A DNA stretch of 64,000 nucleotides from Polaribacter marinus. Its GTDB lineage: Bacteria; Bacteroidota; Bacteroidia; Flavobacteriales; Flavobacteriaceae. The notes below the pieces were generated by a model. The model did no database searches. It had not been told where the DNA came from and worked only from the letters and a program-made list of their open reading frames with translations. Of the stretch, positions 1 to 64,000 are shown piece after piece. The stretch spans positions 186,001-250,000 of the forward strand of contig NZ_JAKQYM010000003.1 of the NCBI RefSeq assembly GCF_022662535.1. The letters are read 5' to 3'. Within the stretch, counting starts at the first letter, position 1. Each line of letters opens with the position of its first letter. A program made the translations under genes and the position numbers.

Positions 1-1026
1 GTCTCCATATTGTTCACGTTCGTAATACGCTAATAATTCACGCGCACTAGAAGGGTCATTTTCATTAATTGTAGTATCAGCATTGGCTCTAATTGGTAAC
101 ATCATCCAAGAAGAAAAACCAATCATAATAAACAATACAGAAAGTATTAATGTGTTTGTGTGTACCTTGTTGTTTTTTCGTGTGTATTTTAATCCAAAGA
201 AGAAAAGTGCTACTAAAATTACTGCAGCAATAATACTACCAGAATTATAAGGCATTCCTATTGAATTGATGAAAAATAACTCAGAAGCACTAAAGAATTT
301 AAGTGTAAAAGGAAATAAAAACTTAAAAACAAATGCTAAAATCAACACAGAAATAACGGTTGCAATAGTTGTTGTTTTAAAATTGATGTTTTTATAAGTT
401 TTAAAGAAGTACAACATTACAATTGAAGGAATTACCAACAATGAAAGTATGTGTACGCCAAAAGATAATCCAACAATAAAACTGATTAAGATTAACCATT
501 TGTTTCCCCTTGCTGTATGAATTTCGCTTTCCCATTTTAAACCCAGCCAGAATAATATAGCCATTAGAAATGATGACATTGCGTAAACTTCTCCTTCTAC
601 CGCACTAAACCAAAAACTATCAGAAAAGGTGTATGCTAAAGACCCTACAATGCTACTTCCTAAAATAGCGATGTATTTTCCTTCCGAAAGTTTACCAGTT
701 TTTAAAGCTAGTTTTTGGGCCAAATTACTAATTGTCCAAAACATAAACAAAATAGTGAATGCACTTGCCAAAGCAGACATAAAGTTTACCATTTTAGCAA
801 TTTGATCTAAACTAGATGTAAACATAGCAAAAAAGGCTCCTAACATCTGGAACAATGGAGCTCCAGGTGGGTGTCCAACTTCTAGTTTTACCGATGTAGA
901 AATGTATTCACCACAATCCCAAGCACTAACAGTAGGCTCTAATGTTAGGTAATAAGTGATTAAAGCTATTGTAAATGTTGCCCATCCTAAGATGATGTTC
1001 CATTTTTTAAAGTTTTCTGATGTCAT
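1..1026 (-). CDS. DUF2723 (GT117/TMEM260-like) membrane protein, N-terminal part
   Basis: Partial gene running off the left edge; 342 codons are visible, starting at the ATG at 1026. It was read by translating the reverse strand. After a short cytoplasmic start there is a first membrane segment, then the family hallmark WDCGEY (residues 36-41) and GHPPGAP (51-57), followed by many hydrophobic helices typical of polytopic proteins. DUF2723 proteins are large integral membrane proteins, usually about 1000 residues in Bacteroidetes, related to the TMEM260 glycosyltransferases, which use a lipid-linked sugar donor to modify exported proteins. That role is known from the family; here it is inferred. 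The C-terminal periplasmic part is outside the window. Confidence 0.85.
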   Translation of the reverse strand, partial: MTSENFKKWNIILGWATFTIALITYYLTLEPTVSAWDCGEYISTSVKLEVGHPPGAPLFQMLGAFFAMFTSSLDQIAKMVNFMSALASAFTILFMFWTISNLAQKLALKTGKLSEGKYIAILGSSIVGSLAYTFSDSFWFSAVEGEVYAMSSFLMAILFWLGLKWESEIHTARGNKWLILISFIVGLSFGVHILSLLVIPSIVMLYFFKTYKNINFKTTTIATVISVLILAFVFKFLFPFTLKFFSASELFFINSIGMPYNSGSIIAAVILVALFFFGLKYTRKNNKVHTNTLILSVLFIMIGFSSWMMLPIRANADTTINENDPSSARELLAYYEREQYGD

Positions 1027-1149
1027 AATTCGAAAAAATAATCTGTGGGCGAATTTAGTAATAAATACCAATAAAATAAGAAGTTAGTGGTTTTATGAAT
1101 GATAAAATCCTCATAAAAATTTGTTAAATACAAAAATTATTAAAAAATG

Positions 1150-1180
1150 TTTGTCTAATTAAAACTTTGGTTTAAATTTG
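1150..1180 (+). promoter_or_regulatory. Bacteroidetes-type promoter of tRNA-Gln
   Basis: TTTG at 1150-1153, a 19-base spacer, then TAAATTTG at 1173-1180. This matches the Bacteroidetes -33/-7 consensus (TTTG, 17-20 bases, TAnnTTTG). The predicted start of transcription is about 1185, some 13 bases before the tRNA. Confidence 0.75.
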
Positions 1181-1197
1181 CACCCGCGTTAAAGCAT

Positions 1198-1269
1198 TGG
1201 CCTATGGTGTAATTGGTAACACACCGGTTTTTGGTACCGACATTCAAGGTTCGAGTCCTTGTAGGCCAA
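1198..1269 (+). tRNA. tRNA-Gln (anticodon TTG)
   Basis: A 7-bp acceptor stem is formed by TGGCCTA (1198-1204) and TAGGCCA (1262-1268), with discriminator A at 1269. The D loop contains AATTGGTAA, the anticodon loop is TTTTGGT giving anticodon TTG, and the T loop is TTCGAGT. CCA is not encoded, as is usual in Bacteroidetes. The anticodon stem has 4 clear pairs; the outermost one would be a C-A mismatch. The gene stands alone with its own promoter and terminator. Confidence 0.95.
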
Positions 1270-1271
1270 CA

Positions 1272-1308
1272 AAAAAGTCCTAATAAATTAAATTTATTAG
1301 GACTTTTT
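1272..1308. terminator. Intrinsic terminator between tRNA-Gln and thrC
   Basis: A 13-bp perfect inverted repeat (arms 1276-1288 and 1292-1304) is flanked by an A run on the left and a T run on the right, so it can stop both the tRNA and the convergent thr operon, whose last gene ends at 1332. Confidence 0.85.
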
Positions 1309-1331
1309 ACTTTTTATGCAAGTTTGGTTTC

Positions 1332-2618
1332 TTATTTTTTTAGTAAGAAATCCTTTAAATCTTGATAAGTTGAAGCTTTATAAGCTACTTTTTTATTATT
1401 GATTACTTTTTTAATTTGTGCTGGTATTTCTACTTTTACAGGTAATGTTCCCTCAACAACATCTAAAAACTTTACTGGATGTGCAGTTTCTAAGAAAACT
1501 CCGAATTCGTTTTCTTTCAACCCGTGTTTTTTCAACCCTAAATAACCAACAGCTCCATGAGGATCTGCAACGTAACCAGAGTTCGCGTAGATTTCTTTCA
1601 TGGTAGCACGCGTTTCATCATCAGAAAAACTATATGAAGAAAAAGCACATTTAAGAGCATCTAAGTCATTGTTGAATAATTCTTGTATTCTGATAAAGTT
1701 ACTCGGATTACCAACGTCCATAGCGTTAGAAATGGTTGCTTTAGATGGTTTTGGTTTGTAAACTCCGTCTACTAAATAATTAGGTACGGTATCATTTACG
1801 TTTGTAGAAGCTACAAAGTGTTTGATAGGTAATCCTAATTTTTGTGCCATGATTCCTGCACAGATATTACCAAAGTTTCCACTTGGTACAGAAAAGATTA
1901 AATCTTTGTGTTTTTTGTGTAATTCTTTATAAGCAAAGAAAAAGTAAAACATTTGTGGTAACCAACGCGCAACGTTTATAGAATTTGCTGAGGTTAATGT
2001 TTTTGTGATTTCTTCATCTAAAAAAGCAGTTTTTACCATTTCTTGGCAATCATCAAAAACGCCATCAACTTCTAAAGCAGTAATATTCTGACCTAAAGTT
2101 GTTAATTGTTTTTCTTGAATGTCACTTACTTTTCCTGAAGGATATAAAATAACAACATTTACGCCTTTTGCACCTAAAAATCCGTTTGCAACTGCGCCAC
2201 CAGTATCTCCAGAAGTCGCTACTAAAACAGTAACTTCATCATCATTATCTTTGTTAAAGTATTCTAAACATTGTGCCATGAATTTTGCGCCAACATCTTT
2301 AAATGCCATGGTTGGACCATGAAACAATTCTAAAGCAGCAATATTATCATCAACTTTTACCAAAGGAAAATCGAAAGAAACTGTGTTTGCAACAATCTCT
2401 TTTAATTTTTCAGCAGGAATTTCATCGCCTACAAATTGTTTAATTACTTCGTACGCAATTTCATGATTTGTGTAATCAGAAATATTTTCGATAAAATCTT
2501 TAGAAAGTTGTTGAATGTTGTCTGGGAAATAAATTCCTCTGTCTTTTGCAAGCCCTTCTACAACTGCGTTTTTAAATGTTGATTTTGGCGATTTATGGTG
2601 TAAACTGTAATAGTTCAT
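1332..2618 (-). CDS. thrC: threonine synthase
   Basis: Last step of threonine synthesis: O-phosphohomoserine to threonine, PLP-dependent, cytoplasmic. The 428-residue length fits the family. The N-terminal domain (about 1-80) is followed by HGPTMAFKD (100-108), in which Lys107 is the expected PLP lysine, and by the SGDTGGA phosphate-binding loop near 135. It is the third gene of thrA-thrB-thrC, 89 bases after thrB, with a hairpin repeat in the gap. The ATG at 2618 gives the normal MNYYS start seen in this family. Transcription probably ends at the bidirectional terminator at 1272-1308. Confidence 0.97.
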   Translation of the reverse strand: MNYYSLHHKSPKSTFKNAVVEGLAKDRGIYFPDNIQQLSKDFIENISDYTNHEIAYEVIKQFVGDEIPAEKLKEIVANTVSFDFPLVKVDDNIAALELFHGPTMAFKDVGAKFMAQCLEYFNKDNDDEVTVLVATSGDTGGAVANGFLGAKGVNVVILYPSGKVSDIQEKQLTTLGQNITALEVDGVFDDCQEMVKTAFLDEEITKTLTSANSINVARWLPQMFYFFFAYKELHKKHKDLIFSVPSGNFGNICAGIMAQKLGLPIKHFVASTNVNDTVPNYLVDGVYKPKPSKATISNAMDVGNPSNFIRIQELFNNDLDALKCAFSSYSFSDDETRATMKEIYANSGYVADPHGAVGYLGLKKHGLKENEFGVFLETAHPVKFLDVVEGTLPVKVEIPAQIKKVINNKKVAYKASTYQDLKDFLLKK

Positions 2619-2633
2619 TTTTTTGATTGTTAA

Positions 2634-2706
2634 TCATTGCGAGAGAAACGAAGCAATCTGTTTCTTGGAAAGAGATTACTTCAGTCATTCTTCCTTTGTA
2701 ATGACG
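2634..2706. repeat. Palindromic intergenic repeat between thrB and thrC
   Basis: An imperfect long inverted repeat: the left arm starts TCATTGCGAGAGAAACGAAG and the right arm ends CTTTGTAATGACGA, with AGCAATCT and AGATTACTT as further matching parts. It can fold in the mRNA. Elements with this kind of sequence (CATTGCGAG...GTAATGACG) are scattered between genes in many flavobacteria. Only one copy is present in this window, so the repeat status rests on recollection. Confidence 0.5.
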
Positions 2707-2707
2707 A

Positions 2708-3631
2708 TTATTCTAATATTTTTATTCCTTCGTGATTCACTTTCGAAATAAACATTTCAAAGGCAATACCCGTATTTTTATAACTTTCTGCGATACTTTT
2801 GTAAACCTCATTGGCAATTTCATCGCCTTTACAAAGTGCAAAAATTGTTGGACCAGAACCACTAATTCCCGCACCTAAAGCACCTGCTTTTGTTGCTGCG
2901 TTTTTAACATCGTCAAAAAACGGAATTAATTTTTTTCTATGAGGTTCTACTATAATATCTACCAGAGAATTACTGATTAAATTATAGTTATCTGAATATA
3001 AACCGCTAATTAAACCACCCACATTTGCCCATTGTGTAACCGCATTTTTCAGTGCAATTTCTGTTGGTAAAACTTCTCTAGCATCTTTTGTTTTTACTTC
3101 CACCTGAGGATGAATGGCAACAACTCTCAATTCGTTAGGAACTGGTAGTTTTATAATTTCTAAAGGGTTGTAGCTTCTTACTAAAACAAATCCACCGTAA
3201 ATGGCAGCAGAAACATTATCTGCAATTGGCGTTCCACAAGCAACTTCTTCACCAAACATAGCAAATTTTGTCAGTTCTAACTCAGAATAAATTTTGCCTA
3301 ATAACTGGTTTGCACCAAAAGCAGCACCTGCAGCACTAGCAGCAGAACTACCTAATCCGCTTCCAGGAGAAAATCCTTTGTGAATCGTTAATTCGATTCC
3401 GAAATCAGCATTTGCTTCATTCAGTATTTTCTTAACAACAGCACTTGCAGCATTTTTATCTACATTATAAGTTAGATTTGCTCCAGTAATTTGGGTGATT
3501 TTCACTCCTTTTTCTGTTGTTTTTGTAAAAGTCATTTCATCACCAATAGCATCTACGGCAAAACCAAGAGAATCAAATCCGCAGGAAACATTAGCAACTG
3601 TTGCTGGGGCAAATATTTTTATTGATTTCAT
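2708..3631 (-). CDS. thrB: homoserine kinase
   Basis: GHMP-family kinase that phosphorylates homoserine to O-phosphohomoserine, the substrate of ThrC. The protein has 307 residues, normal for the family. The ATP-binding loop is PGSGLGSSAASA at about residues 89-100, and the C-terminal GHMP motif is seen in GALGAGISGSGPT near 250-262. It starts 3 bases after the end of thrA, so the two are almost certainly co-transcribed and probably translationally coupled. Confidence 0.96.
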   Translation of the reverse strand: MKSIKIFAPATVANVSCGFDSLGFAVDAIGDEMTFTKTTEKGVKITQITGANLTYNVDKNAASAVVKKILNEANADFGIELTIHKGFSPGSGLGSSAASAAGAAFGANQLLGKIYSELELTKFAMFGEEVACGTPIADNVSAAIYGGFVLVRSYNPLEIIKLPVPNELRVVAIHPQVEVKTKDAREVLPTEIALKNAVTQWANVGGLISGLYSDNYNLISNSLVDIIVEPHRKKLIPFFDDVKNAATKAGALGAGISGSGPTIFALCKGDEIANEVYKSIAESYKNTGIAFEMFISKVNHEGIKILE

Positions 3632-3634
3632 AAT

Positions 3635-6076
3635 TTAAATTTTACCTATTCTAATTATATCTGCAAAGATACCAGAAGCTGTAACATCGGCTCCTGCCCC
3701 GGCTCCTTTTATAATTAAAGGATTTTCTGGGTATCTGTCTGTAAAGAATAAGACAATATTATCACTTCCTTCTAAGTCGTAAAAAGGATGGTTAGAAGGG
3801 ATGTGTTGCAAACCAACATTTGCTTTTCCGTCTGCAAATTCTGCAACATATTTTAAACGACAATTTTTACTGTTTGCATCTTTAAAAATTTGTTGAAAAT
3901 GCGCCTCGTTTTTTGTTAGTGATGTGTAAAAATCATCATTATTAGAGGTGTTTAAACTTTCTTTAGGAAGAAAAGCATTGTTAGAGATGTCGGTTAATTC
4001 TAAATCATAGCCACTTTCTCTTGCAAGAATTAAAATCTTTCTAGCAACATCTACTCCACTTAAATCAATTTTTGGGTCTGGTTCTGTATAGCCTTCTTTT
4101 TGAGCTTGCTCTACTACATCATGAAAAGTTGAGTTTTCATTAAAATTATTGAAAACAAAGTTTAAGCTTCCAGATAAAACAGCTTGAATTTTATGAATTC
4201 TATCTCCAGAATTGATTAAATTTTTTAAGGTATCTATAATCGGTAAACCTGCACCAACATTGGTTTCAAATAAAAATGGAGCATTGTATTTTCTAGAAAC
4301 TTCTTTTAAAGTTTTATAGTTATTTAATAAAGAGGCACAAGCAATCTTATTACAAGTTACTACCCCAATACTCTGTCTAAGGTAGTTTTCATATACTTCA
4401 GAAACCGATTGGTTTGCAGTATTATCTACAAATACACTATTTCTTAAATTACATTCTTTTGTTTTGTTAAAAAAGTTTTCTAAACTAGTTTCTTTTCCAT
4501 TGGTTAAATGTTCTTTCCAGTTTTTTAGATTGATGCCATTTTCATCAAAAATCATTTTTCTAGAATTAGAAAGACCAATAACCCTAATGTTTAATTTTAA
4601 ATTCTTTTTTAAGAATTTTTTCTGTTGTTCTAACTGCGCTAAAAATCGTTCTCCAACATTTCCAACACCTGTAACAAATAGGTTTAATTGTTTTATTTTT
4701 TCTTCAAAAAATTGTTCGTGTAAAGTGTTTAACGCTTTTTTTGCATCACTTTTATTAATAACAGCAGAAATATTTTTCTCTGTAGAACCTTGTGCTATAG
4801 CTCTAATATTTACGTTGTTTTTACCTAGAGAGCTAAACATTTGTCCGCTTAATCCTTGGTGATTTTTCATATTGTCTCCCACCAAAGCAATGATGCATAA
4901 ATCTTGTTCTAATGCAACAGGATTTACTTTTTGTTTTTGAATTTCGAACTCAAAAGTTTCATCAATAACTAATTTTGCTTTTTCGGCATCTTCATCTGAA
5001 ATACCAATACAAATTGACAATTCAGAAGAAGCTTGTGTTATTAAAATGATATTAATATTATGAAAAGAAAGTGCTTCAAACAATCGTTTTGAGAACCCTG
5101 GGATTCCTACCATTCCACTTCCTTCTAATGTAATTAATGTGATGTTTTCTATATGACTAATTCCTTTTACGGGTTTTTTATTGCTTGTTTCTTTGGTGAT
5201 ATAAGTTCCAACATCTTCAGGTTTAAAAGTATTTTTAATAACAATCGGAATTTCTTTTTTTAATACAGGTTGAATAGTTGGTGGATAAATTACTTTTGCA
5301 CCAAAATGAGACAATTCCATTGCTTCTTGATAAGAAATATGAGTAATAGGAAATGCTTGTTTTACAACACTTGGGTTTGCGGTAAACATTCCACTTACGT
5401 CCGTCCAAATTTGTAATTCATCTGCGTTTAAAGCTGCTGCAATAATAGCGGCGGTATAATCAGACCCCCCACGCCCTAAAGTTGTTGTTTTTCCTTTTGG
5501 AGTTCTAGCTACAAAGCCAGGTAAAAGTGTTACTTGTTTTTGATTTCCATCAAAAAAAGCAATTATATTTTTATTAGTTCCATCAAAATTAACGGTAGCA
5601 TTTAAGTAATTATCTGAAGCAACGATTAATTCTCTACTGTCTTTATAGTTAGTTTCAAAATAATTTTCTGAGGCTTTTGCAATAATGAAAGAAGATAAAA
5701 GTTCTCCAAAACTTGAAATCTTAGCCAACGTTTTGGGAGTTAGTTCTCTTAACAAAAAACAACCTTTATAAATGGTTTCTAGATTGTCAAAGAGTTGCTG
5801 AACATACTCAATAACATCTCCTTGTTTTTTTTCTGGAATTAATTCATTAATTATATCAAAATGATGTTCTTTTAACTTTTTTAATATTTTTTTATAGTCT
5901 TCGTTTTTGGTTGAAGCTAAATTTGCTCCCTCTATTAATGCATTTGTTGTTTTACCAAAAGCAGAGACTACCACGGCAATTTTTTGATTTTTTGAAGATT
6001 TTTCAACTATTTTTAAAACCTTTTGTATGTTTTCTGAACTGGCAACTGATGAACCACCAAACTTTAATACTTTCAT
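3635..6076 (-). CDS. thrA: bifunctional aspartokinase / homoserine dehydrogenase I
   Basis: Carries out the first and third steps of the aspartate pathway to threonine. Residues 1 to about 290 are the aspartokinase domain (KFGGSSV at 5-11), about 310-460 are ACT regulatory domains, and about 465-813 are the homoserine dehydrogenase with its NAD(P)-binding motif VTGVGNVGERFL. At 813 residues it matches E. coli ThrA in length and domain order. The ACT domains predict feedback control by threonine. First gene of the thr operon; a Thr/Ile-rich leader ORF lies upstream (6178-6240). Confidence 0.97.
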   Translation of the reverse strand: MKVLKFGGSSVASSENIQKVLKIVEKSSKNQKIAVVVSAFGKTTNALIEGANLASTKNEDYKKILKKLKEHHFDIINELIPEKKQGDVIEYVQQLFDNLETIYKGCFLLRELTPKTLAKISSFGELLSSFIIAKASENYFETNYKDSRELIVASDNYLNATVNFDGTNKNIIAFFDGNQKQVTLLPGFVARTPKGKTTTLGRGGSDYTAAIIAAALNADELQIWTDVSGMFTANPSVVKQAFPITHISYQEAMELSHFGAKVIYPPTIQPVLKKEIPIVIKNTFKPEDVGTYITKETSNKKPVKGISHIENITLITLEGSGMVGIPGFSKRLFEALSFHNINIILITQASSELSICIGISDEDAEKAKLVIDETFEFEIQKQKVNPVALEQDLCIIALVGDNMKNHQGLSGQMFSSLGKNNVNIRAIAQGSTEKNISAVINKSDAKKALNTLHEQFFEEKIKQLNLFVTGVGNVGERFLAQLEQQKKFLKKNLKLNIRVIGLSNSRKMIFDENGINLKNWKEHLTNGKETSLENFFNKTKECNLRNSVFVDNTANQSVSEVYENYLRQSIGVVTCNKIACASLLNNYKTLKEVSRKYNAPFLFETNVGAGLPIIDTLKNLINSGDRIHKIQAVLSGSLNFVFNNFNENSTFHDVVEQAQKEGYTEPDPKIDLSGVDVARKILILARESGYDLELTDISNNAFLPKESLNTSNNDDFYTSLTKNEAHFQQIFKDANSKNCRLKYVAEFADGKANVGLQHIPSNHPFYDLEGSDNIVLFFTDRYPENPLIIKGAGAGADVTASGIFADIIRIGKI

Positions 6077-6177
6077 TTTTTTAATGATAAATATGTGTGA
6101 AAATGTATTTTATTATGATATTTCGATTTTCTTCGAAATAATAATTGACCTGAATTAATATGATATATAATAAACCC

Positions 6178-6240
6178 CTAAAGGGTAATAATTGTAGAAG
6201 TGTGAATAATAGCCTCCGTAGAAACAGGAACTATAGTCAT
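6178..6240 (-). CDS. thrL: putative thr operon leader peptide
   Basis: A 20-codon ORF read leftward: MTIVPVSTEAIIHTSTIITL, then TAG. Five Thr and five Ile codons in 20 residues match the two end products that control E. coli thr attenuation. It begins about 38 bases after the predicted transcription start and lies 101 bases upstream of thrA. Downstream I see only an AU-rich 7-bp hairpin (6120-6139) and a short CCC/GGG hairpin at 6175-6185 overlapping the leader stop; neither is followed by a U run, so the termination step is unclear. The rest of the 6077-6392 gap is AT-rich and holds nothing else I can name. Function inferred from composition and position; chance remains possible. Confidence 0.6.
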   Translation of the reverse strand: MTIVPVSTEAIIHTSTIITL

Positions 6241-6283
6241 AGTTTTGTAATTAGCTGTATGGATTTTAGAAAGATTCACAAGG

Positions 6284-6311
6284 CAAAAATATTATTATTA
6301 TTTAATTACAA
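6284..6311 (-). promoter_or_regulatory. predicted promoter of the thr operon
   Basis: On the minus strand, TTG (complement of 6309-6311), a 17-base spacer and TATTTTTG (complement of 6284-6291) fit the TTTG/TAnnTTTG promoter. The predicted start near 6278 puts the leader ORF about 40 bases into the transcript. Confidence 0.6.
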
Positions 6312-6392
6312 TTAACTAAATGATGTTTATTTTCTGTTTAAGGGTAATTAATGTGTAATTGATAAAAAAAGTAATTTTAAAATAATGATTTG

Positions 6393-7958
6393 TTATCTTT
6401 TTGATGGTTTAATTGATTTTTCTTTAATTATTAGTGCAATTGGTTTGTTTTCTATTTTACTTTCTAACCAAGATAAAATATCTAAATATAAAAAAGCTCT
6501 TTTTTCATATGGGTGATTTTCAAACTTTTTTAAACGGGTATATATCTTTTTAAATTCGTTTTTTATTTCATGTGGAAAAACATCACTAAGATCTCTAATT
6601 GAAGTGATAAATTCTTTTTGCACTTCTTGTAAGTTTTCCATTTTAATTAAAAACTTATATGTATCTAAAAACTGTCTTTCTAAATCATAATCTAATCCAC
6701 ATTCATAATGTGCAATTAAGTTTAAAACTCTTGCAAAACATTGTAAATCTTCAGCTACCTTTAAATTCTTGTTCTTAATTATTTTTTGTAGATAAGTAAT
6801 ACACAATTCATTTTTTCCCATTCCAAAATACAAACAAGCAATTTTATAATAAAGCATCACTACGTAATGATTGTCTAATCTGTTTTTGTAATCTGCAATC
6901 TTATTATTGATAATTTCTACTAAATATTCTCCTTCTTCAAAAGTACCTTCTATAAAGTGTAAGTGAAGCTTATTGGCATATAAATACAAGAAAATTAAAA
7001 GTTCTGTATTAGTGTTTAGAGGGATTTTTCCTTCGTTAATTTCTTTTTCAAAAAGAATTAGTTCCTTTTTAAAAATAGTTTTTTTATGTACAAAAAATAA
7101 GGATTCTAAAAAATAGTTTTTTCCTTTTAAATAAAAAACAGGGTGAAGTTCTATTGCTTTTTTATGTTCTTTAAATAAATAAACCCATTTATGCGCGTAT
7201 TTATAACTTTGTAAAAAATCTTGAGTTAAGAAACTATACCATAAATGCGCCTTATATAACCAGAGCTTTTCTCTAAAACCAAGTTCATTAAAGTTGTATT
7301 TTGGCATTTTTTTATCAAAATATTTATTGATAAATTTTAACTCGTCATTATTTTTTACGTAGCCATTTTGCAATAAATGACTGTATAATTGAATAGATAA
7401 ATTAGAGAGTTTACTAGTAATTACATTTTGATAACTTAATTCTTTGGCTTGTACAGAAAGTTCATCTGCCCTGGTACTAATGCTTCTTGTAATGTATTGT
7501 GTTTCAATTACCTTTTCGAATTCTACGATTTCGTAAGCAACATTTTTTTCTTCGTTTTCTAAGGCTAGATTTTTAGCTTTATCAAGAAGTTTTAAACTTT
7601 GTTTATACAGTCCTTTTTGATATAAAACAGTTGCAAAATCTAACTGTTCTCTAATTTGTATTCTAATATTTTTATGTGCAGGATTTAAACGTAGACTAAT
7701 TAAAATTTGTTTGTATAAATGTGCTTTTAAATTGGATAATTGTTGTTTAGAAACAATTCCGCTTCCAATAATAACCTTTTCGTCATATACTTTAAGTTTT
7801 TCTAAAAATTTAAATAAAGAAAAAAATTTAGCGTCAATGTTACCACCTAACCTACCAACATATAGATTAAATTGTCTCTTTTCTGACTTAGTTAAAGACT
7901 TAATAAGTACAAAAAGAGCGTCATTTTGATGATTGGACAATGTAGTGTTTCTTTTCAT
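6393..7958 (-). CDS. conserved hypothetical helical-repeat protein
   Basis: I do not recognise a named family. The protein has 521 residues, no signal peptide and no membrane segment, so it is probably cytoplasmic. It is rich in Lys, Leu, Tyr and Phe, and its pattern of amphipathic helices, for example LYQKGLYKQSLKLLDKAKNL around 112-131, looks like TPR-type repeats. The N-terminal stretch LIKSLTKSEKRQFNLYV (18-34) resembles proteins I recall as widespread and uncharacterised in Bacteroidetes. It is divergent from leuA and has its own transcript; it ends about 80 bases before the thr promoter. No function is proposed. Confidence 0.75.
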   Translation of the reverse strand: MKRNTTLSNHQNDALFVLIKSLTKSEKRQFNLYVGRLGGNIDAKFFSLFKFLEKLKVYDEKVIIGSGIVSKQQLSNLKAHLYKQILISLRLNPAHKNIRIQIREQLDFATVLYQKGLYKQSLKLLDKAKNLALENEEKNVAYEIVEFEKVIETQYITRSISTRADELSVQAKELSYQNVITSKLSNLSIQLYSHLLQNGYVKNNDELKFINKYFDKKMPKYNFNELGFREKLWLYKAHLWYSFLTQDFLQSYKYAHKWVYLFKEHKKAIELHPVFYLKGKNYFLESLFFVHKKTIFKKELILFEKEINEGKIPLNTNTELLIFLYLYANKLHLHFIEGTFEEGEYLVEIINNKIADYKNRLDNHYVVMLYYKIACLYFGMGKNELCITYLQKIIKNKNLKVAEDLQCFARVLNLIAHYECGLDYDLERQFLDTYKFLIKMENLQEVQKEFITSIRDLSDVFPHEIKNEFKKIYTRLKKFENHPYEKRAFLYLDILSWLESKIENKPIALIIKEKSIKPSKR

Positions 7959-8052
7959 ATTTTGTTGATTTTTAATGATTTAATACTTTATTGTTCTCAT
8001 TGAAAATCGTTCGTTATGTATTTGTTTATCTTCCTTTTGAAAAGGCAATATA

Positions 8053-8060
8053 TACATTTG
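8053..8060 (+). promoter_or_regulatory. -7 element of the leu operon promoter
   Basis: TACATTTG fits TAnnTTTG and lies 31 bases before the leuA ATG. The TTG upstream is spaced only about 13 bases, shorter than ideal, so the -33 box is uncertain. Confidence 0.45.
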
Positions 8061-8091
8061 ATTTATTATTTATATAATCTTTATAGAAATT

Positions 8092-9267
8092 ATGCAAGAC
8101 AATAAGGTACAAATTTTTGATACTACGTTAAGAGATGGTGAGCAAGTTCCCGGCTGTAAGTTAGATACCAGTCAGAAACTAATAATTGCTGAAAGGTTAG
8201 ATTTATTGGGTGTAAATGTAATAGAAGCTGGTTTTCCTGTTTCTAGTCCGGGTGACTTTATTTCGGTTTCAGAAATTTCTAAAATTGTAAAAAATGCAAC
8301 GGTTTGTGGTTTAACAAGGGCTGTAAAAAATGATATTAAAGTGGCTGCAGAAGCATTAAAGTATGCTAAGTTCCCTAGAATTCATACAGGTATTGGAACA
8401 AGTGACTCTCATATAAAATTCAAATTCAATTCAACAAGAGATAAAGTAATAGAGCGTGCTATAGGTGCTGTTTCTTATGCAAAATCATTTGTAGAAGATG
8501 TGGAGTTTTACGCAGAAGATGCTGGTAGAACAGATAATGGGTTTTTGGCTAAAGTTTGTGAAGAAGTTATCAAAGCAGGAGCAACTGTTTTAAATATACC
8601 AGATACTACAGGGTATTGTTTGCCAGAAGAATATGGTGCAAAAATAAAGTATTTAAGAGAAAATGTAAAAGGAATAGAAAATGTAATTCTTTCTTGTCAT
8701 TGTCATAACGATTTAGGTATGGCTACAGCAAACTCAATTTCTGGTGTTGTTAATGGGGCTCGTCAAATAGAGTGTACCATAAACGGAATTGGAGAACGAG
8801 CAGGAAATACAGCCTTAGAAGAAGTTGTTATGATTTTAAAACAACATCCATATTTAAACTTAGAAACTTCTATCAACACAAAGTTGTTGTATGATACAAG
8901 TATTATGGTTCGTGAAAGCATGGGAATGCCAGTACAACCCAACAAAGCAATTGTTGGTGCAAATGCTTTTGCTCATAGTTCTGGAATTCATCAAGATGGA
9001 GTCATAAAAAACAGAGCTACTTATGAAATTATGGATCCTGAAGAAGTAGGTGTTACTGAGAGTGCAATTGTTTTAACAGCAAGAAGTGGAAGAGCAGCCT
9101 TGGCATATAGAGCTAAAAAAATTGGTTACGAATTAACAAAGGTACAATTAGATGCTGCTTATACATCTTTCTTAGAATTTGCAGATCAACAAAAAGAAAT
9201 TATAGATGAAGACATTCATAAGATAATGGATACAGTGAATAAAATTTCTAAAATAGCAATAGCCTAA
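8092..9267 (+). CDS. leuA: 2-isopropylmalate synthase, catalytic-only form
   Basis: Condenses acetyl-CoA with 2-oxoisovalerate, the first committed step of leucine synthesis. The DRE-TIM motif [10 protein letters not shown] (9-18), the metal-binding HCHNDLG and the GIGERAGN motif are all present, as is [11 protein letters not shown]. The protein has 391 residues, against about 520 for E. coli LeuA; it stops right after the linker helices and lacks the C-terminal allosteric domain that binds leucine. A homocitrate or citramalate synthase is less likely given the linked leuCDB. Its stop overlaps the leuC start (TAATG). Confidence 0.93.
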
Positions 9268-10649
9268 TGGGAAAAACATTATTTGATAAAGTTTGGGATG
9301 CTCATGTAGTTGATTCGATAGAAAACGGCCCACAGGTTTTATATATTGATAAGCATTTAATTCACGAAGTTACAAGTCCACAGGCTTTTAACGAATTAGA
9401 AAAGCGAAATATTCCTATTGCAAGACCCGATAAAATTGTTGCAACTGCAGATCATAATACTCCAACAATAAACCAACATTTACCAATTAAAGACGAGCTT
9501 TCTAGAAAGCAGCTAGAACAGTTGGCTAAAAATTGTAAAAAAAATAACATTCCATTATACGATTTAGGTCATAAAAACAACGGAATTGTACATGTGATTG
9601 CTCCAGAATTAGGAATCACTCAACCAGGAATGACTATGGTTTGCGGAGATTCACACACTTCAACTCACGGTGCATTTGGAACCATTGCGTTTGGAATTGG
9701 TACCAGTCAGGTTGCCCAAGTTTTTGCAAGTCAATGTTTGTTATTAGAAAAGCCAAAAAGTTTACGTGTTTCTGTAAATGGAAAACTTAAAAAAGGGGTT
9801 TTACCTAAAGATGTCATTTTATATATTATTGCAAAATTAGGTACCAATTCTGGAACGGGATATTTCTGTGAATATGCAGGAAATGTTTTTGAAGAAATGT
9901 CTATGGAAGGTAGAATGACCGTTTGTAATATGAGTATAGAAATGGGGGCTAGAGGAGGAATGATTGCACCTGATCAAATAACTTTTGATTATGTTATGGG
10001 CAGAGAGTTTGCTCCAAAAAACGAAGATTTTGAGAAAAAAGTTGCGTATTGGAAAACATTGCCTACAGATTCTGATGCTGTTTTTGATAAAGAATATTCT
10101 TTCGAAGCCTCAGATATAGAGCCAATGTTAACGTATGGAACAAACCCAGGGATGGGAATAAAAATAACGGAAAATATTCCAGACATTAAAGATGTTTCTT
10201 TTGAAAAATCATTGACTTATATGAATTTTAAGAAGGGTGAATCTTTAATTAATAAGCAAGTAAATTATGTCTTCATAGGTAGCTGTACAAATTCTAGAAT
10301 AGAAGATTTTAGAGTTGCAGCTACCTTTGTTAAAGGCAAACAAAAAGCAGCAAACGTAAACGCTTGGTTAGTGCCAGGTTCTCAAAGAGTAGCAAAACAA
10401 ATTGTAGAAGAAGGCTTACAAACAATTTTTGAAGAAGCTGGTTTTGTATTAAGGCAACCGGGTTGTTCTGCTTGTTTGGCGATGAATGATGATAAAATTC
10501 CAGAAGGAGAATACTGTGTTTCAACTTCGAATAGAAATTTTGAAGGCAGGCAAGGGCAGGGTTCTAGAACCATTTTAACAAGTCCGTTAGTGGCTGCAGC
10601 AACAGCAGTAGAAGGGAGAATAGTGGATATTACAAAATATTTAAATTAA
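9267..10649 (+). CDS. leuC: 3-isopropylmalate dehydratase large subunit
   Basis: Aconitase-family subunit that, with LeuD, isomerises 2- to 3-isopropylmalate. The cluster ligands are in GSCTNSR and [10 protein letters not shown], which give the three cysteines for a [4Fe-4S] cluster; [13 protein letters not shown] is the usual active-site signature. The length of 460 is standard. The start codon overlaps the leuA stop by one base and the stop overlaps the leuD start by one base, so translation is coupled along leuA-C-D. Confidence 0.97.
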
Positions 10650-11227
10650 TGGAAAAGTTTATAAAATTAACATCGAGAGCAGTTCCATTACCACCAGAAA
10701 ACATTGATACAGATCAAATCATTCCTGCACGTTTTTTAAAAGCAACTGATAAGTTAGGTTTTGGAGATAATGTCTTTAGGGATTGGAGGTTTAACAAAGA
10801 CGGAAGTGTAAATGAAAGTTTTGCTTTAAATAATAAAAATTACAGTGGTAGTATTTTAGTTGCTGGAGATAATTTTGGTTGTGGTTCTAGTAGAGAGCAT
10901 GCAGCTTGGGCTTTGGTTGGTTATGGGTTTAAAGTTATAGTAAGCAGTTTTTTTGCTGATATTTTTAAAGGGAATGCTTTAAATAACGGACTACTTCCTG
11001 TGCAAGTATCTCAAGAGTTTTTAAAGAAATTATTGACACATTTAGAAGAAAACCCAACATCAGAAGTTACAGTTAACTTAGAAACACAAACATTAGAAAC
11101 AAAAGTCGGTAATGCAAGTTTTGATATTGACCCATACAAAAAGACCTGTATGATTAATGGTTATGACGATATCGATTTTTTAATTAGTAAAAAAGATAAA
11201 ATTAACGCTTACGAAGCAACAATATAA
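10649..11227 (+). CDS. leuD: 3-isopropylmalate dehydratase small subunit
   Basis: Swivel-domain subunit of isopropylmalate isomerase. The protein has 192 residues, with the [13 protein letters not shown] segment near the N-terminus (19-31) and [13 protein letters not shown] (73-85), the substrate-recognition loop. It forms a heterodimer with LeuC. It is followed 6 bases later by leuB. Confidence 0.97.
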
Positions 11228-11233
11228 AGGTAT

Positions 11234-12355
11234 ATGAAATTTACAATCGCTGTAATTCCTGGAGATGGCATAGGTCCGGAAGTAACAAATCAAGCAAAAA
11301 AAGCATTAAATGCAGTTGCAGACACTTACAATCATGTTTTTTTATACAAAGAAGCTCAAATGGGTGCGTGCGCAATAGATGAAACAGGAAATCCTTTGCC
11401 AGAAGAAACGTTAAACATCTGTAAAAAGTCAGATGCTATTTTATTTGGAGCCATCGGAGACCCAAAATATGATAATAATCCAACAGCAACTGTAAGACCA
11501 GAGCAAGGTTTATTGCGTTTGCGTAAAGAATTGGGTTTGTATTGTAATGTTAGACCTGTTAAAGCATATGATCAGTTAATTGCAAATTCACCTTTGAAAG
11601 AAGAAATAATTAAAGGAACAGATATAGCTATCTTTAGAGAATTAACGGGTGGAATTTATTTCGGAATAAAAGAATTAAGTGATGACAAACAAGTCGCTTT
11701 TGATGGATGTTCATATTCTGTTGAAGAAATTTCTAGAATCACTCATTTGGCTTTTCAAGCAGCACAAAATAGAAGAAAAAAAGTAACTTTAGTGGATAAG
11801 GCAAATGTGTTAGAAACATCTCGTTTATGGAGAAAAACAGTTACAGAAATCGCAAAAAAATATAAAGATGTAAGTTTAGAGTTCTTATTTGTAGATAATG
11901 CTGCTATGCAAATGATTTTAAATCCTAAACAGTTTGATGTAATCTTAACTGAAAATCTTTTTGGAGATATTATTTCTGATGAAGCAAGTGTTATAGGTGG
12001 CTCTATAGGTTTGTTGGCATCTTCATCAATTGGTGATAAAAGTGCACTTTTTGAACCAATTCACGGTTCGTTTCCACAAGCTAAAGGTAAAGATGTTGCA
12101 AATCCATTAGCTTCAATTTTATCTGCAGCTATGTTGTTGGAGCATTTAGGTTTACATGAAGAAGCAGAAGCTATTGAAAGAGCAGTAGAAAAATCGTTAG
12201 TTTTAGGAATAACCACAGAAGATATTAAGAATAAGAGTAATTTTTCTGCAAGTACCTCTAAAGTAGGAGATTTTATTGCGGATTATATTTCTAATCAAGA
12301 AGATAGTAATCTTAATTTTATGAATATTCACGCAGGGCAAAGTACTATTATTTAG
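11234..12355 (+). CDS. leuB: 3-isopropylmalate dehydrogenase
   Basis: NAD-dependent oxidation and decarboxylation of 3-isopropylmalate to 2-oxoisocaproate. The 373 residues include IPGDGIGPEV at the N-terminus, the substrate arginines around RPEQGLLRLRKELGLYCNVRP, and the metal-binding ENLFGDIISDE segment. Last gene of the leu part of the array; 345 bases then separate it from ilvD, and that gap holds the leader peptide and attenuator. Confidence 0.97.
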   Translation: MKFTIAVIPGDGIGPEVTNQAKKALNAVADTYNHVFLYKEAQMGACAIDETGNPLPEETLNICKKSDAILFGAIGDPKYDNNPTATVRPEQGLLRLRKELGLYCNVRPVKAYDQLIANSPLKEEIIKGTDIAIFRELTGGIYFGIKELSDDKQVAFDGCSYSVEEISRITHLAFQAAQNRRKKVTLVDKANVLETSRLWRKTVTEIAKKYKDVSLEFLFVDNAAMQMILNPKQFDVILTENLFGDIISDEASVIGGSIGLLASSSIGDKSALFEPIHGSFPQAKGKDVANPLASILSAAMLLEHLGLHEEAEAIERAVEKSLVLGITTEDIKNKSNFSASTSKVGDFIADYISNQEDSNLNFMNIHAGQSTII

Positions 12356-12411
12356 AAACGTTTAATTAAATTAGGATTTCTAAATAAAAATTCTAAATAT
12401 TTGAAATGTAA

Positions 12412-12471
12412 ATGAACAAACAAATATTAAATATTATTTCTATTGTCATCATCGTAATTATTACGATTTGA
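12412..12471 (+). CDS. ilv leader peptide
   Basis: A 19-residue ORF, MNKQILNIISIVIIVIITI then TGA, with nine Ile, two Val and one Leu codon. A run of ten of the last twelve codons is Ile or Val. It sits between leuB and ilvD and is followed at once by antiterminator and terminator sequences, the standard layout of ribosome-mediated attenuation. A perfect 7-bp inverted repeat with a 3-base loop (ATCGTAA and TTACGAT, within 12451-12467) lies inside the ORF and could be the pause hairpin. I see no convincing separate promoter just upstream, so the leader may be read through from leuA-B. Confidence 0.85.
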   Translation: MNKQILNIISIVIIVIITI

Positions 12472-12472
12472 T

Positions 12473-12534
12473 AAGGAAGTGATATTTATATATTTTTTAA
12501 ATAGAACCTTCCTTTTTTGGGAGGTTTTTTTTTT
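12473..12534 (+). terminator. ilv attenuator: antiterminator plus intrinsic terminator
   Basis: Terminator: AACCTTCC (12505-12512) pairs with GGGAGGTT (12519-12526), 8 bp with one G-U pair, loop of six T, followed by eight T (12527-12534). Antiterminator: AAGGAAG (12473-12479), right after the leader stop, is the exact complement of CTTCCTT (12508-12514), so the two structures exclude each other. A ribosome stalled at the Ile/Val codons would favour read-through into ilvD. The 12535-12700 stretch between this and ilvD is AT-rich with nothing further that I recognise. Confidence 0.88.
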
Positions 12535-12700
12535 GATTTATTTCACTCATTGAGCATCATAATATAGTGTATTTAAATAGTTGTTAATCAGTTTTTTAAT
12601 ATTGTTTCTAAGGGGGTGAACTTAAAGAGTATGATTGTATAATATTTAATAAAAACAGTGAAACATAGTAATTTAGTCAACAAATTGAATAAAAGAGTAA

Positions 12701-14377
12701 ATGGAATTAAATAAACATAGCAAAAGATTAACACAAGACGAATCTCAACCTGCATCACAAGCAATGTTGTATGCAGTTGGTTTAACGGATGATGATATGC
12801 AAAAAGCCCAAGTTGGTATTGCAAGTACAGGTTATGATGGTAACCCCTGTAATATGCACTTAAACAATTTGGCAGCGGAAGTTAAAATTGAATCAAAAAT
12901 TGCTGGTTTAGTTGGGTTAGGGTTTAATACAATTGGGGTTTCAGATGGAATTTCTATGGGGACTTCGGGTATGAATTACTCATTAGCTTCAAGAGATATT
13001 ATTGCAGATTCTATAGAAACTGTTGTAAACGCTCAAAGTTATGATGCCTTAATTTCTGTGGTTGGTTGCGATAAAAACATGCCAGGAGCGGTAATTGCCA
13101 TGTTGCGTTTAAATCGCCCATCTATTATGATGTATGGAGGGTCAATTGCATCTGGAAATTATAAGGGTAGAAAGTTAAATATTGTTTCTGCTTTTGAAGC
13201 TTTAGGACAAAAAGTAGCAGGAGAAATAGAAGAAGAAGAATATAGGGAAATTATAAAAAGAGCCATTCCTGGAGCAGGTGCATGTGGTGGTATGTATACT
13301 GCAAACACAATGGCTTCTGCAATAGAATGTATGGGGTTTTCTTTACCTTATAATTCATCCATACCAGCAGAAAATCCAAATAAATTATCTGAAGCAGAAA
13401 GAACTGCTTTGGCTATTAAAAATTTATTAGAGTTAGATTTAAAGCCGTTAGATATTATTTCAAAAAAATCTATCGAAAATGCTATTGCAATTGTAAATGC
13501 TTTAGGAGGTTCTACCAATGCGGTATTACACTTTTTGGCAATTGCACATGCGGCTGATATAGAATTTACTCTAGAAGATTTTCAAAGAGTTTCTGATAGA
13601 ACTCCATTAATAGCAGATTTAAAACCATCTGGTAAATACTTAATGGAAGATGTTCATGGAATTGGAGGAACGCCTGCTGTAATGAAATATTTATTAGATA
13701 ATGGATATTTACATGGAGATTGTATGACAGTTACAGGTAAGACATTAGCAGAGAATTTAGCAGATGTAACAGCAATAGAATTTGATGAACAAGATGTAAT
13801 TCATCCAAAAGATAAAGCATTAAAATCTTCTGGAAATATTCAGATAATTTATGGAAACCTTGCAGAAGAAGGAGCGGTTGCAAAAATTTCTGGAAATGAA
13901 GGATTGTTGTTTGAAGGAAAAGCAGTGGTTTATGATGGTGAGCAAGCAGCAAATACAGGAATTTCTAATGGTGAAGTAGAAAGAGGAGATGTAGTCGTCA
14001 TTAGGTATGTCGGACCTAAAGGAGGACCTGGAATGCCAGAAATGTTAAAACCAACTTCTTTAATTATGGGAGCAGGTTTAGGAAAATCTGTAGCTTTAAT
14101 TACAGATGGTCGTTTTTCTGGAGGAACGCATGGTTTTGTGGTTGGACATATTACGCCAGAGGCACAATCTGGAGGCGCAATTGGTTTGATAGAAACTGGT
14201 GATAAAATTAGAATTAGTGCAGAAGATAACTCTATTAATGTTCTAATTTCTGAGGAAGAACTAGCAGAAAGAAAATCAAAATGGGTAGCTCCTGCTTTAA
14301 AGCATAAAAAAGGAATTTTATATAAATATGCTAAAACTGTAGCTTCAGCATCTAAAGGATGTGTTACAGATTTATAA
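12701..14377 (+). CDS. ilvD: dihydroxy-acid dehydratase
   Basis: Dehydrates dihydroxy acids to 2-oxo acids in isoleucine and valine synthesis. The 558 residues carry the iron-sulfur cysteines in [16 protein letters not shown] and [14 protein letters not shown], and the C-terminal [11 protein letters not shown] motif. Length and motifs are those of the IlvD/Edd family, and the neighbours exclude 6-phosphogluconate dehydratase. First gene after the attenuator; 77 bases before ilvB. Confidence 0.97.
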
Positions 14378-14454
14378 AAAAAATCAAGACAAAATAGATA
14401 AGAAAAAGACAAGAGAAAATAGTTCTCTATTCTTTAATCTAAACAAGAAATAAT

Positions 14455-16188
14455 ATGGAAACACAAACCATAAAAAACAAAGAAACTTCAACAAAAGTTA
14501 CAGAAAGAATCTCTGGAAGCGAGGCAATTGTTAGATGCTTAATTGAAGAAGATACTAAAATAATTTACGGATATCCTGGTGGAGCAATTATGCCAGTCTA
14601 TGACGAATTGTATAAGTATCAAGATAAAATTCATCATGTTTTAACACGTCATGAACAAGGTGCCACACATTCTGCACAAGGTTTTGCAAGAATTTCTGGT
14701 AAAGTAGGAGTGTGTATTGCAACTTCTGGTCCGGGTGCAACCAATTTAATTACAGGTATTGCAGATGCACAAATAGACTCTACACCAATGGTGTGTATCA
14801 CAGGGCAAGTTTTTTCTCATTTATTAGGAAGTGATGCGTTTCAAGAAACCGATATTGTTGGTATTTCAACTCCGGTTACAAAATGGAATTGTCAAGTCAC
14901 CAAAGCATCTGATATTCCAGAAGTATTGGCAAAAGCTTTTTATATTGCAAAAAGTGGGAGACCAGGACCTGTCTTAATCGATATTACTAAGGATGCTCAA
15001 ATGGAAATGTTCGATTTTTCATATGAAAAATGTACAAAAGTTAGAAGTTATATTCCTATTCCAAAAACAGCTGTTTCTTCTGTAGAAGCTGCTGCAAAAT
15101 TAATTAATGGGGCTAAAAAACCATTAGTAGTTTGGGGACAAGGAGTAATTTTAAGCGAAGCGGAAGAAGCGTTTAAAGCGGTAATTGAAAAAGCAGGAAT
15201 TCCATCTGCTTGGACAATCTTAGGTGCTTCTGCAATTCCTACTTCGCATCCTTTAAATGTTGGTATGGTGGGTATGCATGGTAATTATGCACCCAATGTT
15301 TTAACTAACGAATGTGATGTGTTAATTGCAATTGGTATGCGTTTCGACGATCGTGTTACTGGAAGTATAAATACGTATGCGAAACAAGCCAAAGTAATTC
15401 ATTTTGAAATTGATCCGGCAGAAATAGATAAAAATGTAAAAACAGATGTAGCAGTTTTAGGGGATGCAAAAGTCAGCTTAGAATTACTATTACCAATGTT
15501 AAATAAAAACACGCATCCAGAATGGCGTCAAAAATTTGCAGAGTTGTATGCTGTTGAGTATGAAAAAGTAATTAAAAATGATTTGTATCCAACGAAAGAA
15601 GGATTAACAATGGCTGAGGTTTTAAAAGAAATTAATATTCAAAGTAAGGGAAATGCAGCAATTGTAAGTGATGTTGGTCAGCATCAAATGATTGCTTGTA
15701 GATATGCAGAATTCAATCAAACAAAAAGTAATATTACTTCTGGTGGATTAGGAACAATGGGCTTTGGTTTACCAGCAGCAATTGGAGCTAAAATGGCAGC
15801 TCCAGATAGAGAAGTTGTTTCTATTTCTGGTGATGGAGGTTACCAAATGACCATTCAAGAATTAGGAACTATTTTTCAGCAAAAAGCAGCCGTAAAAGTT
15901 GTGGTTTTAAATAATGATTTTTTAGGAATGGTGCGTCAATGGCAACAATTATTTTTTGACAAACGTTATGCATCAACAGAAATGGTAAATCCAAATTTTG
16001 TAGCTATTGCAGAAGGATATTATATAAAAGCAAAGAAAGTAACTAAGCGAGAAGAACTAGCAGATGCAGTTGCAGAAATGATGGCAAGTAAAGAGGCTTA
16101 CTTTTTAGAGGTTTGTGTAGAAAAAGAAGGAAATGTGTTTCCTATGATTCCTACAGGAGCAAGTGTTTCAGACATAAGACTAGAATAA
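14455..16188 (+). CDS. ilvB: acetolactate synthase, large catalytic subunit
   Basis: ThDP- and FAD-dependent enzyme that makes 2-acetolactate or 2-aceto-2-hydroxybutyrate. The 577 residues include the catalytic glutamate in RHEQGATHSAQG, the FAD-binding middle domain, and the ThDP motif beginning GDGGYQMTIQELGT and ending LNN. It has a roughly 20-residue N-terminal lead before the conserved ISGSEAIV. The small subunit gene follows after one base, so the holoenzyme is encoded together. Confidence 0.97.
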   Translation: METQTIKNKETSTKVTERISGSEAIVRCLIEEDTKIIYGYPGGAIMPVYDELYKYQDKIHHVLTRHEQGATHSAQGFARISGKVGVCIATSGPGATNLITGIADAQIDSTPMVCITGQVFSHLLGSDAFQETDIVGISTPVTKWNCQVTKASDIPEVLAKAFYIAKSGRPGPVLIDITKDAQMEMFDFSYEKCTKVRSYIPIPKTAVSSVEAAAKLINGAKKPLVVWGQGVILSEAEEAFKAVIEKAGIPSAWTILGASAIPTSHPLNVGMVGMHGNYAPNVLTNECDVLIAIGMRFDDRVTGSINTYAKQAKVIHFEIDPAEIDKNVKTDVAVLGDAKVSLELLLPMLNKNTHPEWRQKFAELYAVEYEKVIKNDLYPTKEGLTMAEVLKEINIQSKGNAAIVSDVGQHQMIACRYAEFNQTKSNITSGGLGTMGFGLPAAIGAKMAAPDREVVSISGDGGYQMTIQELGTIFQQKAAVKVVVLNNDFLGMVRQWQQLFFDKRYASTEMVNPNFVAIAEGYYIKAKKVTKREELADAVAEMMASKEAYFLEVCVEKEGNVFPMIPTGASVSDIRLE

Positions 16189-16189
16189 G

Positions 16190-16720
16190 ATGAGTACAGA
16201 AAAACAATTATACACAGTATCTATTTATACAGAAAACAATATTGGATTGTTGAATCGAATTTCAGCAATTTTCCAAAGAAGACATATAAATATAGAGAGT
16301 TTAAACACTTCTCCATCAGAAATTGAAGGAGTTTCTAGGTTTACGGTTGTAGTGAAAATGACCGAAGAAAACATGAAGAAAATTATAGGTCAAATAGAAA
16401 AACAAATAGAGGTTATAAAGGCGTTTTATCATAATGATGAAGAAACGATTTATCAAGAATCTTGCATTTTTAAAATGAAATCAGATTTACTTTTTGATGA
16501 ACGTCAAATTCAGAATATTATTAAAGAAAGTAACGCAAGAATTGTTACCGTAAATAAAGATTTTTTTGTGATTGAAAAATCAGGAAAAAAAGAAGAAATA
16601 GAATTACTATACAGGGAGTTATCTGTATTTGGAATAATGCAATTTACTCGTTCTGGAAGAATATCCGTAACTAAAGAAGAAATGAAAATATCAACCTTGT
16701 TAGAAACATACAATAATTAA
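16190..16720 (+). CDS. ilvN: acetolactate synthase, small regulatory subunit
   Basis: ACT-domain subunit that stimulates IlvB and normally gives valine feedback inhibition. The 176 residues have an N-terminal ACT domain (YTVSIYTENNIGLLNRISAI, about 8-27, then HINIESLNTSPSE) and a C-terminal domain of the IlvN/IlvH type. Starts one base after ilvB; ilvC follows 10 bases later. Confidence 0.95.
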   Translation: MSTEKQLYTVSIYTENNIGLLNRISAIFQRRHINIESLNTSPSEIEGVSRFTVVVKMTEENMKKIIGQIEKQIEVIKAFYHNDEETIYQESCIFKMKSDLLFDERQIQNIIKESNARIVTVNKDFFVIEKSGKKEEIELLYRELSVFGIMQFTRSGRISVTKEEMKISTLLETYNN

Positions 16721-16730
16721 ATAAAAAGAA

Positions 16731-18209
16731 ATGTCAAATTATTTTAACACATTAACATTAAGAGAGAAATTAGAACAATTAGGAAAATGTCGCTTTATGA
16801 ATGCTTCTGAATTTGAAGATGGAGTAAACGCATTAAAAGGAAAGAAAATTGTTATTGTGGGCTGTGGAGCACAAGGTTTAAATCAAGGTTTAAACATGAG
16901 AGATTCTGGCTTAGATATTTCTTATACATTAAGGCAGGCAGCAATTGATCAAAAAAGAGAATCTTATGTAAATGCAACTTCGAACGGATTTACAGTTGGT
17001 ACTTATGATGAATTATTACCAACAGCAGATTTAGTGATTAACTTAACTCCAGACAAACAACACACAAAAGTTGTGGCTACAATAATGCCTTTAATGAAAA
17101 AAGGAGCAACATTATCGTATTCTCACGGATTTAATATTGTTGAGGAAGGAACTCAAATTCGTAAAGATTTAACGGTAATTATGGTAGCCCCAAAATGCCC
17201 GGGATCTGAAGTTAGAGAAGAATATAAAAGAGGATTTGGAGTGCCAACCTTAATTGCAGTTCATCCAGAGAATGACCCAGAAGGAAAAGGTTGGGCACAA
17301 GCAAAAGCATATGCAGTAGCCACAGGAGGACATAAGGCAGGGGTCTTAGAATCTTCTTTTGTTGCTGAGGTAAAATCTGATTTAATGGGGGAACAAACGA
17401 TTTTATGTGGTTTGTTACAAACAGGAGCAATTCTATCTTTCGATAAAATGGTAGAAGAAGGTGTTGAGCCAAGTTATGCTGCAAAATTAATTCAATTTGG
17501 TTGGGAAACAGTAACAGAAGCTTTAAAACATGGAGGAATTACTAATATGATGGATAGATTGTCCAATCCTGCAAAAATTGAAGCATTTAGAATTTCAGAA
17601 GAATTAAAAGACATAATGCGTCCGTTGTTTCAAAAACATATGGATGATATTATGACGGGGCATTTCTCAAAAACAATGATGGAAGACTGGGCAAATGATG
17701 ATAAAAATTTATTAACTTGGAGAGCAGCAACAGGTGATACTGCATTTGAAAAACAACAAATTACAGATCAGGAAATTTCTGAACAAGAATATTTTGATCA
17801 TGGAACTTTATTGGTTGCCTTTGTAAGATCGGGTGTAGAGTTAGCTTTTGAAGCAATGACAGATTCAGGAATTATTGCTGCTTCTGCATATTATGAATCT
17901 TTACATGAAACACCATTAATTGCCAATACAATTGCACGAAAAAAATTATATGAAATGAACCGTGTAATTTCTGATACGGCAGAATATGGTTGTTACTTAT
18001 TCGATCATGCTTGTAAGCCTTTGTTAGCAGATTTCATGAAATCGGTTTCAACGGATGTTATTGGTAAGAAATTTACGGATTCAAATGAAGTTGATAACCA
18101 AGAATTAATTAGAGTTAATAGTATTATTAGAAATCATCCTGTAGAAAAAGTTGGAGCAAAATTAAGAGCGTCTATGACTGCAATGAAAGTAATAAAAACC
18201 GAAGTATAA
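16731..18209 (+). CDS. ilvC: ketol-acid reductoisomerase (class II, long form)
   Basis: NADPH-dependent isomeroreductase acting on acetolactate. At 492 residues it is the long, E. coli-like class II enzyme with a duplicated knotted C-terminal domain rather than the about 330-residue class I form. The nucleotide-binding motif is [15 protein letters not shown] near residue 45. The spacing to ilvN is 10 bases and to ilvA 8 bases. Confidence 0.97.
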
Positions 18210-18217
18210 TTCCATTT

Positions 18218-19480
18218 ATGGAAACAGAAACCATATATTTTCCAAGTATAAAGAATATAAAAGCTGCATCTTTAAGATTAAAAGATGTAGCATCTGTAAC
18301 TCCTTTGACGCTAAATTTACAGAATTCAAAGAAATTTGATAGTAACATTTTGTTTAAAAGAGAAGATTTACAAGTTGTACGCTCTTATAAAATTAGAGGT
18401 GCGTATAATAAAATGTCTTCTTTAACTGAGGATGAGAAAGCAAACGGAATTGTTTGTGCAAGTGCAGGAAACCATGCGCAAGGTGTTGCATTGTCTTGTA
18501 AATTATTGCAAATAAAAGGAACCATTTACATGCCTTCTCCAACACCAAATCAAAAGATAGAGCAAGTAAAAATGTTTGGTGAAGAATTTATAAATATTGT
18601 TATTGAAGGTGATACTTTTGACGATGCTTATCATGCAGCAATTGTAGACTGTAAAGCAAAAGAGAAAACATTTATTCATCCTTTTAATGACGAAAAAGTG
18701 ATTGAAGGGCAAGCAACAGTTGGTCTGGAAATACTGAGTCAAACAGATAAAAAAATAGACTACGTTTTTGTGCCTGTTGGAGGTGGTGGTTTGTCTTCAG
18801 GCTTGTCATCAGTGTTTAAAGAGTTTTCACCAGAAACAAAAATAATTGGAGTAGAACCAGAAGGGGCACCCTCTATGTTAACATCCTTAAAAAATAAAAC
18901 AAATACAGCTTTAACTCATATAGATGCTTTTGTAGATGGAGCAGCTGTTAAAAAAGTGGGCGACTTAACTTTTGCAATTTGTCGGCAAAATTTACATGAT
19001 ATGATTACCGTACCAGAAGGAAAAATCTGTCAAACAATTTTAGATTTGTATAATAAAGATGCAATAGTGGTTGAGCCTGCCGGTGCTTTAAGTATTGCTG
19101 CATTAGATTTTTTTGCAGATGAAATAAAAGGGAAAAATGTAGTTTGCGTGATCAGTGGAAGTAATAATGATATTACAAGAACTGCAGAAATAAAAGAACG
19201 CGCTTTGTTATATGCAGATTTAAAGCATTATTTTATTATAAAATTTCCACAAAGAGCAGGTGCTTTAAAAGAATTTTTGGTCGATATTTTAGGGCCAAAT
19301 GATGATATTACCCATTTCGAATATACTAAGAAAACAAATAGAGAAAACGGTGCCGCTGTTGTAGGTCTAGAGTTAAAATCATCTAAAGATTTAGAACCAT
19401 TAATTCTTAAGATGAAAGAAAGAAATTTCTTTGGAGATTATTTAAACAATAAGCCAGATTTATTTCAGTTTTTGGTTTAG
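18218..19480 (+). CDS. ilvA: threonine dehydratase (biosynthetic)
   Basis: PLP enzyme that deaminates threonine to 2-oxobutyrate, the first step toward isoleucine. The 420 residues comprise a catalytic domain with SYKIRGAYNKM (PLP lysine) and the PVGGGGLSSG loop, plus one C-terminal ACT-like domain (about 335-420) for isoleucine control. E. coli IlvA is longer (about 514) with two such domains, so this is the shorter, one-domain form. Last gene of the operon; a terminator follows. Confidence 0.95.
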   Translation: METETIYFPSIKNIKAASLRLKDVASVTPLTLNLQNSKKFDSNILFKREDLQVVRSYKIRGAYNKMSSLTEDEKANGIVCASAGNHAQGVALSCKLLQIKGTIYMPSPTPNQKIEQVKMFGEEFINIVIEGDTFDDAYHAAIVDCKAKEKTFIHPFNDEKVIEGQATVGLEILSQTDKKIDYVFVPVGGGGLSSGLSSVFKEFSPETKIIGVEPEGAPSMLTSLKNKTNTALTHIDAFVDGAAVKKVGDLTFAICRQNLHDMITVPEGKICQTILDLYNKDAIVVEPAGALSIAALDFFADEIKGKNVVCVISGSNNDITRTAEIKERALLYADLKHYFIIKFPQRAGALKEFLVDILGPNDDITHFEYTKKTNRENGAAVVGLELKSSKDLEPLILKMKERNFFGDYLNNKPDLFQFLV

Positions 19481-19539
19481 TTGTATCCTTTTTATTATCT
19501 AAATAAGACAAAAGAACTCAACATTTATTTCGTTTTTTC

Positions 19540-19573
19540 ACACCTTTTATTTGCAATATTAAAGGTGTTTTAG
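19540..19573 (+). terminator. terminator after ilvA
   Basis: ACACCTTT (from 19540) pairs with AAAGGTGT (19561-19568), with a loop of about 13 bases and a short T run after it. Weaker than the other terminators in the window but well placed, 60 bases after ilvA. Confidence 0.6.
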
Positions 19574-19622
19574 TGTTATTTTTCGTTAATTTGAACTTGC
19601 TAATTTTAATCTAAATAGATTA

Positions 19623-19641
19623 TTGAAGTTTTAGACTTCAA
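19623..19641 (+). other. hairpin in the gapN 5' region
   Basis: TTGAAGT (19623-19629) and ACTTCAA (19635-19641) form a perfect 7-bp stem with a 5-base loop, ending 17 bases before the gapN ATG. It may affect translation start; no known motif is recognised. Confidence 0.35.
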
Positions 19642-19658
19642 TTCTAAATTCAAAATTT

Positions 19659-21251
19659 ATGAAACAAGAGTTTTTAGAAATTCCAAATGCATATAAAATA
19701 GATGCATTGCTGCATCAACAAACATATTTAGTAGATGGTGAATTAAGAGAATGGTCAGGAGCAACATCAGAAGTTACTTCTACAATTTCATCAACGAAAG
19801 TGTACAAACCTACCTTGTTAGGAACCATACCAACATTAACAGAAAAAGAAGCTTTAGAGGCTTTAGAAGCTGCCAATAAAGCATATGATAGAGGTCAGGG
19901 ATTGTGGCCAACGACAAAGGTTGAAGACCGAATTAATTGCATGGAAAAATTTACTGCCCAAATGAAAACCAAAAGAGCAGAAATTGTAAAATTTTTAATG
20001 TGGGAAATAGGTAAATCTTTAACAGATTCAGAAAAAGAATTTGATAGAACTGTAGATTATATCTATGATTCTATTGAGGAATATAAACAAATGGATAGAG
20101 ATTCTGCTAAGTTTGAAAAACATAGCGGAGTTCATGCACATATTAGAAGAGGACCATTAGGAGTTGTATTGTGTTTAGCTCCGTATAATTATCCTTTAAA
20201 TGAAACATTTGCTTTGTTAATTCCTGCATTATTAATGGGAAATACAGTAGTTTTTAAACCTGCAAAACAAGGTGTTTTATTATTGTCTCCTTTATTAGAA
20301 GCTTTTCAAAATAGTTTTCCGGCTGGAGTTGTTAATATTATTTATGGTAGAGGAAGAACTTTGGCAACGCCAATTATGAAAACTGGTAAGGTAGATGTGT
20401 TAGCGTTGATTGGAAATAGTAAATCTGCAAATGCAATACAAGAAAATCATCCAAATAAAAACAGATTGCGTTTGGTATTTGGTTTAGAGGCTAAAAACCC
20501 AGCAATTGTTTTACCGGATGCTGATTTAGATTTGGCTATTAATGAATGTTTAGCAGGTGCAACATCTTTTAATGGACAGCGTTGTACTGCATTAAAAATA
20601 TTATACGTTCATGAGAATGTTGTTGAAGAGTTTAATAAGCGTTTTTCTGAAAAAGTAGATGCTTTAAAATTTGGAAACCCTTGGGAAGAAAATGTAAAAT
20701 TAACTCCTTTGCCAGAACCAGGTAAACCAGCTTATATTCAAGAACTAATTGATGATGCCAAAGAAAAAGGAGCAAAAATCATTAATAAAAAAGGAGGATT
20801 AACCTCAGAAAATTATATTTTTCCCGCAGTTTTATATCCTGTAAATAAAAAAATGCGTGTTTTTCATGAAGAGCAATTTGGACCCGTAACTCCAATTGTT
20901 TCGTTTAAAAATATTAATGAGCCTTTAGATGATATGGCGGCGTCTAATTACGGACAACAAGTAAGTGTTTTTGGTAGTGATGTAGCAATATTAGCTCCTT
21001 TAATTGATAGGCTTGTTAACTTGGTTTGTAGAGTAAATTTAAACAGTTCTTGTCAACGTGGACCAGATGTATATCCGTTTACTGGTAGAAAAGATTCTGC
21101 AGTAGCAACCTTAAGTGTACATGATGCATTGCGGTCTTTTTCAATTAGAACATTTGTTGCCTCTAAAGACACGGAATATAACAATGCAATTTTACAAGAA
21201 TTATTAGATAAGAAAACATCTAATTTTATTAGTACTGATTATATTTTGTAA
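19659..21251 (+). CDS. gapN: NADP-dependent non-phosphorylating glyceraldehyde-3-phosphate dehydrogenase
   Basis: Aldehyde dehydrogenase superfamily. The general base is in VFGLEAKNP and the catalytic cysteine in [28 protein letters not shown] together with the C-terminal INSSC-like [12 protein letters not shown] and PFTGRKDSA is the GapN pattern. GapN oxidises glyceraldehyde-3-phosphate to 3-phosphoglycerate and makes NADPH without ATP. The protein has 530 residues, longer than streptococcal GapN (about 475) because of an N-terminal extension of about 50 residues. Monocistronic, between two terminators. Substrate is assigned by family resemblance. Confidence 0.85.
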
Positions 21252-21276
21252 TAAAAATTAAAACTAGTCTATACCA

Positions 21277-21323
21277 AAAAAAACCTTCTTTTGCCGAAGT
21301 AAACTCAGCAAAAGAAGGTTTTT
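21277..21323. terminator. bidirectional terminator between gapN and usp
   Basis: A long inverted repeat, AAAAACCTTCTTTTGC and GCAAAAGAAGGTTTTT, around a 13-base loop, with A and T runs at its ends. It separates two convergent genes. Confidence 0.88.
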
Positions 21324-21329
21324 CTATGA

Positions 21330-22157
21330 TTATACTTTAATTGTTAACATTGGCTTTAAGGCGCTTTTTGATAGGTTTTTAGTAACACTTGCAGAGAATA
21401 AATGAGACAAACCACTTCTACCATGTGTACTCAATGCAATAATATCGGCATTGATATCTCTAGAGAAATTTAAAATTCCACTTTCAATAGACGTATCATT
21501 ATAAATGTTTATAGAATGCTTAGGTAGTTTGAATTCTTTTATAAAACCTTTTACTTTTTCTTTTGCATCGTGAGTACTTTCAAAATTTGAAGGTGTATTT
21601 ACTTTTAAAAGATGAATTTTACTATCAAAAGCATTTGCGAAATCTAAAAACTTACGAAATACTTCTTTGTTGTCGTTTTTAAAACTAGATGCAAAGACTA
21701 AATTCTTTAATTTAAATTTTTCATCGTCTTTTTTAACTACAAGAACAGGTACTGTAGAGGTTCTTACTACTTTTTCTGTATTAGATCCAATTAAAATTTC
21801 TTCAAATTCAGAATGACCTTTAGAACCCATTACAATTAAATCTGCATTAATTTTATCTGCATATTTTTGAATTCCTTCATGAGGGTTTTGTAATTTAATA
21901 GAATAAGAAACTCGAGTTTTTTTAGAAAAGAAATTTTCTTTAAAACTAATGATACGTTCTCTTGTCATTCTTAAATAAAGCATGCTTTCTGGAATGCTAA
22001 ACTTACTCCCAGACCCCATGTCTACAACACCTGAGGGTAATTCTATTAAATGTAAAAGAAAAATTTCACTGTTAGATTTTTTAGCAATTCTAGCAGCCAT
22101 TTTTGCTGCGTATTCAGATTGTTTTGAGAAATCTATTGGGACTAAAATTCTTTTCAT
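21330..22157 (-). CDS. tandem universal stress protein
   Basis: Two UspA domains in one 275-residue chain (about 1-142 and 148-275). The first ends with the ATP-binding pattern MGSKGHSEFEEILIGSNTEKV, that is G-2x-G-9x-G(S/T). The second has STHGRSGLSHLFSASV, which lacks the last glycine, so it may not bind ATP. USPs are cytoplasmic stress-linked proteins of mostly unknown mechanism. The gene is divergent from rimP. Confidence 0.92.
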   Translation of the reverse strand: MKRILVPIDFSKQSEYAAKMAARIAKKSNSEIFLLHLIELPSGVVDMGSGSKFSIPESMLYLRMTRERIISFKENFFSKKTRVSYSIKLQNPHEGIQKYADKINADLIVMGSKGHSEFEEILIGSNTEKVVRTSTVPVLVVKKDDEKFKLKNLVFASSFKNDNKEVFRKFLDFANAFDSKIHLLKVNTPSNFESTHDAKEKVKGFIKEFKLPKHSINIYNDTSIESGILNFSRDINADIIALSTHGRSGLSHLFSASVTKNLSKSALKPMLTIKV

Positions 22158-22224
22158 AACTTGGGAATTAGAATTAAAATTAATGGATATTTAAAGTTAC
22201 AAAAAATATTTGAATTAAACTCAA

Positions 22225-22255
22225 TTTGGTAAGTCGCAAACATTTAGTATATTTG
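22225..22255 (+). promoter_or_regulatory. strong promoter of rimP-nusA-infB
   Basis: TTTG at 22225-22228, 19 bases, then TATATTTG at 22248-22255: a full match to the Bacteroidetes housekeeping consensus. Predicted transcription start about 22260, leaving a leader of about 70 bases before rimP. Confidence 0.8.
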
Positions 22256-22285
22256 CACCGAAAATTATAACAGATGAAAAATGAA

Positions 22286-22310
22286 GGGGACTTATAAGTC
22301 CCCTCTTTTT
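22286..22310 (+). promoter_or_regulatory. terminator-like hairpin in the rimP leader
   Basis: An 18-base perfect palindrome, GGGGACTTATAAGTCCCC (22286-22303), 7-bp stem with a TATA loop, followed by TCTTTTT. It begins about 25 bases after the predicted transcription start and 28 bases before the rimP ATG. By form it is an intrinsic terminator inside the 5' leader of an operon that encodes the termination/antitermination factor NusA. Control by this hairpin is inferred. Confidence 0.75.
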
Positions 22311-22331
22311 ATATTTTATTTTAAGATTTAA

Positions 22332-22793
22332 ATGGACCAAACTAAGGTAAGAGATTTAGTAGATGAAGCGTTGGCGTTGAATGAATCATTATATTTGATA
22401 GATTTAGAAATATCTTCAAACAATAAGATTCAAGTTATAGTAGATGGAGATAATGGAGTCCCTTTAAGTGAGTGTATTAGGATTAGTAAAAGTATAGATG
22501 CCAATTTAGATAGAGAAGAAGAAGATTTTTCGCTAGAAGTATCTACTCCAGACATCTCGCATCCATTAAAAGTAAAAAGACAATACATTAAGAATATTAA
22601 TAGATTGTTAAAAGTAAAAACCACAGATGAAGAATTTGAAGGCACTTTAGTAGAAGCTAATGAAAATCAAATTGTTTTAAACTGGAAAGCAAGAGAACCA
22701 AAACCGATAGGTAAAGGAAAAGTTACTGTAGAAAAAACAGCAACTATTCTATATAAGGATATTAAAGAAGCAAAAGTGAAGATTGTATTTTAA
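22332..22793 (+). CDS. rimP: ribosome maturation factor RimP
   Basis: Assists 30S subunit maturation. The 153 residues have the N-terminal alpha/beta domain (LIDLEISSNNKIQVIVDGDNG, the SECIRISKSID segment with EEDFSLEVSTPDISHPLK) and the C-terminal SH3-like domain. Start of the classic rimP-nusA-infB operon; nusA begins 11 bases later. The start at 22332 follows a leader with no Shine-Dalgarno. Confidence 0.95.
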   Translation: MDQTKVRDLVDEALALNESLYLIDLEISSNNKIQVIVDGDNGVPLSECIRISKSIDANLDREEEDFSLEVSTPDISHPLKVKRQYIKNINRLLKVKTTDEEFEGTLVEANENQIVLNWKAREPKPIGKGKVTVEKTATILYKDIKEAKVKIVF

Positions 22794-22804
22794 GCAAAAA
22801 TGTA

Positions 22805-24061
22805 ATGGAAAATATAGCATTAATTGATTCGTTTTCAGAATTTAAAGATAATAAAAGTATAGACAGGGTAACTCTAATGTCTATTTTAGAAGAAGTATTT
22901 AGAGCTGCCTTAAAACGTAAATTTGGGTCTGATGATAATTTTGATATTATTATTAACCCAGATAAAGGAGATTTAGAAATTTGGAGAAATAGAGTTGTTG
23001 TTGCCGATGGTTTTTCTGAAGATGATAACGAAGAAATAGAACTTGCAGAGGCAAGATTAATTGAGCCAGATTTTGAAATTGGCGAAGATGTTTCTGAAGA
23101 GGTAAAACTTATTGATTTAGGAAGAAGAGCTATTTTAGCATTACGACAAAATTTAATTTCTAAAATTTACGAACACGATAGTACAAATATCTTTAAACAT
23201 TTTAAAGATCTAGAAGGAGATTTGTACACAGCAGAAGTACATCACATTCGTCACAATGCAATTATCTTGTTAGATGATGATGGTAATGAAATTGTATTGC
23301 CAAAAAGTGAACAAATTCGTTCAGATTTCTTTAGAAAAGGAGATTCTGTAAGAGGGGTTATCAAATCGGTAGAATTAAGAGGTAATAAGCCAGCAATAAT
23401 ACTTTCTAGAACTTCACCATTGTTTTTAAATAAATTATTTGAACAAGAAATACCAGAAGTTTTCGATGGTTTAATTACAGTTGAAGGTGTCGCAAGAATT
23501 CCTGGTGAAAAAGCAAAAGTAGCTGTAGATTCTTACGATGATAGAATAGATCCAGTTGGAGCTTGTGTTGGTGTAAAAGGGTCTAGAATTCACGGCATTG
23601 TCCGCGAATTAGGAAATGAAAATATCGACGTAATCAATTATACTAAAAACGAACAGTTATTTATTTCTAGAGCCTTAAGTCCTGCAAAAGTGACATCAAT
23701 GGAAATAGAAATGTATGATGAAGAAAGAAACGGTAAAAAAGGACGTGTAAGCGTGCTTTTAAAACCAGAAGAAGTCTCTAAAGCAATAGGTAGAGGTGGT
23801 GTTAATATTCGTTTGGCAAGTGAATTAACAGGTTACGAAATTGATGTTAAGAGAGAAGGTTTAGAAGAAGAAGATGTAGAATTAACAGAATTTATAGATG
23901 AAATTGAAGACTGGGTAATAACAGAATTCAAAAAAATTGGTTTAGATACAGCAAGAAGTGTCTTAGAAACAAGTGTGGCAGAATTGGTTAGAAGAACCGA
24001 TTTAGAAGAAGAAACAATTTTAGATGTTCAAAGAATCTTGAAAGAAGAGTTCGAAGAATAA
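22805..24061 (+). CDS. nusA: transcription termination/antitermination factor NusA
   Basis: Binds RNA polymerase and nascent RNA. Residues 1 to about 130 are the polymerase-binding NusA-N domain, followed by an S1 domain (about 135-205) and two KH domains (about 205-350; GACVGVKGSRI and IGRGGVNIRLA are the KH loops). The 418-residue protein lacks the long C-terminal acidic repeats of E. coli NusA (495), as is usual in Bacteroidetes. Second gene of the operon. Confidence 0.96.
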   Translation: MENIALIDSFSEFKDNKSIDRVTLMSILEEVFRAALKRKFGSDDNFDIIINPDKGDLEIWRNRVVVADGFSEDDNEEIELAEARLIEPDFEIGEDVSEEVKLIDLGRRAILALRQNLISKIYEHDSTNIFKHFKDLEGDLYTAEVHHIRHNAIILLDDDGNEIVLPKSEQIRSDFFRKGDSVRGVIKSVELRGNKPAIILSRTSPLFLNKLFEQEIPEVFDGLITVEGVARIPGEKAKVAVDSYDDRIDPVGACVGVKGSRIHGIVRELGNENIDVINYTKNEQLFISRALSPAKVTSMEIEMYDEERNGKKGRVSVLLKPEEVSKAIGRGGVNIRLASELTGYEIDVKREGLEEEDVELTEFIDEIEDWVITEFKKIGLDTARSVLETSVAELVRRTDLEEETILDVQRILKEEFEE

Positions 24062-24123
24062 TCAACAGTTAAAGTACGGTAAGAAAAGTATATTTTTACA
24101 AATTAAAGGCTAAAAAATAATAT

Positions 24124-26958
24124 ATGTCTGAAGGCAAAACAATGAGGCTTAATAAGGTTTTAAGAGAATTAAATATTTCTCTTGATAGAGCAGTAGAATT
24201 CTTAGCAGATAAAGGTCATGAAATAGAATCGAGACCAACTACTAAAATTTCTGGTGATGTCTATCAAGTGTTACTAGATGGCTTCCAAACAGATGCTAGC
24301 AAAAAAGCTGCATCTAAAGAAGTTGGCGAAGAAAAACGTAAAGAGAAAGAAGCAATTCGCCTTGAACATGAAGCTAAGTTAGAAAAGAAAAGAGCAGAAG
24401 AGGTTAAGAAGGAAGAGATTCTTAAAGCCAAGGCAGATAAATTACAGTTTAAAACTGTAGGTAAAATCGATATAGAAAATATCGGTAATAAAAAAGCTGA
24501 AGTTAAAAAAGAAGAAGTAAAGAAAGAAGAACAACCACCTCTAGAGAAAGTAGAAGAGCCTAAAAAAGAAGTTGTTGTTGAAGAAATAAAGAAAACAGAA
24601 GAGAAGCCTGTAAAAGAATCTGTTAAGCCTATTGAAGAAAAGCCTAAGAAAGTAGAAGTTAAGCCTGCTGCTAAAAAGGAAGCAATTATAGACTTAGAGG
24701 TTAAGAAAAACATTAAGAAAGAGGTTGAGGTAAAAAAAGAAACCCCTAAAGAAATTACTGCAGAAAATGCAGAAGCTATCAAAACTCAGTATAAAAAGTT
24801 AGATGGTCCTAGAATTACAGGAAAAACAATCGACTTAAAACAATTCGAAAAGCCTAAAAAGAAAAAACCTGAAGCTAAAAAAGATGCAAATGCAGACGCT
24901 AAAAAGAAGCGTAAACGTATCGTAAGCAAGCCTGGAACAAATTCTAGTAATAGAGGAGGTCAAGGAAATAATAGAGGGGCTCAAGGAAATAATAGACCAG
25001 GATTCAGAGGAGGAAGAGGAAACCAAAGACCTGCAGCAGTTAAAAAAGAAGAACCAACAGAAGCAGAAATCCAGAAGCAAGTTAGAGAAACTCTAGAAAA
25101 ACTTCAAGGAAAATCTTCTAGAGGAAAAGGTGCAAAATACCGTAGAAATAAAAGAGATGCTCACAGAGAACAAACAGAGGCAGAACAAGAAGCACAAGCA
25201 TTAGATAATAAAATCTTAAAAGTAACAGAATTTGTTACGGTAAGTGAAGTTGCTACGATGATGGATGTTCCTGTAACAAATATTATTTCGGCATGTATGT
25301 CTTTAGGTATGATGGTAACAATGAATCAGCGTTTAGACGCAGAAACATTGGTTATTGTTGCGGAAGAATTCAATCATAAAGTTGAGTTTATTGGAGCTGA
25401 AGTAGAAGAATCTATTGAAGAAGTAGTAGATAAACCAGAAGATTTAGAAACTCGTGCACCAATTATTACGGTAATGGGGCATGTAGATCATGGTAAAACA
25501 TCTTTATTAGATTATATTAGAAAAGCAAATGTTATTGATGGAGAAAGTGGAGGAATTACGCAACATATTGGTGCTTATTCTGTAAATGTAGGAGATCAAA
25601 AAATAGCATTTTTAGATACACCGGGTCACGAAGCCTTTACAGCAATGCGTGCACGTGGAGCACAGGTAACAGATTTAGTAATTATTGTGGTTGCAGCAGA
25701 TGATGATGTGATGCCACAGACAAAAGAAGCAATTTCTCATGCGCAAGCAGCGGGAGTTCCTATCATATTTGCTATTAATAAAATTGATAAACCTAATGCC
25801 AATCCGGATAATGTGAAAACACAATTATCTTCAATGAATTTATTAATTGAAGAATGGGGAGGAAACATTCAATCGCAAGATATTTCTGCTAAAACAGGAG
25901 AAGGTATTCCTGAATTATTAGAAAAAGTGTTATTAGAAGCAGAAATTTTAGAATTGAAAGCAAACCCTAATAAAAATGCAGTTGGTGCGGTTGTTGAAGC
26001 TTTACTAGATAAAGGAAGAGGATATGTTTCTACAATTTTAGTACAAGCAGGAACTTTAAAAATTGGAGATTACTTGTTAGCAGGTAAACACAGTGGTAAA
26101 GTTAGAGCAATGTTTGATGATAAAGGAAATAATTTAAAAGTTGCAGGTCCTTCTACTCCAGTATCTATTTTAGGTTTAGATGGAGCGCCACAAGCAGGTG
26201 ATAAATTTGTTGTATTTGATGATGAACGAGAAGCAAAACAAATTGCATCTAAACGTTCTCAACTTCAACGTGAGCAATCCGTAAGAACTCAGAAAACATT
26301 AACGTTAGATGAAATAGGACGTAGAATTGCTTTAGGTGACTTTAAAGAGTTGAATATTATCTTAAAAGGTGATGTAGATGGTTCTGTAGAAGCATTAACA
26401 GATTCTTTCCAAAAATTATCTACTGAAGAAATTCAAGTAAATATTTTGCATAAAGGAGTTGGAGCCATTACAGAAAGTGATGTGTTATTAGCAACCGCCT
26501 CTGATGCAATTATAGTAGGGTTTAATGTGCGTCCTCAAGGAAATGCAAGAGCCGTAGCAGATAGAGAAGAAGTAGATATTAGAACTTACTCTATTATTTA
26601 TGCCGCTATCAATGACTTAAAAGATGCCATGGAAGGAATGTTATCTCCAGAAATGAAAGAAGAAGTTACAGGTAACGTAGAAATTAGAGAGGTTTATAAA
26701 ATTTCTAAAGTTGGTAACATTGCAGGTTGTATGGTAATGTCTGGTAAAATCTTTAGAGATTCTCAAATAAGAATAATTAGAGACGGAATTGTAGTTCATG
26801 ACGGTACTTTAACATCACTTAAGCGTTTTAAAGACGATGTAAGAGAAGTTGCTAAAGGATATGACTGTGGACTTCAGATCAAGAACTATAATGATATTCA
26901 AGAAGGCGATGTAATTGAAGCTTATAAAGAAGTTGCAGTTAAAAAGAAGCTAAAATAA
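24124..26958 (+). CDS. infB: translation initiation factor IF-2
   Basis: GTPase that brings initiator tRNA to the ribosome. The 944 residues have a short N-terminal domain ([20 protein letters not shown]), a Lys/Glu-rich, low-complexity region (about 55-400) with a Gly/Asn/Arg patch ([18 protein letters not shown]), then the G domain from about 445: GHVDHGKTS (G1), DTPGHE (G3), NKID (G4), and beta-barrel domains to the C-terminus. Third gene of the operon; a terminator follows. Confidence 0.97.
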
Positions 26959-26975
26959 ACGAATATTTTATATAC

Positions 26976-27012
26976 AAAAAAAGCCGAAATTCTTCTGAAT
27001 TTCGGCTTTTTT
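26976..27012. terminator. bidirectional terminator after infB
   Basis: A strong hairpin, AGCCGAAATTC and GAATTTCGGCT, with a TTCT loop and A/T runs on the two sides. It serves infB and the convergent SPOR gene. Confidence 0.92.
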
Positions 27013-27031
27013 ATGTTTGCTCTTTTTTTAA

Positions 27032-27400
27032 TTATTTCCCCATAGGTATAACAATAATTCCAGAAAACTTTTCAGAGAAATTAACAATAGCTTTATCTGC
27101 TTCTAATCTAGTTTTGTAATTTCCTACCTGTACCTTCCAATCAGGAGAGTCGAATTTTAATTTTGAATACACATCAGGAAATAATACTTTAAACTTACTA
27201 TGTAAACTTCTAGCTTTTTGTTCGGGTCCATTGTATAATTGAATTCGATATCCGAAACCAAATTTTTTATTATAAGCCCTTTTCTTTTCTATTAATTCTT
27301 TTACTTTCTTACTGCTATTTGTGTTGTTTTGTGCAGAAATTTTAACAGTTCCTGCAAAAAATCCAGTTAAAAATAGGGTTATTAGTATCGTTTTCTTCAT
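27032..27400 (-). CDS. small secreted SPOR-domain protein
   Basis: The 122 residues start with a signal peptide (MKKTILITLFLTGFFAGTVKISAQ, cleavage near 23). Residues about 50-120 form a SPOR domain: YRIQLYNGPEQKARSL, WKVQVGNYKTRLEADKA and IIVIPMG. SPOR domains bind glycan strands stripped of stem peptides in the periplasm. There is no other domain, so a peptidoglycan-associated or division-related role is only a guess. Confidence 0.8.
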   Translation of the reverse strand: MKKTILITLFLTGFFAGTVKISAQNNTNSSKKVKELIEKKRAYNKKFGFGYRIQLYNGPEQKARSLHSKFKVLFPDVYSKLKFDSPDWKVQVGNYKTRLEADKAIVNFSEKFSGIIVIPMGK

Positions 27401-27524
27401 TTTAAATTTTGTTTCTACAAAAATAACGACTTGTAATAGAATAAATTGAAGTCAAATCTTATTTAGAATTATTATAAATTAAATTTAACATTCTTTTAGC
27501 TTTTAAAAATTTAGCAATAAGTAG

Positions 27525-27532
27525 TACTTTTG
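27525..27532 (+). promoter_or_regulatory. -7 element for the act-cox cluster
   Basis: TACTTTTG matches TAnnTTTG and lies about 68 bases upstream of actA. No clear TTTG box is seen at the expected distance. Confidence 0.45.
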
Positions 27533-27599
27533 TCAAACTGTTTGAAAAGTATGTTTTTGAACGAATTTATACACATTACTAAAATAATAGTTTGTAAAT

Positions 27600-28889
27600 A
27601 TGAAAAGTGTAGCACTACACAATAGACTAACCTCATTACTTTTAAAGAGTATTACGTTACTTTTATTTTTTGCATTTAGCTTGTCTTCTTATTCTCAAGA
27701 TGTAGATGAAGCTCGTCAAAAAGAAGGAAGAAAATTATTTAAATCTTTATGTGCTTCTTGTCACAAGTTAGACAAGAAACTTATTGGGCCAGCTTTAGGT
27801 GGTGTAGAAGATCGTAGAGAAAATGACTGGTTAAAATCTTGGATTAAAGACAATGCAGCGTTAAGATCTTCTGGAGATTCTGACGCAAATGCAATTTTTG
27901 ATGAGTACAATGGAGCGTCAATGACTGCTTTTCCTCAGTTAACAGATCAAAATATAGATGATATTTTATATTATACTACTGTTGGAGATCCTGTAAAAAA
28001 AGGGGCTGCTGTAGTTACTGAAGCTGGTCAAAAGTCTAATGAAAGCCCAAAGTGGTTGATTTATATTTTAGCCGCAGCAATTATTGTAGCGTTTTTGATT
28101 ATTGCTAGTTTGTTAAAAACAATTAGCGAATTAAAAGGAGCGCCAAAAACACCTGGAGCAATTGCTAGTTTAAATGAAGTTTGGGAAGGTTTTAAACAGA
28201 ACACATTTTTAAAAGTAATGTGTACAATCTTTATTTTATTAATGGGAGCATATGTGGTTTTCGGAACTTTGTTTAAAGTTGGTGTAGATCAAGATTATAT
28301 GCCTCTTCAAGAAATAGCATTCTCACATAAAATTCATGCAGGAGATAATAAAATTGATTGTCAATATTGTCACTCTTCAGCAAAACATAGTAAAACTTCT
28401 GGTATACCAACAGCAAATGTTTGTATGAATTGTCATAAAAATATTTCTGAAGTTGCAGAGGATACAAAAGTTGAATGGGATGGAATGACCTATGGTAAAG
28501 CAGAGTTAGATAAAGAAATTGCAAAAATTTATGATGCCGTTGGTTGGGATGCTGATAACTTAGAGTATACAGGTAATACAAAACCAATTAAATGGGTAAG
28601 AGTTCATAATTTACCAGATTTTGTGTATTTCAATCACTCACAACACGTAACTGTTGCAGGGGTAGCTTGTCAGAAATGCCATGGTCCAGTAGAGGAAATG
28701 GATGAAATGTATCAATACTCTCCATTAACAATGGGTTGGTGTATCGATTGTCATAAAGCAACAAAAGTGGATGTAAAAGGTAATGAATATTACACAAAAA
28801 TTCATGAGCAGTTGGCTAAGAAGTATAATGTTGAGCAAGTAACAATTGCACAATTAGGAGGTAAAGAATGTGGTAAATGTCACTACTAA
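27600..28889 (+). CDS. actA: alternative complex III subunit ActA (N-terminal monohaem c domain fused)
   Basis: Multihaem cytochrome c of alternative complex III, which oxidises menaquinol and passes electrons to an oxidase. An N-terminal signal peptide is followed by a monohaem domain (CASCH, about residues 57-61), a membrane helix near 151-172, another near 200-222, then five more CXXCH motifs (CQYCH, CMNCH, CQKCH, CIDCH, CGKCH). The six-haem fusion, 429 residues, is the form I recall for Bacteroidetes; other phyla have only the pentahaem part. First gene of the cluster. Confidence 0.92.
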   Translation: MKSVALHNRLTSLLLKSITLLLFFAFSLSSYSQDVDEARQKEGRKLFKSLCASCHKLDKKLIGPALGGVEDRRENDWLKSWIKDNAALRSSGDSDANAIFDEYNGASMTAFPQLTDQNIDDILYYTTVGDPVKKGAAVVTEAGQKSNESPKWLIYILAAAIIVAFLIIASLLKTISELKGAPKTPGAIASLNEVWEGFKQNTFLKVMCTIFILLMGAYVVFGTLFKVGVDQDYMPLQEIAFSHKIHAGDNKIDCQYCHSSAKHSKTSGIPTANVCMNCHKNISEVAEDTKVEWDGMTYGKAELDKEIAKIYDAVGWDADNLEYTGNTKPIKWVRVHNLPDFVYFNHSQHVTVAGVACQKCHGPVEEMDEMYQYSPLTMGWCIDCHKATKVDVKGNEYYTKIHEQLAKKYNVEQVTIAQLGGKECGKCHY

Positions 28890-28962
28890 TTCAATAAATT
28901 AAAAATTAAAAGATTAAGAAACTTTGTTTTGAAATCTTTCAATCATTAAATAAAAAGTATAA

Positions 28963-31900
28963 ATGGCTTCAAACAAAAAATACTGGCAAAGTGTTGAGGA
29001 ACTTAAAGGGAGTTCTATTGTTGAAACGTTAAGTAAAAAAGAATTTGTGGAAGAAATTCCTACAGATGATTTTTTAGGTGATAAAGAAACATTAGAAAAT
29101 TCTTCTACTTCACGTAGAGATTTCTTAAAATATGTTGGTTTCACTACAGCTGCAGCTTCATTAGCGGCTTGTGAGGGGCCAGTAAGAAAGGCTATTCCTT
29201 ATGTTGTTAAACCTAATGATGTAACTCCTGGAGTTGCTGATTGGTATGCAACTTCTATGGCTGATGGTTATGATTTTGCTAATGTGTTAGTTAAAACACG
29301 TGAAGGTCGTCCAATTCAAATAATGCCAAATAAAGATGCAAACGGAACAACCAGTGCTAGAGTACAGGCTGCTGTTTTGTCTTTATATGATGAAAAATTA
29401 CGTTTACAAGAGCCTTCTAAAGGTGGAGCTACAATTACTTGGTCTGATGCAGATAAAGAAATTGCAGCTAAATTAAACGAATTAAAGGAGGCAAACAAAC
29501 CAGTTGTTTTATTAACAGGAACGATGGCGAGTCCTTCAACATCTAAAATAGTTGAAGAGTTTATAGCAGCTTATCCAAATATATCACATGTAGTTTATGA
29601 TGCCGTTTCAGAATCTGGAGCAGCAGATGCTATGTTGGCAATGTATGGTAAACGTACACTACCAAATTATCATTTAGATAAAGCAAAAACAATTGTTTCT
29701 TTTGGTGCAGATTTCTTAGGAGATTTTCACGGAGGGTTTGAGAAGCAATATATAGCTGGTAGAAAACCAGAAACTGGAGATATGTCATACCATATTCAGT
29801 TTGAAAGTAATATGTCTTTAACAGGTGCAAATTCTGATAAACGTTTGGTTTTAAAGCCTTCTGATCAGGTTTTTGCGTTGTTAAATTTATATAATATAAT
29901 CACAGGTTCAAATGTTCCTTCAAAAACAACTTCGGTAGACGCAGATGTTAATGCAGCAGCAAAGTCTTTGCAAAAAGCAGGTGCTAAAGGGGTTGTCTTA
30001 ACAGGTTTGAATGATAAAAATGCACAACTAGTTGCTTTGGCAATCAATAAGGCATTGAATAGTGAAATCATTGATGTAAATAATACATTGAATGTCCGTC
30101 AAGGAAATGATACAGAAGTTGCTCAGTTAGTTTCTGATATGAAATCTGGTAAAGTTGCAGGATTAATTTCTTACAATGTTAATCCAATTTATTCATTGTC
30201 AAATTCATCGGATTTTTCTGAAGGACTTAAAAAGGTAGAATTATCTGTAGCGTTATCAATAGAAAATAATGAGACTGTTGATGCTTCTACTTTTGCATTG
30301 CCAACACCACACTTTTTAGAGTCTTGGGGAGATACTCAATTCGATCAAGTAACTTATGGTTTAATGCAACCAACAATTCAACCATTGTTTAATACCCGTC
30401 AAATTCAAGACGTACTATTAAAATGGACAGGCAATTCTGTAAGTTATTATGAATATTTAAAAGGATTTGCTTTGACAAATGTTTTAAATGGGGCTTCTTG
30501 GAATACAGCTTTACATAATGGTTTTCATAAAAAAGAAATTTTAGAGGTTGAAGAAACAACGGTTTCTGATATAGTTATTTCAGACGTTGCTTCTCAATTA
30601 TTAAAATCAACAAAAGCATCTGCTTTTGAATTGAATTTATATACAAAAACTGGTTTAGGAGATGGTAAACAAGCAAACAATCCTTGGTTGCAAGAGTTTC
30701 CAGACCCATTAACTAGAGCTTCTTGGGATAACTACTTAACAATGTCTATTGCTGATGCAAGAGCGTTAGGTTTTGCGAATCCTGTAAAAGATAATGGAGC
30801 AATTAATGGAGACTATGCAAAAGTTTCTGTAAATGGAAAAGAACTTGTTGTTCCAGTAATGGTTCAGCCAGGTCAAGCAAAAGGTTCTGTAGGTTTAGCT
30901 TTAGGTTATGGAAGAACTTTTGGTTTGAAAGATGAAATGAAAGTTGGTGTTAATGCATATACTTTATACACTAATGGAAATAATATACAGTATAATGTTT
31001 CTATAGAAAAAGTATCAGGAACGCATAAGTTTGCTTGTACACAAGTACAAAAAACAATTGCAGGTCGTCATGATATTTTAAAAGTAGCAACCTTAAAAGA
31101 ATATAATAGTTCTGCAGATCCAAAGCATTCTTGGAATAAGCCTGCATTTGTTTCTTATGATCATAATGAAGTAGAAGCTAGTACCATTAATATTTGGGAT
31201 GAGCACAATAGAGAAATAGGACATCACTTTAACTTATCAATAGATTTAACATCTTGTACTGGTTGTGGGGCTTGTGTAGTTGCATGTCATGCAGAAAACA
31301 ATGTTCCTGTAGTTGGTAAAAATGAAGTTAGAGTAGGTAGAGATATGCACTGGTTGCGTATTGATAGATATTATTCTTCTGAAGTAGAAACTAGAGAAGA
31401 AGCAAAAGAATTAGGGTTAAGTAGAGGAGATACCTATAGAGCTTTAGAAACTGAAGCAGAAAACCCTGAGGTTACTTTTCAACCAATGATGTGTCAACAC
31501 TGTAATCATGCTCCTTGTGAGACTGTTTGTCCTGTTGCAGCAACATCACATGGTCGTCAAGGTCAAAATCAAATGGCATATAACAGATGTGTAGGTACAA
31601 GATATTGTGCAAACAACTGTCCATATAGAGTTCGTCGTTTTAACTGGTTTAATTATTCTAATAATAACGAGTTTGACTTTAACATGAACAATGAGTATGG
31701 AAAAATGGTGTTAAATCCTGATGTTGTAGTTCGTTCTAGAGGAGTTATGGAAAAATGCTCTATGTGTATTCAAATGACTCAAGTAACTATTTTAAAAGCA
31801 AAAAGAGAAGGAAGAGCTGTAGATACCGATGAGTTTGAAACAGCTTGTTCATCTGCTTGTACAACAGGAGCTATGGTTTTTGGAGATGTTAATAATGAAA

Positions 31901-32016
31901 AAGACCAAGTAGCAACATTAGCAAAAGATAAAAGAGCTTATCACGTATTAGATTATCTACAAACGAAACCGAATGTAGTGTATCAAGTGAAAGTTAGAAA
32001 TACAAACGAAGCGTAA
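28963..32016 (+). CDS. actB: alternative complex III subunit ActB (molybdopterin-oxidoreductase-like plus FeS domains)
   Basis: Large periplasm-facing subunit. A Tat-type signal with SRRDFLKYVGF (about 49-59) and the lipobox-like SLAAC (about 66-70) suggest a lipid-anchored protein. The middle (about 80-740) is the molybdopterin-oxidoreductase fold without cofactor use, as known for ActB. The C-terminal quarter holds the iron-sulfur cysteines: CTGCGACVVAC, CQHCNHAPCETVC, CVGTRYCANNC and the CSMC / CSSAC group, for a [3Fe-4S]/[4Fe-4S] chain. Length 1017. Confidence 0.94.
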   Translation: MASNKKYWQSVEELKGSSIVETLSKKEFVEEIPTDDFLGDKETLENSSTSRRDFLKYVGFTTAAASLAACEGPVRKAIPYVVKPNDVTPGVADWYATSMADGYDFANVLVKTREGRPIQIMPNKDANGTTSARVQAAVLSLYDEKLRLQEPSKGGATITWSDADKEIAAKLNELKEANKPVVLLTGTMASPSTSKIVEEFIAAYPNISHVVYDAVSESGAADAMLAMYGKRTLPNYHLDKAKTIVSFGADFLGDFHGGFEKQYIAGRKPETGDMSYHIQFESNMSLTGANSDKRLVLKPSDQVFALLNLYNIITGSNVPSKTTSVDADVNAAAKSLQKAGAKGVVLTGLNDKNAQLVALAINKALNSEIIDVNNTLNVRQGNDTEVAQLVSDMKSGKVAGLISYNVNPIYSLSNSSDFSEGLKKVELSVALSIENNETVDASTFALPTPHFLESWGDTQFDQVTYGLMQPTIQPLFNTRQIQDVLLKWTGNSVSYYEYLKGFALTNVLNGASWNTALHNGFHKKEILEVEETTVSDIVISDVASQLLKSTKASAFELNLYTKTGLGDGKQANNPWLQEFPDPLTRASWDNYLTMSIADARALGFANPVKDNGAINGDYAKVSVNGKELVVPVMVQPGQAKGSVGLALGYGRTFGLKDEMKVGVNAYTLYTNGNNIQYNVSIEKVSGTHKFACTQVQKTIAGRHDILKVATLKEYNSSADPKHSWNKPAFVSYDHNEVEASTINIWDEHNREIGHHFNLSIDLTSCTGCGACVVACHAENNVPVVGKNEVRVGRDMHWLRIDRYYSSEVETREEAKELGLSRGDTYRALETEAENPEVTFQPMMCQHCNHAPCETVCPVAATSHGRQGQNQMAYNRCVGTRYCANNCPYRVRRFNWFNYSNNNEFDFNMNNEYGKMVLNPDVVVRSRGVMEKCSMCIQMTQVTILKAKREGRAVDTDEFETACSSACTTGAMVFGDVNNEKDQVATLAKDKRAYHVLDYLQTKPNVVYQVKVRNTNEA

Positions 32017-32038
32017 TTAAAATTTAAGATATAAGAAT

Positions 32039-33493
32039 ATGTCTCATTACGAAGCACCTATAAGGGAACCTTTAGTATTAGGTGATAAAAGTTATCACGA
32101 TATTACCGAAGACATTGCAAAGCCTATAGAAGGAAAAGCAAATAAGAATTGGTATATAGCATTTTATATTTCTTTAGCAGCAATGCTTTGGGGATTTGGA
32201 TGTATCTTCTATACAGTTGGAACTGGTATTGGAGTCTGGGGATTAAACAAGAACATTGGATGGGCTTGGGATATTACCAACTTTGTTTGGTGGGTAGGTA
32301 TTGGTCACGCAGGAACATTAATTTCTGCAGTGCTTTTATTATTCCGTCAAAAATGGAGAATGGCAATTAACCGTTCTGCAGAAGCAATGACCATTTTTGC
32401 TGTTTTTCAAGCAGGATTGTTTCCTATTATTCACATGGGAAGACCATGGAATGGATACTGGGTATTACCAATTCCTAATCAATTTGGATCATTGTGGGTA
32501 AATTTTAACTCTCCACTATTGTGGGATGTTTTTGCAATCTCAACGTATTTATCTGTATCATTAGTTTTCTGGTGGACAGGTTTATTACCAGATTTTGCAA
32601 TGATTCGTGATAGAGCCGTAAAACCTTTCCAAAAGAAAATATATGCTTTATTAAGTTTTGGTTGGTCTGGTAGAGCAAAAGATTGGCAACGTTTTGAAGA
32701 AGTATCTTTAGTACTTGCCGGTTTAGCAACGCCATTAGTGCTTTCTGTACATACAATTGTATCAATGGATTTTGCTACATCTATTAATCCAGGTTGGCAC
32801 TCAACAATCTTTCCTCCTTATTTCGTAGCTGGGGCAATCTTTTCAGGATTTGCTATGGTGCAAACCTTATTAGGTATAATGAGAAAGGTTACAAACATGG
32901 AAGATTATATTACACGTATGCATGTGGAATATATGAACATTGTTATTATCTTAACTGGTGGAATTGTTGCTGTAGCTTATGCAACCGAGTTCTTTATAGC
33001 TTGGTATACAGGTTCGCCTTATGAAAATTACACATATTTATCAGTAGGTGCTGCAACTGGACCATATGCTTGGGCATTTTATTCTTTATTATTCTTTAAT
33101 ATCTTAACACCACAGATATTATGGTTTAAAAAGATTAGAAGAAGTTTTATTTGGTCTTTTATTATATCAATATTTATTAATATTGGTATGTGGTTTGAGC
33201 GTTTTGATATTATTGCAATTGTATTAAGTAAAGGTCATTTACCATCTACTTGGTGGCGTTTTGAACCAACATTTGTAGACGTAGGTATCTTTATTGGAAC
33301 TATTGGGTTCTTCTTTGTATTATTTTTATTATATGCAAGAACATTCCCAGTTATTGCGCAAGCAGAAGTAAAAACAATATTGAAATCTTCTGGTGAGTTT
33401 TACAAGAAGAGAAGTGAACAAGGTATACCAACTAAACCTGCTATTAAAATAGCAAACTTAGAGGGTGAATCAGATAAAAAAGATAAAGAATAA
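32039..33493 (+). CDS. actC: alternative complex III subunit ActC (NrfD-like quinol-binding)
   Basis: Polytopic NrfD/PsrC family membrane protein of 484 residues with about ten hydrophobic segments. Recognisable parts are WWVGIGHAGTLISA, FPIIHMGRPWNGYWVLPIPN and VLSVHTIVSMDFA. In ACIII this subunit carries the quinol site facing ActB. It starts 22 bases after actB; actD follows after two bases. Confidence 0.94.
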   Translation: MSHYEAPIREPLVLGDKSYHDITEDIAKPIEGKANKNWYIAFYISLAAMLWGFGCIFYTVGTGIGVWGLNKNIGWAWDITNFVWWVGIGHAGTLISAVLLLFRQKWRMAINRSAEAMTIFAVFQAGLFPIIHMGRPWNGYWVLPIPNQFGSLWVNFNSPLLWDVFAISTYLSVSLVFWWTGLLPDFAMIRDRAVKPFQKKIYALLSFGWSGRAKDWQRFEEVSLVLAGLATPLVLSVHTIVSMDFATSINPGWHSTIFPPYFVAGAIFSGFAMVQTLLGIMRKVTNMEDYITRMHVEYMNIVIILTGGIVAVAYATEFFIAWYTGSPYENYTYLSVGAATGPYAWAFYSLLFFNILTPQILWFKKIRRSFIWSFIISIFINIGMWFERFDIIAIVLSKGHLPSTWWRFEPTFVDVGIFIGTIGFFFVLFLLYARTFPVIAQAEVKTILKSSGEFYKKRSEQGIPTKPAIKIANLEGESDKKDKE

Positions 33494-33495
33494 TT

Positions 33496-34023
33496 ATGGA
33501 ATCATCAAAAGTTATTCACGCGTTTTATACGGATGACGAGATTTTGTTAGATGCAGTGAAAACTGTAAAGGCAAAACATCATCATATTGAAGAAGTATTT
33601 TGTCCATTTCCAGTGCATGGATTAGACAAAGCAATGGGCTTAGCTCCTACAAGATTAGCTATTACAGCTTTCTTTTATGGGATCACTGGGTTATGTTTTG
33701 CTATTTGGATGACAAATTATATGATGATTCAAGATTGGCCACAAGATATTGGAGGTAAACCTAGTTTTTCTTGGTTAGAAAATATGCCAGCTTTTGTGCC
33801 AATTATGTTTGAATTAACCGTGTTTTTTGCAGCCCATTTAATGGTAATTACTTTTTATATGAGAAGTAGAATTTGGCCATTTAAAGAAGCTGAAAATCCA
33901 GATCCTAGAACTACAGATGATCATTTCTTAATGGAAATCCCTGTACATAATAATGTAGATGAATTAACCGCATTATTACAAAAAACAGGAGCTGTAGAAA
34001 TTAATATAGTAGACAAGCACTAA
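33496..34023 (+). CDS. actD: alternative complex III subunit ActD (DUF3341)
   Basis: The 175-residue protein has two membrane helices (about 52-75 and 96-120) and the DUF3341 features VEEVFCPFPVHGLDKAMG-like start (here IEEVFCPFPVHGLDKAMGL) and AHLMVITFYMR. ActD is a structural membrane subunit of ACIII near ActC. It starts two bases after actC. Confidence 0.92.
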   Translation: MESSKVIHAFYTDDEILLDAVKTVKAKHHHIEEVFCPFPVHGLDKAMGLAPTRLAITAFFYGITGLCFAIWMTNYMMIQDWPQDIGGKPSFSWLENMPAFVPIMFELTVFFAAHLMVITFYMRSRIWPFKEAENPDPRTTDDHFLMEIPVHNNVDELTALLQKTGAVEINIVDKH

Positions 34024-34033
34024 TTTATAGATA

Positions 34034-34579
34034 ATGAAGAATTTTAAATTAATTATCGCTTTAGTAATATTTACAAGTTTGGTATCTTGTAATAAACGTA
34101 CACCAAAATTACAATATATGCCAGATATGTATGTATCTGTACCTTATGATGTAAATGGTGCTGAAGGTTTAAACGGTAAACCAGTTAACTTAAAACCAGT
34201 TGCAGGAACAATTGCAAGAGGAGGACATCCCACTTATGATATTCCTAACACTAACGAAGGTTACGATAAAGCAAAAGCAGAATTAACCAATCCTTTAGAA
34301 GCTACAGAAGCTAATTTAGAAAATGGTAAAAAAATGTACGATATTTATTGTATATCTTGCCATGGTAAAAAAGGAGATGGTGATGGAGTTTTGTCACAAA
34401 GAGAAAAGTTTGAAGGAATTCCAAACTATAAAGATAGAGATGTAAACGCAGGAACTATTTATCATGTAATTATGTATGGTAAAGGTTTAATGGGATCTCA
34501 TGCTTCTCAATTAACGTACACAGAACGTTGGCAAATAGTACAATACGTAGAACATTTACGTTCAGATTTAGCAAAATAA
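34034..34579 (+). CDS. actE: alternative complex III subunit ActE (monohaem cytochrome c lipoprotein)
   Basis: The 181 residues begin with a lipoprotein signal ending in SLVSC (Cys about 19). One haem site, CISCHGKKGDGDG, lies near 105-117, with the distal methionine probably in MGSHASQLT. ActE is the periplasmic monohaem subunit that can hand electrons to the oxidase. The gene start sits 10 bases after actD. Confidence 0.93.
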   Translation: MKNFKLIIALVIFTSLVSCNKRTPKLQYMPDMYVSVPYDVNGAEGLNGKPVNLKPVAGTIARGGHPTYDIPNTNEGYDKAKAELTNPLEATEANLENGKKMYDIYCISCHGKKGDGDGVLSQREKFEGIPNYKDRDVNAGTIYHVIMYGKGLMGSHASQLTYTERWQIVQYVEHLRSDLAK

Positions 34580-34605
34580 TTACAAAAAGAAAGAATACGA
34601 AAGAT

Positions 34606-36030
34606 ATGTATCAATTCTCTGGTAAATTAAAAACATTCTCATTAGCTCTAATTCTTTTAGGCGCTTTAGGAATTACATATGGTTTTTTTACTGCACCAAA
34701 AACAGTAGAAGAAGCTAAAGACATTATAGCACAACAAGTAGACTCTCATGGCAACGGTCATGAAGTTTTACATGAAGATGCTAAAAAAATTGAACATGCA
34801 ACCGAAAATCATGATGCAAATAAAGCTCATGTTTCTGCAGATGCTCATGGCAAACATCATGATGCAGCTCATGACGAGCATGTTTTTCATCAATTACAAA
34901 ATAAACCTTGGTCTGCAGTTTATGTAGCTTTGTTTTTCTTTTTAGGAATTTCATTAGTTGTTTTAGCTTTTTATGCATCGCAAAGAGTAGCGCAATCGGC
35001 TTGGTCTGTTGTTCTATTTAGAGTGATGGAAGCGATAACAGCCAACTTAGTACCAACTTCTATTTTTATGTTACTCTTTATTGTAGCAAGTATTATGCAT
35101 ATGAATCATATATTTCCATGGATGGCAGAAGGAACTTTTACTCCAGGTCATGAAAATTATGATGCAATTATAGATGGTAAATCTTGGTGGATGAATATTC
35201 CAGATTGGACTATTAGAGGTGTTGTGTATTTATTGATATGGAATGCATATAGATGGTTTATTCGTAGAAATTCTATTAAAGAAGATACTGCAAATGATGC
35301 TAATAAAACTTACAAGTTAAACTATAATGTTTCTGTTGGATTTATCTTCTTATTTATGTTAACCGAATCAATGATGTCTTGGGATTGGATTATGGGATTA
35401 GATCCTCACTGGTTCTCTACATTATTTGGATGGTATGTATTATCAGGTTTTTTAGTAAGTGCATTAACAGCAATCGCTTTTGTTACTATTTATTTACGTT
35501 CTAAAGGTTTTTTACCAGCAGTGAATGATAGTCATATTCATGATTTGGCTAAGTTTATGTTTGGGTTCTCTATTTTCTGGACCTACTTATGGTTTGCTCA
35601 GTTTATGTTAATCTGGTATGCAAATATTCCAGAAGAAACTACATATTTTGCTATGAGATTTGAAGAATATAAATTACCTTTTATTGGAATGCTAGGTATG
35701 AACTTTGTTTTTCCAATATTGTTATTATTAAATAGCGATTTTAAAAGTATTCCTTGGTTTGTTGTGATAGGAGGTGTTGTAATATTGTTAGGACATTATG
35801 TAGACGTTTTTGTAATGGTTATGCCTGCAACTGTAGGAGCACATTGGTCTTTTGGTATTACAGAATTTAGTGCATTGTTATTCTTTTTAGGAGTATTTAT
35901 TTTTACTGTTTTTAGTGCATTTGCAAAAGCAAATCCTATACCAGTTGGAAATCCATTCTTAAAAGAGAGTGAACACTTTCACTACTATAACATCGAACAC
36001 AGAGGAGAAGGATCAGGAGATCATCATTAA
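34606..36030 (+). CDS. actF: alternative complex III subunit ActF (NrfD-like) with His-rich loop
   Basis: Second NrfD-like polytopic subunit, 474 residues. I chose the ATG at 34606 (MYQFSGKLK) rather than an earlier in-frame ATG at 34528, which lies within actE. A first helix (about 10-29) is followed by a His-rich segment (about 48-95, twelve His with many Asp/Glu), then about nine more helices. Landmarks: FLFMLTESMMSWDWIMGLDPHWFSTLFGWY and the ...VDVFVMVMPATVG region. The His-rich loop could bind metal ions; that is inference. Confidence 0.92.
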   Translation: MYQFSGKLKTFSLALILLGALGITYGFFTAPKTVEEAKDIIAQQVDSHGNGHEVLHEDAKKIEHATENHDANKAHVSADAHGKHHDAAHDEHVFHQLQNKPWSAVYVALFFFLGISLVVLAFYASQRVAQSAWSVVLFRVMEAITANLVPTSIFMLLFIVASIMHMNHIFPWMAEGTFTPGHENYDAIIDGKSWWMNIPDWTIRGVVYLLIWNAYRWFIRRNSIKEDTANDANKTYKLNYNVSVGFIFLFMLTESMMSWDWIMGLDPHWFSTLFGWYVLSGFLVSALTAIAFVTIYLRSKGFLPAVNDSHIHDLAKFMFGFSIFWTYLWFAQFMLIWYANIPEETTYFAMRFEEYKLPFIGMLGMNFVFPILLLLNSDFKSIPWFVVIGGVVILLGHYVDVFVMVMPATVGAHWSFGITEFSALLFFLGVFIFTVFSAFAKANPIPVGNPFLKESEHFHYYNIEHRGEGSGDHH

Positions 36031-36067
36031 TAAATAATTGAATTAAAATAATTAAGACGAGATAAGT

Positions 36068-37075
36068 ATGTTAGCTCTATTTTATATTTTTATAGTTGTT
36101 GCAATAGGAGTAAGTTTTTGGCAAATAACCAGAATCATGAACTTAAGAAGTTCAATAGCTACCAATAAGGACAACGCTACACAAGGAAAATTAGCCCTTG
36201 CATTCATGGCATTTTTATATGGAATGATGATTTATTGTTTAATTTTCATGAATGTAATAATGTTACCAGAATCTGCTTCTATTGAAGGAGAACACGATGA
36301 TAATCTATTTGATATTACATTCTGGTTAATTGGTATTGTGCAATTTTTAATGCAGTTTTTAATCTTTTACTTTACCTTTAAATATAGGGGAAGAGAAGGT
36401 CAAAAGGCTAAATTTTATGCAGATAGTCATAAATTAGAATTGATTTGGACCGTTACACCTGCAGCCGTTTTAGTGGTGTTAATTGGTTATGGTCTTTGGC
36501 AGTGGAATAATACCATGGACTTGTCTGATGATAAAGATGCTATTGTAATTGAAGTTTATGCTCAACAATTTAGATGGGACGCACGTTACGCTGGAGAAGA
36601 CAATACATTAGGATATGGAAATGTAAATTACATAAAAGGTATTAACACAATGGGGGTTGATATGACAGATAAAAATGCTTTAGACGATAAACATGTAACT
36701 GAATTATATTTACCTAAAGGTAGAAAAGTTCACTTTAAATTTCGTTCTCAAGATGTTTTACATTCTGCCTATATGCCTCATTTTAGAGCACAAATGAACT
36801 GTGTACCTGGTATGGTAACACAATTCGGTTTTACTCCTAAGTATACTACTGAAGAAATGAGACAACAATCTGAGGTAATTGAAAAAACTGCAGGAATTAA
36901 CAAAATAAGAAAAGAAAAAGGAGAAGACCCTTACGTTTTCGACTATTTGTTATTATGTAATAAAATTTGTGGAGCTTCTCACTATAATATGCAAATGAAA
37001 ATTACAGTTGTAGAGGAAGAAGAATACAACAAGTGGATTGCAGAACAACCAACTTTAGCATCAGTTATTAAATAA
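36068..37075 (+). CDS. coxB: cytochrome c oxidase subunit II
   Basis: Carries the CuA centre that accepts electrons from cytochrome c or ActE. The 335 residues show three hydrophobic segments near the N-terminus (about 2-20, 48-66, 82-104), a fourth at about 128-148, and the cupredoxin domain with SQDVLHSAYMPHFR and the CuA ligands CNKICGASHYNMQM (C-x3-C-x3-H-x2-M). No fused cytochrome c domain. It is 38 bases after actF, supporting one transcript for complex III and oxidase. Confidence 0.95.
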   Translation: MLALFYIFIVVAIGVSFWQITRIMNLRSSIATNKDNATQGKLALAFMAFLYGMMIYCLIFMNVIMLPESASIEGEHDDNLFDITFWLIGIVQFLMQFLIFYFTFKYRGREGQKAKFYADSHKLELIWTVTPAAVLVVLIGYGLWQWNNTMDLSDDKDAIVIEVYAQQFRWDARYAGEDNTLGYGNVNYIKGINTMGVDMTDKNALDDKHVTELYLPKGRKVHFKFRSQDVLHSAYMPHFRAQMNCVPGMVTQFGFTPKYTTEEMRQQSEVIEKTAGINKIRKEKGEDPYVFDYLLLCNKICGASHYNMQMKITVVEEEEYNKWIAEQPTLASVIK

Positions 37076-37107
37076 TTAAATTAAAAGATACTACAAATAA
37101 AAAGATT

Positions 37108-38889
37108 ATGTCAGAACATCATCATAAAGAAACATTTGTAACTAAATATATTTTTAGTCAAGATCATAAAATGATCTCTAAACAGTTCTTAATAACTGGT
37201 ATATTTATGGGGATTATTGGAGTTTTTATGTCTATGTTATTTCGTATGCAAATTGCATGGCCAGAAAAATCGTTTTCTATTATTGAAGCGTTTTTAGGGC
37301 ACCATCAAACGGATGGGGTTATGAATCCAGATATTTACTTAGCAATTGTAACAATTCATGGTACCATTATGGTATTCTTTGTACTTACTGCAGGTTTAAG
37401 TGGTACATTTTCTAACTTATTAATTCCATTGCAAATTGGAGCTAGAGATATGGCTTCTGGTTTCTTAAATATGGTATCGTATTGGTTATTCTTTTTATCA
37501 AGTATAATCATGGTGATTTCTTTATTTGTTGAAGCGGGACCTGCATCAGCAGGTTGGACAGTATATCCTCCTCTAAGTGCCTTACCTCAAGCAATTCCAG
37601 GTTCTGGTTTAGGTATGACTTTATGGTTAGTTTCTATGGCTATATTCATTGCTTCATCATTAATAGGATCATTAAACTATATTGTTACAATTTTCAACTT
37701 AAGAACAAAAGGAATGAAAATGACAAGATTGCCATTAACAATGTGGGCTTTCTTTATCACTGCAGTTATTGGTGTTGTTTCTTTCCCTGTATTATTATCA
37801 GCAGCATTATTGTTGATCTTTGATAGAAGTTTTGGTACGTCATTTTATTTATCAGATATTTTTATCTCTGGAGAAGTTTTACATTATCAAGGTGGTTCAC
37901 CAGTATTGTTTGAACATTTATTTTGGTTTTTAGGTCACCCAGAAGTATATATTGTTTTATTACCTGCTTTGGGTATTACATCAGAAATTATATCAACAAA
38001 CTCTAGAAAACCTATTTTTGGTTATAGAGCAATGATTGGTTCTATTATGGCAATTGCATTTTTATCTACAATTGTTTGGGGACATCATATGTTTGTTTCT
38101 GGAATGAACCCATTTTTAGGTTCTGTATTTACATTTACAACTTTATTAATTGCAATACCTTCAGCGGTAAAAGCATTTAACTATATTACTACCTTATGGA
38201 AAGGGAATTTACAATTAAATCCTGCCATGTTATTTTCTATCGGATTGGTTTCAACATTTGTAACAGGTGGTTTAACAGGATTGGTTTTAGGAGATTCTGC
38301 TTTAGATATTAATGTACATGATACGTATTTTGTTGTTGCGCATTTCCATTTAGTAATGGGAGTTTCTGCCATCTTTGGTATGTTTGCGGGTGTTTATCAT
38401 TGGTTCCCTAAAATGTATGGAAGAATGATGAATAAAACATTAGGTTACTGGCACTTTTGGATTTCAATAATCTGTGCTTATGGTGTTTTCTGGCCAATGC
38501 ACTTTATTGGTTTGGCAGGTTTACCACGTAGATACTATACAAATACAAATTTTCCATTATTTGATGATTTAGCAGATATCAACGTTGTAATTACAATTTT
38601 TGCCTTGATTGGTGGTTTAGCTCAAATTATATTTTTAGCAAATTTCTTTATCTCTATTTATAGAGGAGAAAAAGCAACCCAAAATCCTTGGAGATCAAAT
38701 ACATTAGAATGGACAACACCTATTGAACATGTTCATGGTAACTGGCCAGGTAAAATTCCTGAAGTTCACAGATGGGCATACGATTATAGTAAACGTGTAG
38801 ATCCAAATGATGATGACAGTGACTTTTTACATGGAGAAGACTTTGTGTTACAAACAACACCTTTATTAGATGGTGAAGAACCATCATAA
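37108..38889 (+). CDS. coxA: cytochrome c oxidase subunit I
   Basis: Haem-copper oxidase core subunit, aa3 type (A family). The 593 residues have about twelve helices. Haem and copper ligands: TIHGTIMV (His84, low-spin haem), WFLGHPEVYIVLLP (CuB His with cross-linked Tyr), WGHHMFVSG (two CuB His) and VVAHFHLVMG (haem a3 and a). It reduces oxygen to water and pumps protons. Last gene of the cluster here; subunit III genes are not in this window. A terminator follows. Confidence 0.96.
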   Translation: MSEHHHKETFVTKYIFSQDHKMISKQFLITGIFMGIIGVFMSMLFRMQIAWPEKSFSIIEAFLGHHQTDGVMNPDIYLAIVTIHGTIMVFFVLTAGLSGTFSNLLIPLQIGARDMASGFLNMVSYWLFFLSSIIMVISLFVEAGPASAGWTVYPPLSALPQAIPGSGLGMTLWLVSMAIFIASSLIGSLNYIVTIFNLRTKGMKMTRLPLTMWAFFITAVIGVVSFPVLLSAALLLIFDRSFGTSFYLSDIFISGEVLHYQGGSPVLFEHLFWFLGHPEVYIVLLPALGITSEIISTNSRKPIFGYRAMIGSIMAIAFLSTIVWGHHMFVSGMNPFLGSVFTFTTLLIAIPSAVKAFNYITTLWKGNLQLNPAMLFSIGLVSTFVTGGLTGLVLGDSALDINVHDTYFVVAHFHLVMGVSAIFGMFAGVYHWFPKMYGRMMNKTLGYWHFWISIICAYGVFWPMHFIGLAGLPRRYYTNTNFPLFDDLADINVVITIFALIGGLAQIIFLANFFISIYRGEKATQNPWRSNTLEWTTPIEHVHGNWPGKIPEVHRWAYDYSKRVDPNDDDSDFLHGEDFVLQTTPLLDGEEPS

Positions 38890-38911
38890 ATAATGTTTTA
38901 TATAATTTAAT

Positions 38912-38946
38912 AAAAACCTTTCCATATTTTTGGAAAGGTTTTTTTG
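38912..38946 (+). terminator. terminator after coxA
   Basis: CCTTTCCA and TGGAAAGG form an 8-bp stem, extended by A/T pairs to about 13 bp, with a loop of six and a run of seven T. Confidence 0.9.
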
Positions 38947-38987
38947 TTATGTAACAAAACATACCAAAAATGTACCTCAAATAATAT

Positions 38988-38995
38988 TATCTTTG
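38988..38995 (+). promoter_or_regulatory. -7 element just upstream of ruvB
   Basis: TATCTTTG fits TAnnTTTG and ends only 5 bases before the ruvB ATG at 39001, which places the transcription start at or next to the start codon. No good TTTG box is visible at 17-20 bases upstream. Confidence 0.5.
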
Positions 38996-39000
38996 TATCT

Positions 39001-40023
39001 ATGAATGAGAACTTGAATCCTGAAAACGACAACTTATCAACTGAAGATTTAGATGTAGAAAAAAAATTACGTCCACTTTCTTTTGAAGATTTTACAGGAC
39101 AAGATCAAGCAATTGATAACTTAAAGATTTTTGTTGAAGCTGCTAATCAAAGAGATGAAGCTTTAGATCATACATTATTTCATGGTCCTCCTGGTTTAGG
39201 AAAAACAACGTTAGCTCATATTTTAGCAAATGAATTACAAGTTGGAATTAAAGTAACCTCAGGACCGGTTTTAGACAAACCAGGAGATTTAGCAGGTTTG
39301 TTAACGAATCTTGATGAAAGGGATGTCTTATTTATTGATGAAATTCATCGTTTAAGCCCAATTGTAGAAGAGTATTTATATTCTGCAATGGAAGATTATA
39401 AAATTGATATTATGATTGAGTCTGGCCCCAATGCTAGGACTGTTCAAATCAATTTAGAACCTTTTACCTTAATTGGAGCAACAACCCGATCTGGTTTGCT
39501 TACAGCGCCAATGAGAGCTCGTTTTGGAATCAGTAGCAGATTGCATTACTACAAAACAGAATTACTTACAACTATTATTCAAAGAAGTGCCTTTATTTTA
39601 AAAGTTCCTATCTCTATGGAAGCTGCAATTGAAATTGCAGGAAGAAGTAGAGGAACTCCAAGAATTGCAAATGCCTTACTACGTAGAGTTAGAGATTTTG
39701 CGCAAATAAAAGGAGATGGAAGCATTACTATAGAAATTGCAAAATATGCTTTAAAAGCATTAAATGTAGATGCGCATGGTTTAGATGAAATGGATAATAA
39801 AATATTAGCAACCATTATTGATAAGTTTAAAGGAGGTCCTGTTGGTATTAGCACAATAGCTACAGCCGTTAGTGAAAATACTGAAACCATAGAAGAAGTA
39901 TATGAACCTTTTTTAATTCAACAAGGGTTTATTATGAGAACACCAAGAGGAAGAGAGGTTACCGAATTGGCTTATAAACACCTAGGAAGAACAAAAGAAA
40001 AAAATCAAGGAGAATTATTTTAA
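39001..40023 (+). CDS. ruvB: Holliday junction branch migration ATPase RuvB
   Basis: AAA+ motor that, with RuvA, moves Holliday junctions. I chose the ATG at 39001 (MNENLNPEN) rather than 38944, since the earlier start would lie in the terminator/promoter region; the 340-residue product is the normal RuvB length. Walker A is GPPGLGKTT (62-70), Walker B is DEIHR, and the sensor and C-terminal winged helix ([27 protein letters not shown]) are complete. The sulP gene follows after three bases. Confidence 0.96.
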
Positions 40024-40026
40024 AAG

Positions 40027-41754
40027 ATGAATATTAAAAAAATAATACCAATCTTAGAATGGTTACCTAACTATAAAAAAAATCTTTTTAGAGGAGATTT
40101 AGTTGCTGGTATTACTGTTAGTATTATTTTAATTCCACAAGGAATAGCCTATGCTTTAATTGCAGGTTTACCTCCAATTTATGGATTGTATTGTGCGCTA
40201 ATGCCACAAGTTATTTATGCTATTTTTGGATCATCAAAACAAGTAGCAATTGGACCTGTAGCCATGGATAGTTTAATTGTAGCAACAGGTGTTTCTACAA
40301 TGGCTTTAGCAGGTTCTGATAGTTATATTTCTATTGCTATTTTATTGGCGTTAATGGTTGGGACCATTCAATTTATTTTAGGAATTTTTAGTTTAGGGTT
40401 TATTGTTAATTTTTTATCTAGACCAGTTATTACAGGATTTACATCTGCTGTGGCATTAATTATTGGACTTAATCAATTTAGAAATTTATTAGGTGTAGAT
40501 TTTATTCAAAGCGATCAAATTCACGTTATAGTTGAAGATATTTGGCGTCAAATTTTAAGATTTAACGGGCATACGACTACTATAGGTGTAATATCTATGT
40601 TTATTATTATAGTATTTAGAAAAATTAATAAGAAAATTCCAAATGCACTTATTGTTGTTGTTCTTGGTATTGTTTCCATGAAATATTTTGGAAATAGTTT
40701 TTCAGATGTGTCTATTGTAAAAGATATTCCTTCAGGTTTACCTAAATTTGGAATTCCAGAATTCGATTTAGAACAAATAAAACAATTGTTACCCATTGCT
40801 CTAACTTTAGTAATGGTAGGTTACTTAGAAACCATTTCTATAGGAAAATCTTTAGAAGCCAAACAAGATGAATATAGAATAAGACCAAATCAAGAATTAA
40901 TTGCTTTAGGATTAGGAAATATGGTAGGATCATTATTCAAAGCATATCCTACTACTTCAAGTTTTTCTCGTTCTGCAATAAATCAAGAAAGCGGCGCAAA
41001 AACGGGAATGGCAGCATTAGTTTCTGTAGTAATGGTGATGATAACCTTACTTTTTTTAACGCCCCTTTTTTACCATTTGCCAAAAACAGTTTTAGCTGCA
41101 ATCATTATCGTAGCAGTTTTTGGTTTGATAAATTTTAAAGAAGCAGCTTTTTTATGGAAAGCAAATATTTTAGATTTTTGGTTAATGATTGCTACTTTTC
41201 TAGGAACACTTTTTTTTGGAATTGAGTACGGAATCATAGTTGGTGTAGGTTTGTCATTAGTTGTTTTAATATTTAGAACTTCAAGACCTTATGTAACTGA
41301 ATTAGGAAAAGTTCCAGATTCTAATTTTTACAGAAATAAAAATCGTTTTGAAGAAGTAATTATTGAAGATGATATTTTAGTGTTTAGGTTTGATGCACAA
41401 TTATTTTATGCAAATTCGAATTATTTTAGAGATAATTTAGACGAAATGGCAGCTAAAAAAGGAAAGGCATTAAAATTGATTGTATTAGACGCAGAGAGTA
41501 TTAATAGAGTAGATAGTACAGGTGTAGAAATGTTAAAAGAACGCATTAAGTACTATAAGAAAAAAGGAGTAGTTTTTTATTTTGCGGGAGTTAAAGGACC
41601 AGTAAGAGATGATTTTTTTAGAAGTGGAATTTTAGATATTATAGGTATCAATCACTTCTTTATGAAAGTAAATCAAGCTGTTAGATTTTATAAAACAGGA
41701 GATAGAAAACATCAAGAAAAGTATGCAAAATATATACATCAAGCATACAAATAA
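40027..41754 (+). CDS. SulP-family anion transporter with STAS domain
   Basis: The 575-residue inner-membrane transporter of the SLC26/SulP family begins with the conserved LRGDLVAGITV-like segment (FRGDLVAGITVSIILIPQG) and has about 10-14 membrane helices, then a cytoplasmic STAS domain (about 450-560; VLDAESINRVDSTGVEMLKER). Substrates of the family include sulfate, bicarbonate and other anions. The downstream rhodanese genes hint at sulfur compounds, but the substrate is not shown by the sequence. It probably shares a transcript with ruvB. Confidence 0.88.
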   Translation: MNIKKIIPILEWLPNYKKNLFRGDLVAGITVSIILIPQGIAYALIAGLPPIYGLYCALMPQVIYAIFGSSKQVAIGPVAMDSLIVATGVSTMALAGSDSYISIAILLALMVGTIQFILGIFSLGFIVNFLSRPVITGFTSAVALIIGLNQFRNLLGVDFIQSDQIHVIVEDIWRQILRFNGHTTTIGVISMFIIIVFRKINKKIPNALIVVVLGIVSMKYFGNSFSDVSIVKDIPSGLPKFGIPEFDLEQIKQLLPIALTLVMVGYLETISIGKSLEAKQDEYRIRPNQELIALGLGNMVGSLFKAYPTTSSFSRSAINQESGAKTGMAALVSVVMVMITLLFLTPLFYHLPKTVLAAIIIVAVFGLINFKEAAFLWKANILDFWLMIATFLGTLFFGIEYGIIVGVGLSLVVLIFRTSRPYVTELGKVPDSNFYRNKNRFEEVIIEDDILVFRFDAQLFYANSNYFRDNLDEMAAKKGKALKLIVLDAESINRVDSTGVEMLKERIKYYKKKGVVFYFAGVKGPVRDDFFRSGILDIIGINHFFMKVNQAVRFYKTGDRKHQEKYAKYIHQAYK

Positions 41755-41836
41755 TTATAAATGTTACTGATAAATATCATTTTAAATATATGGTTTATAA
41801 TGTTTTTTTGAAGTTTAAAAATAGAGAAATTAAAGC

Positions 41837-43246
41837 ATGATAATAGAACAAATTTACACAGGTTGTTTAGCACAGGGAGCCTATTATATAGAAAGTAAAG
41901 GTGAAGTAGCAATTATAGATCCATTAAGAGAAGTGCAAGATTATATTGACAAAGCTAGCAAGAGCAATGCAAAAATAAAATATATTTTTGAAACCCACTT
42001 TCATGCAGATTTTGTTAGTGGTCATGTAACACTAGCAGAAAAAACAGGTGCAGAAATTGTATATGGCCCAACAGCTAAAACAAGTTTCGAAGCAATTATA
42101 GCAGAAGATCAACAAGTTTTTAATGTTGGTGATTTAACAATAACAGTATTACACACTCCAGGACATACAATGGAAAGTTCTTGTTATTTGCTGAAAAATA
42201 AAGAAGGAAAAGACCTTGCTATTTTTAGTGGAGATACACTTTTTCTAGGAGATGTTGGAAGACCCGATTTAGCACAAAAAGGAGATATCACAGAAAAAGA
42301 TTTAGCCGGATTTTTATATGAAAGTTTACGCAATAAAGTAATGACCTTAGCAGACGATGTTATTGTTTATCCTGCACATGGCGCAGGTTCTGCTTGTGGT
42401 AAAAACCTAAGTAAAGAAACTGTAGGAACTATTGGAGATCAAAAGAAAACCAATTATGCGCTAAGAGCAGACATGACTAAAGAAGAATTTATTAAAGAAG
42501 TTACAGATGGTTTATTACCTCCTCCTGCATATTTTCCGTTAAATGTTAAAATGAATAAAGAAGGTTATAAGTCAATTGATGAAATTATTAAGAACAGTGC
42601 AAGAGCATTGTCGGTTTTAGATTTTGAATTGATTGCTAATGAAACGGATGCTATTATTTTAGACGTTCGTCATCAATCAGAATTTATAAAAGGATTTATT
42701 CCACAATCAATTTTTATTGGGTTAGGAGGCACATTTGCACCATGGGTTGGCGCTTTAATAAAAGATGTGACACAACCAATTTTATTAGTAACCCCTTTAG
42801 GAGAAGAAGAAACAACTATAACTCGTTTGTCTAGAGTTGGTTTTGATAATGTATTGGGTTATTTAGATGGGAGTTTCGATTCTTGGAAGAAAGCAAATAA
42901 AGAAGTGGATACTTTAGAATCTGTTTCTGCAATTGTTTTAGAAGAAAAAATAAGAGAAAACGCAGTTGTTTTTGATGTTAGAAAACCTGGAGAATATACT
43001 AGTGAACACATAGAAGTTGCAGAAAATACACCTTTAGATTTTCTAAACAATCATATTTCTGAATTTCCTAAAAAAGGAGATTTTTATGTGCATTGTGCTG
43101 GTGGTTATCGTTCTGTAATTGCATCGTCAATTTTAAAAGCTCGTGGATTTCATAACGTAATAGATGTTGCTGGGGGTTATGACGAAATAAAAAAAACCAA
43201 TATCAAAAGAACAGCAACAGTTTGTCCGTCAACTTTAAAATCATAA
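41837..43246 (+). CDS. metallo-beta-lactamase / rhodanese fusion (persulfide dioxygenase-like)
   Basis: Residues 1 to about 230 are an MBL-fold hydrolase of the ETHE1 type, with THFHADFVSGH supplying the metal histidines, plus HTPGHT and FSGDTLFLGDVGRPD. Two rhodanese domains follow (about 260-360 and 370-465). The first has VTPLGEEE where the catalytic cysteine loop should be, so it is probably inactive; the second has HCAGGYRS, an intact loop. Such fusions oxidise glutathione or other persulfides to sulfite and handle the sulfur. 469 residues; the next gene starts after one base. Confidence 0.87.
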   Translation: MIIEQIYTGCLAQGAYYIESKGEVAIIDPLREVQDYIDKASKSNAKIKYIFETHFHADFVSGHVTLAEKTGAEIVYGPTAKTSFEAIIAEDQQVFNVGDLTITVLHTPGHTMESSCYLLKNKEGKDLAIFSGDTLFLGDVGRPDLAQKGDITEKDLAGFLYESLRNKVMTLADDVIVYPAHGAGSACGKNLSKETVGTIGDQKKTNYALRADMTKEEFIKEVTDGLLPPPAYFPLNVKMNKEGYKSIDEIIKNSARALSVLDFELIANETDAIILDVRHQSEFIKGFIPQSIFIGLGGTFAPWVGALIKDVTQPILLVTPLGEEETTITRLSRVGFDNVLGYLDGSFDSWKKANKEVDTLESVSAIVLEEKIRENAVVFDVRKPGEYTSEHIEVAENTPLDFLNNHISEFPKKGDFYVHCAGGYRSVIASSILKARGFHNVIDVAGGYDEIKKTNIKRTATVCPSTLKS

Positions 43247-43247
43247 A

Positions 43248-43613
43248 ATGAAAAAAGTAATAACTTGTTTTTTCTTGAGTTTGTTTTTTATCTCATGTGG
43301 TAATTCTCAAGAAATAAAATCGATAACAACATCAGAATTAAAAGATTTATTGGCGAAAGAAAAAATACAACTAATAGATGTTAGAACGCCAAAAGAAACG
43401 AAACAAGGGTTTATAGAAACAGCTTTGTTTGCAAATTTTTATAGTGATAGTTTTTATACAGATGCTACAAAACAAATAGATAAAAACAAAGTGGTTTATT
43501 TGTATTGTAGAAGCGGAAGCAGAAGTTTAAAAGCATCCAAAATGTTGCAAGAAAAAGGCTATAAAATTGTTAATGTTTTAGGAGGTTATAATAAATGGAA
43601 GCAAGAAAACTAA
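43248..43613 (+). CDS. rhodanese-domain lipoprotein
   Basis: The 121 residues start with a lipoprotein signal, lipobox FISCGN (Cys about 17). The rest is a single rhodanese domain with LIDVRTPKE and the active loop YCRSGSRSL, containing the catalytic cysteine. The lipid anchor points to the periplasm. Coupled to the MBL-rhodanese gene by a one-base gap, so the pair likely moves sulfane sulfur between periplasm and cytoplasm; this role is inferred. Confidence 0.87.
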   Translation: MKKVITCFFLSLFFISCGNSQEIKSITTSELKDLLAKEKIQLIDVRTPKETKQGFIETALFANFYSDSFYTDATKQIDKNKVVYLYCRSGSRSLKASKMLQEKGYKIVNVLGGYNKWKQEN

Positions 43614-43634
43614 TCACACTATAAGATATTATAT

Positions 43635-43668
43635 AAAAAAAACCTGAGGAATTTTCTTCAGGTTTTTT
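43635..43668. terminator. bidirectional terminator between rhodanese and hydrolase genes
   Basis: AAAAAACCTGA and TCAGGTTTTTT enclose a loop of about ten bases. It separates convergent genes. Confidence 0.87.
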
Positions 43669-43670
43669 GT

Positions 43671-44600
43671 TTACTTAAGTTTAGGTGTTTTATCGTTTAT
43701 AAAATAATCTAAAACCTTATTGTATTCATTTGAAGCGTTTATATATGGAAAATGACCTTCATTATGAAAGGTGTAAACTTTTGCATTTAGATACAACTCT
43801 TTTATCTCTTTTCTTAATTTTTTAGGTATTAAAGGATCGTTATCAGATTCTATAATAAGTTTAGAAATCTGTTTATATTTATTTTCTGTAGAATTAATTG
43901 TAAACGGATCTACAACTACTTTAAACCTATTTATAAAACTCTTTTTAGAAAAGGGTAACGAAGGTAAAAAACAAGCTAAAAGCGTATCGTTTTTTGCGGC
44001 TGGTAGCAGTTTATCTTTTAATGTTTTGTCTCCTAATTTAGAGATTACAATTTCTGGTAAAAAAGGAATAATTTTACTTTTTAATAAATTATCTTTTAGT
44101 AAATCTTCATTTGGTGGAAAAGTATTTCCAAACACAACTTTTTCAACTCTTTCTGGGATTGATTTTAAAATGTATTGTGTAATATATCCTCCCATAGAAG
44201 TTCCGACAGCAATAAACTTATCAACTTTTTCTTCCTTTAAAATCGACTTAATTCCTGCTAAAGCATCATTTAAATTATCAATTTCATCTGGTAAGGTATA
44301 GGTAATAATTTTAAAATCATTTTCAAAATAGTTTATTTGTTGCCACCACAAATCATAAGCGCCTCCCATTCCGTGTAAAAAAACAATTGTTTTTGTTCCT
44401 TTTCCTGTTGATAAATATTGCCAGGAAACGGAATTAACAGTTATCTTTTTTGTTTTTCTGTTTTGAAATTCTCTTAAGGTTTTTGAAGCTATATCATTCT
44501 TTTTATAGTGTTCAAAAAAATTAGATTGAGGAGCAGATATATTATATAATATGAAAAGACCAATTATAGAAATAAGTAGAAATAGAGTTTTTTTTCTCAT
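43671..44600 (-). CDS. alpha/beta hydrolase with N-terminal membrane anchor
   Basis: The 309 residues have a hydrophobic N-terminal segment (about 4-20, LFLLISIIGLFILYNI) that serves as signal or anchor. The fold is shown by VFLHGMGGAYDLWW (oxyanion region), the nucleophile elbow VGTSMGGYI (Ser about 146), the acid in IIESDNDPLIP and the histidine in HNEGHFPYI. Substrate unknown; it may be an esterase or lipase acting outside the cytoplasm. Confidence 0.85.
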   Translation of the reverse strand: MRKKTLFLLISIIGLFILYNISAPQSNFFEHYKKNDIASKTLREFQNRKTKKITVNSVSWQYLSTGKGTKTIVFLHGMGGAYDLWWQQINYFENDFKIITYTLPDEIDNLNDALAGIKSILKEEKVDKFIAVGTSMGGYITQYILKSIPERVEKVVFGNTFPPNEDLLKDNLLKSKIIPFLPEIVISKLGDKTLKDKLLPAAKNDTLLACFLPSLPFSKKSFINRFKVVVDPFTINSTENKYKQISKLIIESDNDPLIPKKLRKEIKELYLNAKVYTFHNEGHFPYINASNEYNKVLDYFINDKTPKLK

Positions 44601-44659
44601 TGATAAGATTTTAAAATAAAAGTCTCAGTACTTTTTGTGAAAGTCTAAGTTAATTTATT

Positions 44660-44851
44660 TTAAATAAATAAGTTGCAATCATCACAATTTTTAACTTCTC
44701 CATAATAGGTTTCTCTATATTTATGAATTGTTTTGATAGGGAAACCTAAAACATATTTTTTGATATAGGTAACTCTAGAATTTAAGGTTCCCATTGCAGA
44801 TGAATAATATTTTTCGTGTTTTGTGTTTCTTTTAAATTTAATTATTTTCAT
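44660..44851 (-). CDS. small hypothetical protein (63 aa)
   Basis: I take MKIIKFKRN at 44851 as the start, since the longer in-frame reading from 44944 begins in a region with no coding look. The 63-residue product is basic (many Lys/Arg, Tyr), with no membrane segment, and ends ...NCDDCNLFI with a CxxC pair. Not recognised. It lies 102 bases after another micro-ORF on the same strand (44954-45058), and both may be read from the promoter at 45069-45076. Confidence 0.5.
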   Translation of the reverse strand: MKIIKFKRNTKHEKYYSSAMGTLNSRVTYIKKYVLGFPIKTIHKYRETYYGEVKNCDDCNLFI

Positions 44852-44953
44852 AATATTAGTTTTTGGGAATGCATATAAATACACTCCAATGATTGTTTTT
44901 AGAATAAATAATGTGAAGTAAAAAGTTTTGCAGAAAAAGTGCAAAAATAGTAG

Positions 44954-45058
44954 CTAGAAAGCTGGAGGAATAAATTTATCAGACTGATTTTTGAAGACAC
45001 TAAAACCAAAGTTATAGATTCTAGTATTTCGATTTTGATAAATTGTAGATGTTTTCAT
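44954..45058 (-). CDS. micro-ORF (34 aa), unknown
   Basis: An ORF of 34 codons plus stop, starting MKTSTIYQNRNTRIYNFG and ending SDKFIPPAF. It directly follows a TAnnTTTG element. Its composition (Asn, Tyr, Phe, Lys, no low-complexity) looks like a real peptide, but I do not recognise it. The 300 bases between 44851 and 45152 hold only this ORF, the promoter and the TonB-gene terminator. Confidence 0.4.
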   Translation of the reverse strand: MKTSTIYQNRNTRIYNFGFSVFKNQSDKFIPPAF

Positions 45059-45068
45059 AGATGCCAAA

Positions 45069-45076
45069 AGTACAAA
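45069..45076 (-). promoter_or_regulatory. -7 element upstream of the micro-ORF
   Basis: On the minus strand TACTTTTG matches TAnnTTTG, about 10 bases before the ATG at 45058. It lies at the edge of the TonB-gene terminator. A -33 box is not clear. Confidence 0.4.
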
Positions 45077-45113
45077 AAATAAGCCATTTTTGCTAAAAAA
45101 TGGCTTATTTTTA
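45074..45113 (-). terminator. terminator after the TonB receptor gene
   Basis: AATAAGCCATTTTT and AAAAATGGCTTATT form a long stem with a short loop and T-rich flanks, 40 bases after the stop codon at 45152. Confidence 0.85.
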
Positions 45114-45151
45114 TTGTTTTTGACTTAAAAAGGACTATAAATGAAGTTTTT

Positions 45152-47494
45152 TTAAAATTTCAATGTAGCTCCAATTAAGAAGTTTCTTGTGGCTTGTGGA
45201 TAATAACCAGCGCCATCTATAGTTGTTGTGTTTCCTGGAGTAGACCAAGTGTCATCATATGTGTAATAGTAACCTCTATCTACATATTTTTTGTTGAATA
45301 TGTTGTTTACTAAAGCAGAAAACACAATAGATTTAAAAATCTTATTTGGTGTTATTTCATAAACAACATTTAAATCAGAAGTAAAAAAACTTTTTAAAAT
45401 ATCATCTTTAGAAATTTTACTACTATAATTACTCATATACTGTTTTCCTACAAATTTAGATAAAAATGAAATTTGTAAATTTTCTTTTGGCTGATAAACA
45501 AAAATGTTTCCAAGAACAACATCAGGAGAGAAAGATAAATTCGTGTTTCCTAAGTTTTGTAATTTCCCATCAATTTGAGCAAAAAAATCTTTATTTTTAT
45601 TTGTACTAAAAGCAGCATTAGGTTTTATAGAAAATTTATCAGATAAAGTAATATCTGCATCTATTTCTAGACCTAACCGATAACTGTTACCAGAAGTAGC
45701 TCTTATAGGTGCACCAACACCATCTATGGCACCTGTTAATACCAATTGATTTTTATAATTCATATAATAAATATTGGTATTTAATTTGATGTTTTCTTTC
45801 TTTAAACGCCAACCAAATTCTAAATCATTTAAAGTTTCAGGAGTTGTTACTCCTCCTTCAAAATCATTTCTATTTGGTTCTCTATTTGCTACGGCAAAAG
45901 AAGTGTATAAATTATTATCTTGGTTAATTCTATATGTTAAACCAAATTTTGGATTAAAAAAATTAAAGTTTGTATCTACATCGATAGGTACTATTTTAGA
46001 GGTAATCCCTTTTGTTTGATAATTTACAAATCGCCCTTGTACATCTGCATAAGCAGAAAGCTTTGCGTTAATTTCAAAAGTAGCTTTTGCAAAAATCGAA
46101 AAATCTATTTTTTTTGCATCAGAAAAATAATAACGATCTCTTATGTTTACGTTTGGAGCTAAGTCTTCTCCCCAAATTACTTCACCAAAATGATTTCCAG
46201 AATAATTAGAATATGAAATTCCAGTAATAAAATTTAGTTTTTCTGTTTTGTAATTTGTGTTGAAATTTACAACGTAAAAATTGTTGTCTAACCAACGTCT
46301 TACAATTACGTCTGTACCATCAATAATTAAATTATTGTAATCGGCAGCATCTCTATCTTCTTTGTACTGCTCAAAAAAACCTGAACCTTTTGTGTAGTTT
46401 AAGCCTAAGTTTGTAGACCAGTTTTCGTTTAGTTTTTCATTCCAATGCAATTGATAATGGTTTTGGTCATAATCATCGACTTCATTCTCGTAAGTATATG
46501 GGTTTTGCCTTCTGTTTTCTTTTAATTGATTAGCTGTTAAGCCTTCCCAAGCTTGGTAGGTTTTTTCTTTTCCTCCAAAAGTAATCGCTTTAATCAACGT
46601 ATTTTCATCGGAATAACTTCCTTGTAAATAGTAAGATTTTAAATCAGAATAAGCTCTGTCTACATAACCATCAGAATAAATGTTAGACAAACGTCCTGCA
46701 ATTTCTATATGATCATTTATTTTTCCTGTACTAAATTTTACAGTGTGTTTTCTTGTAGCATATGAACCAAATGAATTTGATATTTCTGCAGAAGCTTCAT
46801 CAGAAACTGCATCGGTTAAAATATTTAAACTTGCGCCAAAAGCACCTGAACCGTTGGTTGATGTTCCAACTCCTCGTTGCAATTGTAAGTTCTGAGTAGA
46901 AGAAGCAAAATCACTTAAGTTTACCCAAAAAGAACCATGACTTTCTGCGTCGTTATATGGAATTCCATTAACAGTTACATTGATTCGTTCTCCGTTAGAA
47001 CCACGTACGCTCATGTAAGTGTAACCAACGCCTGCACCAGCATCGGATGATGAAACTACAGAAGGCATATAGTTTAGCAGAATAGGAATATCTTGACCTA
47101 AATTACGTTTTGAGATTTCCTTTTTAGATAAGTTAGAAAACGTAACAGGAACATCTGCATTTACACGAACCGCAGAAACTAAAACCTCTTCTAAAATAGT
47201 TGAATTTGTTTCTAAAGAAAAAGTAATATCTTCATTTTTTGTTAATGAAATTTCTTTCGAAACGGTCTTGTAACCTAGAAAAGATACTTTAATAGTGTAG
47301 TTTCCTTTTGTAAGGTTTAGTGTGAATATCCCTTGAAAATCAGAGGAAGTTCCTTTTGTACTTTCTTTTACCAAAATAGTAGCTCCTGGTAAAGGTTCAT
47401 TGTTTTCATTTACTACTTTTCCTTTAAGTGTAAATGTCTGGGCGTTTGCAAGTAAGCTTACAAACAAGAATAAAAAAATGGTAATTTTTTTCAT
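45152..47494 (-). CDS. TonB-dependent outer-membrane receptor, probable thiamin transporter
   Basis: The 780-residue protein has a signal peptide (about 1-18), a carboxypeptidase-regulatory-like domain (about 20-98; TLKGKVVNENNEPLPGATI), a plug domain (about 120-225; YMSVRGSNGERINVTVNGIPYNDAESHGSFW in part), and a 22-strand type beta-barrel ending in aromatic ...FLIGATLKF. The gene is preceded by a TPP riboswitch, so the substrate is most likely thiamin or a precursor or phosphate ester; this is the standard reading for TPP-controlled receptors in Bacteroidetes. Single gene with its own terminator. Confidence 0.88.
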   Translation of the reverse strand: MKKITIFLFLFVSLLANAQTFTLKGKVVNENNEPLPGATILVKESTKGTSSDFQGIFTLNLTKGNYTIKVSFLGYKTVSKEISLTKNEDITFSLETNSTILEEVLVSAVRVNADVPVTFSNLSKKEISKRNLGQDIPILLNYMPSVVSSSDAGAGVGYTYMSVRGSNGERINVTVNGIPYNDAESHGSFWVNLSDFASSTQNLQLQRGVGTSTNGSGAFGASLNILTDAVSDEASAEISNSFGSYATRKHTVKFSTGKINDHIEIAGRLSNIYSDGYVDRAYSDLKSYYLQGSYSDENTLIKAITFGGKEKTYQAWEGLTANQLKENRRQNPYTYENEVDDYDQNHYQLHWNEKLNENWSTNLGLNYTKGSGFFEQYKEDRDAADYNNLIIDGTDVIVRRWLDNNFYVVNFNTNYKTEKLNFITGISYSNYSGNHFGEVIWGEDLAPNVNIRDRYYFSDAKKIDFSIFAKATFEINAKLSAYADVQGRFVNYQTKGITSKIVPIDVDTNFNFFNPKFGLTYRINQDNNLYTSFAVANREPNRNDFEGGVTTPETLNDLEFGWRLKKENIKLNTNIYYMNYKNQLVLTGAIDGVGAPIRATSGNSYRLGLEIDADITLSDKFSIKPNAAFSTNKNKDFFAQIDGKLQNLGNTNLSFSPDVVLGNIFVYQPKENLQISFLSKFVGKQYMSNYSSKISKDDILKSFFTSDLNVVYEITPNKIFKSIVFSALVNNIFNKKYVDRGYYYTYDDTWSTPGNTTTIDGAGYYPQATRNFLIGATLKF

Positions 47495-47561
47495 TTTAAA
47501 AAAATTAAAACGAATAAAAAGAGGTAATTATTCTTGTGATTAATATTGAATAATTAGTTAT

Positions 47562-47583
47562 ATAGCATCAATTTTGATACTAT
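47562..47583 (-). other. hairpin after the TPP aptamer
   Basis: ATAGCATCA (47562-47570) and TGATACTAT (47575-47583) form a 9-bp stem with a 4-base loop and one G-U pair in the minus-strand RNA. It directly follows the aptamer, has no U run, and could be part of the switching structure. Confidence 0.4.
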
Positions 47584-47586
47584 TAT

Positions 47587-47660
47587 TTCCCTAAACAGCA
47601 TTACCTGTTCTAGGTTCATTGGGTATGATCTCAGCCTTTTAAAGCACCCCTTTATGAGAA
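47587..47660 (-). promoter_or_regulatory. TPP riboswitch (THI element)
   Basis: Reading the minus strand: GGGGTGC, then AGGCTGAGA, TACCC, GAACCTAGAACAGGTAATGC and TTTAGGGA. These are the conserved blocks of the thiamin pyrophosphate aptamer. The closing stem is TTCTC (complement of 47656-47660) with GGGAA (complement of 47587-47591). The aptamer starts within a few bases of the predicted transcription start. TPP binding is expected to lower expression of the TonB receptor; the expression platform is not a plain terminator. Confidence 0.95.
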
Positions 47661-47665
47661 CGGTG

Positions 47666-47673
47666 CAAATGTA
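47666..47673 (-). promoter_or_regulatory. -7 element of the riboswitch-TonB transcript
   Basis: TACATTTG on the minus strand fits TAnnTTTG and predicts transcription starting near 47660, right at the aptamer. Confidence 0.55.
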
Positions 47674-47715
47674 ATTTGGATTTTTGAATTAGAAAACAAC
47701 TAAATCATTTTTTTG

Positions 47716-47723
47716 TAGATTTG
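47716..47723 (+). promoter_or_regulatory. -7 element of the NTF2-like gene
   Basis: TAGATTTG fits TAnnTTTG and lies 24 bases before the ATG at 47748. It is divergent from the riboswitch promoter, which is only about 45 bases away. Confidence 0.5.
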
Positions 47724-47747
47724 ATTTTTAACTTAAAAAAATATAAG

Positions 47748-48143
47748 ATGAACACTTTAAAAGGATTGGAAACTTGGCATGAATTTGTAAAAAATAAAAA
47801 CCACGAAAATTTAGGAGATTTTTTAGATGATGAAGCTGTTTTATATTCTCCAATTGTTTTTAAACCAATTGAAGGAAGTTTTATGGTAAGTATGTATTTA
47901 ATGGCTGCTGCAGAAATTATTGCTAATAATAACTTTAAGTATGTTAGAGAAGTTTGTGATGATGAAAATGCTATGCTAGAATTTGTGACTGAAATTGATG
48001 GAATTTCTGTAGAAGGAATAGATATGATTAAATTTACTAAAGAAGGAAAGTTAAAAGAAATTAAAGTAATGATTCGTCCTTTAAAAGCAGTCAATGTTGT
48101 GCATCAAAAAATGGGAGAATATTTACAAAAAATGAATTCTTAA
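47748..48143 (+). CDS. NTF2/SnoaL-like protein
   Basis: 131 residues from MNTLKGLETWHEFV; I reject the earlier in-frame TTG at 47721 since it overlaps the -7 element. The pattern (helical start, LGDFLDDEAVLYSPIVFKP, a central AEIIANNNFKYVREVCDDENAMLEFVTEIDG stretch and GIDMIKFTKEGKLKEIKVMIRPLK at the end) is a cone-shaped SnoaL/NTF2-like fold. Function unknown; such domains may bind small ligands or catalyse isomerisations. It converges with arfB, overlapping it by 4 bases. Confidence 0.78.
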   Translation: MNTLKGLETWHEFVKNKNHENLGDFLDDEAVLYSPIVFKPIEGSFMVSMYLMAAAEIIANNNFKYVREVCDDENAMLEFVTEIDGISVEGIDMIKFTKEGKLKEIKVMIRPLKAVNVVHQKMGEYLQKMNS

Positions 48144-48544
48144 TCGAGTTTAGGTTTTTTTCTTAAAGTTTTTTTTAATGAAGCTCTTTTTTTCTTTTCG
48201 GTATTCTTTCTAACAGAAGATTTACTCGGTTTTGTAGGTCTTCTTTTTTTAGGGCGAATTAAATTGGTTTTTAATAATTCTAGAAAACGTTTGATTGCAA
48301 CCTCCTTATTTCTGTGTTGAGAACGACTCTCATCACAAGCTAAAATAAGTATATTTTCTTTAGTTAATCGAGAAGATAGTTTCTGAGATAGAAGTTGTTT
48401 TTCTATATCCGATAAAGCATTTGAAGTATTTAAATCAAAGGTTAGTTCAATTTTAGAAGAAGTTTTATTTACATGTTGCCCACCAGCACCAGAACTTTTA
48501 ATAGCTTTAAAATAGAGTTCTTTTACAATTTCTTCTGAATTCAT
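48140..48544 (-). CDS. arfB: alternative ribosome-rescue factor ArfB / peptidyl-tRNA hydrolase
   Basis: Frees stalled ribosomes by hydrolysing peptidyl-tRNA. The 134 residues carry GAGGQHVNKTSSKIEL with the catalytic GGQ (21-23) and a basic C-terminal tail (KKRRPTKPSKSSVRKNTEKKK...), the part that enters the empty mRNA channel. The start ATG overlaps the stop of the upstream kinase gene by one base (TAATG). Confidence 0.95.
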   Translation of the reverse strand: MNSEEIVKELYFKAIKSSGAGGQHVNKTSSKIELTFDLNTSNALSDIEKQLLSQKLSSRLTKENILILACDESRSQHRNKEVAIKRFLELLKTNLIRPKKRRPTKPSKSSVRKNTEKKKRASLKKTLRKKPKLD

Positions 48545-49203
48545 TAATAGTCATAAGAATTACCAAAATCGTCTATATTTTGATGTAAAAAATGCATATC
48601 TAAATCAATTAGGGTGTCAGAGAAAGAGTATAAATTTTCTTTTTCAGCAATCATTTTATCAATTGCTTTTGTTGCTTCTTCTAGGCGAGTTTCTTTGTCT
48701 CCTTTTAATAAAATATAGTTTTTATGATGTGTTTTTAAAGCCTTTTCAAAGGCAAGAAACATCTCTAAACGCAATTCTGGTCTATCTCGTAAATCATCTT
48801 CTTCCCAAGGTGTGTCTATGTAGGTTAATAGGTATAAATCATATTGATTTTGGTTTGCCCCTTTGTTTAAGTTTTCATCAACAAATCCTCCGTAATATTC
48901 TTCTGAATATACTTTAGTTTCTAGTAAATCGGTATCACAAATTAAAACTTTATCGGCTTTTTTTGCCAATTTGTTTTCTAGTTTCATTTGTCCAACAGCA
49001 ATCGGAATTAAATCTTCCTTTTCACATGTTTTACGTTCGTTATTCCATTTGTTTTGTAGGTATTCTCTGGCAAATTCTGGTGCCCAAACCGTATTATAAT
49101 AACGCGCTAATTGTCTAGAAAGAGTTGTTTTTCCTGTAGATTCAGGTCCAAATAAAACTACCTTTAAGATATTGATAGGTTTTTGTTTAAGCTTTTTTTC
49201 CAT
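48544..49203 (-). CDS. NadR-like nicotinamide riboside (or vitamin) kinase
   Basis: 219 residues with Walker A GPESTGKTTLS (19-29), PEFAREYL, LICDTDLLETKVY and the lid LLTYIDTPWEEDDLRDRP. This is the ribosylnicotinamide kinase domain of NadR without the other domains. It overlaps the end of pnuC by 40 bases, which supports transport and trapping of the same substrate. Known role of the family: phosphorylates nicotinamide riboside to NMN. Because a TPP-controlled receptor is nearby, a thiamin-type kinase role is an alternative. Confidence 0.85.
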   Translation of the reverse strand: MEKKLKQKPINILKVVLFGPESTGKTTLSRQLARYYNTVWAPEFAREYLQNKWNNERKTCEKEDLIPIAVGQMKLENKLAKKADKVLICDTDLLETKVYSEEYYGGFVDENLNKGANQNQYDLYLLTYIDTPWEEDDLRDRPELRLEMFLAFEKALKTHHKNYILLKGDKETRLEEATKAIDKMIAEKENLYSFSDTLIDLDMHFLHQNIDDFGNSYDY

Positions 49204-49796
49204 GCTAAATAACCAAATATTGCTATAAATGTAAATATTAAATATTGAAAACTGGTAAAAGTAAATCCTTTATAAAAATATAAAGGGGCAGATATAATGT
49301 CTCCAATAATCCAATAAATCCAATTTTCTATTTTTCGTTTTGCCATTAACCACATTCCTACAAAGAAAATTGCTGTAGTAATTGTATCAACATAAGCAGT
49401 CCAACTCGTCCATTTTTCAAAATAAGTATACACTGCATATACAAAAATAAGTGTTGCAATAAAAATGAAAACACTTAATTTTTTTTCTTTTAAAGTAGTT
49501 TTGGTAATTGGTGTTTCGTGTTCCCCATCACTTTTATAAGTCCAAATATACCAACCGTAAATACTTATTATAAAATAGTATGCATTTATCATCATATCTC
49601 CTAAAAGACTCCATTTTAAAAGTAAATACACAAAAATAGCTGTGCTAACCATTCCTGTTGGGAACACCCAAATTTTATTTTGTTTAGAATACCAAACAGA
49701 TAAAAAACCAAAAATAACGGCAATAATTTCTAGAACAATATCTACGGTTTCGTAGGTTCTGTATTGTCCAAAAAGGAAGTCAATAATTTCTGACAT
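49164..49796 (-). CDS. pnuC: PnuC-family vitamin transporter
   Basis: 210-residue inner-membrane protein with about seven helices and the PnuC landmarks VWYSKQNKIWVFPTGMVS, YYFIISIYGWYIW and WMLAKRKIENWIYWIIGD. PnuC carries nicotinamide riboside; the close relative PnuT carries thiamin. The partner kinase gene favours nicotinamide riboside. Substrate is not decided by the sequence alone. Confidence 0.85.
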   Translation of the reverse strand: MSEIIDFLFGQYRTYETVDIVLEIIAVIFGFLSVWYSKQNKIWVFPTGMVSTAIFVYLLLKWSLLGDMMINAYYFIISIYGWYIWTYKSDGEHETPITKTTLKEKKLSVFIFIATLIFVYAVYTYFEKWTSWTAYVDTITTAIFFVGMWLMAKRKIENWIYWIIGDIISAPLYFYKGFTFTSFQYLIFTFIAIFGYLAWKKSLNKNLSIS

Positions 49797-49855
49797 TGAA
49801 TTTTATTTGAAGTTGTAAATTTAATGTTTTCTATCATTTGAACATTAATTGAAGT

Positions 49856-50578
49856 CTATTTTTTCAAATCTTCAAAAAAGGATTCATCATTTTCAAAAGC
49901 AGTTCCAATAACCACTAAATCTGCTCCTGCATAAAAAGCGTTTTCTAGTTGTTTTTTTGTGCGAATTCCACCACCAATAATTAAAGGAATTGATAAATGA
50001 TTTTTTACAAGAGTAATAATATTTGTGTTTACAGGCACTGTGGCACCACTACCGGCTTCTATATAAATAAGTTTTTTACCAGAAAATTCGCCAGCTAAAG
50101 CGGTATTTAAAATGAGTTCTCTATTTTCTTGATCAATAGGTTTTGTATTACTTACTTTTTGGGTAGCCGTTTCTTTTTGGCCATCAATTAAAATATAACC
50201 CGTGGGTAAGATTTGTAAATTAGAGCTTTTTAAAAATGGAGCTGCTTTAATTTGTTGCTCTATTAAATATTCCGGATTTCTACCAGAAAGTAAACTTAAA
50301 AATAAAATTCCGTCTGCTTTTTGTGAGATTTGAGAAACATCACCAGGAAATAAAATAACAGGTAAATGAGTTTCTTTTTTAATTATTGCTACAACTTTAT
50401 CTGTTAAGTTGTTTTTATCTGTACTACCACCTACAAAAATATGTGTTGTAATAGATTGGTGTACTTTTTCAAAAAAAGAAGAAATATTTTCTAGTTCAAT
50501 CTTTTCTGGATCGATTAAAACTGCCAACAGTTTTTTGCCTTCTTTTTGAGCTAGTAAAATATTTTGGTAAATGTTCAC
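49856..50578 (-). CDS. geranylgeranylglyceryl phosphate synthase family protein
   Basis: TIM-barrel prenyltransferase of 240 residues joining sn-glycerol-1-phosphate to a polyprenyl diphosphate. Motifs: LAVLIDPEK near the N-terminus, FVGGSTD, VILFPGDVSQIS, IYIEAGSGA, IIGGGIRTKKQ and AGADLVVIGTAFE. This family is best known for archaeal ether lipids, but a bacterial branch exists in Bacteroidetes with an unsettled role. Gene lies 59 bases upstream of pnuC on the same strand. Confidence 0.9.
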   Translation of the reverse strand: MNIYQNILLAQKEGKKLLAVLIDPEKIELENISSFFEKVHQSITTHIFVGGSTDKNNLTDKVVAIIKKETHLPVILFPGDVSQISQKADGILFLSLLSGRNPEYLIEQQIKAAPFLKSSNLQILPTGYILIDGQKETATQKVSNTKPIDQENRELILNTALAGEFSGKKLIYIEAGSGATVPVNTNIITLVKNHLSIPLIIGGGIRTKKQLENAFYAGADLVVIGTAFENDESFFEDLKK

Positions 50579-50653
50579 GATTGCGAAAATAAGAAATTAC
50601 AAGGAGATTAATCTTAAAGAGGTTTATTTTTCGTAGAGAGACTAATTGCCTAT

Positions 50654-51529
50654 TTAGGAAGTATATTTTTTTCTAAAATCCATTGGAGTACAACCTGTTT
50701 TAGATTTAAAGAACCTTGAAAAATAAGCGTAATCAGAAAATTGAAGCGTATCTGCAATAGCAGCCAAGTTATTTCCAGAATGAATAATTAATCTTTTAGA
50801 TTCTAAGATGATTCTTTCAGAAATTAATTGACTTGTAGTTTTGTTTAGTGTTTTTTTTACAACTCTATTTAGGTGTTTCGTAGTGATGTTTAATTGATCG
50901 GAATAAAACTTAGGCAATTTTTCTTTATAAAAATATTGATGTATTAAGTGTTCTAATTTTTCGAGTATCATAGAGTAGCTAGGTGAAACCAGTTTTTCTA
51001 AATTAACATTTGAAGTATACGCTCTTGCTAAATCTATATAAATACTATTTATTAGGTTTATTATTTTTAATTCTCTTAACAAGTTTTGTTGTTGATATTC
51101 TGCAAAAACTTCTTCAAACTTTGGTTTTAATACATCCATTTTTAATGGAGACAATTCTAAGAAAGGCGGATTCTGATTCGAATAATAAAAAGGAAATGAG
51201 TGGAGGGTATGATCTAAAAATGTAATTTCATAAAATTCTTGAGAATGGAAAAAGATAAAACCTTCTGGTTTTGTATCAAACTGCCAAGAATGAGTTTGAC
51301 CCGGTTTTAAAAAGAAAACCTTACCTGGATTTACTTGATAAGAATTAAAATCAATTTCATGCTTACCAAATCCTTCGGTAAAAAGAACGCATAAGTAAAA
51401 ATTATGACTGTGAGGTTTGTCAATTAATTTTTTGTTCAACTCAATATGATTTGAAAAAGAATTGATATACAAATCATTTAACGATTCGGATTCTTGAAAT
51501 TGATCAATTTTTAAAACAGGTATCTTCAT
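50654..51529 (-). CDS. AraC-family transcriptional regulator
   Basis: 291 residues: an N-terminal cupin-like sensing domain (about 35-130; LCVLFTEGFGKHEIDF, NPGKVFFLKPGQTHSW) and a C-terminal two-helix-turn-helix DNA-binding domain (about 195-290; IADTLQFSDYAYFSRFFKSKTGCTPMDFRK). The effector is unknown. The likely targets are neighbours such as the divergently transcribed DUF983 gene (51624) or the GGGP synthase 75 bases downstream. Confidence 0.92.
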   Translation of the reverse strand: MKIPVLKIDQFQESESLNDLYINSFSNHIELNKKLIDKPHSHNFYLCVLFTEGFGKHEIDFNSYQVNPGKVFFLKPGQTHSWQFDTKPEGFIFFHSQEFYEITFLDHTLHSFPFYYSNQNPPFLELSPLKMDVLKPKFEEVFAEYQQQNLLRELKIINLINSIYIDLARAYTSNVNLEKLVSPSYSMILEKLEHLIHQYFYKEKLPKFYSDQLNITTKHLNRVVKKTLNKTTSQLISERIILESKRLIIHSGNNLAAIADTLQFSDYAYFSRFFKSKTGCTPMDFRKKYTS

Positions 51530-51623
51530 AAGAATGTCCTAAAAGTACAAAAAATAGCGATTATACTATATGGTAAATGCAGTTTTATCAACTTAATTTT
51601 GTTGTATTAATAAATTAGATAGT

Positions 51624-51974
51624 ATGGCAAATGTAATTGATGTTTTAAAATGTAAATGTCCTAATTGTAAAAACGGAAAAATGTATAATCAATTAGGAAA
51701 CCTTCTTTTGTTTAGAGTCCCTAAAATGAATACTCACTGCAATGAATGTAATTTTAAATTTGAAAAAGAACCCGGTTTCTTTTTTGGGGCTATGTTTGTA
51801 AGTTATGCGCTAATATCTGCAGAAATGATAGCGAATATAGTTTTATTTAAACTGATATTTGATTTCTCTTATATATCCGTTGCTATTTTAGCGATTACAA
51901 CTGTTATATTATTAAGCACCTTTAATCTAAGAGTTTCTAGATCTATTTGGGTTTATATGTTTTACTCTAATTAA
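51624..51974 (+). CDS. DUF983 protein (zinc-ribbon, two-helix membrane protein)
   Basis: 116 residues with two CxxC pairs (CKCPNCKNGKM near 10-20 and HCNECNF near 38-44), the family FEKEPGFFFGAMFVSYAL stretch, and two membrane helices (about 60-80 and 86-104). DUF983 proteins have no settled function; the cysteines suggest a zinc ribbon. Divergent from the AraC gene. Confidence 0.88.
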   Translation: MANVIDVLKCKCPNCKNGKMYNQLGNLLLFRVPKMNTHCNECNFKFEKEPGFFFGAMFVSYALISAEMIANIVLFKLIFDFSYISVAILAITTVILLSTFNLRVSRSIWVYMFYSN

Positions 51975-52056
51975 TAGAGAATTGATTCTGTAAAGGTGTT
52001 TTTTTTAATATTAGATTGTTTTGCAAATTTTTGATTTTCAAAACTTTGTGATTCTT

Positions 52057-52683
52057 TTAAAAAGCAAATACACAAGTAAAACCATCAAATTCTAAAAACC
52101 GAATATTGTAAGAATAAGTATCTCCTTCATATCTAATTTCACCTGCCGTTTTATTATCTTCAAACTTAAAGTCTTCAATATAAATATGTTCTAAAAAGCG
52201 TAATCTTTTTTTTCCATATATTTTATACAGACTCTCTTTTCCTCCCCAAACAATAGTTAATTTACGAATTAATGCTTCGTGATTTGCAATGGTTTTGTAT
52301 TCTTCAATAGGTGTAAATTTATGAGCGATTTTTAAAATTTTATCACGTTGCATCTCAATATCAATACCAACATGTAAAGTATCAGAAATTATTAAACCAG
52401 AAAAAGTGAATGAATGTGTAATAGAAATATATTTTCCATCTTTTAAGTGTGGTTTTCCAAATTCATCATAAATTAAATCGGTATCAGAATAACCAGCTTC
52501 TTTTAATAAATGACGTACACTTAAAAAGCCTCTCTGATGCAAATCTGATTTCATTCCATCTAAACGAGTCTGACTTTTATCTGTAAGTAAAACGTTCGTA
52601 TTTAATTCATTAAAAGACTCTTCAATTTTCCAAATAAATACTTTGGTGTTTTTGTTAACCGTTAAACTTTTGTAAAGAGGCAT
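52057..52683 (-). CDS. 4'-phosphopantetheinyl transferase superfamily protein
   Basis: Transfers phosphopantetheine from CoA to a carrier protein serine. 208 residues with the family motifs ISITHS (about 87-92), VGIDIE (about 105-110) and WGGKESLYK (about 146-154). It is the Sfp/AcpT type rather than the short AcpS type. No carrier protein or polyketide genes are near. It ends convergent with the DUF983 gene and is divergent from ahcY. Confidence 0.92.
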   Translation of the reverse strand: MPLYKSLTVNKNTKVFIWKIEESFNELNTNVLLTDKSQTRLDGMKSDLHQRGFLSVRHLLKEAGYSDTDLIYDEFGKPHLKDGKYISITHSFTFSGLIISDTLHVGIDIEMQRDKILKIAHKFTPIEEYKTIANHEALIRKLTIVWGGKESLYKIYGKKRLRFLEHIYIEDFKFEDNKTAGEIRYEGDTYSYNIRFLEFDGFTCVFAF

Positions 52684-52704
52684 ACTTTTTTAAAATCTAT
52701 GTCG

Positions 52705-52712
52705 TAACTTTG
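52705..52712 (+). promoter_or_regulatory. -7 element of ahcY
   Basis: TAACTTTG fits TAnnTTTG, 34 bases before the ahcY ATG. Confidence 0.55.
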
Positions 52713-52746
52713 CAGCTCGAAAAATTAGAATATAAATATACATAAT

Positions 52747-54060
52747 ATGAGCACAAAAGTAGCTTACGTTCCAAATAAAGTTAAAGATATTTCTTTGGCA
52801 GCTTGGGGAAGAAAAGAAATTACATTAGCAGAAGCAGAAATGCCAGGATTAATGTCTTTAAGAGAAGAATACAAAAATGAGCAACCTTTAAAAGGGGCAA
52901 GAATTGCAGGATGTTTACACATGACTATCCAGACTGCGGTTTTAATAGAAACTTTACAAGCTTTAGGAGCAGAAGTAACTTGGAGTTCTTGTAATATTTT
53001 TTCTACACAAGATCAAGCAGCAGCAGCAATTGCAGCAGCAGGAACAGCAGTTTACGCATGGAAAGGATTAACAGAAGAAGAATTTGATTGGTGTATAGAA
53101 CAAACACTTTTCTTTGGAGAAGATAGAAAACCTTTAAACATGATTTTGGATGATGGTGGAGATTTAACCAATATGGTTTTGGATAAATATCCAGAATTAG
53201 CTGGAGGAATCAATGGTTTATCAGAAGAAACTACTACAGGAGTTCATAGACTTTATGAAAGAGTAAAAAACGGTACTTTACCAATGCCAGCAATTAATGT
53301 AAACGATTCTGTTACAAAATCGAAATTTGATAATAAATATGGTTGTAAAGAATCTGCAGTAGATGCAATTCGTAGAGCAACAGATATTATGTTAGCCGGT
53401 AAACGTGTAACTGTTTGTGGTTATGGTGATGTTGGTAAAGGAACTGCAGCATCTTTTAAAGGAGCAGGTTCTATTGTAACAGTTACAGAAATTGATCCTA
53501 TTTGTGCTTTACAAGCTGCAATGGACGGTTTTGAAGTGAAGAAATTAGAAACTGTTGTTGCAAATTCTGATATTATTATTACAACTACAGGAAACAAAGA
53601 TATTATTCAAGGTCGTCATTTCGAAGCAATGAAAGACAAGGTGATTGTTTGTAATATTGGACACTTTGACAATGAAATTGACATGGCTTGGTTAAATAAA
53701 AACCACGGAAATACTAAAGATACTATTAAACCTCAGGTTGATAAATATAATATTAACGGAAAAGATATTATTATTTTGGCAGAAGGACGTTTAGTAAATT
53801 TAGGTTGTGCAACAGGTCACCCAAGTTTTGTAATGTCTAACTCATTTACAAACCAAACTTTAGCGCAAATCGAACTTTGGAAAAATGCAGATGCATATGG
53901 AAATGATGTGTACATGTTACCAAAACATTTAGATGAAAAAGTAGCAAAATTACACTTAGCTAAAATAGGAGTAGAGTTGACGGAATTACGCGAAGAGCAA
54001 GCAGCTTATATTGGTGTTACTGTAGATGGTCCTTATAAGCCAGAACACTATAGATACTAG
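52747..54060 (+). CDS. ahcY: adenosylhomocysteinase
   Basis: Hydrolyses S-adenosylhomocysteine to adenosine and homocysteine, keeping methylation going. 437 residues with [25 protein letters not shown], the NAD-binding GYGDVGKG, and the C-terminal KPEHYRY that closes the dimer's NAD site. Start ATG at 52747 gives a normal [15 protein letters not shown]. Single gene, with a terminator at 54157-54188. Confidence 0.97.
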
Positions 54061-54118
54061 AAAAGTAGTTTTGAGTTTTTAAAGCTAAGTTATTAGCAAT
54101 TAAAATTTAAAACGAAAT

Positions 54119-54147
54119 TGTCATTCCTGTGAAAAACAGGAATCTCA
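54119..54147. repeat. short palindromic intergenic repeat
   Basis: GTCATTCCTGTGAAAAACAGGAATCTC contains an inverted repeat (ATTCCTGT with ACAGGAAT) around GAAAA. Sequences like this are common between genes in flavobacteria; only one copy is in the window. Confidence 0.5.
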
Positions 54148-54156
54148 TAAATATTT

Positions 54157-54192
54157 AAAACCCTTGCAATTAATTTGTAAGGGTTTTTCTTT
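54157..54192 (+). terminator. terminator after ahcY
   Basis: AAACCCTTGCAA and TTTGTAAGGGTTT form a stem of about 11 bp with G-U pairs, loop of about six, followed by a T-rich tail. Confidence 0.83.
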
Positions 54193-54194
54193 TT

Positions 54195-54280
54195 GGGCGT
54201 TTTAACAGGCTTTCACTACTCGCTTTTTTGTTTAAAAAAACAAAAAGAGCTCAAACAAACCGTTCAATCCTTAACGCAAA
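54195..54280. repeat. degenerate dispersed repeat
   Basis: GCGTT (54197-54201) and AACGC (54273-54277) bracket an 80-base stretch with GGCTTTCACTACTCGCTTTTT and AAAAAGAGCTCAAACAAACC. Inside, GCTTTTTTGTTT can pair with AAACAAAAAGAGC. It resembles GGGCGTT...TAACGC elements I recall from many flavobacterial intergenic regions, where it may be a relic of a small mobile element. The repeat status is recalled, not shown here. Confidence 0.4.
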
Positions 54281-54329
54281 CTTTCTTTCAAAGATTAGTT
54301 TTATTACCTTTCAAAAAAATAAATTCTGA

Positions 54330-54800
54330 ATGAAAACATTAAATACTATTAGTTTAGAAAACAAATTAAATCTTTTAGAAAATTATATTCCAAGTAGTGA
54401 TCGTATAAATACGGCTATTTCAAAAGCAAACGTTGCATGGCACATAGATCATAGTTTAAAAGTTATGAATGCTGTAGTAAAAAATATGCAGAATTCAGAT
54501 CCAACTTTATATGTAGATAACTTTAGTTTTTTAGGGAAACTACTTTTACAGTTTAATTTTTTTCCAAGAGGAAGGGCAAAAGCACCAAAAGATGTAAAGC
54601 CACCAGAAATAATTTTAAAGGAAGATATTATTACGCAGTTAGCAGAAGCGAGACAGAACATAAAAGAAATTTTAAAATTAGATGAAAAAGCATATTTTAA
54701 ACACCCATTATTTGGCAATGTAAATAAGGCCAGAGTAGTGCGTTTTTTAAATGCCCATACAAATCATCATTTAAAAATTATAAAAAGTATTTTAAAATAA
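54330..54800 (+). CDS. DUF1569 (DinB-like four-helix) protein
   Basis: 156 residues with WHIDHSLKVMNAVV near 34-47 and HTNHHLKIIKSIL at the C-terminus. The spaced histidines are those of the metal-binding DinB/YfiT fold. Function unknown. Single gene, convergent with yifB. Confidence 0.83.
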   Translation: MKTLNTISLENKLNLLENYIPSSDRINTAISKANVAWHIDHSLKVMNAVVKNMQNSDPTLYVDNFSFLGKLLLQFNFFPRGRAKAPKDVKPPEIILKEDIITQLAEARQNIKEILKLDEKAYFKHPLFGNVNKARVVRFLNAHTNHHLKIIKSILK

Positions 54801-54814
54801 GAATCTTAATAATT

Positions 54815-56350
54815 TCATCCCAACCAACCATCTCTATCTAGGCTTCTGTATTGTATGGCTTCTGCAATGTGATCTGGAAAAATATTCTTTTCATTTGCCA
54901 AATCGGCAATGGTTCTAGCAACTTTTAATATCCTGTCATAAGCTCTTGCAGATAGGTTTAGTTGTTTCATTGCAGTTTTTAATAATGCTAAGCTTTCATG
55001 AGAAAGTTTACAAAATTCACGAATTTGTTTTACATTCATTTGTGCATTATAATGTACATTTTCTAATTTTTTAAAACGATTTGACTGAATTTCTCTTGCT
55101 GCTGTAACACGCTTTCTGATTTCAACAGAAGATTCTCCTTTTCGTTCTTCTGAAAGCTTTTCAAAGGGAACTGGAGTTACTTCAATATGTATATCAATTC
55201 TGTCTAATAAAGGTCCAGAAATTTTACTTAGATAGCGTTGCATTTCTTGTGGAGAAGAAGTCATAGGTGAATTTGGGTCATTAAAAAAACCACTAGGACT
55301 TGGATTCATGCTAGCTACTAACATAAAACTACTTGGATAAGTAACTGTAAATTTTGCTCTAGAAATAGTAACTTCTCTATCTTCTAAAGGTTGTCTCATT
55401 ACTTCTAAAACCGTTCGTTTAAATTCAGGTAATTCATCTAAAAAAAGAACACCATTATGAGATAATGATATTTCTCCTGGTTGTGGATATTGTCCGCCAC
55501 CAACTAAAGCAACATCTGATATTGTATGATGAGGACTTCTAAATGGACGTTGATATAATAACCCGTAATTTTTTGTTTGACCAACCACAGAATGAATTTT
55601 TGTAGTTTCTAATGCTTCATGCAATGTCATTGGTGGTAAAATAGAAGGCAATCTTTTTGCTAACATGGTTTTTCCAGAACCTGGTGGGCCAATTAAAATA
55701 ATATTATGTCCTCCTGCAGCTGCAATTTCCATGCAACGTTTTATAGATTCTTGTCCTTTTACATCAGAAAAATCAAATTCAGGAAAATCGATGTTTTTAT
55801 AGAACTCTGCACGAGTATCAACAACGGTTGGTTTAATTTTTTGATCATCGTTAAAATGATTGATGACTTCTAAAATATTATCAACTCCAAGAACTTCTAA
55901 ATTATCTACAATTGCAGCTTCCTTGGCATTTTCTTTAGGTAGGATGAAATGTTTAAAACCTTCTTCTCTTGCTTTAATGGCAATAGGTAGCGCTCCTTTG
56001 ATGGGCTGTAAACTTCCATCTAAAGAAAGCTCTCCCATAATAATATAATTATCAATATTTGTAGATTTTATTTGATTGGAAGCAGCAAGAATCCCAATAG
56101 CAAGTGTTAAATCATAAGCAGCACCTTCTTTCCTGATGTCTGCTGGTGCCATATTAATAATAATTTTTTTACCTGGAAGTTTGTAAGAATTATTATTTAA
56201 AGCTGCAGAAATTCTATAAGAACTTTCACGTACGGCGTTGTCTGGTAAACCAACTAAATGATAACCAATTCCTTTGTCTATATTTACTTCTACTGTAATT
56301 GTAGTTGCCTCTATGCCAAAAACGGCAGAACCAAAAACCTTAACCAACAT
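54815..56350 (-). CDS. YifB/ComM-type Mg-chelatase-like AAA+ ATPase
   Basis: 511 residues: an N-terminal Lon-protease-like S5 domain (about 1-125; GLPDNAVRESSYRI), the Mg-chelatase AAA+ domain with Walker A GPPGSGKTM (about 217-225) and GVLFLDELPEF, and the C-terminal lid. The family includes ComM, a helicase that aids branch migration in transformation. It starts 33 bases after the PEP carboxylase gene on the same strand. Confidence 0.93.
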   Translation of the reverse strand: MLVKVFGSAVFGIEATTITVEVNIDKGIGYHLVGLPDNAVRESSYRISAALNNNSYKLPGKKIIINMAPADIRKEGAAYDLTLAIGILAASNQIKSTNIDNYIIMGELSLDGSLQPIKGALPIAIKAREEGFKHFILPKENAKEAAIVDNLEVLGVDNILEVINHFNDDQKIKPTVVDTRAEFYKNIDFPEFDFSDVKGQESIKRCMEIAAAGGHNIILIGPPGSGKTMLAKRLPSILPPMTLHEALETTKIHSVVGQTKNYGLLYQRPFRSPHHTISDVALVGGGQYPQPGEISLSHNGVLFLDELPEFKRTVLEVMRQPLEDREVTISRAKFTVTYPSSFMLVASMNPSPSGFFNDPNSPMTSSPQEMQRYLSKISGPLLDRIDIHIEVTPVPFEKLSEERKGESSVEIRKRVTAAREIQSNRFKKLENVHYNAQMNVKQIREFCKLSHESLALLKTAMKQLNLSARAYDRILKVARTIADLANEKNIFPDHIAEAIQYRSLDRDGWLG

Positions 56351-56383
56351 TTTTTTATTTTAAAAATAAATAAAAAAAATTAA

Positions 56384-58963
56384 TTAAGCCGAATTTCTAC
56401 TAGCATTGATATTACCAAATAAAGAACGAGTTACCATTTTTTCTAAAATAAGAATCTCTTTTTCATTGCCGGATGATTTTTGTAATTCTTGAATTCTTTT
56501 TAAGGCAAATTGCTGAATAGTAAGTAGAGGTAAAACAATGTTTTCTCTAACTTCTATAGAAGCTTTTCCTTCGGGATGATTCTCCATTAACTCTGCATAA
56601 CCAGATAGTTTTAAAAGTAATCTTTTGGTCGTTTTGTATTCTTCATAAATCAATTTCCAAAAATCTCCGAATTCTTCATCATTGGCCATGTAAGCTGTAA
56701 GTTCAAAGAATGATTTTGTTAAACTCATCATACTATTTTCTAATAAAGTTTTAAAGAAATCTGAGGAATTGTAAAATTCTTTTACTTCTTCAAATCTTTT
56801 TGCGTCTTCATATTTTTTTAAGGCAGAACCAACTCCAAAAAAACCAGGAACGTTTTGCTTTAACTGACTCCAACTTCCTACAAAAGGAATGGCGCGTAAA
56901 TCTGCAAAGTCTAATTTATCAGATTTAGAACGTTTACTTGGTCTGCTTCCAATATTGGTTTTTGCATAGTATTTTAACGTACTCATTTTTTCTAAATACG
57001 GTAAAAATTTTGGATGATTTTTAAAATCGACATAGGTTTTATAGCTTGTTTCAGATAAATCATTCATTATTTCTCTATGAGAATCCGAAAGTTGATCTTT
57101 GGTAAAAACTTCGTTTTTTATTCCAGAACTTAACAATTGTTCTAAGTTATATTGAGATGAATCTAAAGTTCCAAAATTAGAGCTTATGGTTTGACCTTGA
57201 ATGGTAAGTTGAATTTCTTTGTCTTCAATAGTTGGACCAAGTGATGCGTAAAATTGATGTGTTTTTCCACCCCCACGCGCAGGAGGCCCTCCACGTCCAT
57301 CAAAGAAAATTACAGTGATTCCAAATTCTCTAGAAATTTTTGTCAATGCTTCTTTTGCTTTGAATATTCCCCAATTTGCCATTAAATATCCACCATCTTT
57401 TGTTCCGTCAGAAAAACCGAGCATTATAGTTTGTTTATTATTTCTACTAGCTATATGTTTTCTGTAATTCTTATTAGAGTATAAGGTACGCATAACATTA
57501 TCTGCATTTTGTAAGTCATCAACAGTTTCAAAAAGAGGAACAACATCTACAGAAAGGTTATCTCCAAAATCGCAAAGATTTAACATTGCAAAGGTTTGCA
57601 TTACGTTTAACTCTGTCTGATTGTTACTAATAATATATCTATTGGCGCCACGCTCTCCGTTTCTTTTTTGTATTCTTTTTAAAGCGTATATAGATTCAAT
57701 TGTTTTTACAGACATTTCATCTGTTAAAATCTCAGGGTTAATCTTTCCTTTTACTTTTGATAAAATTTCGACCTGTTCATCAGCAGACAAATCGATATAG
57801 TTTTTTGGAAAAGTTGTGTCTCCATTTGCCAATAAATCTTTTACTATTTGAGTAAAAGCATCATGATGCACTCTGCTATCTTGTCTAATATCTAGTGTTG
57901 CAAAATGGAAGCCAAAAATGTGTACTTTATTTATAAAATCATCTAGTTCATCTAAAAATAAAGATTGATGATCTTTGGTTAGAATATTTCTTACCTTATG
58001 TAATTCTTGTAATAAAATTTTTTGCGAAAAAGTGACATTTTCATAACTTTTTCGAACATGTTTTAGTAACCTTTTTTCTAGATTTGCTAATATTTCTGCA
58101 ATGCCATCAAAGGTTAGTCTTCTTTTAAGTTTTCTAACGTCTAAATAGTAATTTTTAAGAATAGTTTGTCTTAATCGTTCTGCAACATCTAAAGTTATTT
58201 GTGTTGTTACAAATGGGTTTCCATCTCTATCTCCACCAGGCCAAAAACCAAGGTTTATGATTTCGTTTTCGGTAGCTTCTCCATCAAAAATATTGTGCTG
58301 AATGTAGTTGTAAATATCACTTATAGAATGATAGAACACGTTTTCTAAATACCAAATTAGGCTTACAGCTTCATCATACGGAGTTGGTTTTGTTTTTTTA
58401 AAAAAAGGTGTTTTTCCTAATTGTGCTAATAAACTTTTAATTAATAATAAATCGTCATTTTTAATGGCGTTATCTAAGTCTGTAATAATACCTAAAACTG
58501 TTCCAGGGTAAAATTGTGTTGGATGTGCAGTTAGTACAATACGTACCTTAAATTCTTCTAGATAGCGTTGTAACTCTTCTTTTTTATCGCTAGAAAATGC
58601 AATTTCTTTTGAGTTACGTAGCGTTCCAATACCATCCATATTATTTACAACTGGAAAGGCAGTGTCTTCAATGGCGTCAAACAAAACGACCTGACGTTCT
58701 ATGTATTGAATAAATTTAAAAAGTAAACTTATTTTTTCATCCTCTGATGGATTCTCTTGATATTTTTTAAAGAATAGCTCAACAATTTCCGTAGGGTTTT
58801 TTCCTTGTTCAAACCCTTTTTTGCAAATTGAATGAAATAATGGTAATAATACACCAGTATTACTAATAGTATCAAACGGAAGCGTCATGAAAATACTATT
58901 GTAAATTTGATATTTAGACAAAACGTTGTCGTTAAATCGTTTTAGTTTTGGTTGTGCAGACAT
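56384..58963 (-). CDS. ppc: phosphoenolpyruvate carboxylase
   Basis: Fixes bicarbonate on PEP to make oxaloacetate, refilling the TCA cycle. 859 residues, close to the usual 880-930. Motifs: VLTAHPTQ (catalytic His, about 142), GGDRDGNPFVT, LDIRQDSRVHHD, FFDGRGGPPARGGGKTH (a Bacteroidetes variant of the GRGGS loop) and GSRPSKR. The chain ends NINASRNSA rather than the usual QNTG. Confidence 0.94.
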   Translation of the reverse strand: MSAQPKLKRFNDNVLSKYQIYNSIFMTLPFDTISNTGVLLPLFHSICKKGFEQGKNPTEIVELFFKKYQENPSEDEKISLLFKFIQYIERQVVLFDAIEDTAFPVVNNMDGIGTLRNSKEIAFSSDKKEELQRYLEEFKVRIVLTAHPTQFYPGTVLGIITDLDNAIKNDDLLLIKSLLAQLGKTPFFKKTKPTPYDEAVSLIWYLENVFYHSISDIYNYIQHNIFDGEATENEIINLGFWPGGDRDGNPFVTTQITLDVAERLRQTILKNYYLDVRKLKRRLTFDGIAEILANLEKRLLKHVRKSYENVTFSQKILLQELHKVRNILTKDHQSLFLDELDDFINKVHIFGFHFATLDIRQDSRVHHDAFTQIVKDLLANGDTTFPKNYIDLSADEQVEILSKVKGKINPEILTDEMSVKTIESIYALKRIQKRNGERGANRYIISNNQTELNVMQTFAMLNLCDFGDNLSVDVVPLFETVDDLQNADNVMRTLYSNKNYRKHIASRNNKQTIMLGFSDGTKDGGYLMANWGIFKAKEALTKISREFGITVIFFDGRGGPPARGGGKTHQFYASLGPTIEDKEIQLTIQGQTISSNFGTLDSSQYNLEQLLSSGIKNEVFTKDQLSDSHREIMNDLSETSYKTYVDFKNHPKFLPYLEKMSTLKYYAKTNIGSRPSKRSKSDKLDFADLRAIPFVGSWSQLKQNVPGFFGVGSALKKYEDAKRFEEVKEFYNSSDFFKTLLENSMMSLTKSFFELTAYMANDEEFGDFWKLIYEEYKTTKRLLLKLSGYAELMENHPEGKASIEVRENIVLPLLTIQQFALKRIQELQKSSGNEKEILILEKMVTRSLFGNINASRNSA

Positions 58964-59142
58964 CTCTTCAGTTTTACTTGGTGAAAGTACAAAAAAGAGA
59001 AATTAAAGCAGTTGCGTTTTTACTAATAAAAGGTTTTTAATTACGAAAACGATATAAATATTAAAGTTATGTTTAATTTTTATTAGTGTTTATTGTATTT
59101 GTGATTTTTAAATTTTTAAAATCAAATCTATTGTAGAAACGA

Positions 59143-61116
59143 TTATTTTTTTTCAAAATTCATTAAACCTTCTTTTAGCCAATTATAGTAGGTGTCTCTG
59201 TCGGTGTATTGTTGTGCCTTGTTTAAAATTTCTAAATCAGGGCTCATTAAAACATAATAAGGCTGTGATGCATTTTTAAAATTAATTACTTGAAAAGTAG
59301 ACCATTTATCTCCAAAAGTTTTAATTTTTTTAACTTTTCCGTTAGCTTTTAAAAAGTCGAATTGCTGATCTTTTGGAAGTGCTTTTTCATTGTCATCTAC
59401 ATACAAAGAAATTAAAATATATTTTTCTTTTAATATTTGATAAATACTAGGATCTACCCAAACATTCTCTTCCATTTTTCTGCAATTTACACATGCCCAA
59501 CCGGTAAAATCTAATAAAATAGGTTTGTTGTTTTCTTTTGCAGCAGCTAAACCTTCATCAAAATCTTTATAACAATTTAAACCTAAAGGACAATCACTTT
59601 CTTGTCCGTAAATACTGTGAAATTGAGGTGGAGGAAATCCACTTAATGAGCTTAAATTCCAAGTAGGATTTTTAAAAGTTCCCGGGATTAAATAAATGAC
59701 AAAAGCAGTAACTAAAATACCAAAAGAAATTCTAAAAAAGGATAGCTTTTTGATAGGAGAATCGTGAGGGAATTTTATTTTTCCAAATAAATATAATGCA
59801 AGTCCGGTAAAAAGAACAACCCAAATCCCTATAAAAATTTCGCGTTTAAACAGTTCCCAATGAGCAACTAAATCTGCGTTTGATAAGAATTTGAAAGCCA
59901 ATGCTAATTCTAAAAATCCTAAAACAACTTTGGTGGTGTTTAACCAACCACCAGATTTTGGTAAAGAATTTAACCAGCTAGGAAATAATGCAAATAGTGC
60001 AAAAGGCAAAGCAAGTGCTAAACCAAAACCACTCATACCTGCTGTTAGTTGCATTGCGCCACCATCTGAGGTTAAAGAACCAGCTAATAACGATCCTAAA
60101 ATAGGACCTGTACATGAAAAGGAAACAATAGCTAAGGTTAAAGCCATAAAAAAGATTCCTATTATACCACCAACGCTAGATGCGGAATCCATTTTGTTCC
60201 CCCAAGAACTTGGAAGTGTAATTTCATAGAATCCGAAGAAAGAAAAAGCAAAAAATACTAAAATGGTAAAAAAGAAAATATTTAACCAAACATTAGTAGA
60301 AATTGTGTTTAAAATCTCTGGATCTAAATTGTCTAAAAAATGAAAAGGTAAGCTTAATAAAATGTAGATAATTACTATAAAAGCGCCATATAAAATAGCA
60401 TTAAATTTTCCTTTTCTTTTGTTTTGAGATTGTTTTGTAAAGAATGAAACGGTTAAAGGAATCATCGGGAAAACGCATGGTGTTAATAATGCTAATAATC
60501 CTCCAATAAAACCTAAAAAGAAGATGTTGAATAATCCGTTATCATCCTTAGAATTGTTTTTGTTAGAGTTTTTTAAAAGAGAAGTGTTTTTTAAATCTAA
60601 CTTTAGATTTTCTGATAAATTTTTACTTTTTTCATCTACATGAATGACTTCTTTTATCGCATTTCCTTTTAAGGTAAAAGTAAAATTTTCATCAACGTTT
60701 ATGCATGCAGTTTCACAAACTTGACCAAAGAAGTTTAATTTTATTTGTGTAATATCTTTATTAGTGAGTTTTATTCTTTGGGTGATGGTGGCTTTTTCTT
60801 TAAAAACAATTTCTTCTTTTTCCCATATATCAGAATACTTCTTAAAAGTATCTTTTTCATCTGCTTTACCAACTAATTCGTAACCTGTTTCATTTTCTTG
60901 TAAAGAAATAACCAAAGGTAAAGAAGCATTTTCTGGATTGTATTGTGAGTACAAATACCAACCTTTATATAGTTTTGCATTAAAAATAACATCATATTCT
61001 GTGTCTGATACCTTTTTAATAGAAGTCTCAATTTTAATCGGGTTGTTTGCCGTTTGAGAAAAAATAGAGAACGATAAAAGAAAGATTGATAGTGAAATAA
61101 AATACTTTATCTTCAT
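59143..61116 (-). CDS. dsbD: thiol:disulfide interchange protein DsbD
   Basis: Moves electrons from cytoplasmic thioredoxin to periplasmic thiols. 657 residues: signal peptide, N-terminal periplasmic domain with VCETAC (about 133-138), an eight-helix membrane domain with cysteines in LTPCVFP and FSCTGP, and a C-terminal thioredoxin-like domain with GWACVNCRKME (about 540-550). It could support the haem c maturation that the act cluster needs; that link is inference. It follows tilS by 55 bases. Confidence 0.94.
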   Translation of the reverse strand: MKIKYFISLSIFLLSFSIFSQTANNPIKIETSIKKVSDTEYDVIFNAKLYKGWYLYSQYNPENASLPLVISLQENETGYELVGKADEKDTFKKYSDIWEKEEIVFKEKATITQRIKLTNKDITQIKLNFFGQVCETACINVDENFTFTLKGNAIKEVIHVDEKSKNLSENLKLDLKNTSLLKNSNKNNSKDDNGLFNIFFLGFIGGLLALLTPCVFPMIPLTVSFFTKQSQNKRKGKFNAILYGAFIVIIYILLSLPFHFLDNLDPEILNTISTNVWLNIFFFTILVFFAFSFFGFYEITLPSSWGNKMDSASSVGGIIGIFFMALTLAIVSFSCTGPILGSLLAGSLTSDGGAMQLTAGMSGFGLALALPFALFALFPSWLNSLPKSGGWLNTTKVVLGFLELALAFKFLSNADLVAHWELFKREIFIGIWVVLFTGLALYLFGKIKFPHDSPIKKLSFFRISFGILVTAFVIYLIPGTFKNPTWNLSSLSGFPPPQFHSIYGQESDCPLGLNCYKDFDEGLAAAKENNKPILLDFTGWACVNCRKMEENVWVDPSIYQILKEKYILISLYVDDNEKALPKDQQFDFLKANGKVKKIKTFGDKWSTFQVINFKNASQPYYVLMSPDLEILNKAQQYTDRDTYYNWLKEGLMNFEKK

Positions 61117-61171
61117 AAGACAATTAAGTTGAAATTTAAATGTTTTAAATTGAATTGTAAAGATATAAAAA

Positions 61172-62488
61172 CTAACTTTTGTAAGCGATTTTCAAACTGT
61201 TTTTCGTTTTCTTTGTTACCGAAAATCTTTTGTCTTGACGATGATTAATTACCCAAATAATCTCATTATCGGCATTACAAAGCAACCAAGTATTTTCTTT
61301 TTCTAAGAGTGAAAATTTTTCGTCTTTAAAATATTTGCTTAGTTTCTTTTTACCTTCCATTCCAATAGGGTAAATATAGTCTCCATTTTTCCAAGTTCTT
61401 ACAGTTAAAGGGTATTTTAACAAATCTTTATCAACGCAAATAGCTTGTTTGTTTGTTGTACATAATTCATTTGTTGTTTTTATTTTTAAATGAATAGGTT
61501 CTATTAATTCTGTGGTGGTAGTGTTAATTAAATATTCTTTAGCTTCTGTATTTGTCTTTAATGTATCTAATATTAAAAAACTTCGATCTTTAATTAATCG
61601 GTGTGTTTTAGAAAAAATTTGTTTGCCAGATTGTGCAGCAATTAGATCGTTTACATCATTCCATTCTGTAAAATTATATTTCTTTAGAAGTTGAAACAAA
61701 AAAGTTTTTTTATTTTCTATACTCGATAATTTTTTAAGACTAATTTTAAGTAAACCACTTTCATTATCAACAACGATTTTTTCTGCATTTTTAGAAACTT
61801 TTTCATTAATAAAAGATTGACTTTCATTTAAATGCTCTAAAGTATTTTTAAAAGAATTTAAAATATTAGGATTAATTTCTTCTAGAATGGGTAAAATTTT
61901 ATGTCTAACTTTATTTCTAATGTACTTTATGTTGGCGTTCGATTTATCTTCTCTCCAAGTAACATTGTTTTTAATGGCATACATTAAGATGTCGTTTCTT
62001 GAAAAGGCTAATAAAGGTCTGGCTATTTTTCCGTTTACGCTAGGAATCCCTGTTAAGCCTTCTAAACCAGTTTCTCTAGTAAGGTTAATAATAAAAGTTT
62101 CTAAATTATCATTTGTATTATGTCCTGTTACAACATAATCAAAATTGTGGTTTTCTAAAATTTCTTTAAACCAATTGTATCTTAAATTTCTAGCTGCAAT
62201 TTGTATAGATTGTTTGTTTTCTTTTGCGTGTTTTTCTGTTTTAAACTGAATTCTAAAAAGTTGTAGACCTAATTCTTTAGATAGTTCTATAATAAATTTT
62301 TCATCACCATCACTTTCTTCTCCACGTAAATTAAAATTACAATGAGCTAATGAAATATCATATTTTAGTTGATGTAATAAATGACACAAAACAATACTAT
62401 CTATACCACCAGAAATTGCGATTAATATTTTTTTGTCCTTTAAAAAAGGAAAGTTTTTTTTGAGGTGTTCTTCGAAATTTTTAATCAT
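61172..62488 (-). CDS. tilS: tRNA(Ile)-lysidine synthase
   Basis: Converts C34 of the CAU-anticodon tRNA-Ile to lysidine, which changes its codon from AUG to AUA. 438 residues, PP-loop ISGGIDSIVLCH (about 24-35), the middle IPSVNGKIARPL part and TilS C-terminal domain with RTWKNGDYIYPIGMEGKKKLSKYF. Important in this AT-rich genome, which uses AUA codons often. Confidence 0.95.
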   Translation of the reverse strand: MIKNFEEHLKKNFPFLKDKKILIAISGGIDSIVLCHLLHQLKYDISLAHCNFNLRGEESDGDEKFIIELSKELGLQLFRIQFKTEKHAKENKQSIQIAARNLRYNWFKEILENHNFDYVVTGHNTNDNLETFIINLTRETGLEGLTGIPSVNGKIARPLLAFSRNDILMYAIKNNVTWREDKSNANIKYIRNKVRHKILPILEEINPNILNSFKNTLEHLNESQSFINEKVSKNAEKIVVDNESGLLKISLKKLSSIENKKTFLFQLLKKYNFTEWNDVNDLIAAQSGKQIFSKTHRLIKDRSFLILDTLKTNTEAKEYLINTTTTELIEPIHLKIKTTNELCTTNKQAICVDKDLLKYPLTVRTWKNGDYIYPIGMEGKKKLSKYFKDEKFSLLEKENTWLLCNADNEIIWVINHRQDKRFSVTKKTKNSLKIAYKS

Positions 62489-62612
62489 TTTTTATTTAAA
62501 AATAACATATTTGTTATGATAACGGTTAACGGTTTTTAATTTTTGTTAGAATCATAAAAGTAGCTTACTTTTTATTTATTATTTGTTTTTTAAAGCTAAA
62601 ATATTGAAGAAA

Positions 62613-63434
62613 CTAAATTTTGGAATTCAACCAATTTACAAGATCTTGTAACATTTCTTCTTTACATAAATCATTTTGTAATTCATGGTACCCTCCTTTA
62701 TATAATTTTAGGGTTGCATTTGTAGTTTTATTTGCAAATTCTTCTGTTCCTTTATAATCAATAATTTTATCATCTGTACCGTGCACTAAAAACATTGGAA
62801 TTTTTAAATTTTGAGCATTTTTAATGGCCCATTTACCAGAATCAATAAAAGTTAAAGAAAAATTTGGACTAATTTTATTGTGAACTAAAGGATCATTAAT
62901 GTATTTTTCTACTTCTTTTTTATCACGTGAAATATCATTTGCATTCAACTCATTTCCCATGGTTAAAGATGGAGCGATTTTTTGTAAAATTTTGCCTACT
63001 GCTAATTTTATTGCAGGAGGCTGAAAAGCAAGTTTTAAAAATGGGCTTGTAGCAATAACTCCACTTAAAGTGTTTTTTATGCGTAAAGAATAATTAACAA
63101 CAACATTGCCTCCCATAGAATGACCGTACAAGAAAACAGGTTTGTTAGGAAATAATTCTTTGGCTTTATTAATTGTTGTAGTAACACTTTCTAAAACAGC
63201 TTCAAAACCTGGATTATGTCCTCGCTTTCCTGATGTTTTACCGTGGCCAAATTGATCGAAAGCAACTACAGAAAAATTATTTTCCGTTAGTTTTTTTGCA
63301 ACATGATTGTAACGTCCAGAATATTCTCCCATACCATGAACTAAAACCACAACAGCTTTTGTTTTTTCGGCCTTCCATACTTGTCCGTAAAAATCGGTCT
63401 TATAAATGTTGAAATTAAATTCTGAATGTGTCAT
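62613..63434 (-). CDS. lysophospholipase / monoacylglycerol lipase-like hydrolase
   Basis: 273 residues of the serine aminopeptidase S33 / Hydrolase_4 family: VVLVHGMGEYSGRYNHVA, nucleophile YGHSMGGNVV (Ser about 107), acid in VHGTDDKIIDY and histidine in YKGGYHELQND. No signal peptide, so cytoplasmic. Substrate inferred from the family only. Confidence 0.88.
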   Translation of the reverse strand: MTHSEFNFNIYKTDFYGQVWKAEKTKAVVVLVHGMGEYSGRYNHVAKKLTENNFSVVAFDQFGHGKTSGKRGHNPGFEAVLESVTTTINKAKELFPNKPVFLYGHSMGGNVVVNYSLRIKNTLSGVIATSPFLKLAFQPPAIKLAVGKILQKIAPSLTMGNELNANDISRDKKEVEKYINDPLVHNKISPNFSLTFIDSGKWAIKNAQNLKIPMFLVHGTDDKIIDYKGTEEFANKTTNATLKLYKGGYHELQNDLCKEEMLQDLVNWLNSKI

Positions 63435-63495
63435 AATCTATTGTTAGTTTGTTATCTAGGTATAATTCTAGAATTTGGGCTATTAAATCAGGTAT

Positions 63496-63729
63496 CTACT
63501 GCTTTTTTAACCAAACTCTGATCTCTTTTCTTAGAGACATTTCTGGTTTAGGCAACGGAATTGTTTTACCAAATTGTTTACTTCTATTAAATTTAGAAAA
63601 AGTTACTTTTAGTTGTTTCCATTCTGTTGGATACGTTTCTAAAAACATATTAAACATGTTTTGTTCTGTCTGTTTTTCTTGAATTTTATCAAAAATAACT
63701 TTAAACTTTTCTTCTTTGTCAAATAGCAT
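63496..63729 (-). CDS. small hypothetical protein (77 aa)
   Basis: 77 residues, rich in Lys and Glu/Gln, probably helical, no signal peptide. Segments TYPTEWKQLKVTFSKF and LPKPEMSLRKEIRVWLKKQ stand out but I do not recognise a family. It begins 16 bases after the end of the next gene upstream (63746) and may be co-transcribed with it. Confidence 0.6.
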   Translation of the reverse strand: MLFDKEEKFKVIFDKIQEKQTEQNMFNMFLETYPTEWKQLKVTFSKFNRSKQFGKTIPLPKPEMSLRKEIRVWLKKQ

Positions 63730-63745
63730 AGATAAATTGGGTTTT

Positions 63746-64000
63746 TTAATTTTGGATAGCTTTATAAAAAACTTGTTGAAGTTTTGGTCTAATATTTAGA
63801 TTGTAAATATTTCTGTGTTTTCTATTTGGATATACTCTATTTGATAAGAAAATAAATATCATATCATTTTTAGGGTCTGCCCAAACAAAAGTACCTGTAA
63901 AACCACTATGACCAAAACTCTCAGGGCTAACCTCTGGTGCAGGATATGCTTCTTTGATAGATAGTGTAGCATTGTTTATTAAAGGTTTGTCAAAACCAAG
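63746..64000 (-). CDS. C-terminal end of serine hydrolase (beta-lactamase-like) domain, partial
   Basis: 85 codons up to the right edge, ending at TAA (63746-63748). The visible part reads ...SPESFGHSGFTGTFVWADP, then MIFIFLSNRVYP and NLNIRPKLQQVFYKAIQN. GHSGFTGT is the third catalytic motif (HxG type) of class C beta-lactamase-like serine hydrolases. In Bacteroidetes this exact ending is often the C-terminus of a glycoside hydrolase family 3 plus beta-lactamase fusion, which I think is the more likely identity; the N-terminal part is beyond the window. Confidence 0.75.
   Translation of the reverse strand, partial: LGFDKPLINNATLSIKEAYPAPEVSPESFGHSGFTGTFVWADPKNDMIFIFLSNRVYPNRKHRNIYNLNIRPKLQQVFYKAIQN

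Follow-up and report, generated by a model that had tools for sequence, protein, structure and literature searches.

Leader attenuators are known in enterobacteria for the branched-chain operons ilvGMEDA and ilvBN. Attenuation of the E. coli ilv genes is also named in PMC10272879, and for Corynebacterium, where the element before ilvBNC is known as an attenuator or as the ilvB-II uORF motif, control by the uORF was tested by mutation (PMC10272879, PMC11857589). Concerning the Bacteroidota, leader-peptide attenuation has been proposed upstream of amino-acid operons of Flavobacterium psychrophilum, with pheA and hisG among those named, and flavobacterial mRNAs are described as being without Shine-Dalgarno sequences (PMC9723704). 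In Bacteroides thetaiotaomicron, sORFs located in long 5' UTRs were called reminiscent of leader peptides (PMC7366714); the main text of neither of these two papers contains the term ilv. An element preceding ilvD, the Veillonella ilvD motif, shows a possible terminator in some of its members and was presented as a weak riboswitch candidate (PMC8632094). No description of an ilv attenuator from the Bacteroidota was found in the literature searched, most subscription papers being outside its scope. A comparative survey by Lopatovskaya et al. from 2010 may cover this phylum. The initial annotation of the locus presented here had called such an attenuator little described in Bacteroidetes, which is a fair statement: the main texts mentioned above hold general statements for F. 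psychrophilum and B. thetaiotaomicron only, and no ilv leader.

The locus studied belongs to Polaribacter marinus and lies in a window of 64,000 nucleotides, which is the whole stretch of DNA analysed; coordinates refer to it and, unless otherwise stated, to its forward strand. The genes leuA, leuC, leuD and leuB (8092-12355) are followed by ilvD, ilvB, ilvN, ilvC and ilvA (12701-19480), which would be the regulated genes. Coordinates and NCBIfam identities bear out the placement first proposed for the attenuator, in the 345-nt gap between the end of leuB at 12355 and the start of ilvD at 12701. The best named matches of the window ilvD are two Polaribacter (93 and 92%) and an uncultured Flaviramulus, also at 93%. 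The leader ORF MNKQILNIISIVIIVIITI (12412-12471, 19 codons, read from the sequence and by comparison) begins 56 nt after the leuB stop codon, an interval without terminator, and runs from the ATG at 12412-12414 to a TGA at 12469-12471, the next in-frame codon being TAA. Its peptide contains nine Ile, two Val and one Leu among 19 residues, with neither a Phe codon nor a Leu run. One base separates the stop codon from AAGGAAG (12473-12479), the 5' side of the antiterminator, from here on segment 2, whose exact complement CTTCCTT (12508-12514), or segment 3, overlaps the 5' arm and loop of an intrinsic terminator (12505-12534, defined by sequence, detector and folding). The terminator arms, AACCTTCC (12505-12512) and GGGAGGTT (12519-12526), form 8 bp, one of them G-U, around a 6-nt loop, and are followed by eight T that reach 12534. 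In addition, folding suggests a 1:2 hairpin (12422-12495), for which pair counts are mixed, between the Ile/Val codons and the bases 3' of the stop, holding the segment 2 bases. The whole element measures 125 nt, and the sequence agrees base for base with the leader, the perfect antiterminator and the 8-bp terminator plus eight T as they were initially annotated.

With high probability, the leader region 12412-12534 is a ribosome-mediated transcription attenuator of ilvDBNCA, probably served by its own promoter. RNA polymerase would start at the probable leader promoter, perhaps also reading on from leuB, and make the leader RNA. With charged Ile- and Val-tRNA, the ribosome would reach the stop codon at 12469-12471 and mask segment 2 or, alternatively, depart and let the 1:2 hairpin sequester it; with segment 2 unavailable, the terminator stem (12505-12526) would form and transcription would end before ilvD. 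Under scarcity of Ile (or Val), the ribosome would stall in the Ile/Val run and open the 1:2 hairpin, the freed segment 2 would pair with segment 3, no terminator would form and ilvDBNCA would be transcribed. Since only one Leu codon is present in the leader, leucine shortage alone should act little.

Such elements were searched for with a strict detector. It requires an ORF of 12-36 codons that starts with ATG and in which Ile and Val make up at least 38% and number at least six, plus a terminator that begins between -12 and +60 nt from the ORF stop. In 244 kb, made up of the window and a further 180 kb of its contig and read on both strands, this site is its single match, and among ilvD upstream regions it matches 48 of 130, window included, versus none of 650 dinucleotide shuffles; the 48 matches split into 29 of the 50 loci with ilvD of at least 78% identity and 19 of the 80 below. 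For the RNA 12408-12534 the folding energy is -38.3 kcal/mol, compared to -15.9 +/- 2.9 for shuffled copies (z -7.7, 0/200 shuffles), and for the terminator alone it is -13.2 kcal/mol, with 0 of 200 shuffles as low. The antiterminator stretch of the window taken alone does not surpass its shuffled copies in folding (z -0.86, 34/200 shuffles) and is weaker than the terminator, which counts against a simple thermodynamic reading but is allowed by a kinetic switch. The search of the organism's own genome for copies of the terminator yielded one other match (C22, L207), which has long ORFs on both sides and was not accepted as an attenuator.

Three samples of relatives were compared. For the genus, 58 genomes were searched, 55 of which have an ilvD match, and the upstream DNA of 50 was read (G004, G027, G031, G044 and G055 were left out); most leuB-linked congeners show the peptide, typically MKKQILNIISIIIVIVIITT, and the terminator AACCTTCC...GGAAGGTT about 205 nt before ilvD. 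The family sample takes one genome per genus: 22 of the 90 searched have no ilvD match at all, 68 have one, and 66, including the window, are testable, L153 and L204 having too little upstream DNA. The strict detector passes 27 of the 66 and fails 39, a count of carriers that may be low, since nine failing genomes (L149, L150, L152, L154, L155, L159, L172, L173, L194) still show a terminator of the CCTTCC or the CCTGTATC type. The third sample consists of 80 GTDB loci picked by ilvD similarity, where a relaxed detector matches 27, L003 among them; of 591 shuffles, taken from all loci together, it matches none. The relaxed matches at L003 and L106, a TTG-started MQIILPIKKIAI, were judged false; the relaxed totals still include them.

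The gene order recurs as well, leuB being upstream of ilvD in 32 of the 50 genus loci and in 16 of the 80 GTDB loci, the latter including Flavobacterium and two Saprospiraceae (L060, L080); most of these, not all, have the attenuator. Among the 66 family genomes, only the window and L206, itself without an attenuator, had leuB detected beside ilvD; none of the 26 other carriers did. Hence the placement is not specific to this genome, and the attenuator is independent of it. In the comparison with relatives, which the initial annotation had proposed as an alignment of the leuB-ilvD gap among flavobacteria, leader and terminator recur. The 31 aligned attenuators retain the stem and T run, their conserved columns fall mainly within the ORF, segment 2 and the terminator, and the Ile/Val codons show synonymous third-base changes; of the residues that follow Met in the leaders of 79 attenuators, a set selected for Ile+Val content, 35% are Ile and 14% Val. 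Nine loci show two Ile/Val attenuators in series before ilvD (L009, L018, L031, L110, L118, L119, L121, L160, L179). Seven of these tandems combine an upstream terminator of CCTTCC or GCTTCC type with a downstream CCTGTATC, and L018 and L031 have other terminator arms.

Concerning the pairing of the helices, RNAalifold on the 31-row alignment gives only -1.24 kcal/mol with two of five pairs compensated, partly because the terminator arm is off by one base in several rows of the MAFFT output, so the pairing was tested instead by segment swaps between loci. This permutation test drew on 74 of 197 loci, which gave 79 distinct attenuators; segment 2 was sought only from 12 nt upstream to 22 nt downstream of where the stop codon ends. 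The antiterminator duplex of own pairs averages -10.3 kcal/mol versus -7.6 +/- 0.24 for permuted pairs (0/10,000 as low), and when each distinct terminator arm is represented by a single locus (34 loci) the values are -10.1 and -7.05 +/- 0.39 (0/10,000). Unlike terminators come with matching segments, as in GATACAG/CTGTATC of L118 and L119 (in each, the second attenuator) or GGAATGG/CCATTCC of L018; in L077 and L079 the segment 2 match is poor. The antiterminator thus covaries among these loci and changes together with the terminator, in line with the complete Ile/Val attenuator that had been annotated. Counted from the first base that follows the stop codon, and within the limited search stretch, pairing of segment 2 begins at a median of -2, so that a ribosome at the stop would cover segment 2. 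As for the hairpin at the leader end that includes the control codons, no more than 5 in 100 codon-shuffled copies match its folding in 48 of the 79 attenuators, and in the window it extends to 12422-12495 and includes segment 2. Pairing in the putative 1:2 hairpin occupies 76.5% of cells compared to 41.9-53.4% in slid controls, with 3'-letter shuffles equalling the observed pairing 47 times and the covariation score 99 times out of 500.

With these results at hand, explanations other than attenuation by a translated leader can be weighed. The element sits behind leuB and AT-rich DNA favours Ile codons, which would suit a plain leuB terminator next to a chance Ile/Val-rich ORF, but the detectors pass none of the shuffled upstream regions (0/650 and 0/591), there is no second site in 244 kb, a like leader precedes ilvD where leuB is absent and the antiterminator covaries, which leaves this reading next to no probability. 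Only a very slight chance is given to the idea that the ORF is incidental to an element sensing a ligand or protein, such as a riboswitch, a T-box or the site of an RNA-binding protein: the combination of a terminator and alternative hairpins is common to such elements, but Rfam finds no regulatory or leader family in the window at gathering score, its five window matches at E<=10 are all below that score, and the conserved columns mentioned above lie mostly in the ORF, terminator and segment 2, the latter set at the stop codon. The chance-ORF, riboswitch and T-box readings are rejected on this evidence of detector shuffles, covariation, Rfam and conserved columns. It is also improbable that control is translational or Rho-dependent, with a terminator too weak in vivo; the conserved 5' side of ilvD would fit such control, against which stand the 8-bp stem with eight T at -13.2 kcal/mol (0/200 shuffles) and the retention of both stem and T run in the 31 aligned attenuators.

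The spacer between terminator and ilvD (12535-12700) is kept in close relatives, with TTGAGCATCAT 3' of the terminator and GAAACATAGTAATTTAGTCAACAAATTGAA before ilvD. The pattern TTGA..TCAT, located just 3' of the terminator, is matched no farther than 330 nt from ilvD by 39 of the 63 close loci, compared to 5 matches in a control stretch farther up and to 14 of 132 more distant loci, and GAAACATAGTAATTTAGTCAACAAATTGAA is nearly kept in L094, a locus that lost its attenuator. On the other side, several genus loci (e.g. L082-L086 and L089-L091) have longer gaps between leuB and leader that share AAGCTATTTCCAGCT and TCAATCTGGGCTAAAC, stretches that look like an intergenic repeat. In L005, L040 and L023 a 418-aa ORF and the ilv attenuator point away from each other; we take this ORF to be metK, recognised from its start in L005 and L040.

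The promoter question bears on how the attenuator is fed. The box TAnnTTTG, located at -12 to -5 in F. psychrophilum (PMC9723704), is the usual -7 box of the present genome, with 37 of 103 genes having it within 100 nt in coding direction versus 10 in reverse. A canonical box of this type, TACATTTG (8053-8060), ends 31 nt before leuA and likely marks the leu promoter. The initial annotation saw no clear promoter for the attenuator itself, and indeed no exact TAnnTTTG is found between leuB and leader in the window; what that statement missed is a conserved, non-canonical pair of -33 and -7-like elements before the leader. The candidate -33 element is TTAGG (12371-12375), replaced by TTTGG or TTG in many relatives, and lies about 20 nt upstream of the candidate -7 element AATATTTG (12396-12403), where the first T is missing. 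From their position, transcription is predicted to start near 12408, giving a 5' UTR of about 4 nt. Over 55 leaders, the ATATTTG core occurs within 30 nt of the leader in 27, versus 35 of 5500 shuffles, and in 22 it is accompanied by a suitably spaced TTG-like element, versus 9 of 5500. The distance from box to ATG is 4-12 nt in the 27 box-bearing leaders, which, if the promoter is right, would mean a 5' UTR of 0-8 nt and nearly leaderless transcripts. The box precedes five leaders whose upstream gene is divergent, where transcription must start in between; L005, L023, L040 and L110 have no TAnnTTTG within 160 nt, and L119 has one. Four other divergent loci do not have the ATATTTG box: L021, L026 and L028 show neither box within 160 nt and L037 has TATCTTTG. 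In five Flavobacterium leu-ilv loci the leader is preceded, at 26-29 nt, by a canonical TACTTTTG. Judging from these patterns, it is likely that the leader has its own promoter.

The main alternative for the setting is the one initially annotated, in which the attenuator acts as a pure valve: a single leu-ilv transcript would start at the leuA promoter, with no promoter in the leuB-ilvD gap, and would be passed on to the ilv genes only when Ile or Val is short. The canonical TACATTTG box before leuA fits this reading, as do the short leuB-leader interval, just 56 nt with no terminator between, and the single Leu codon of the leader. It also draws on AATATTTG, since the corresponding variant VATATTTG, without the first T of TAnnTTTG, is hardly enriched before the genes of this genome (4 forward versus 2 reverse of 103, against 37 versus 10), and on L021, L026 and L028, whose leaders stand behind a divergent gene with neither box. 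Against it, the box, in many cases preceded at about 20 nt by TTG or TTTGG, persists despite differing upstream distances and genes, and four loci (L005, L023, L040, L110) have it behind a divergent gene where TAnnTTTG is absent within 160 nt. The canonical TACTTTTG of the five Flavobacterium loci and the rarity of leuB beside ilvD, limited among 66 family genomes to the window and the attenuator-free L206, point the same way, and a valve without a promoter of its own is accordingly considered unlikely. The conserved box weakens the valve as sole role; what stands is that leu read-through would also meet the terminator, and gating it may be a second function if read-through occurs. Location within a leu-ilv array alone does not imply a new type of internal valve.

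The attenuator is not retained everywhere. Thirty-five leuB-ilvD loci with ilvD of at least 85% identity were compared, of which L002 and L113 are ambiguous and were set aside; by manual reading, seven of the 35 lack the attenuator (L003, L094, L097, L099, L106, L108, L112). In six of these seven, ilvD is preceded by a TAnnTTTG box at a distance of 30-32 nt, L094 being without either. At the position of this proximal box nearly all carriers have TAATTTAG or a similar sequence, and only one of 26 (L107) has TAnnTTTG. Without correction for kinship, the curated table thus gives 1/26 carriers versus 6/7 lacking loci (4e-5), and the automatic one 2/25 carriers versus 5/10 non-carriers (Fisher 0.012), the curation having moved L003 and L106 to the lacking and L083, L092 and L107 to the carrying loci after their rows were read. 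L003 and L106 have identical ilvD proteins. On the ilvD tree, whose bootstrap is not settled, the seven losses need four changes, at least three of which are forced by well-supported branches, and the six boxed lacking loci spread over three of the four lineages. Hence attenuator and proximal canonical promoter would tend to replace each other, in few independent events. The 39 of 66 strict failures, the 22 of 90 genomes without ilvD and the 7 of 35 leuB-ilvD loci without attenuator indicate that the attenuator is dispensable.

A broader proposal, tentative and somewhat doubtful as it stands, is that promoter, near-leaderless leader and attenuator form a single regulatory cassette that stands before flavobacterial ilvD regardless of the upstream gene, in tandem in some species, and that has repeatedly been swapped for a canonical promoter; in the window it would gate its own transcripts as well as leu read-through. 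If true, the leu and ilv genes of one array would answer to different signals.

A separate observation concerns a Thr/Ile-rich leader, MTIVPVSTEAIIHTSTIITL, on the minus strand of the window (about 6178-6240), ahead of a gene at 3635-6076 that we take to be thrA. ACCCTTT(A)GGGGT/ACCCTTTAAGGGT is kept before thrA in 24 genus loci (25 genomes searched), where the leader stop codon, TAG in 22 and TAA in 2, sits in the loop of a small hairpin and a Thr/Ile-rich ATG ORF passes the filter in 13; no U-rich terminator was found behind the leader in these 24 loci. Of 60 family genomes, counting the organism's own, 5 contain the core pattern and 3 match a reversed control, so that it is near chance outside the genus.

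Regarding the known systems, the enterobacterial ilvGMEDA and ilvBN leaders share with the window a leader peptide with many branched-chain residues, a set of alternative hairpins and a terminator before ilv genes. The window leader differs from them in having no Leu run, in its phylum and in its predicted 5' UTR of about 4 nt, the likeness considered here being one of anatomy. The same holds for Corynebacterium ilvBNC, which, as reported, also combines a leader of branched-chain codons with terminator, antiterminator and anti-antiterminator, but stands before ilvB instead of ilvD, uses Leu and Val as control codons and belongs to another phylum. The Veillonella ilvD motif likewise precedes ilvD, but it is classed as a riboswitch candidate and also comes from another phylum. 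The terminator half of Phe_leader (Rfam RF01859) aligns with the window at 21.7 bits (E 0.24), far below the gathering score of 55, and the window leader has no Phe codon.

From nearer relatives come the F. psychrophilum elements, which share with the window the bacterial family, the proposed mechanism and the absence of an Rfam match (PMC9723704), and, in the same phylum, the sORFs of B. thetaiotaomicron, where the example given is a hypothetical-protein gene (PMC7366714). The present locus documents the classic branched-chain leader-peptide switch in the Bacteroidota, with a comparative test of its antiterminator, and the nine loci with tandem attenuators and the repeated exchange with a promoter add to its interest. 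The 125-nt element, together with congeners that have no attenuator and with the tandem versions, offers an easy bench system for flavobacterial transcription-translation coupling. Overall, it is a well-formed and conserved example of an already known attenuator type, in a family where leader-peptide attenuation had earlier been proposed for one flavobacterium (PMC9723704).
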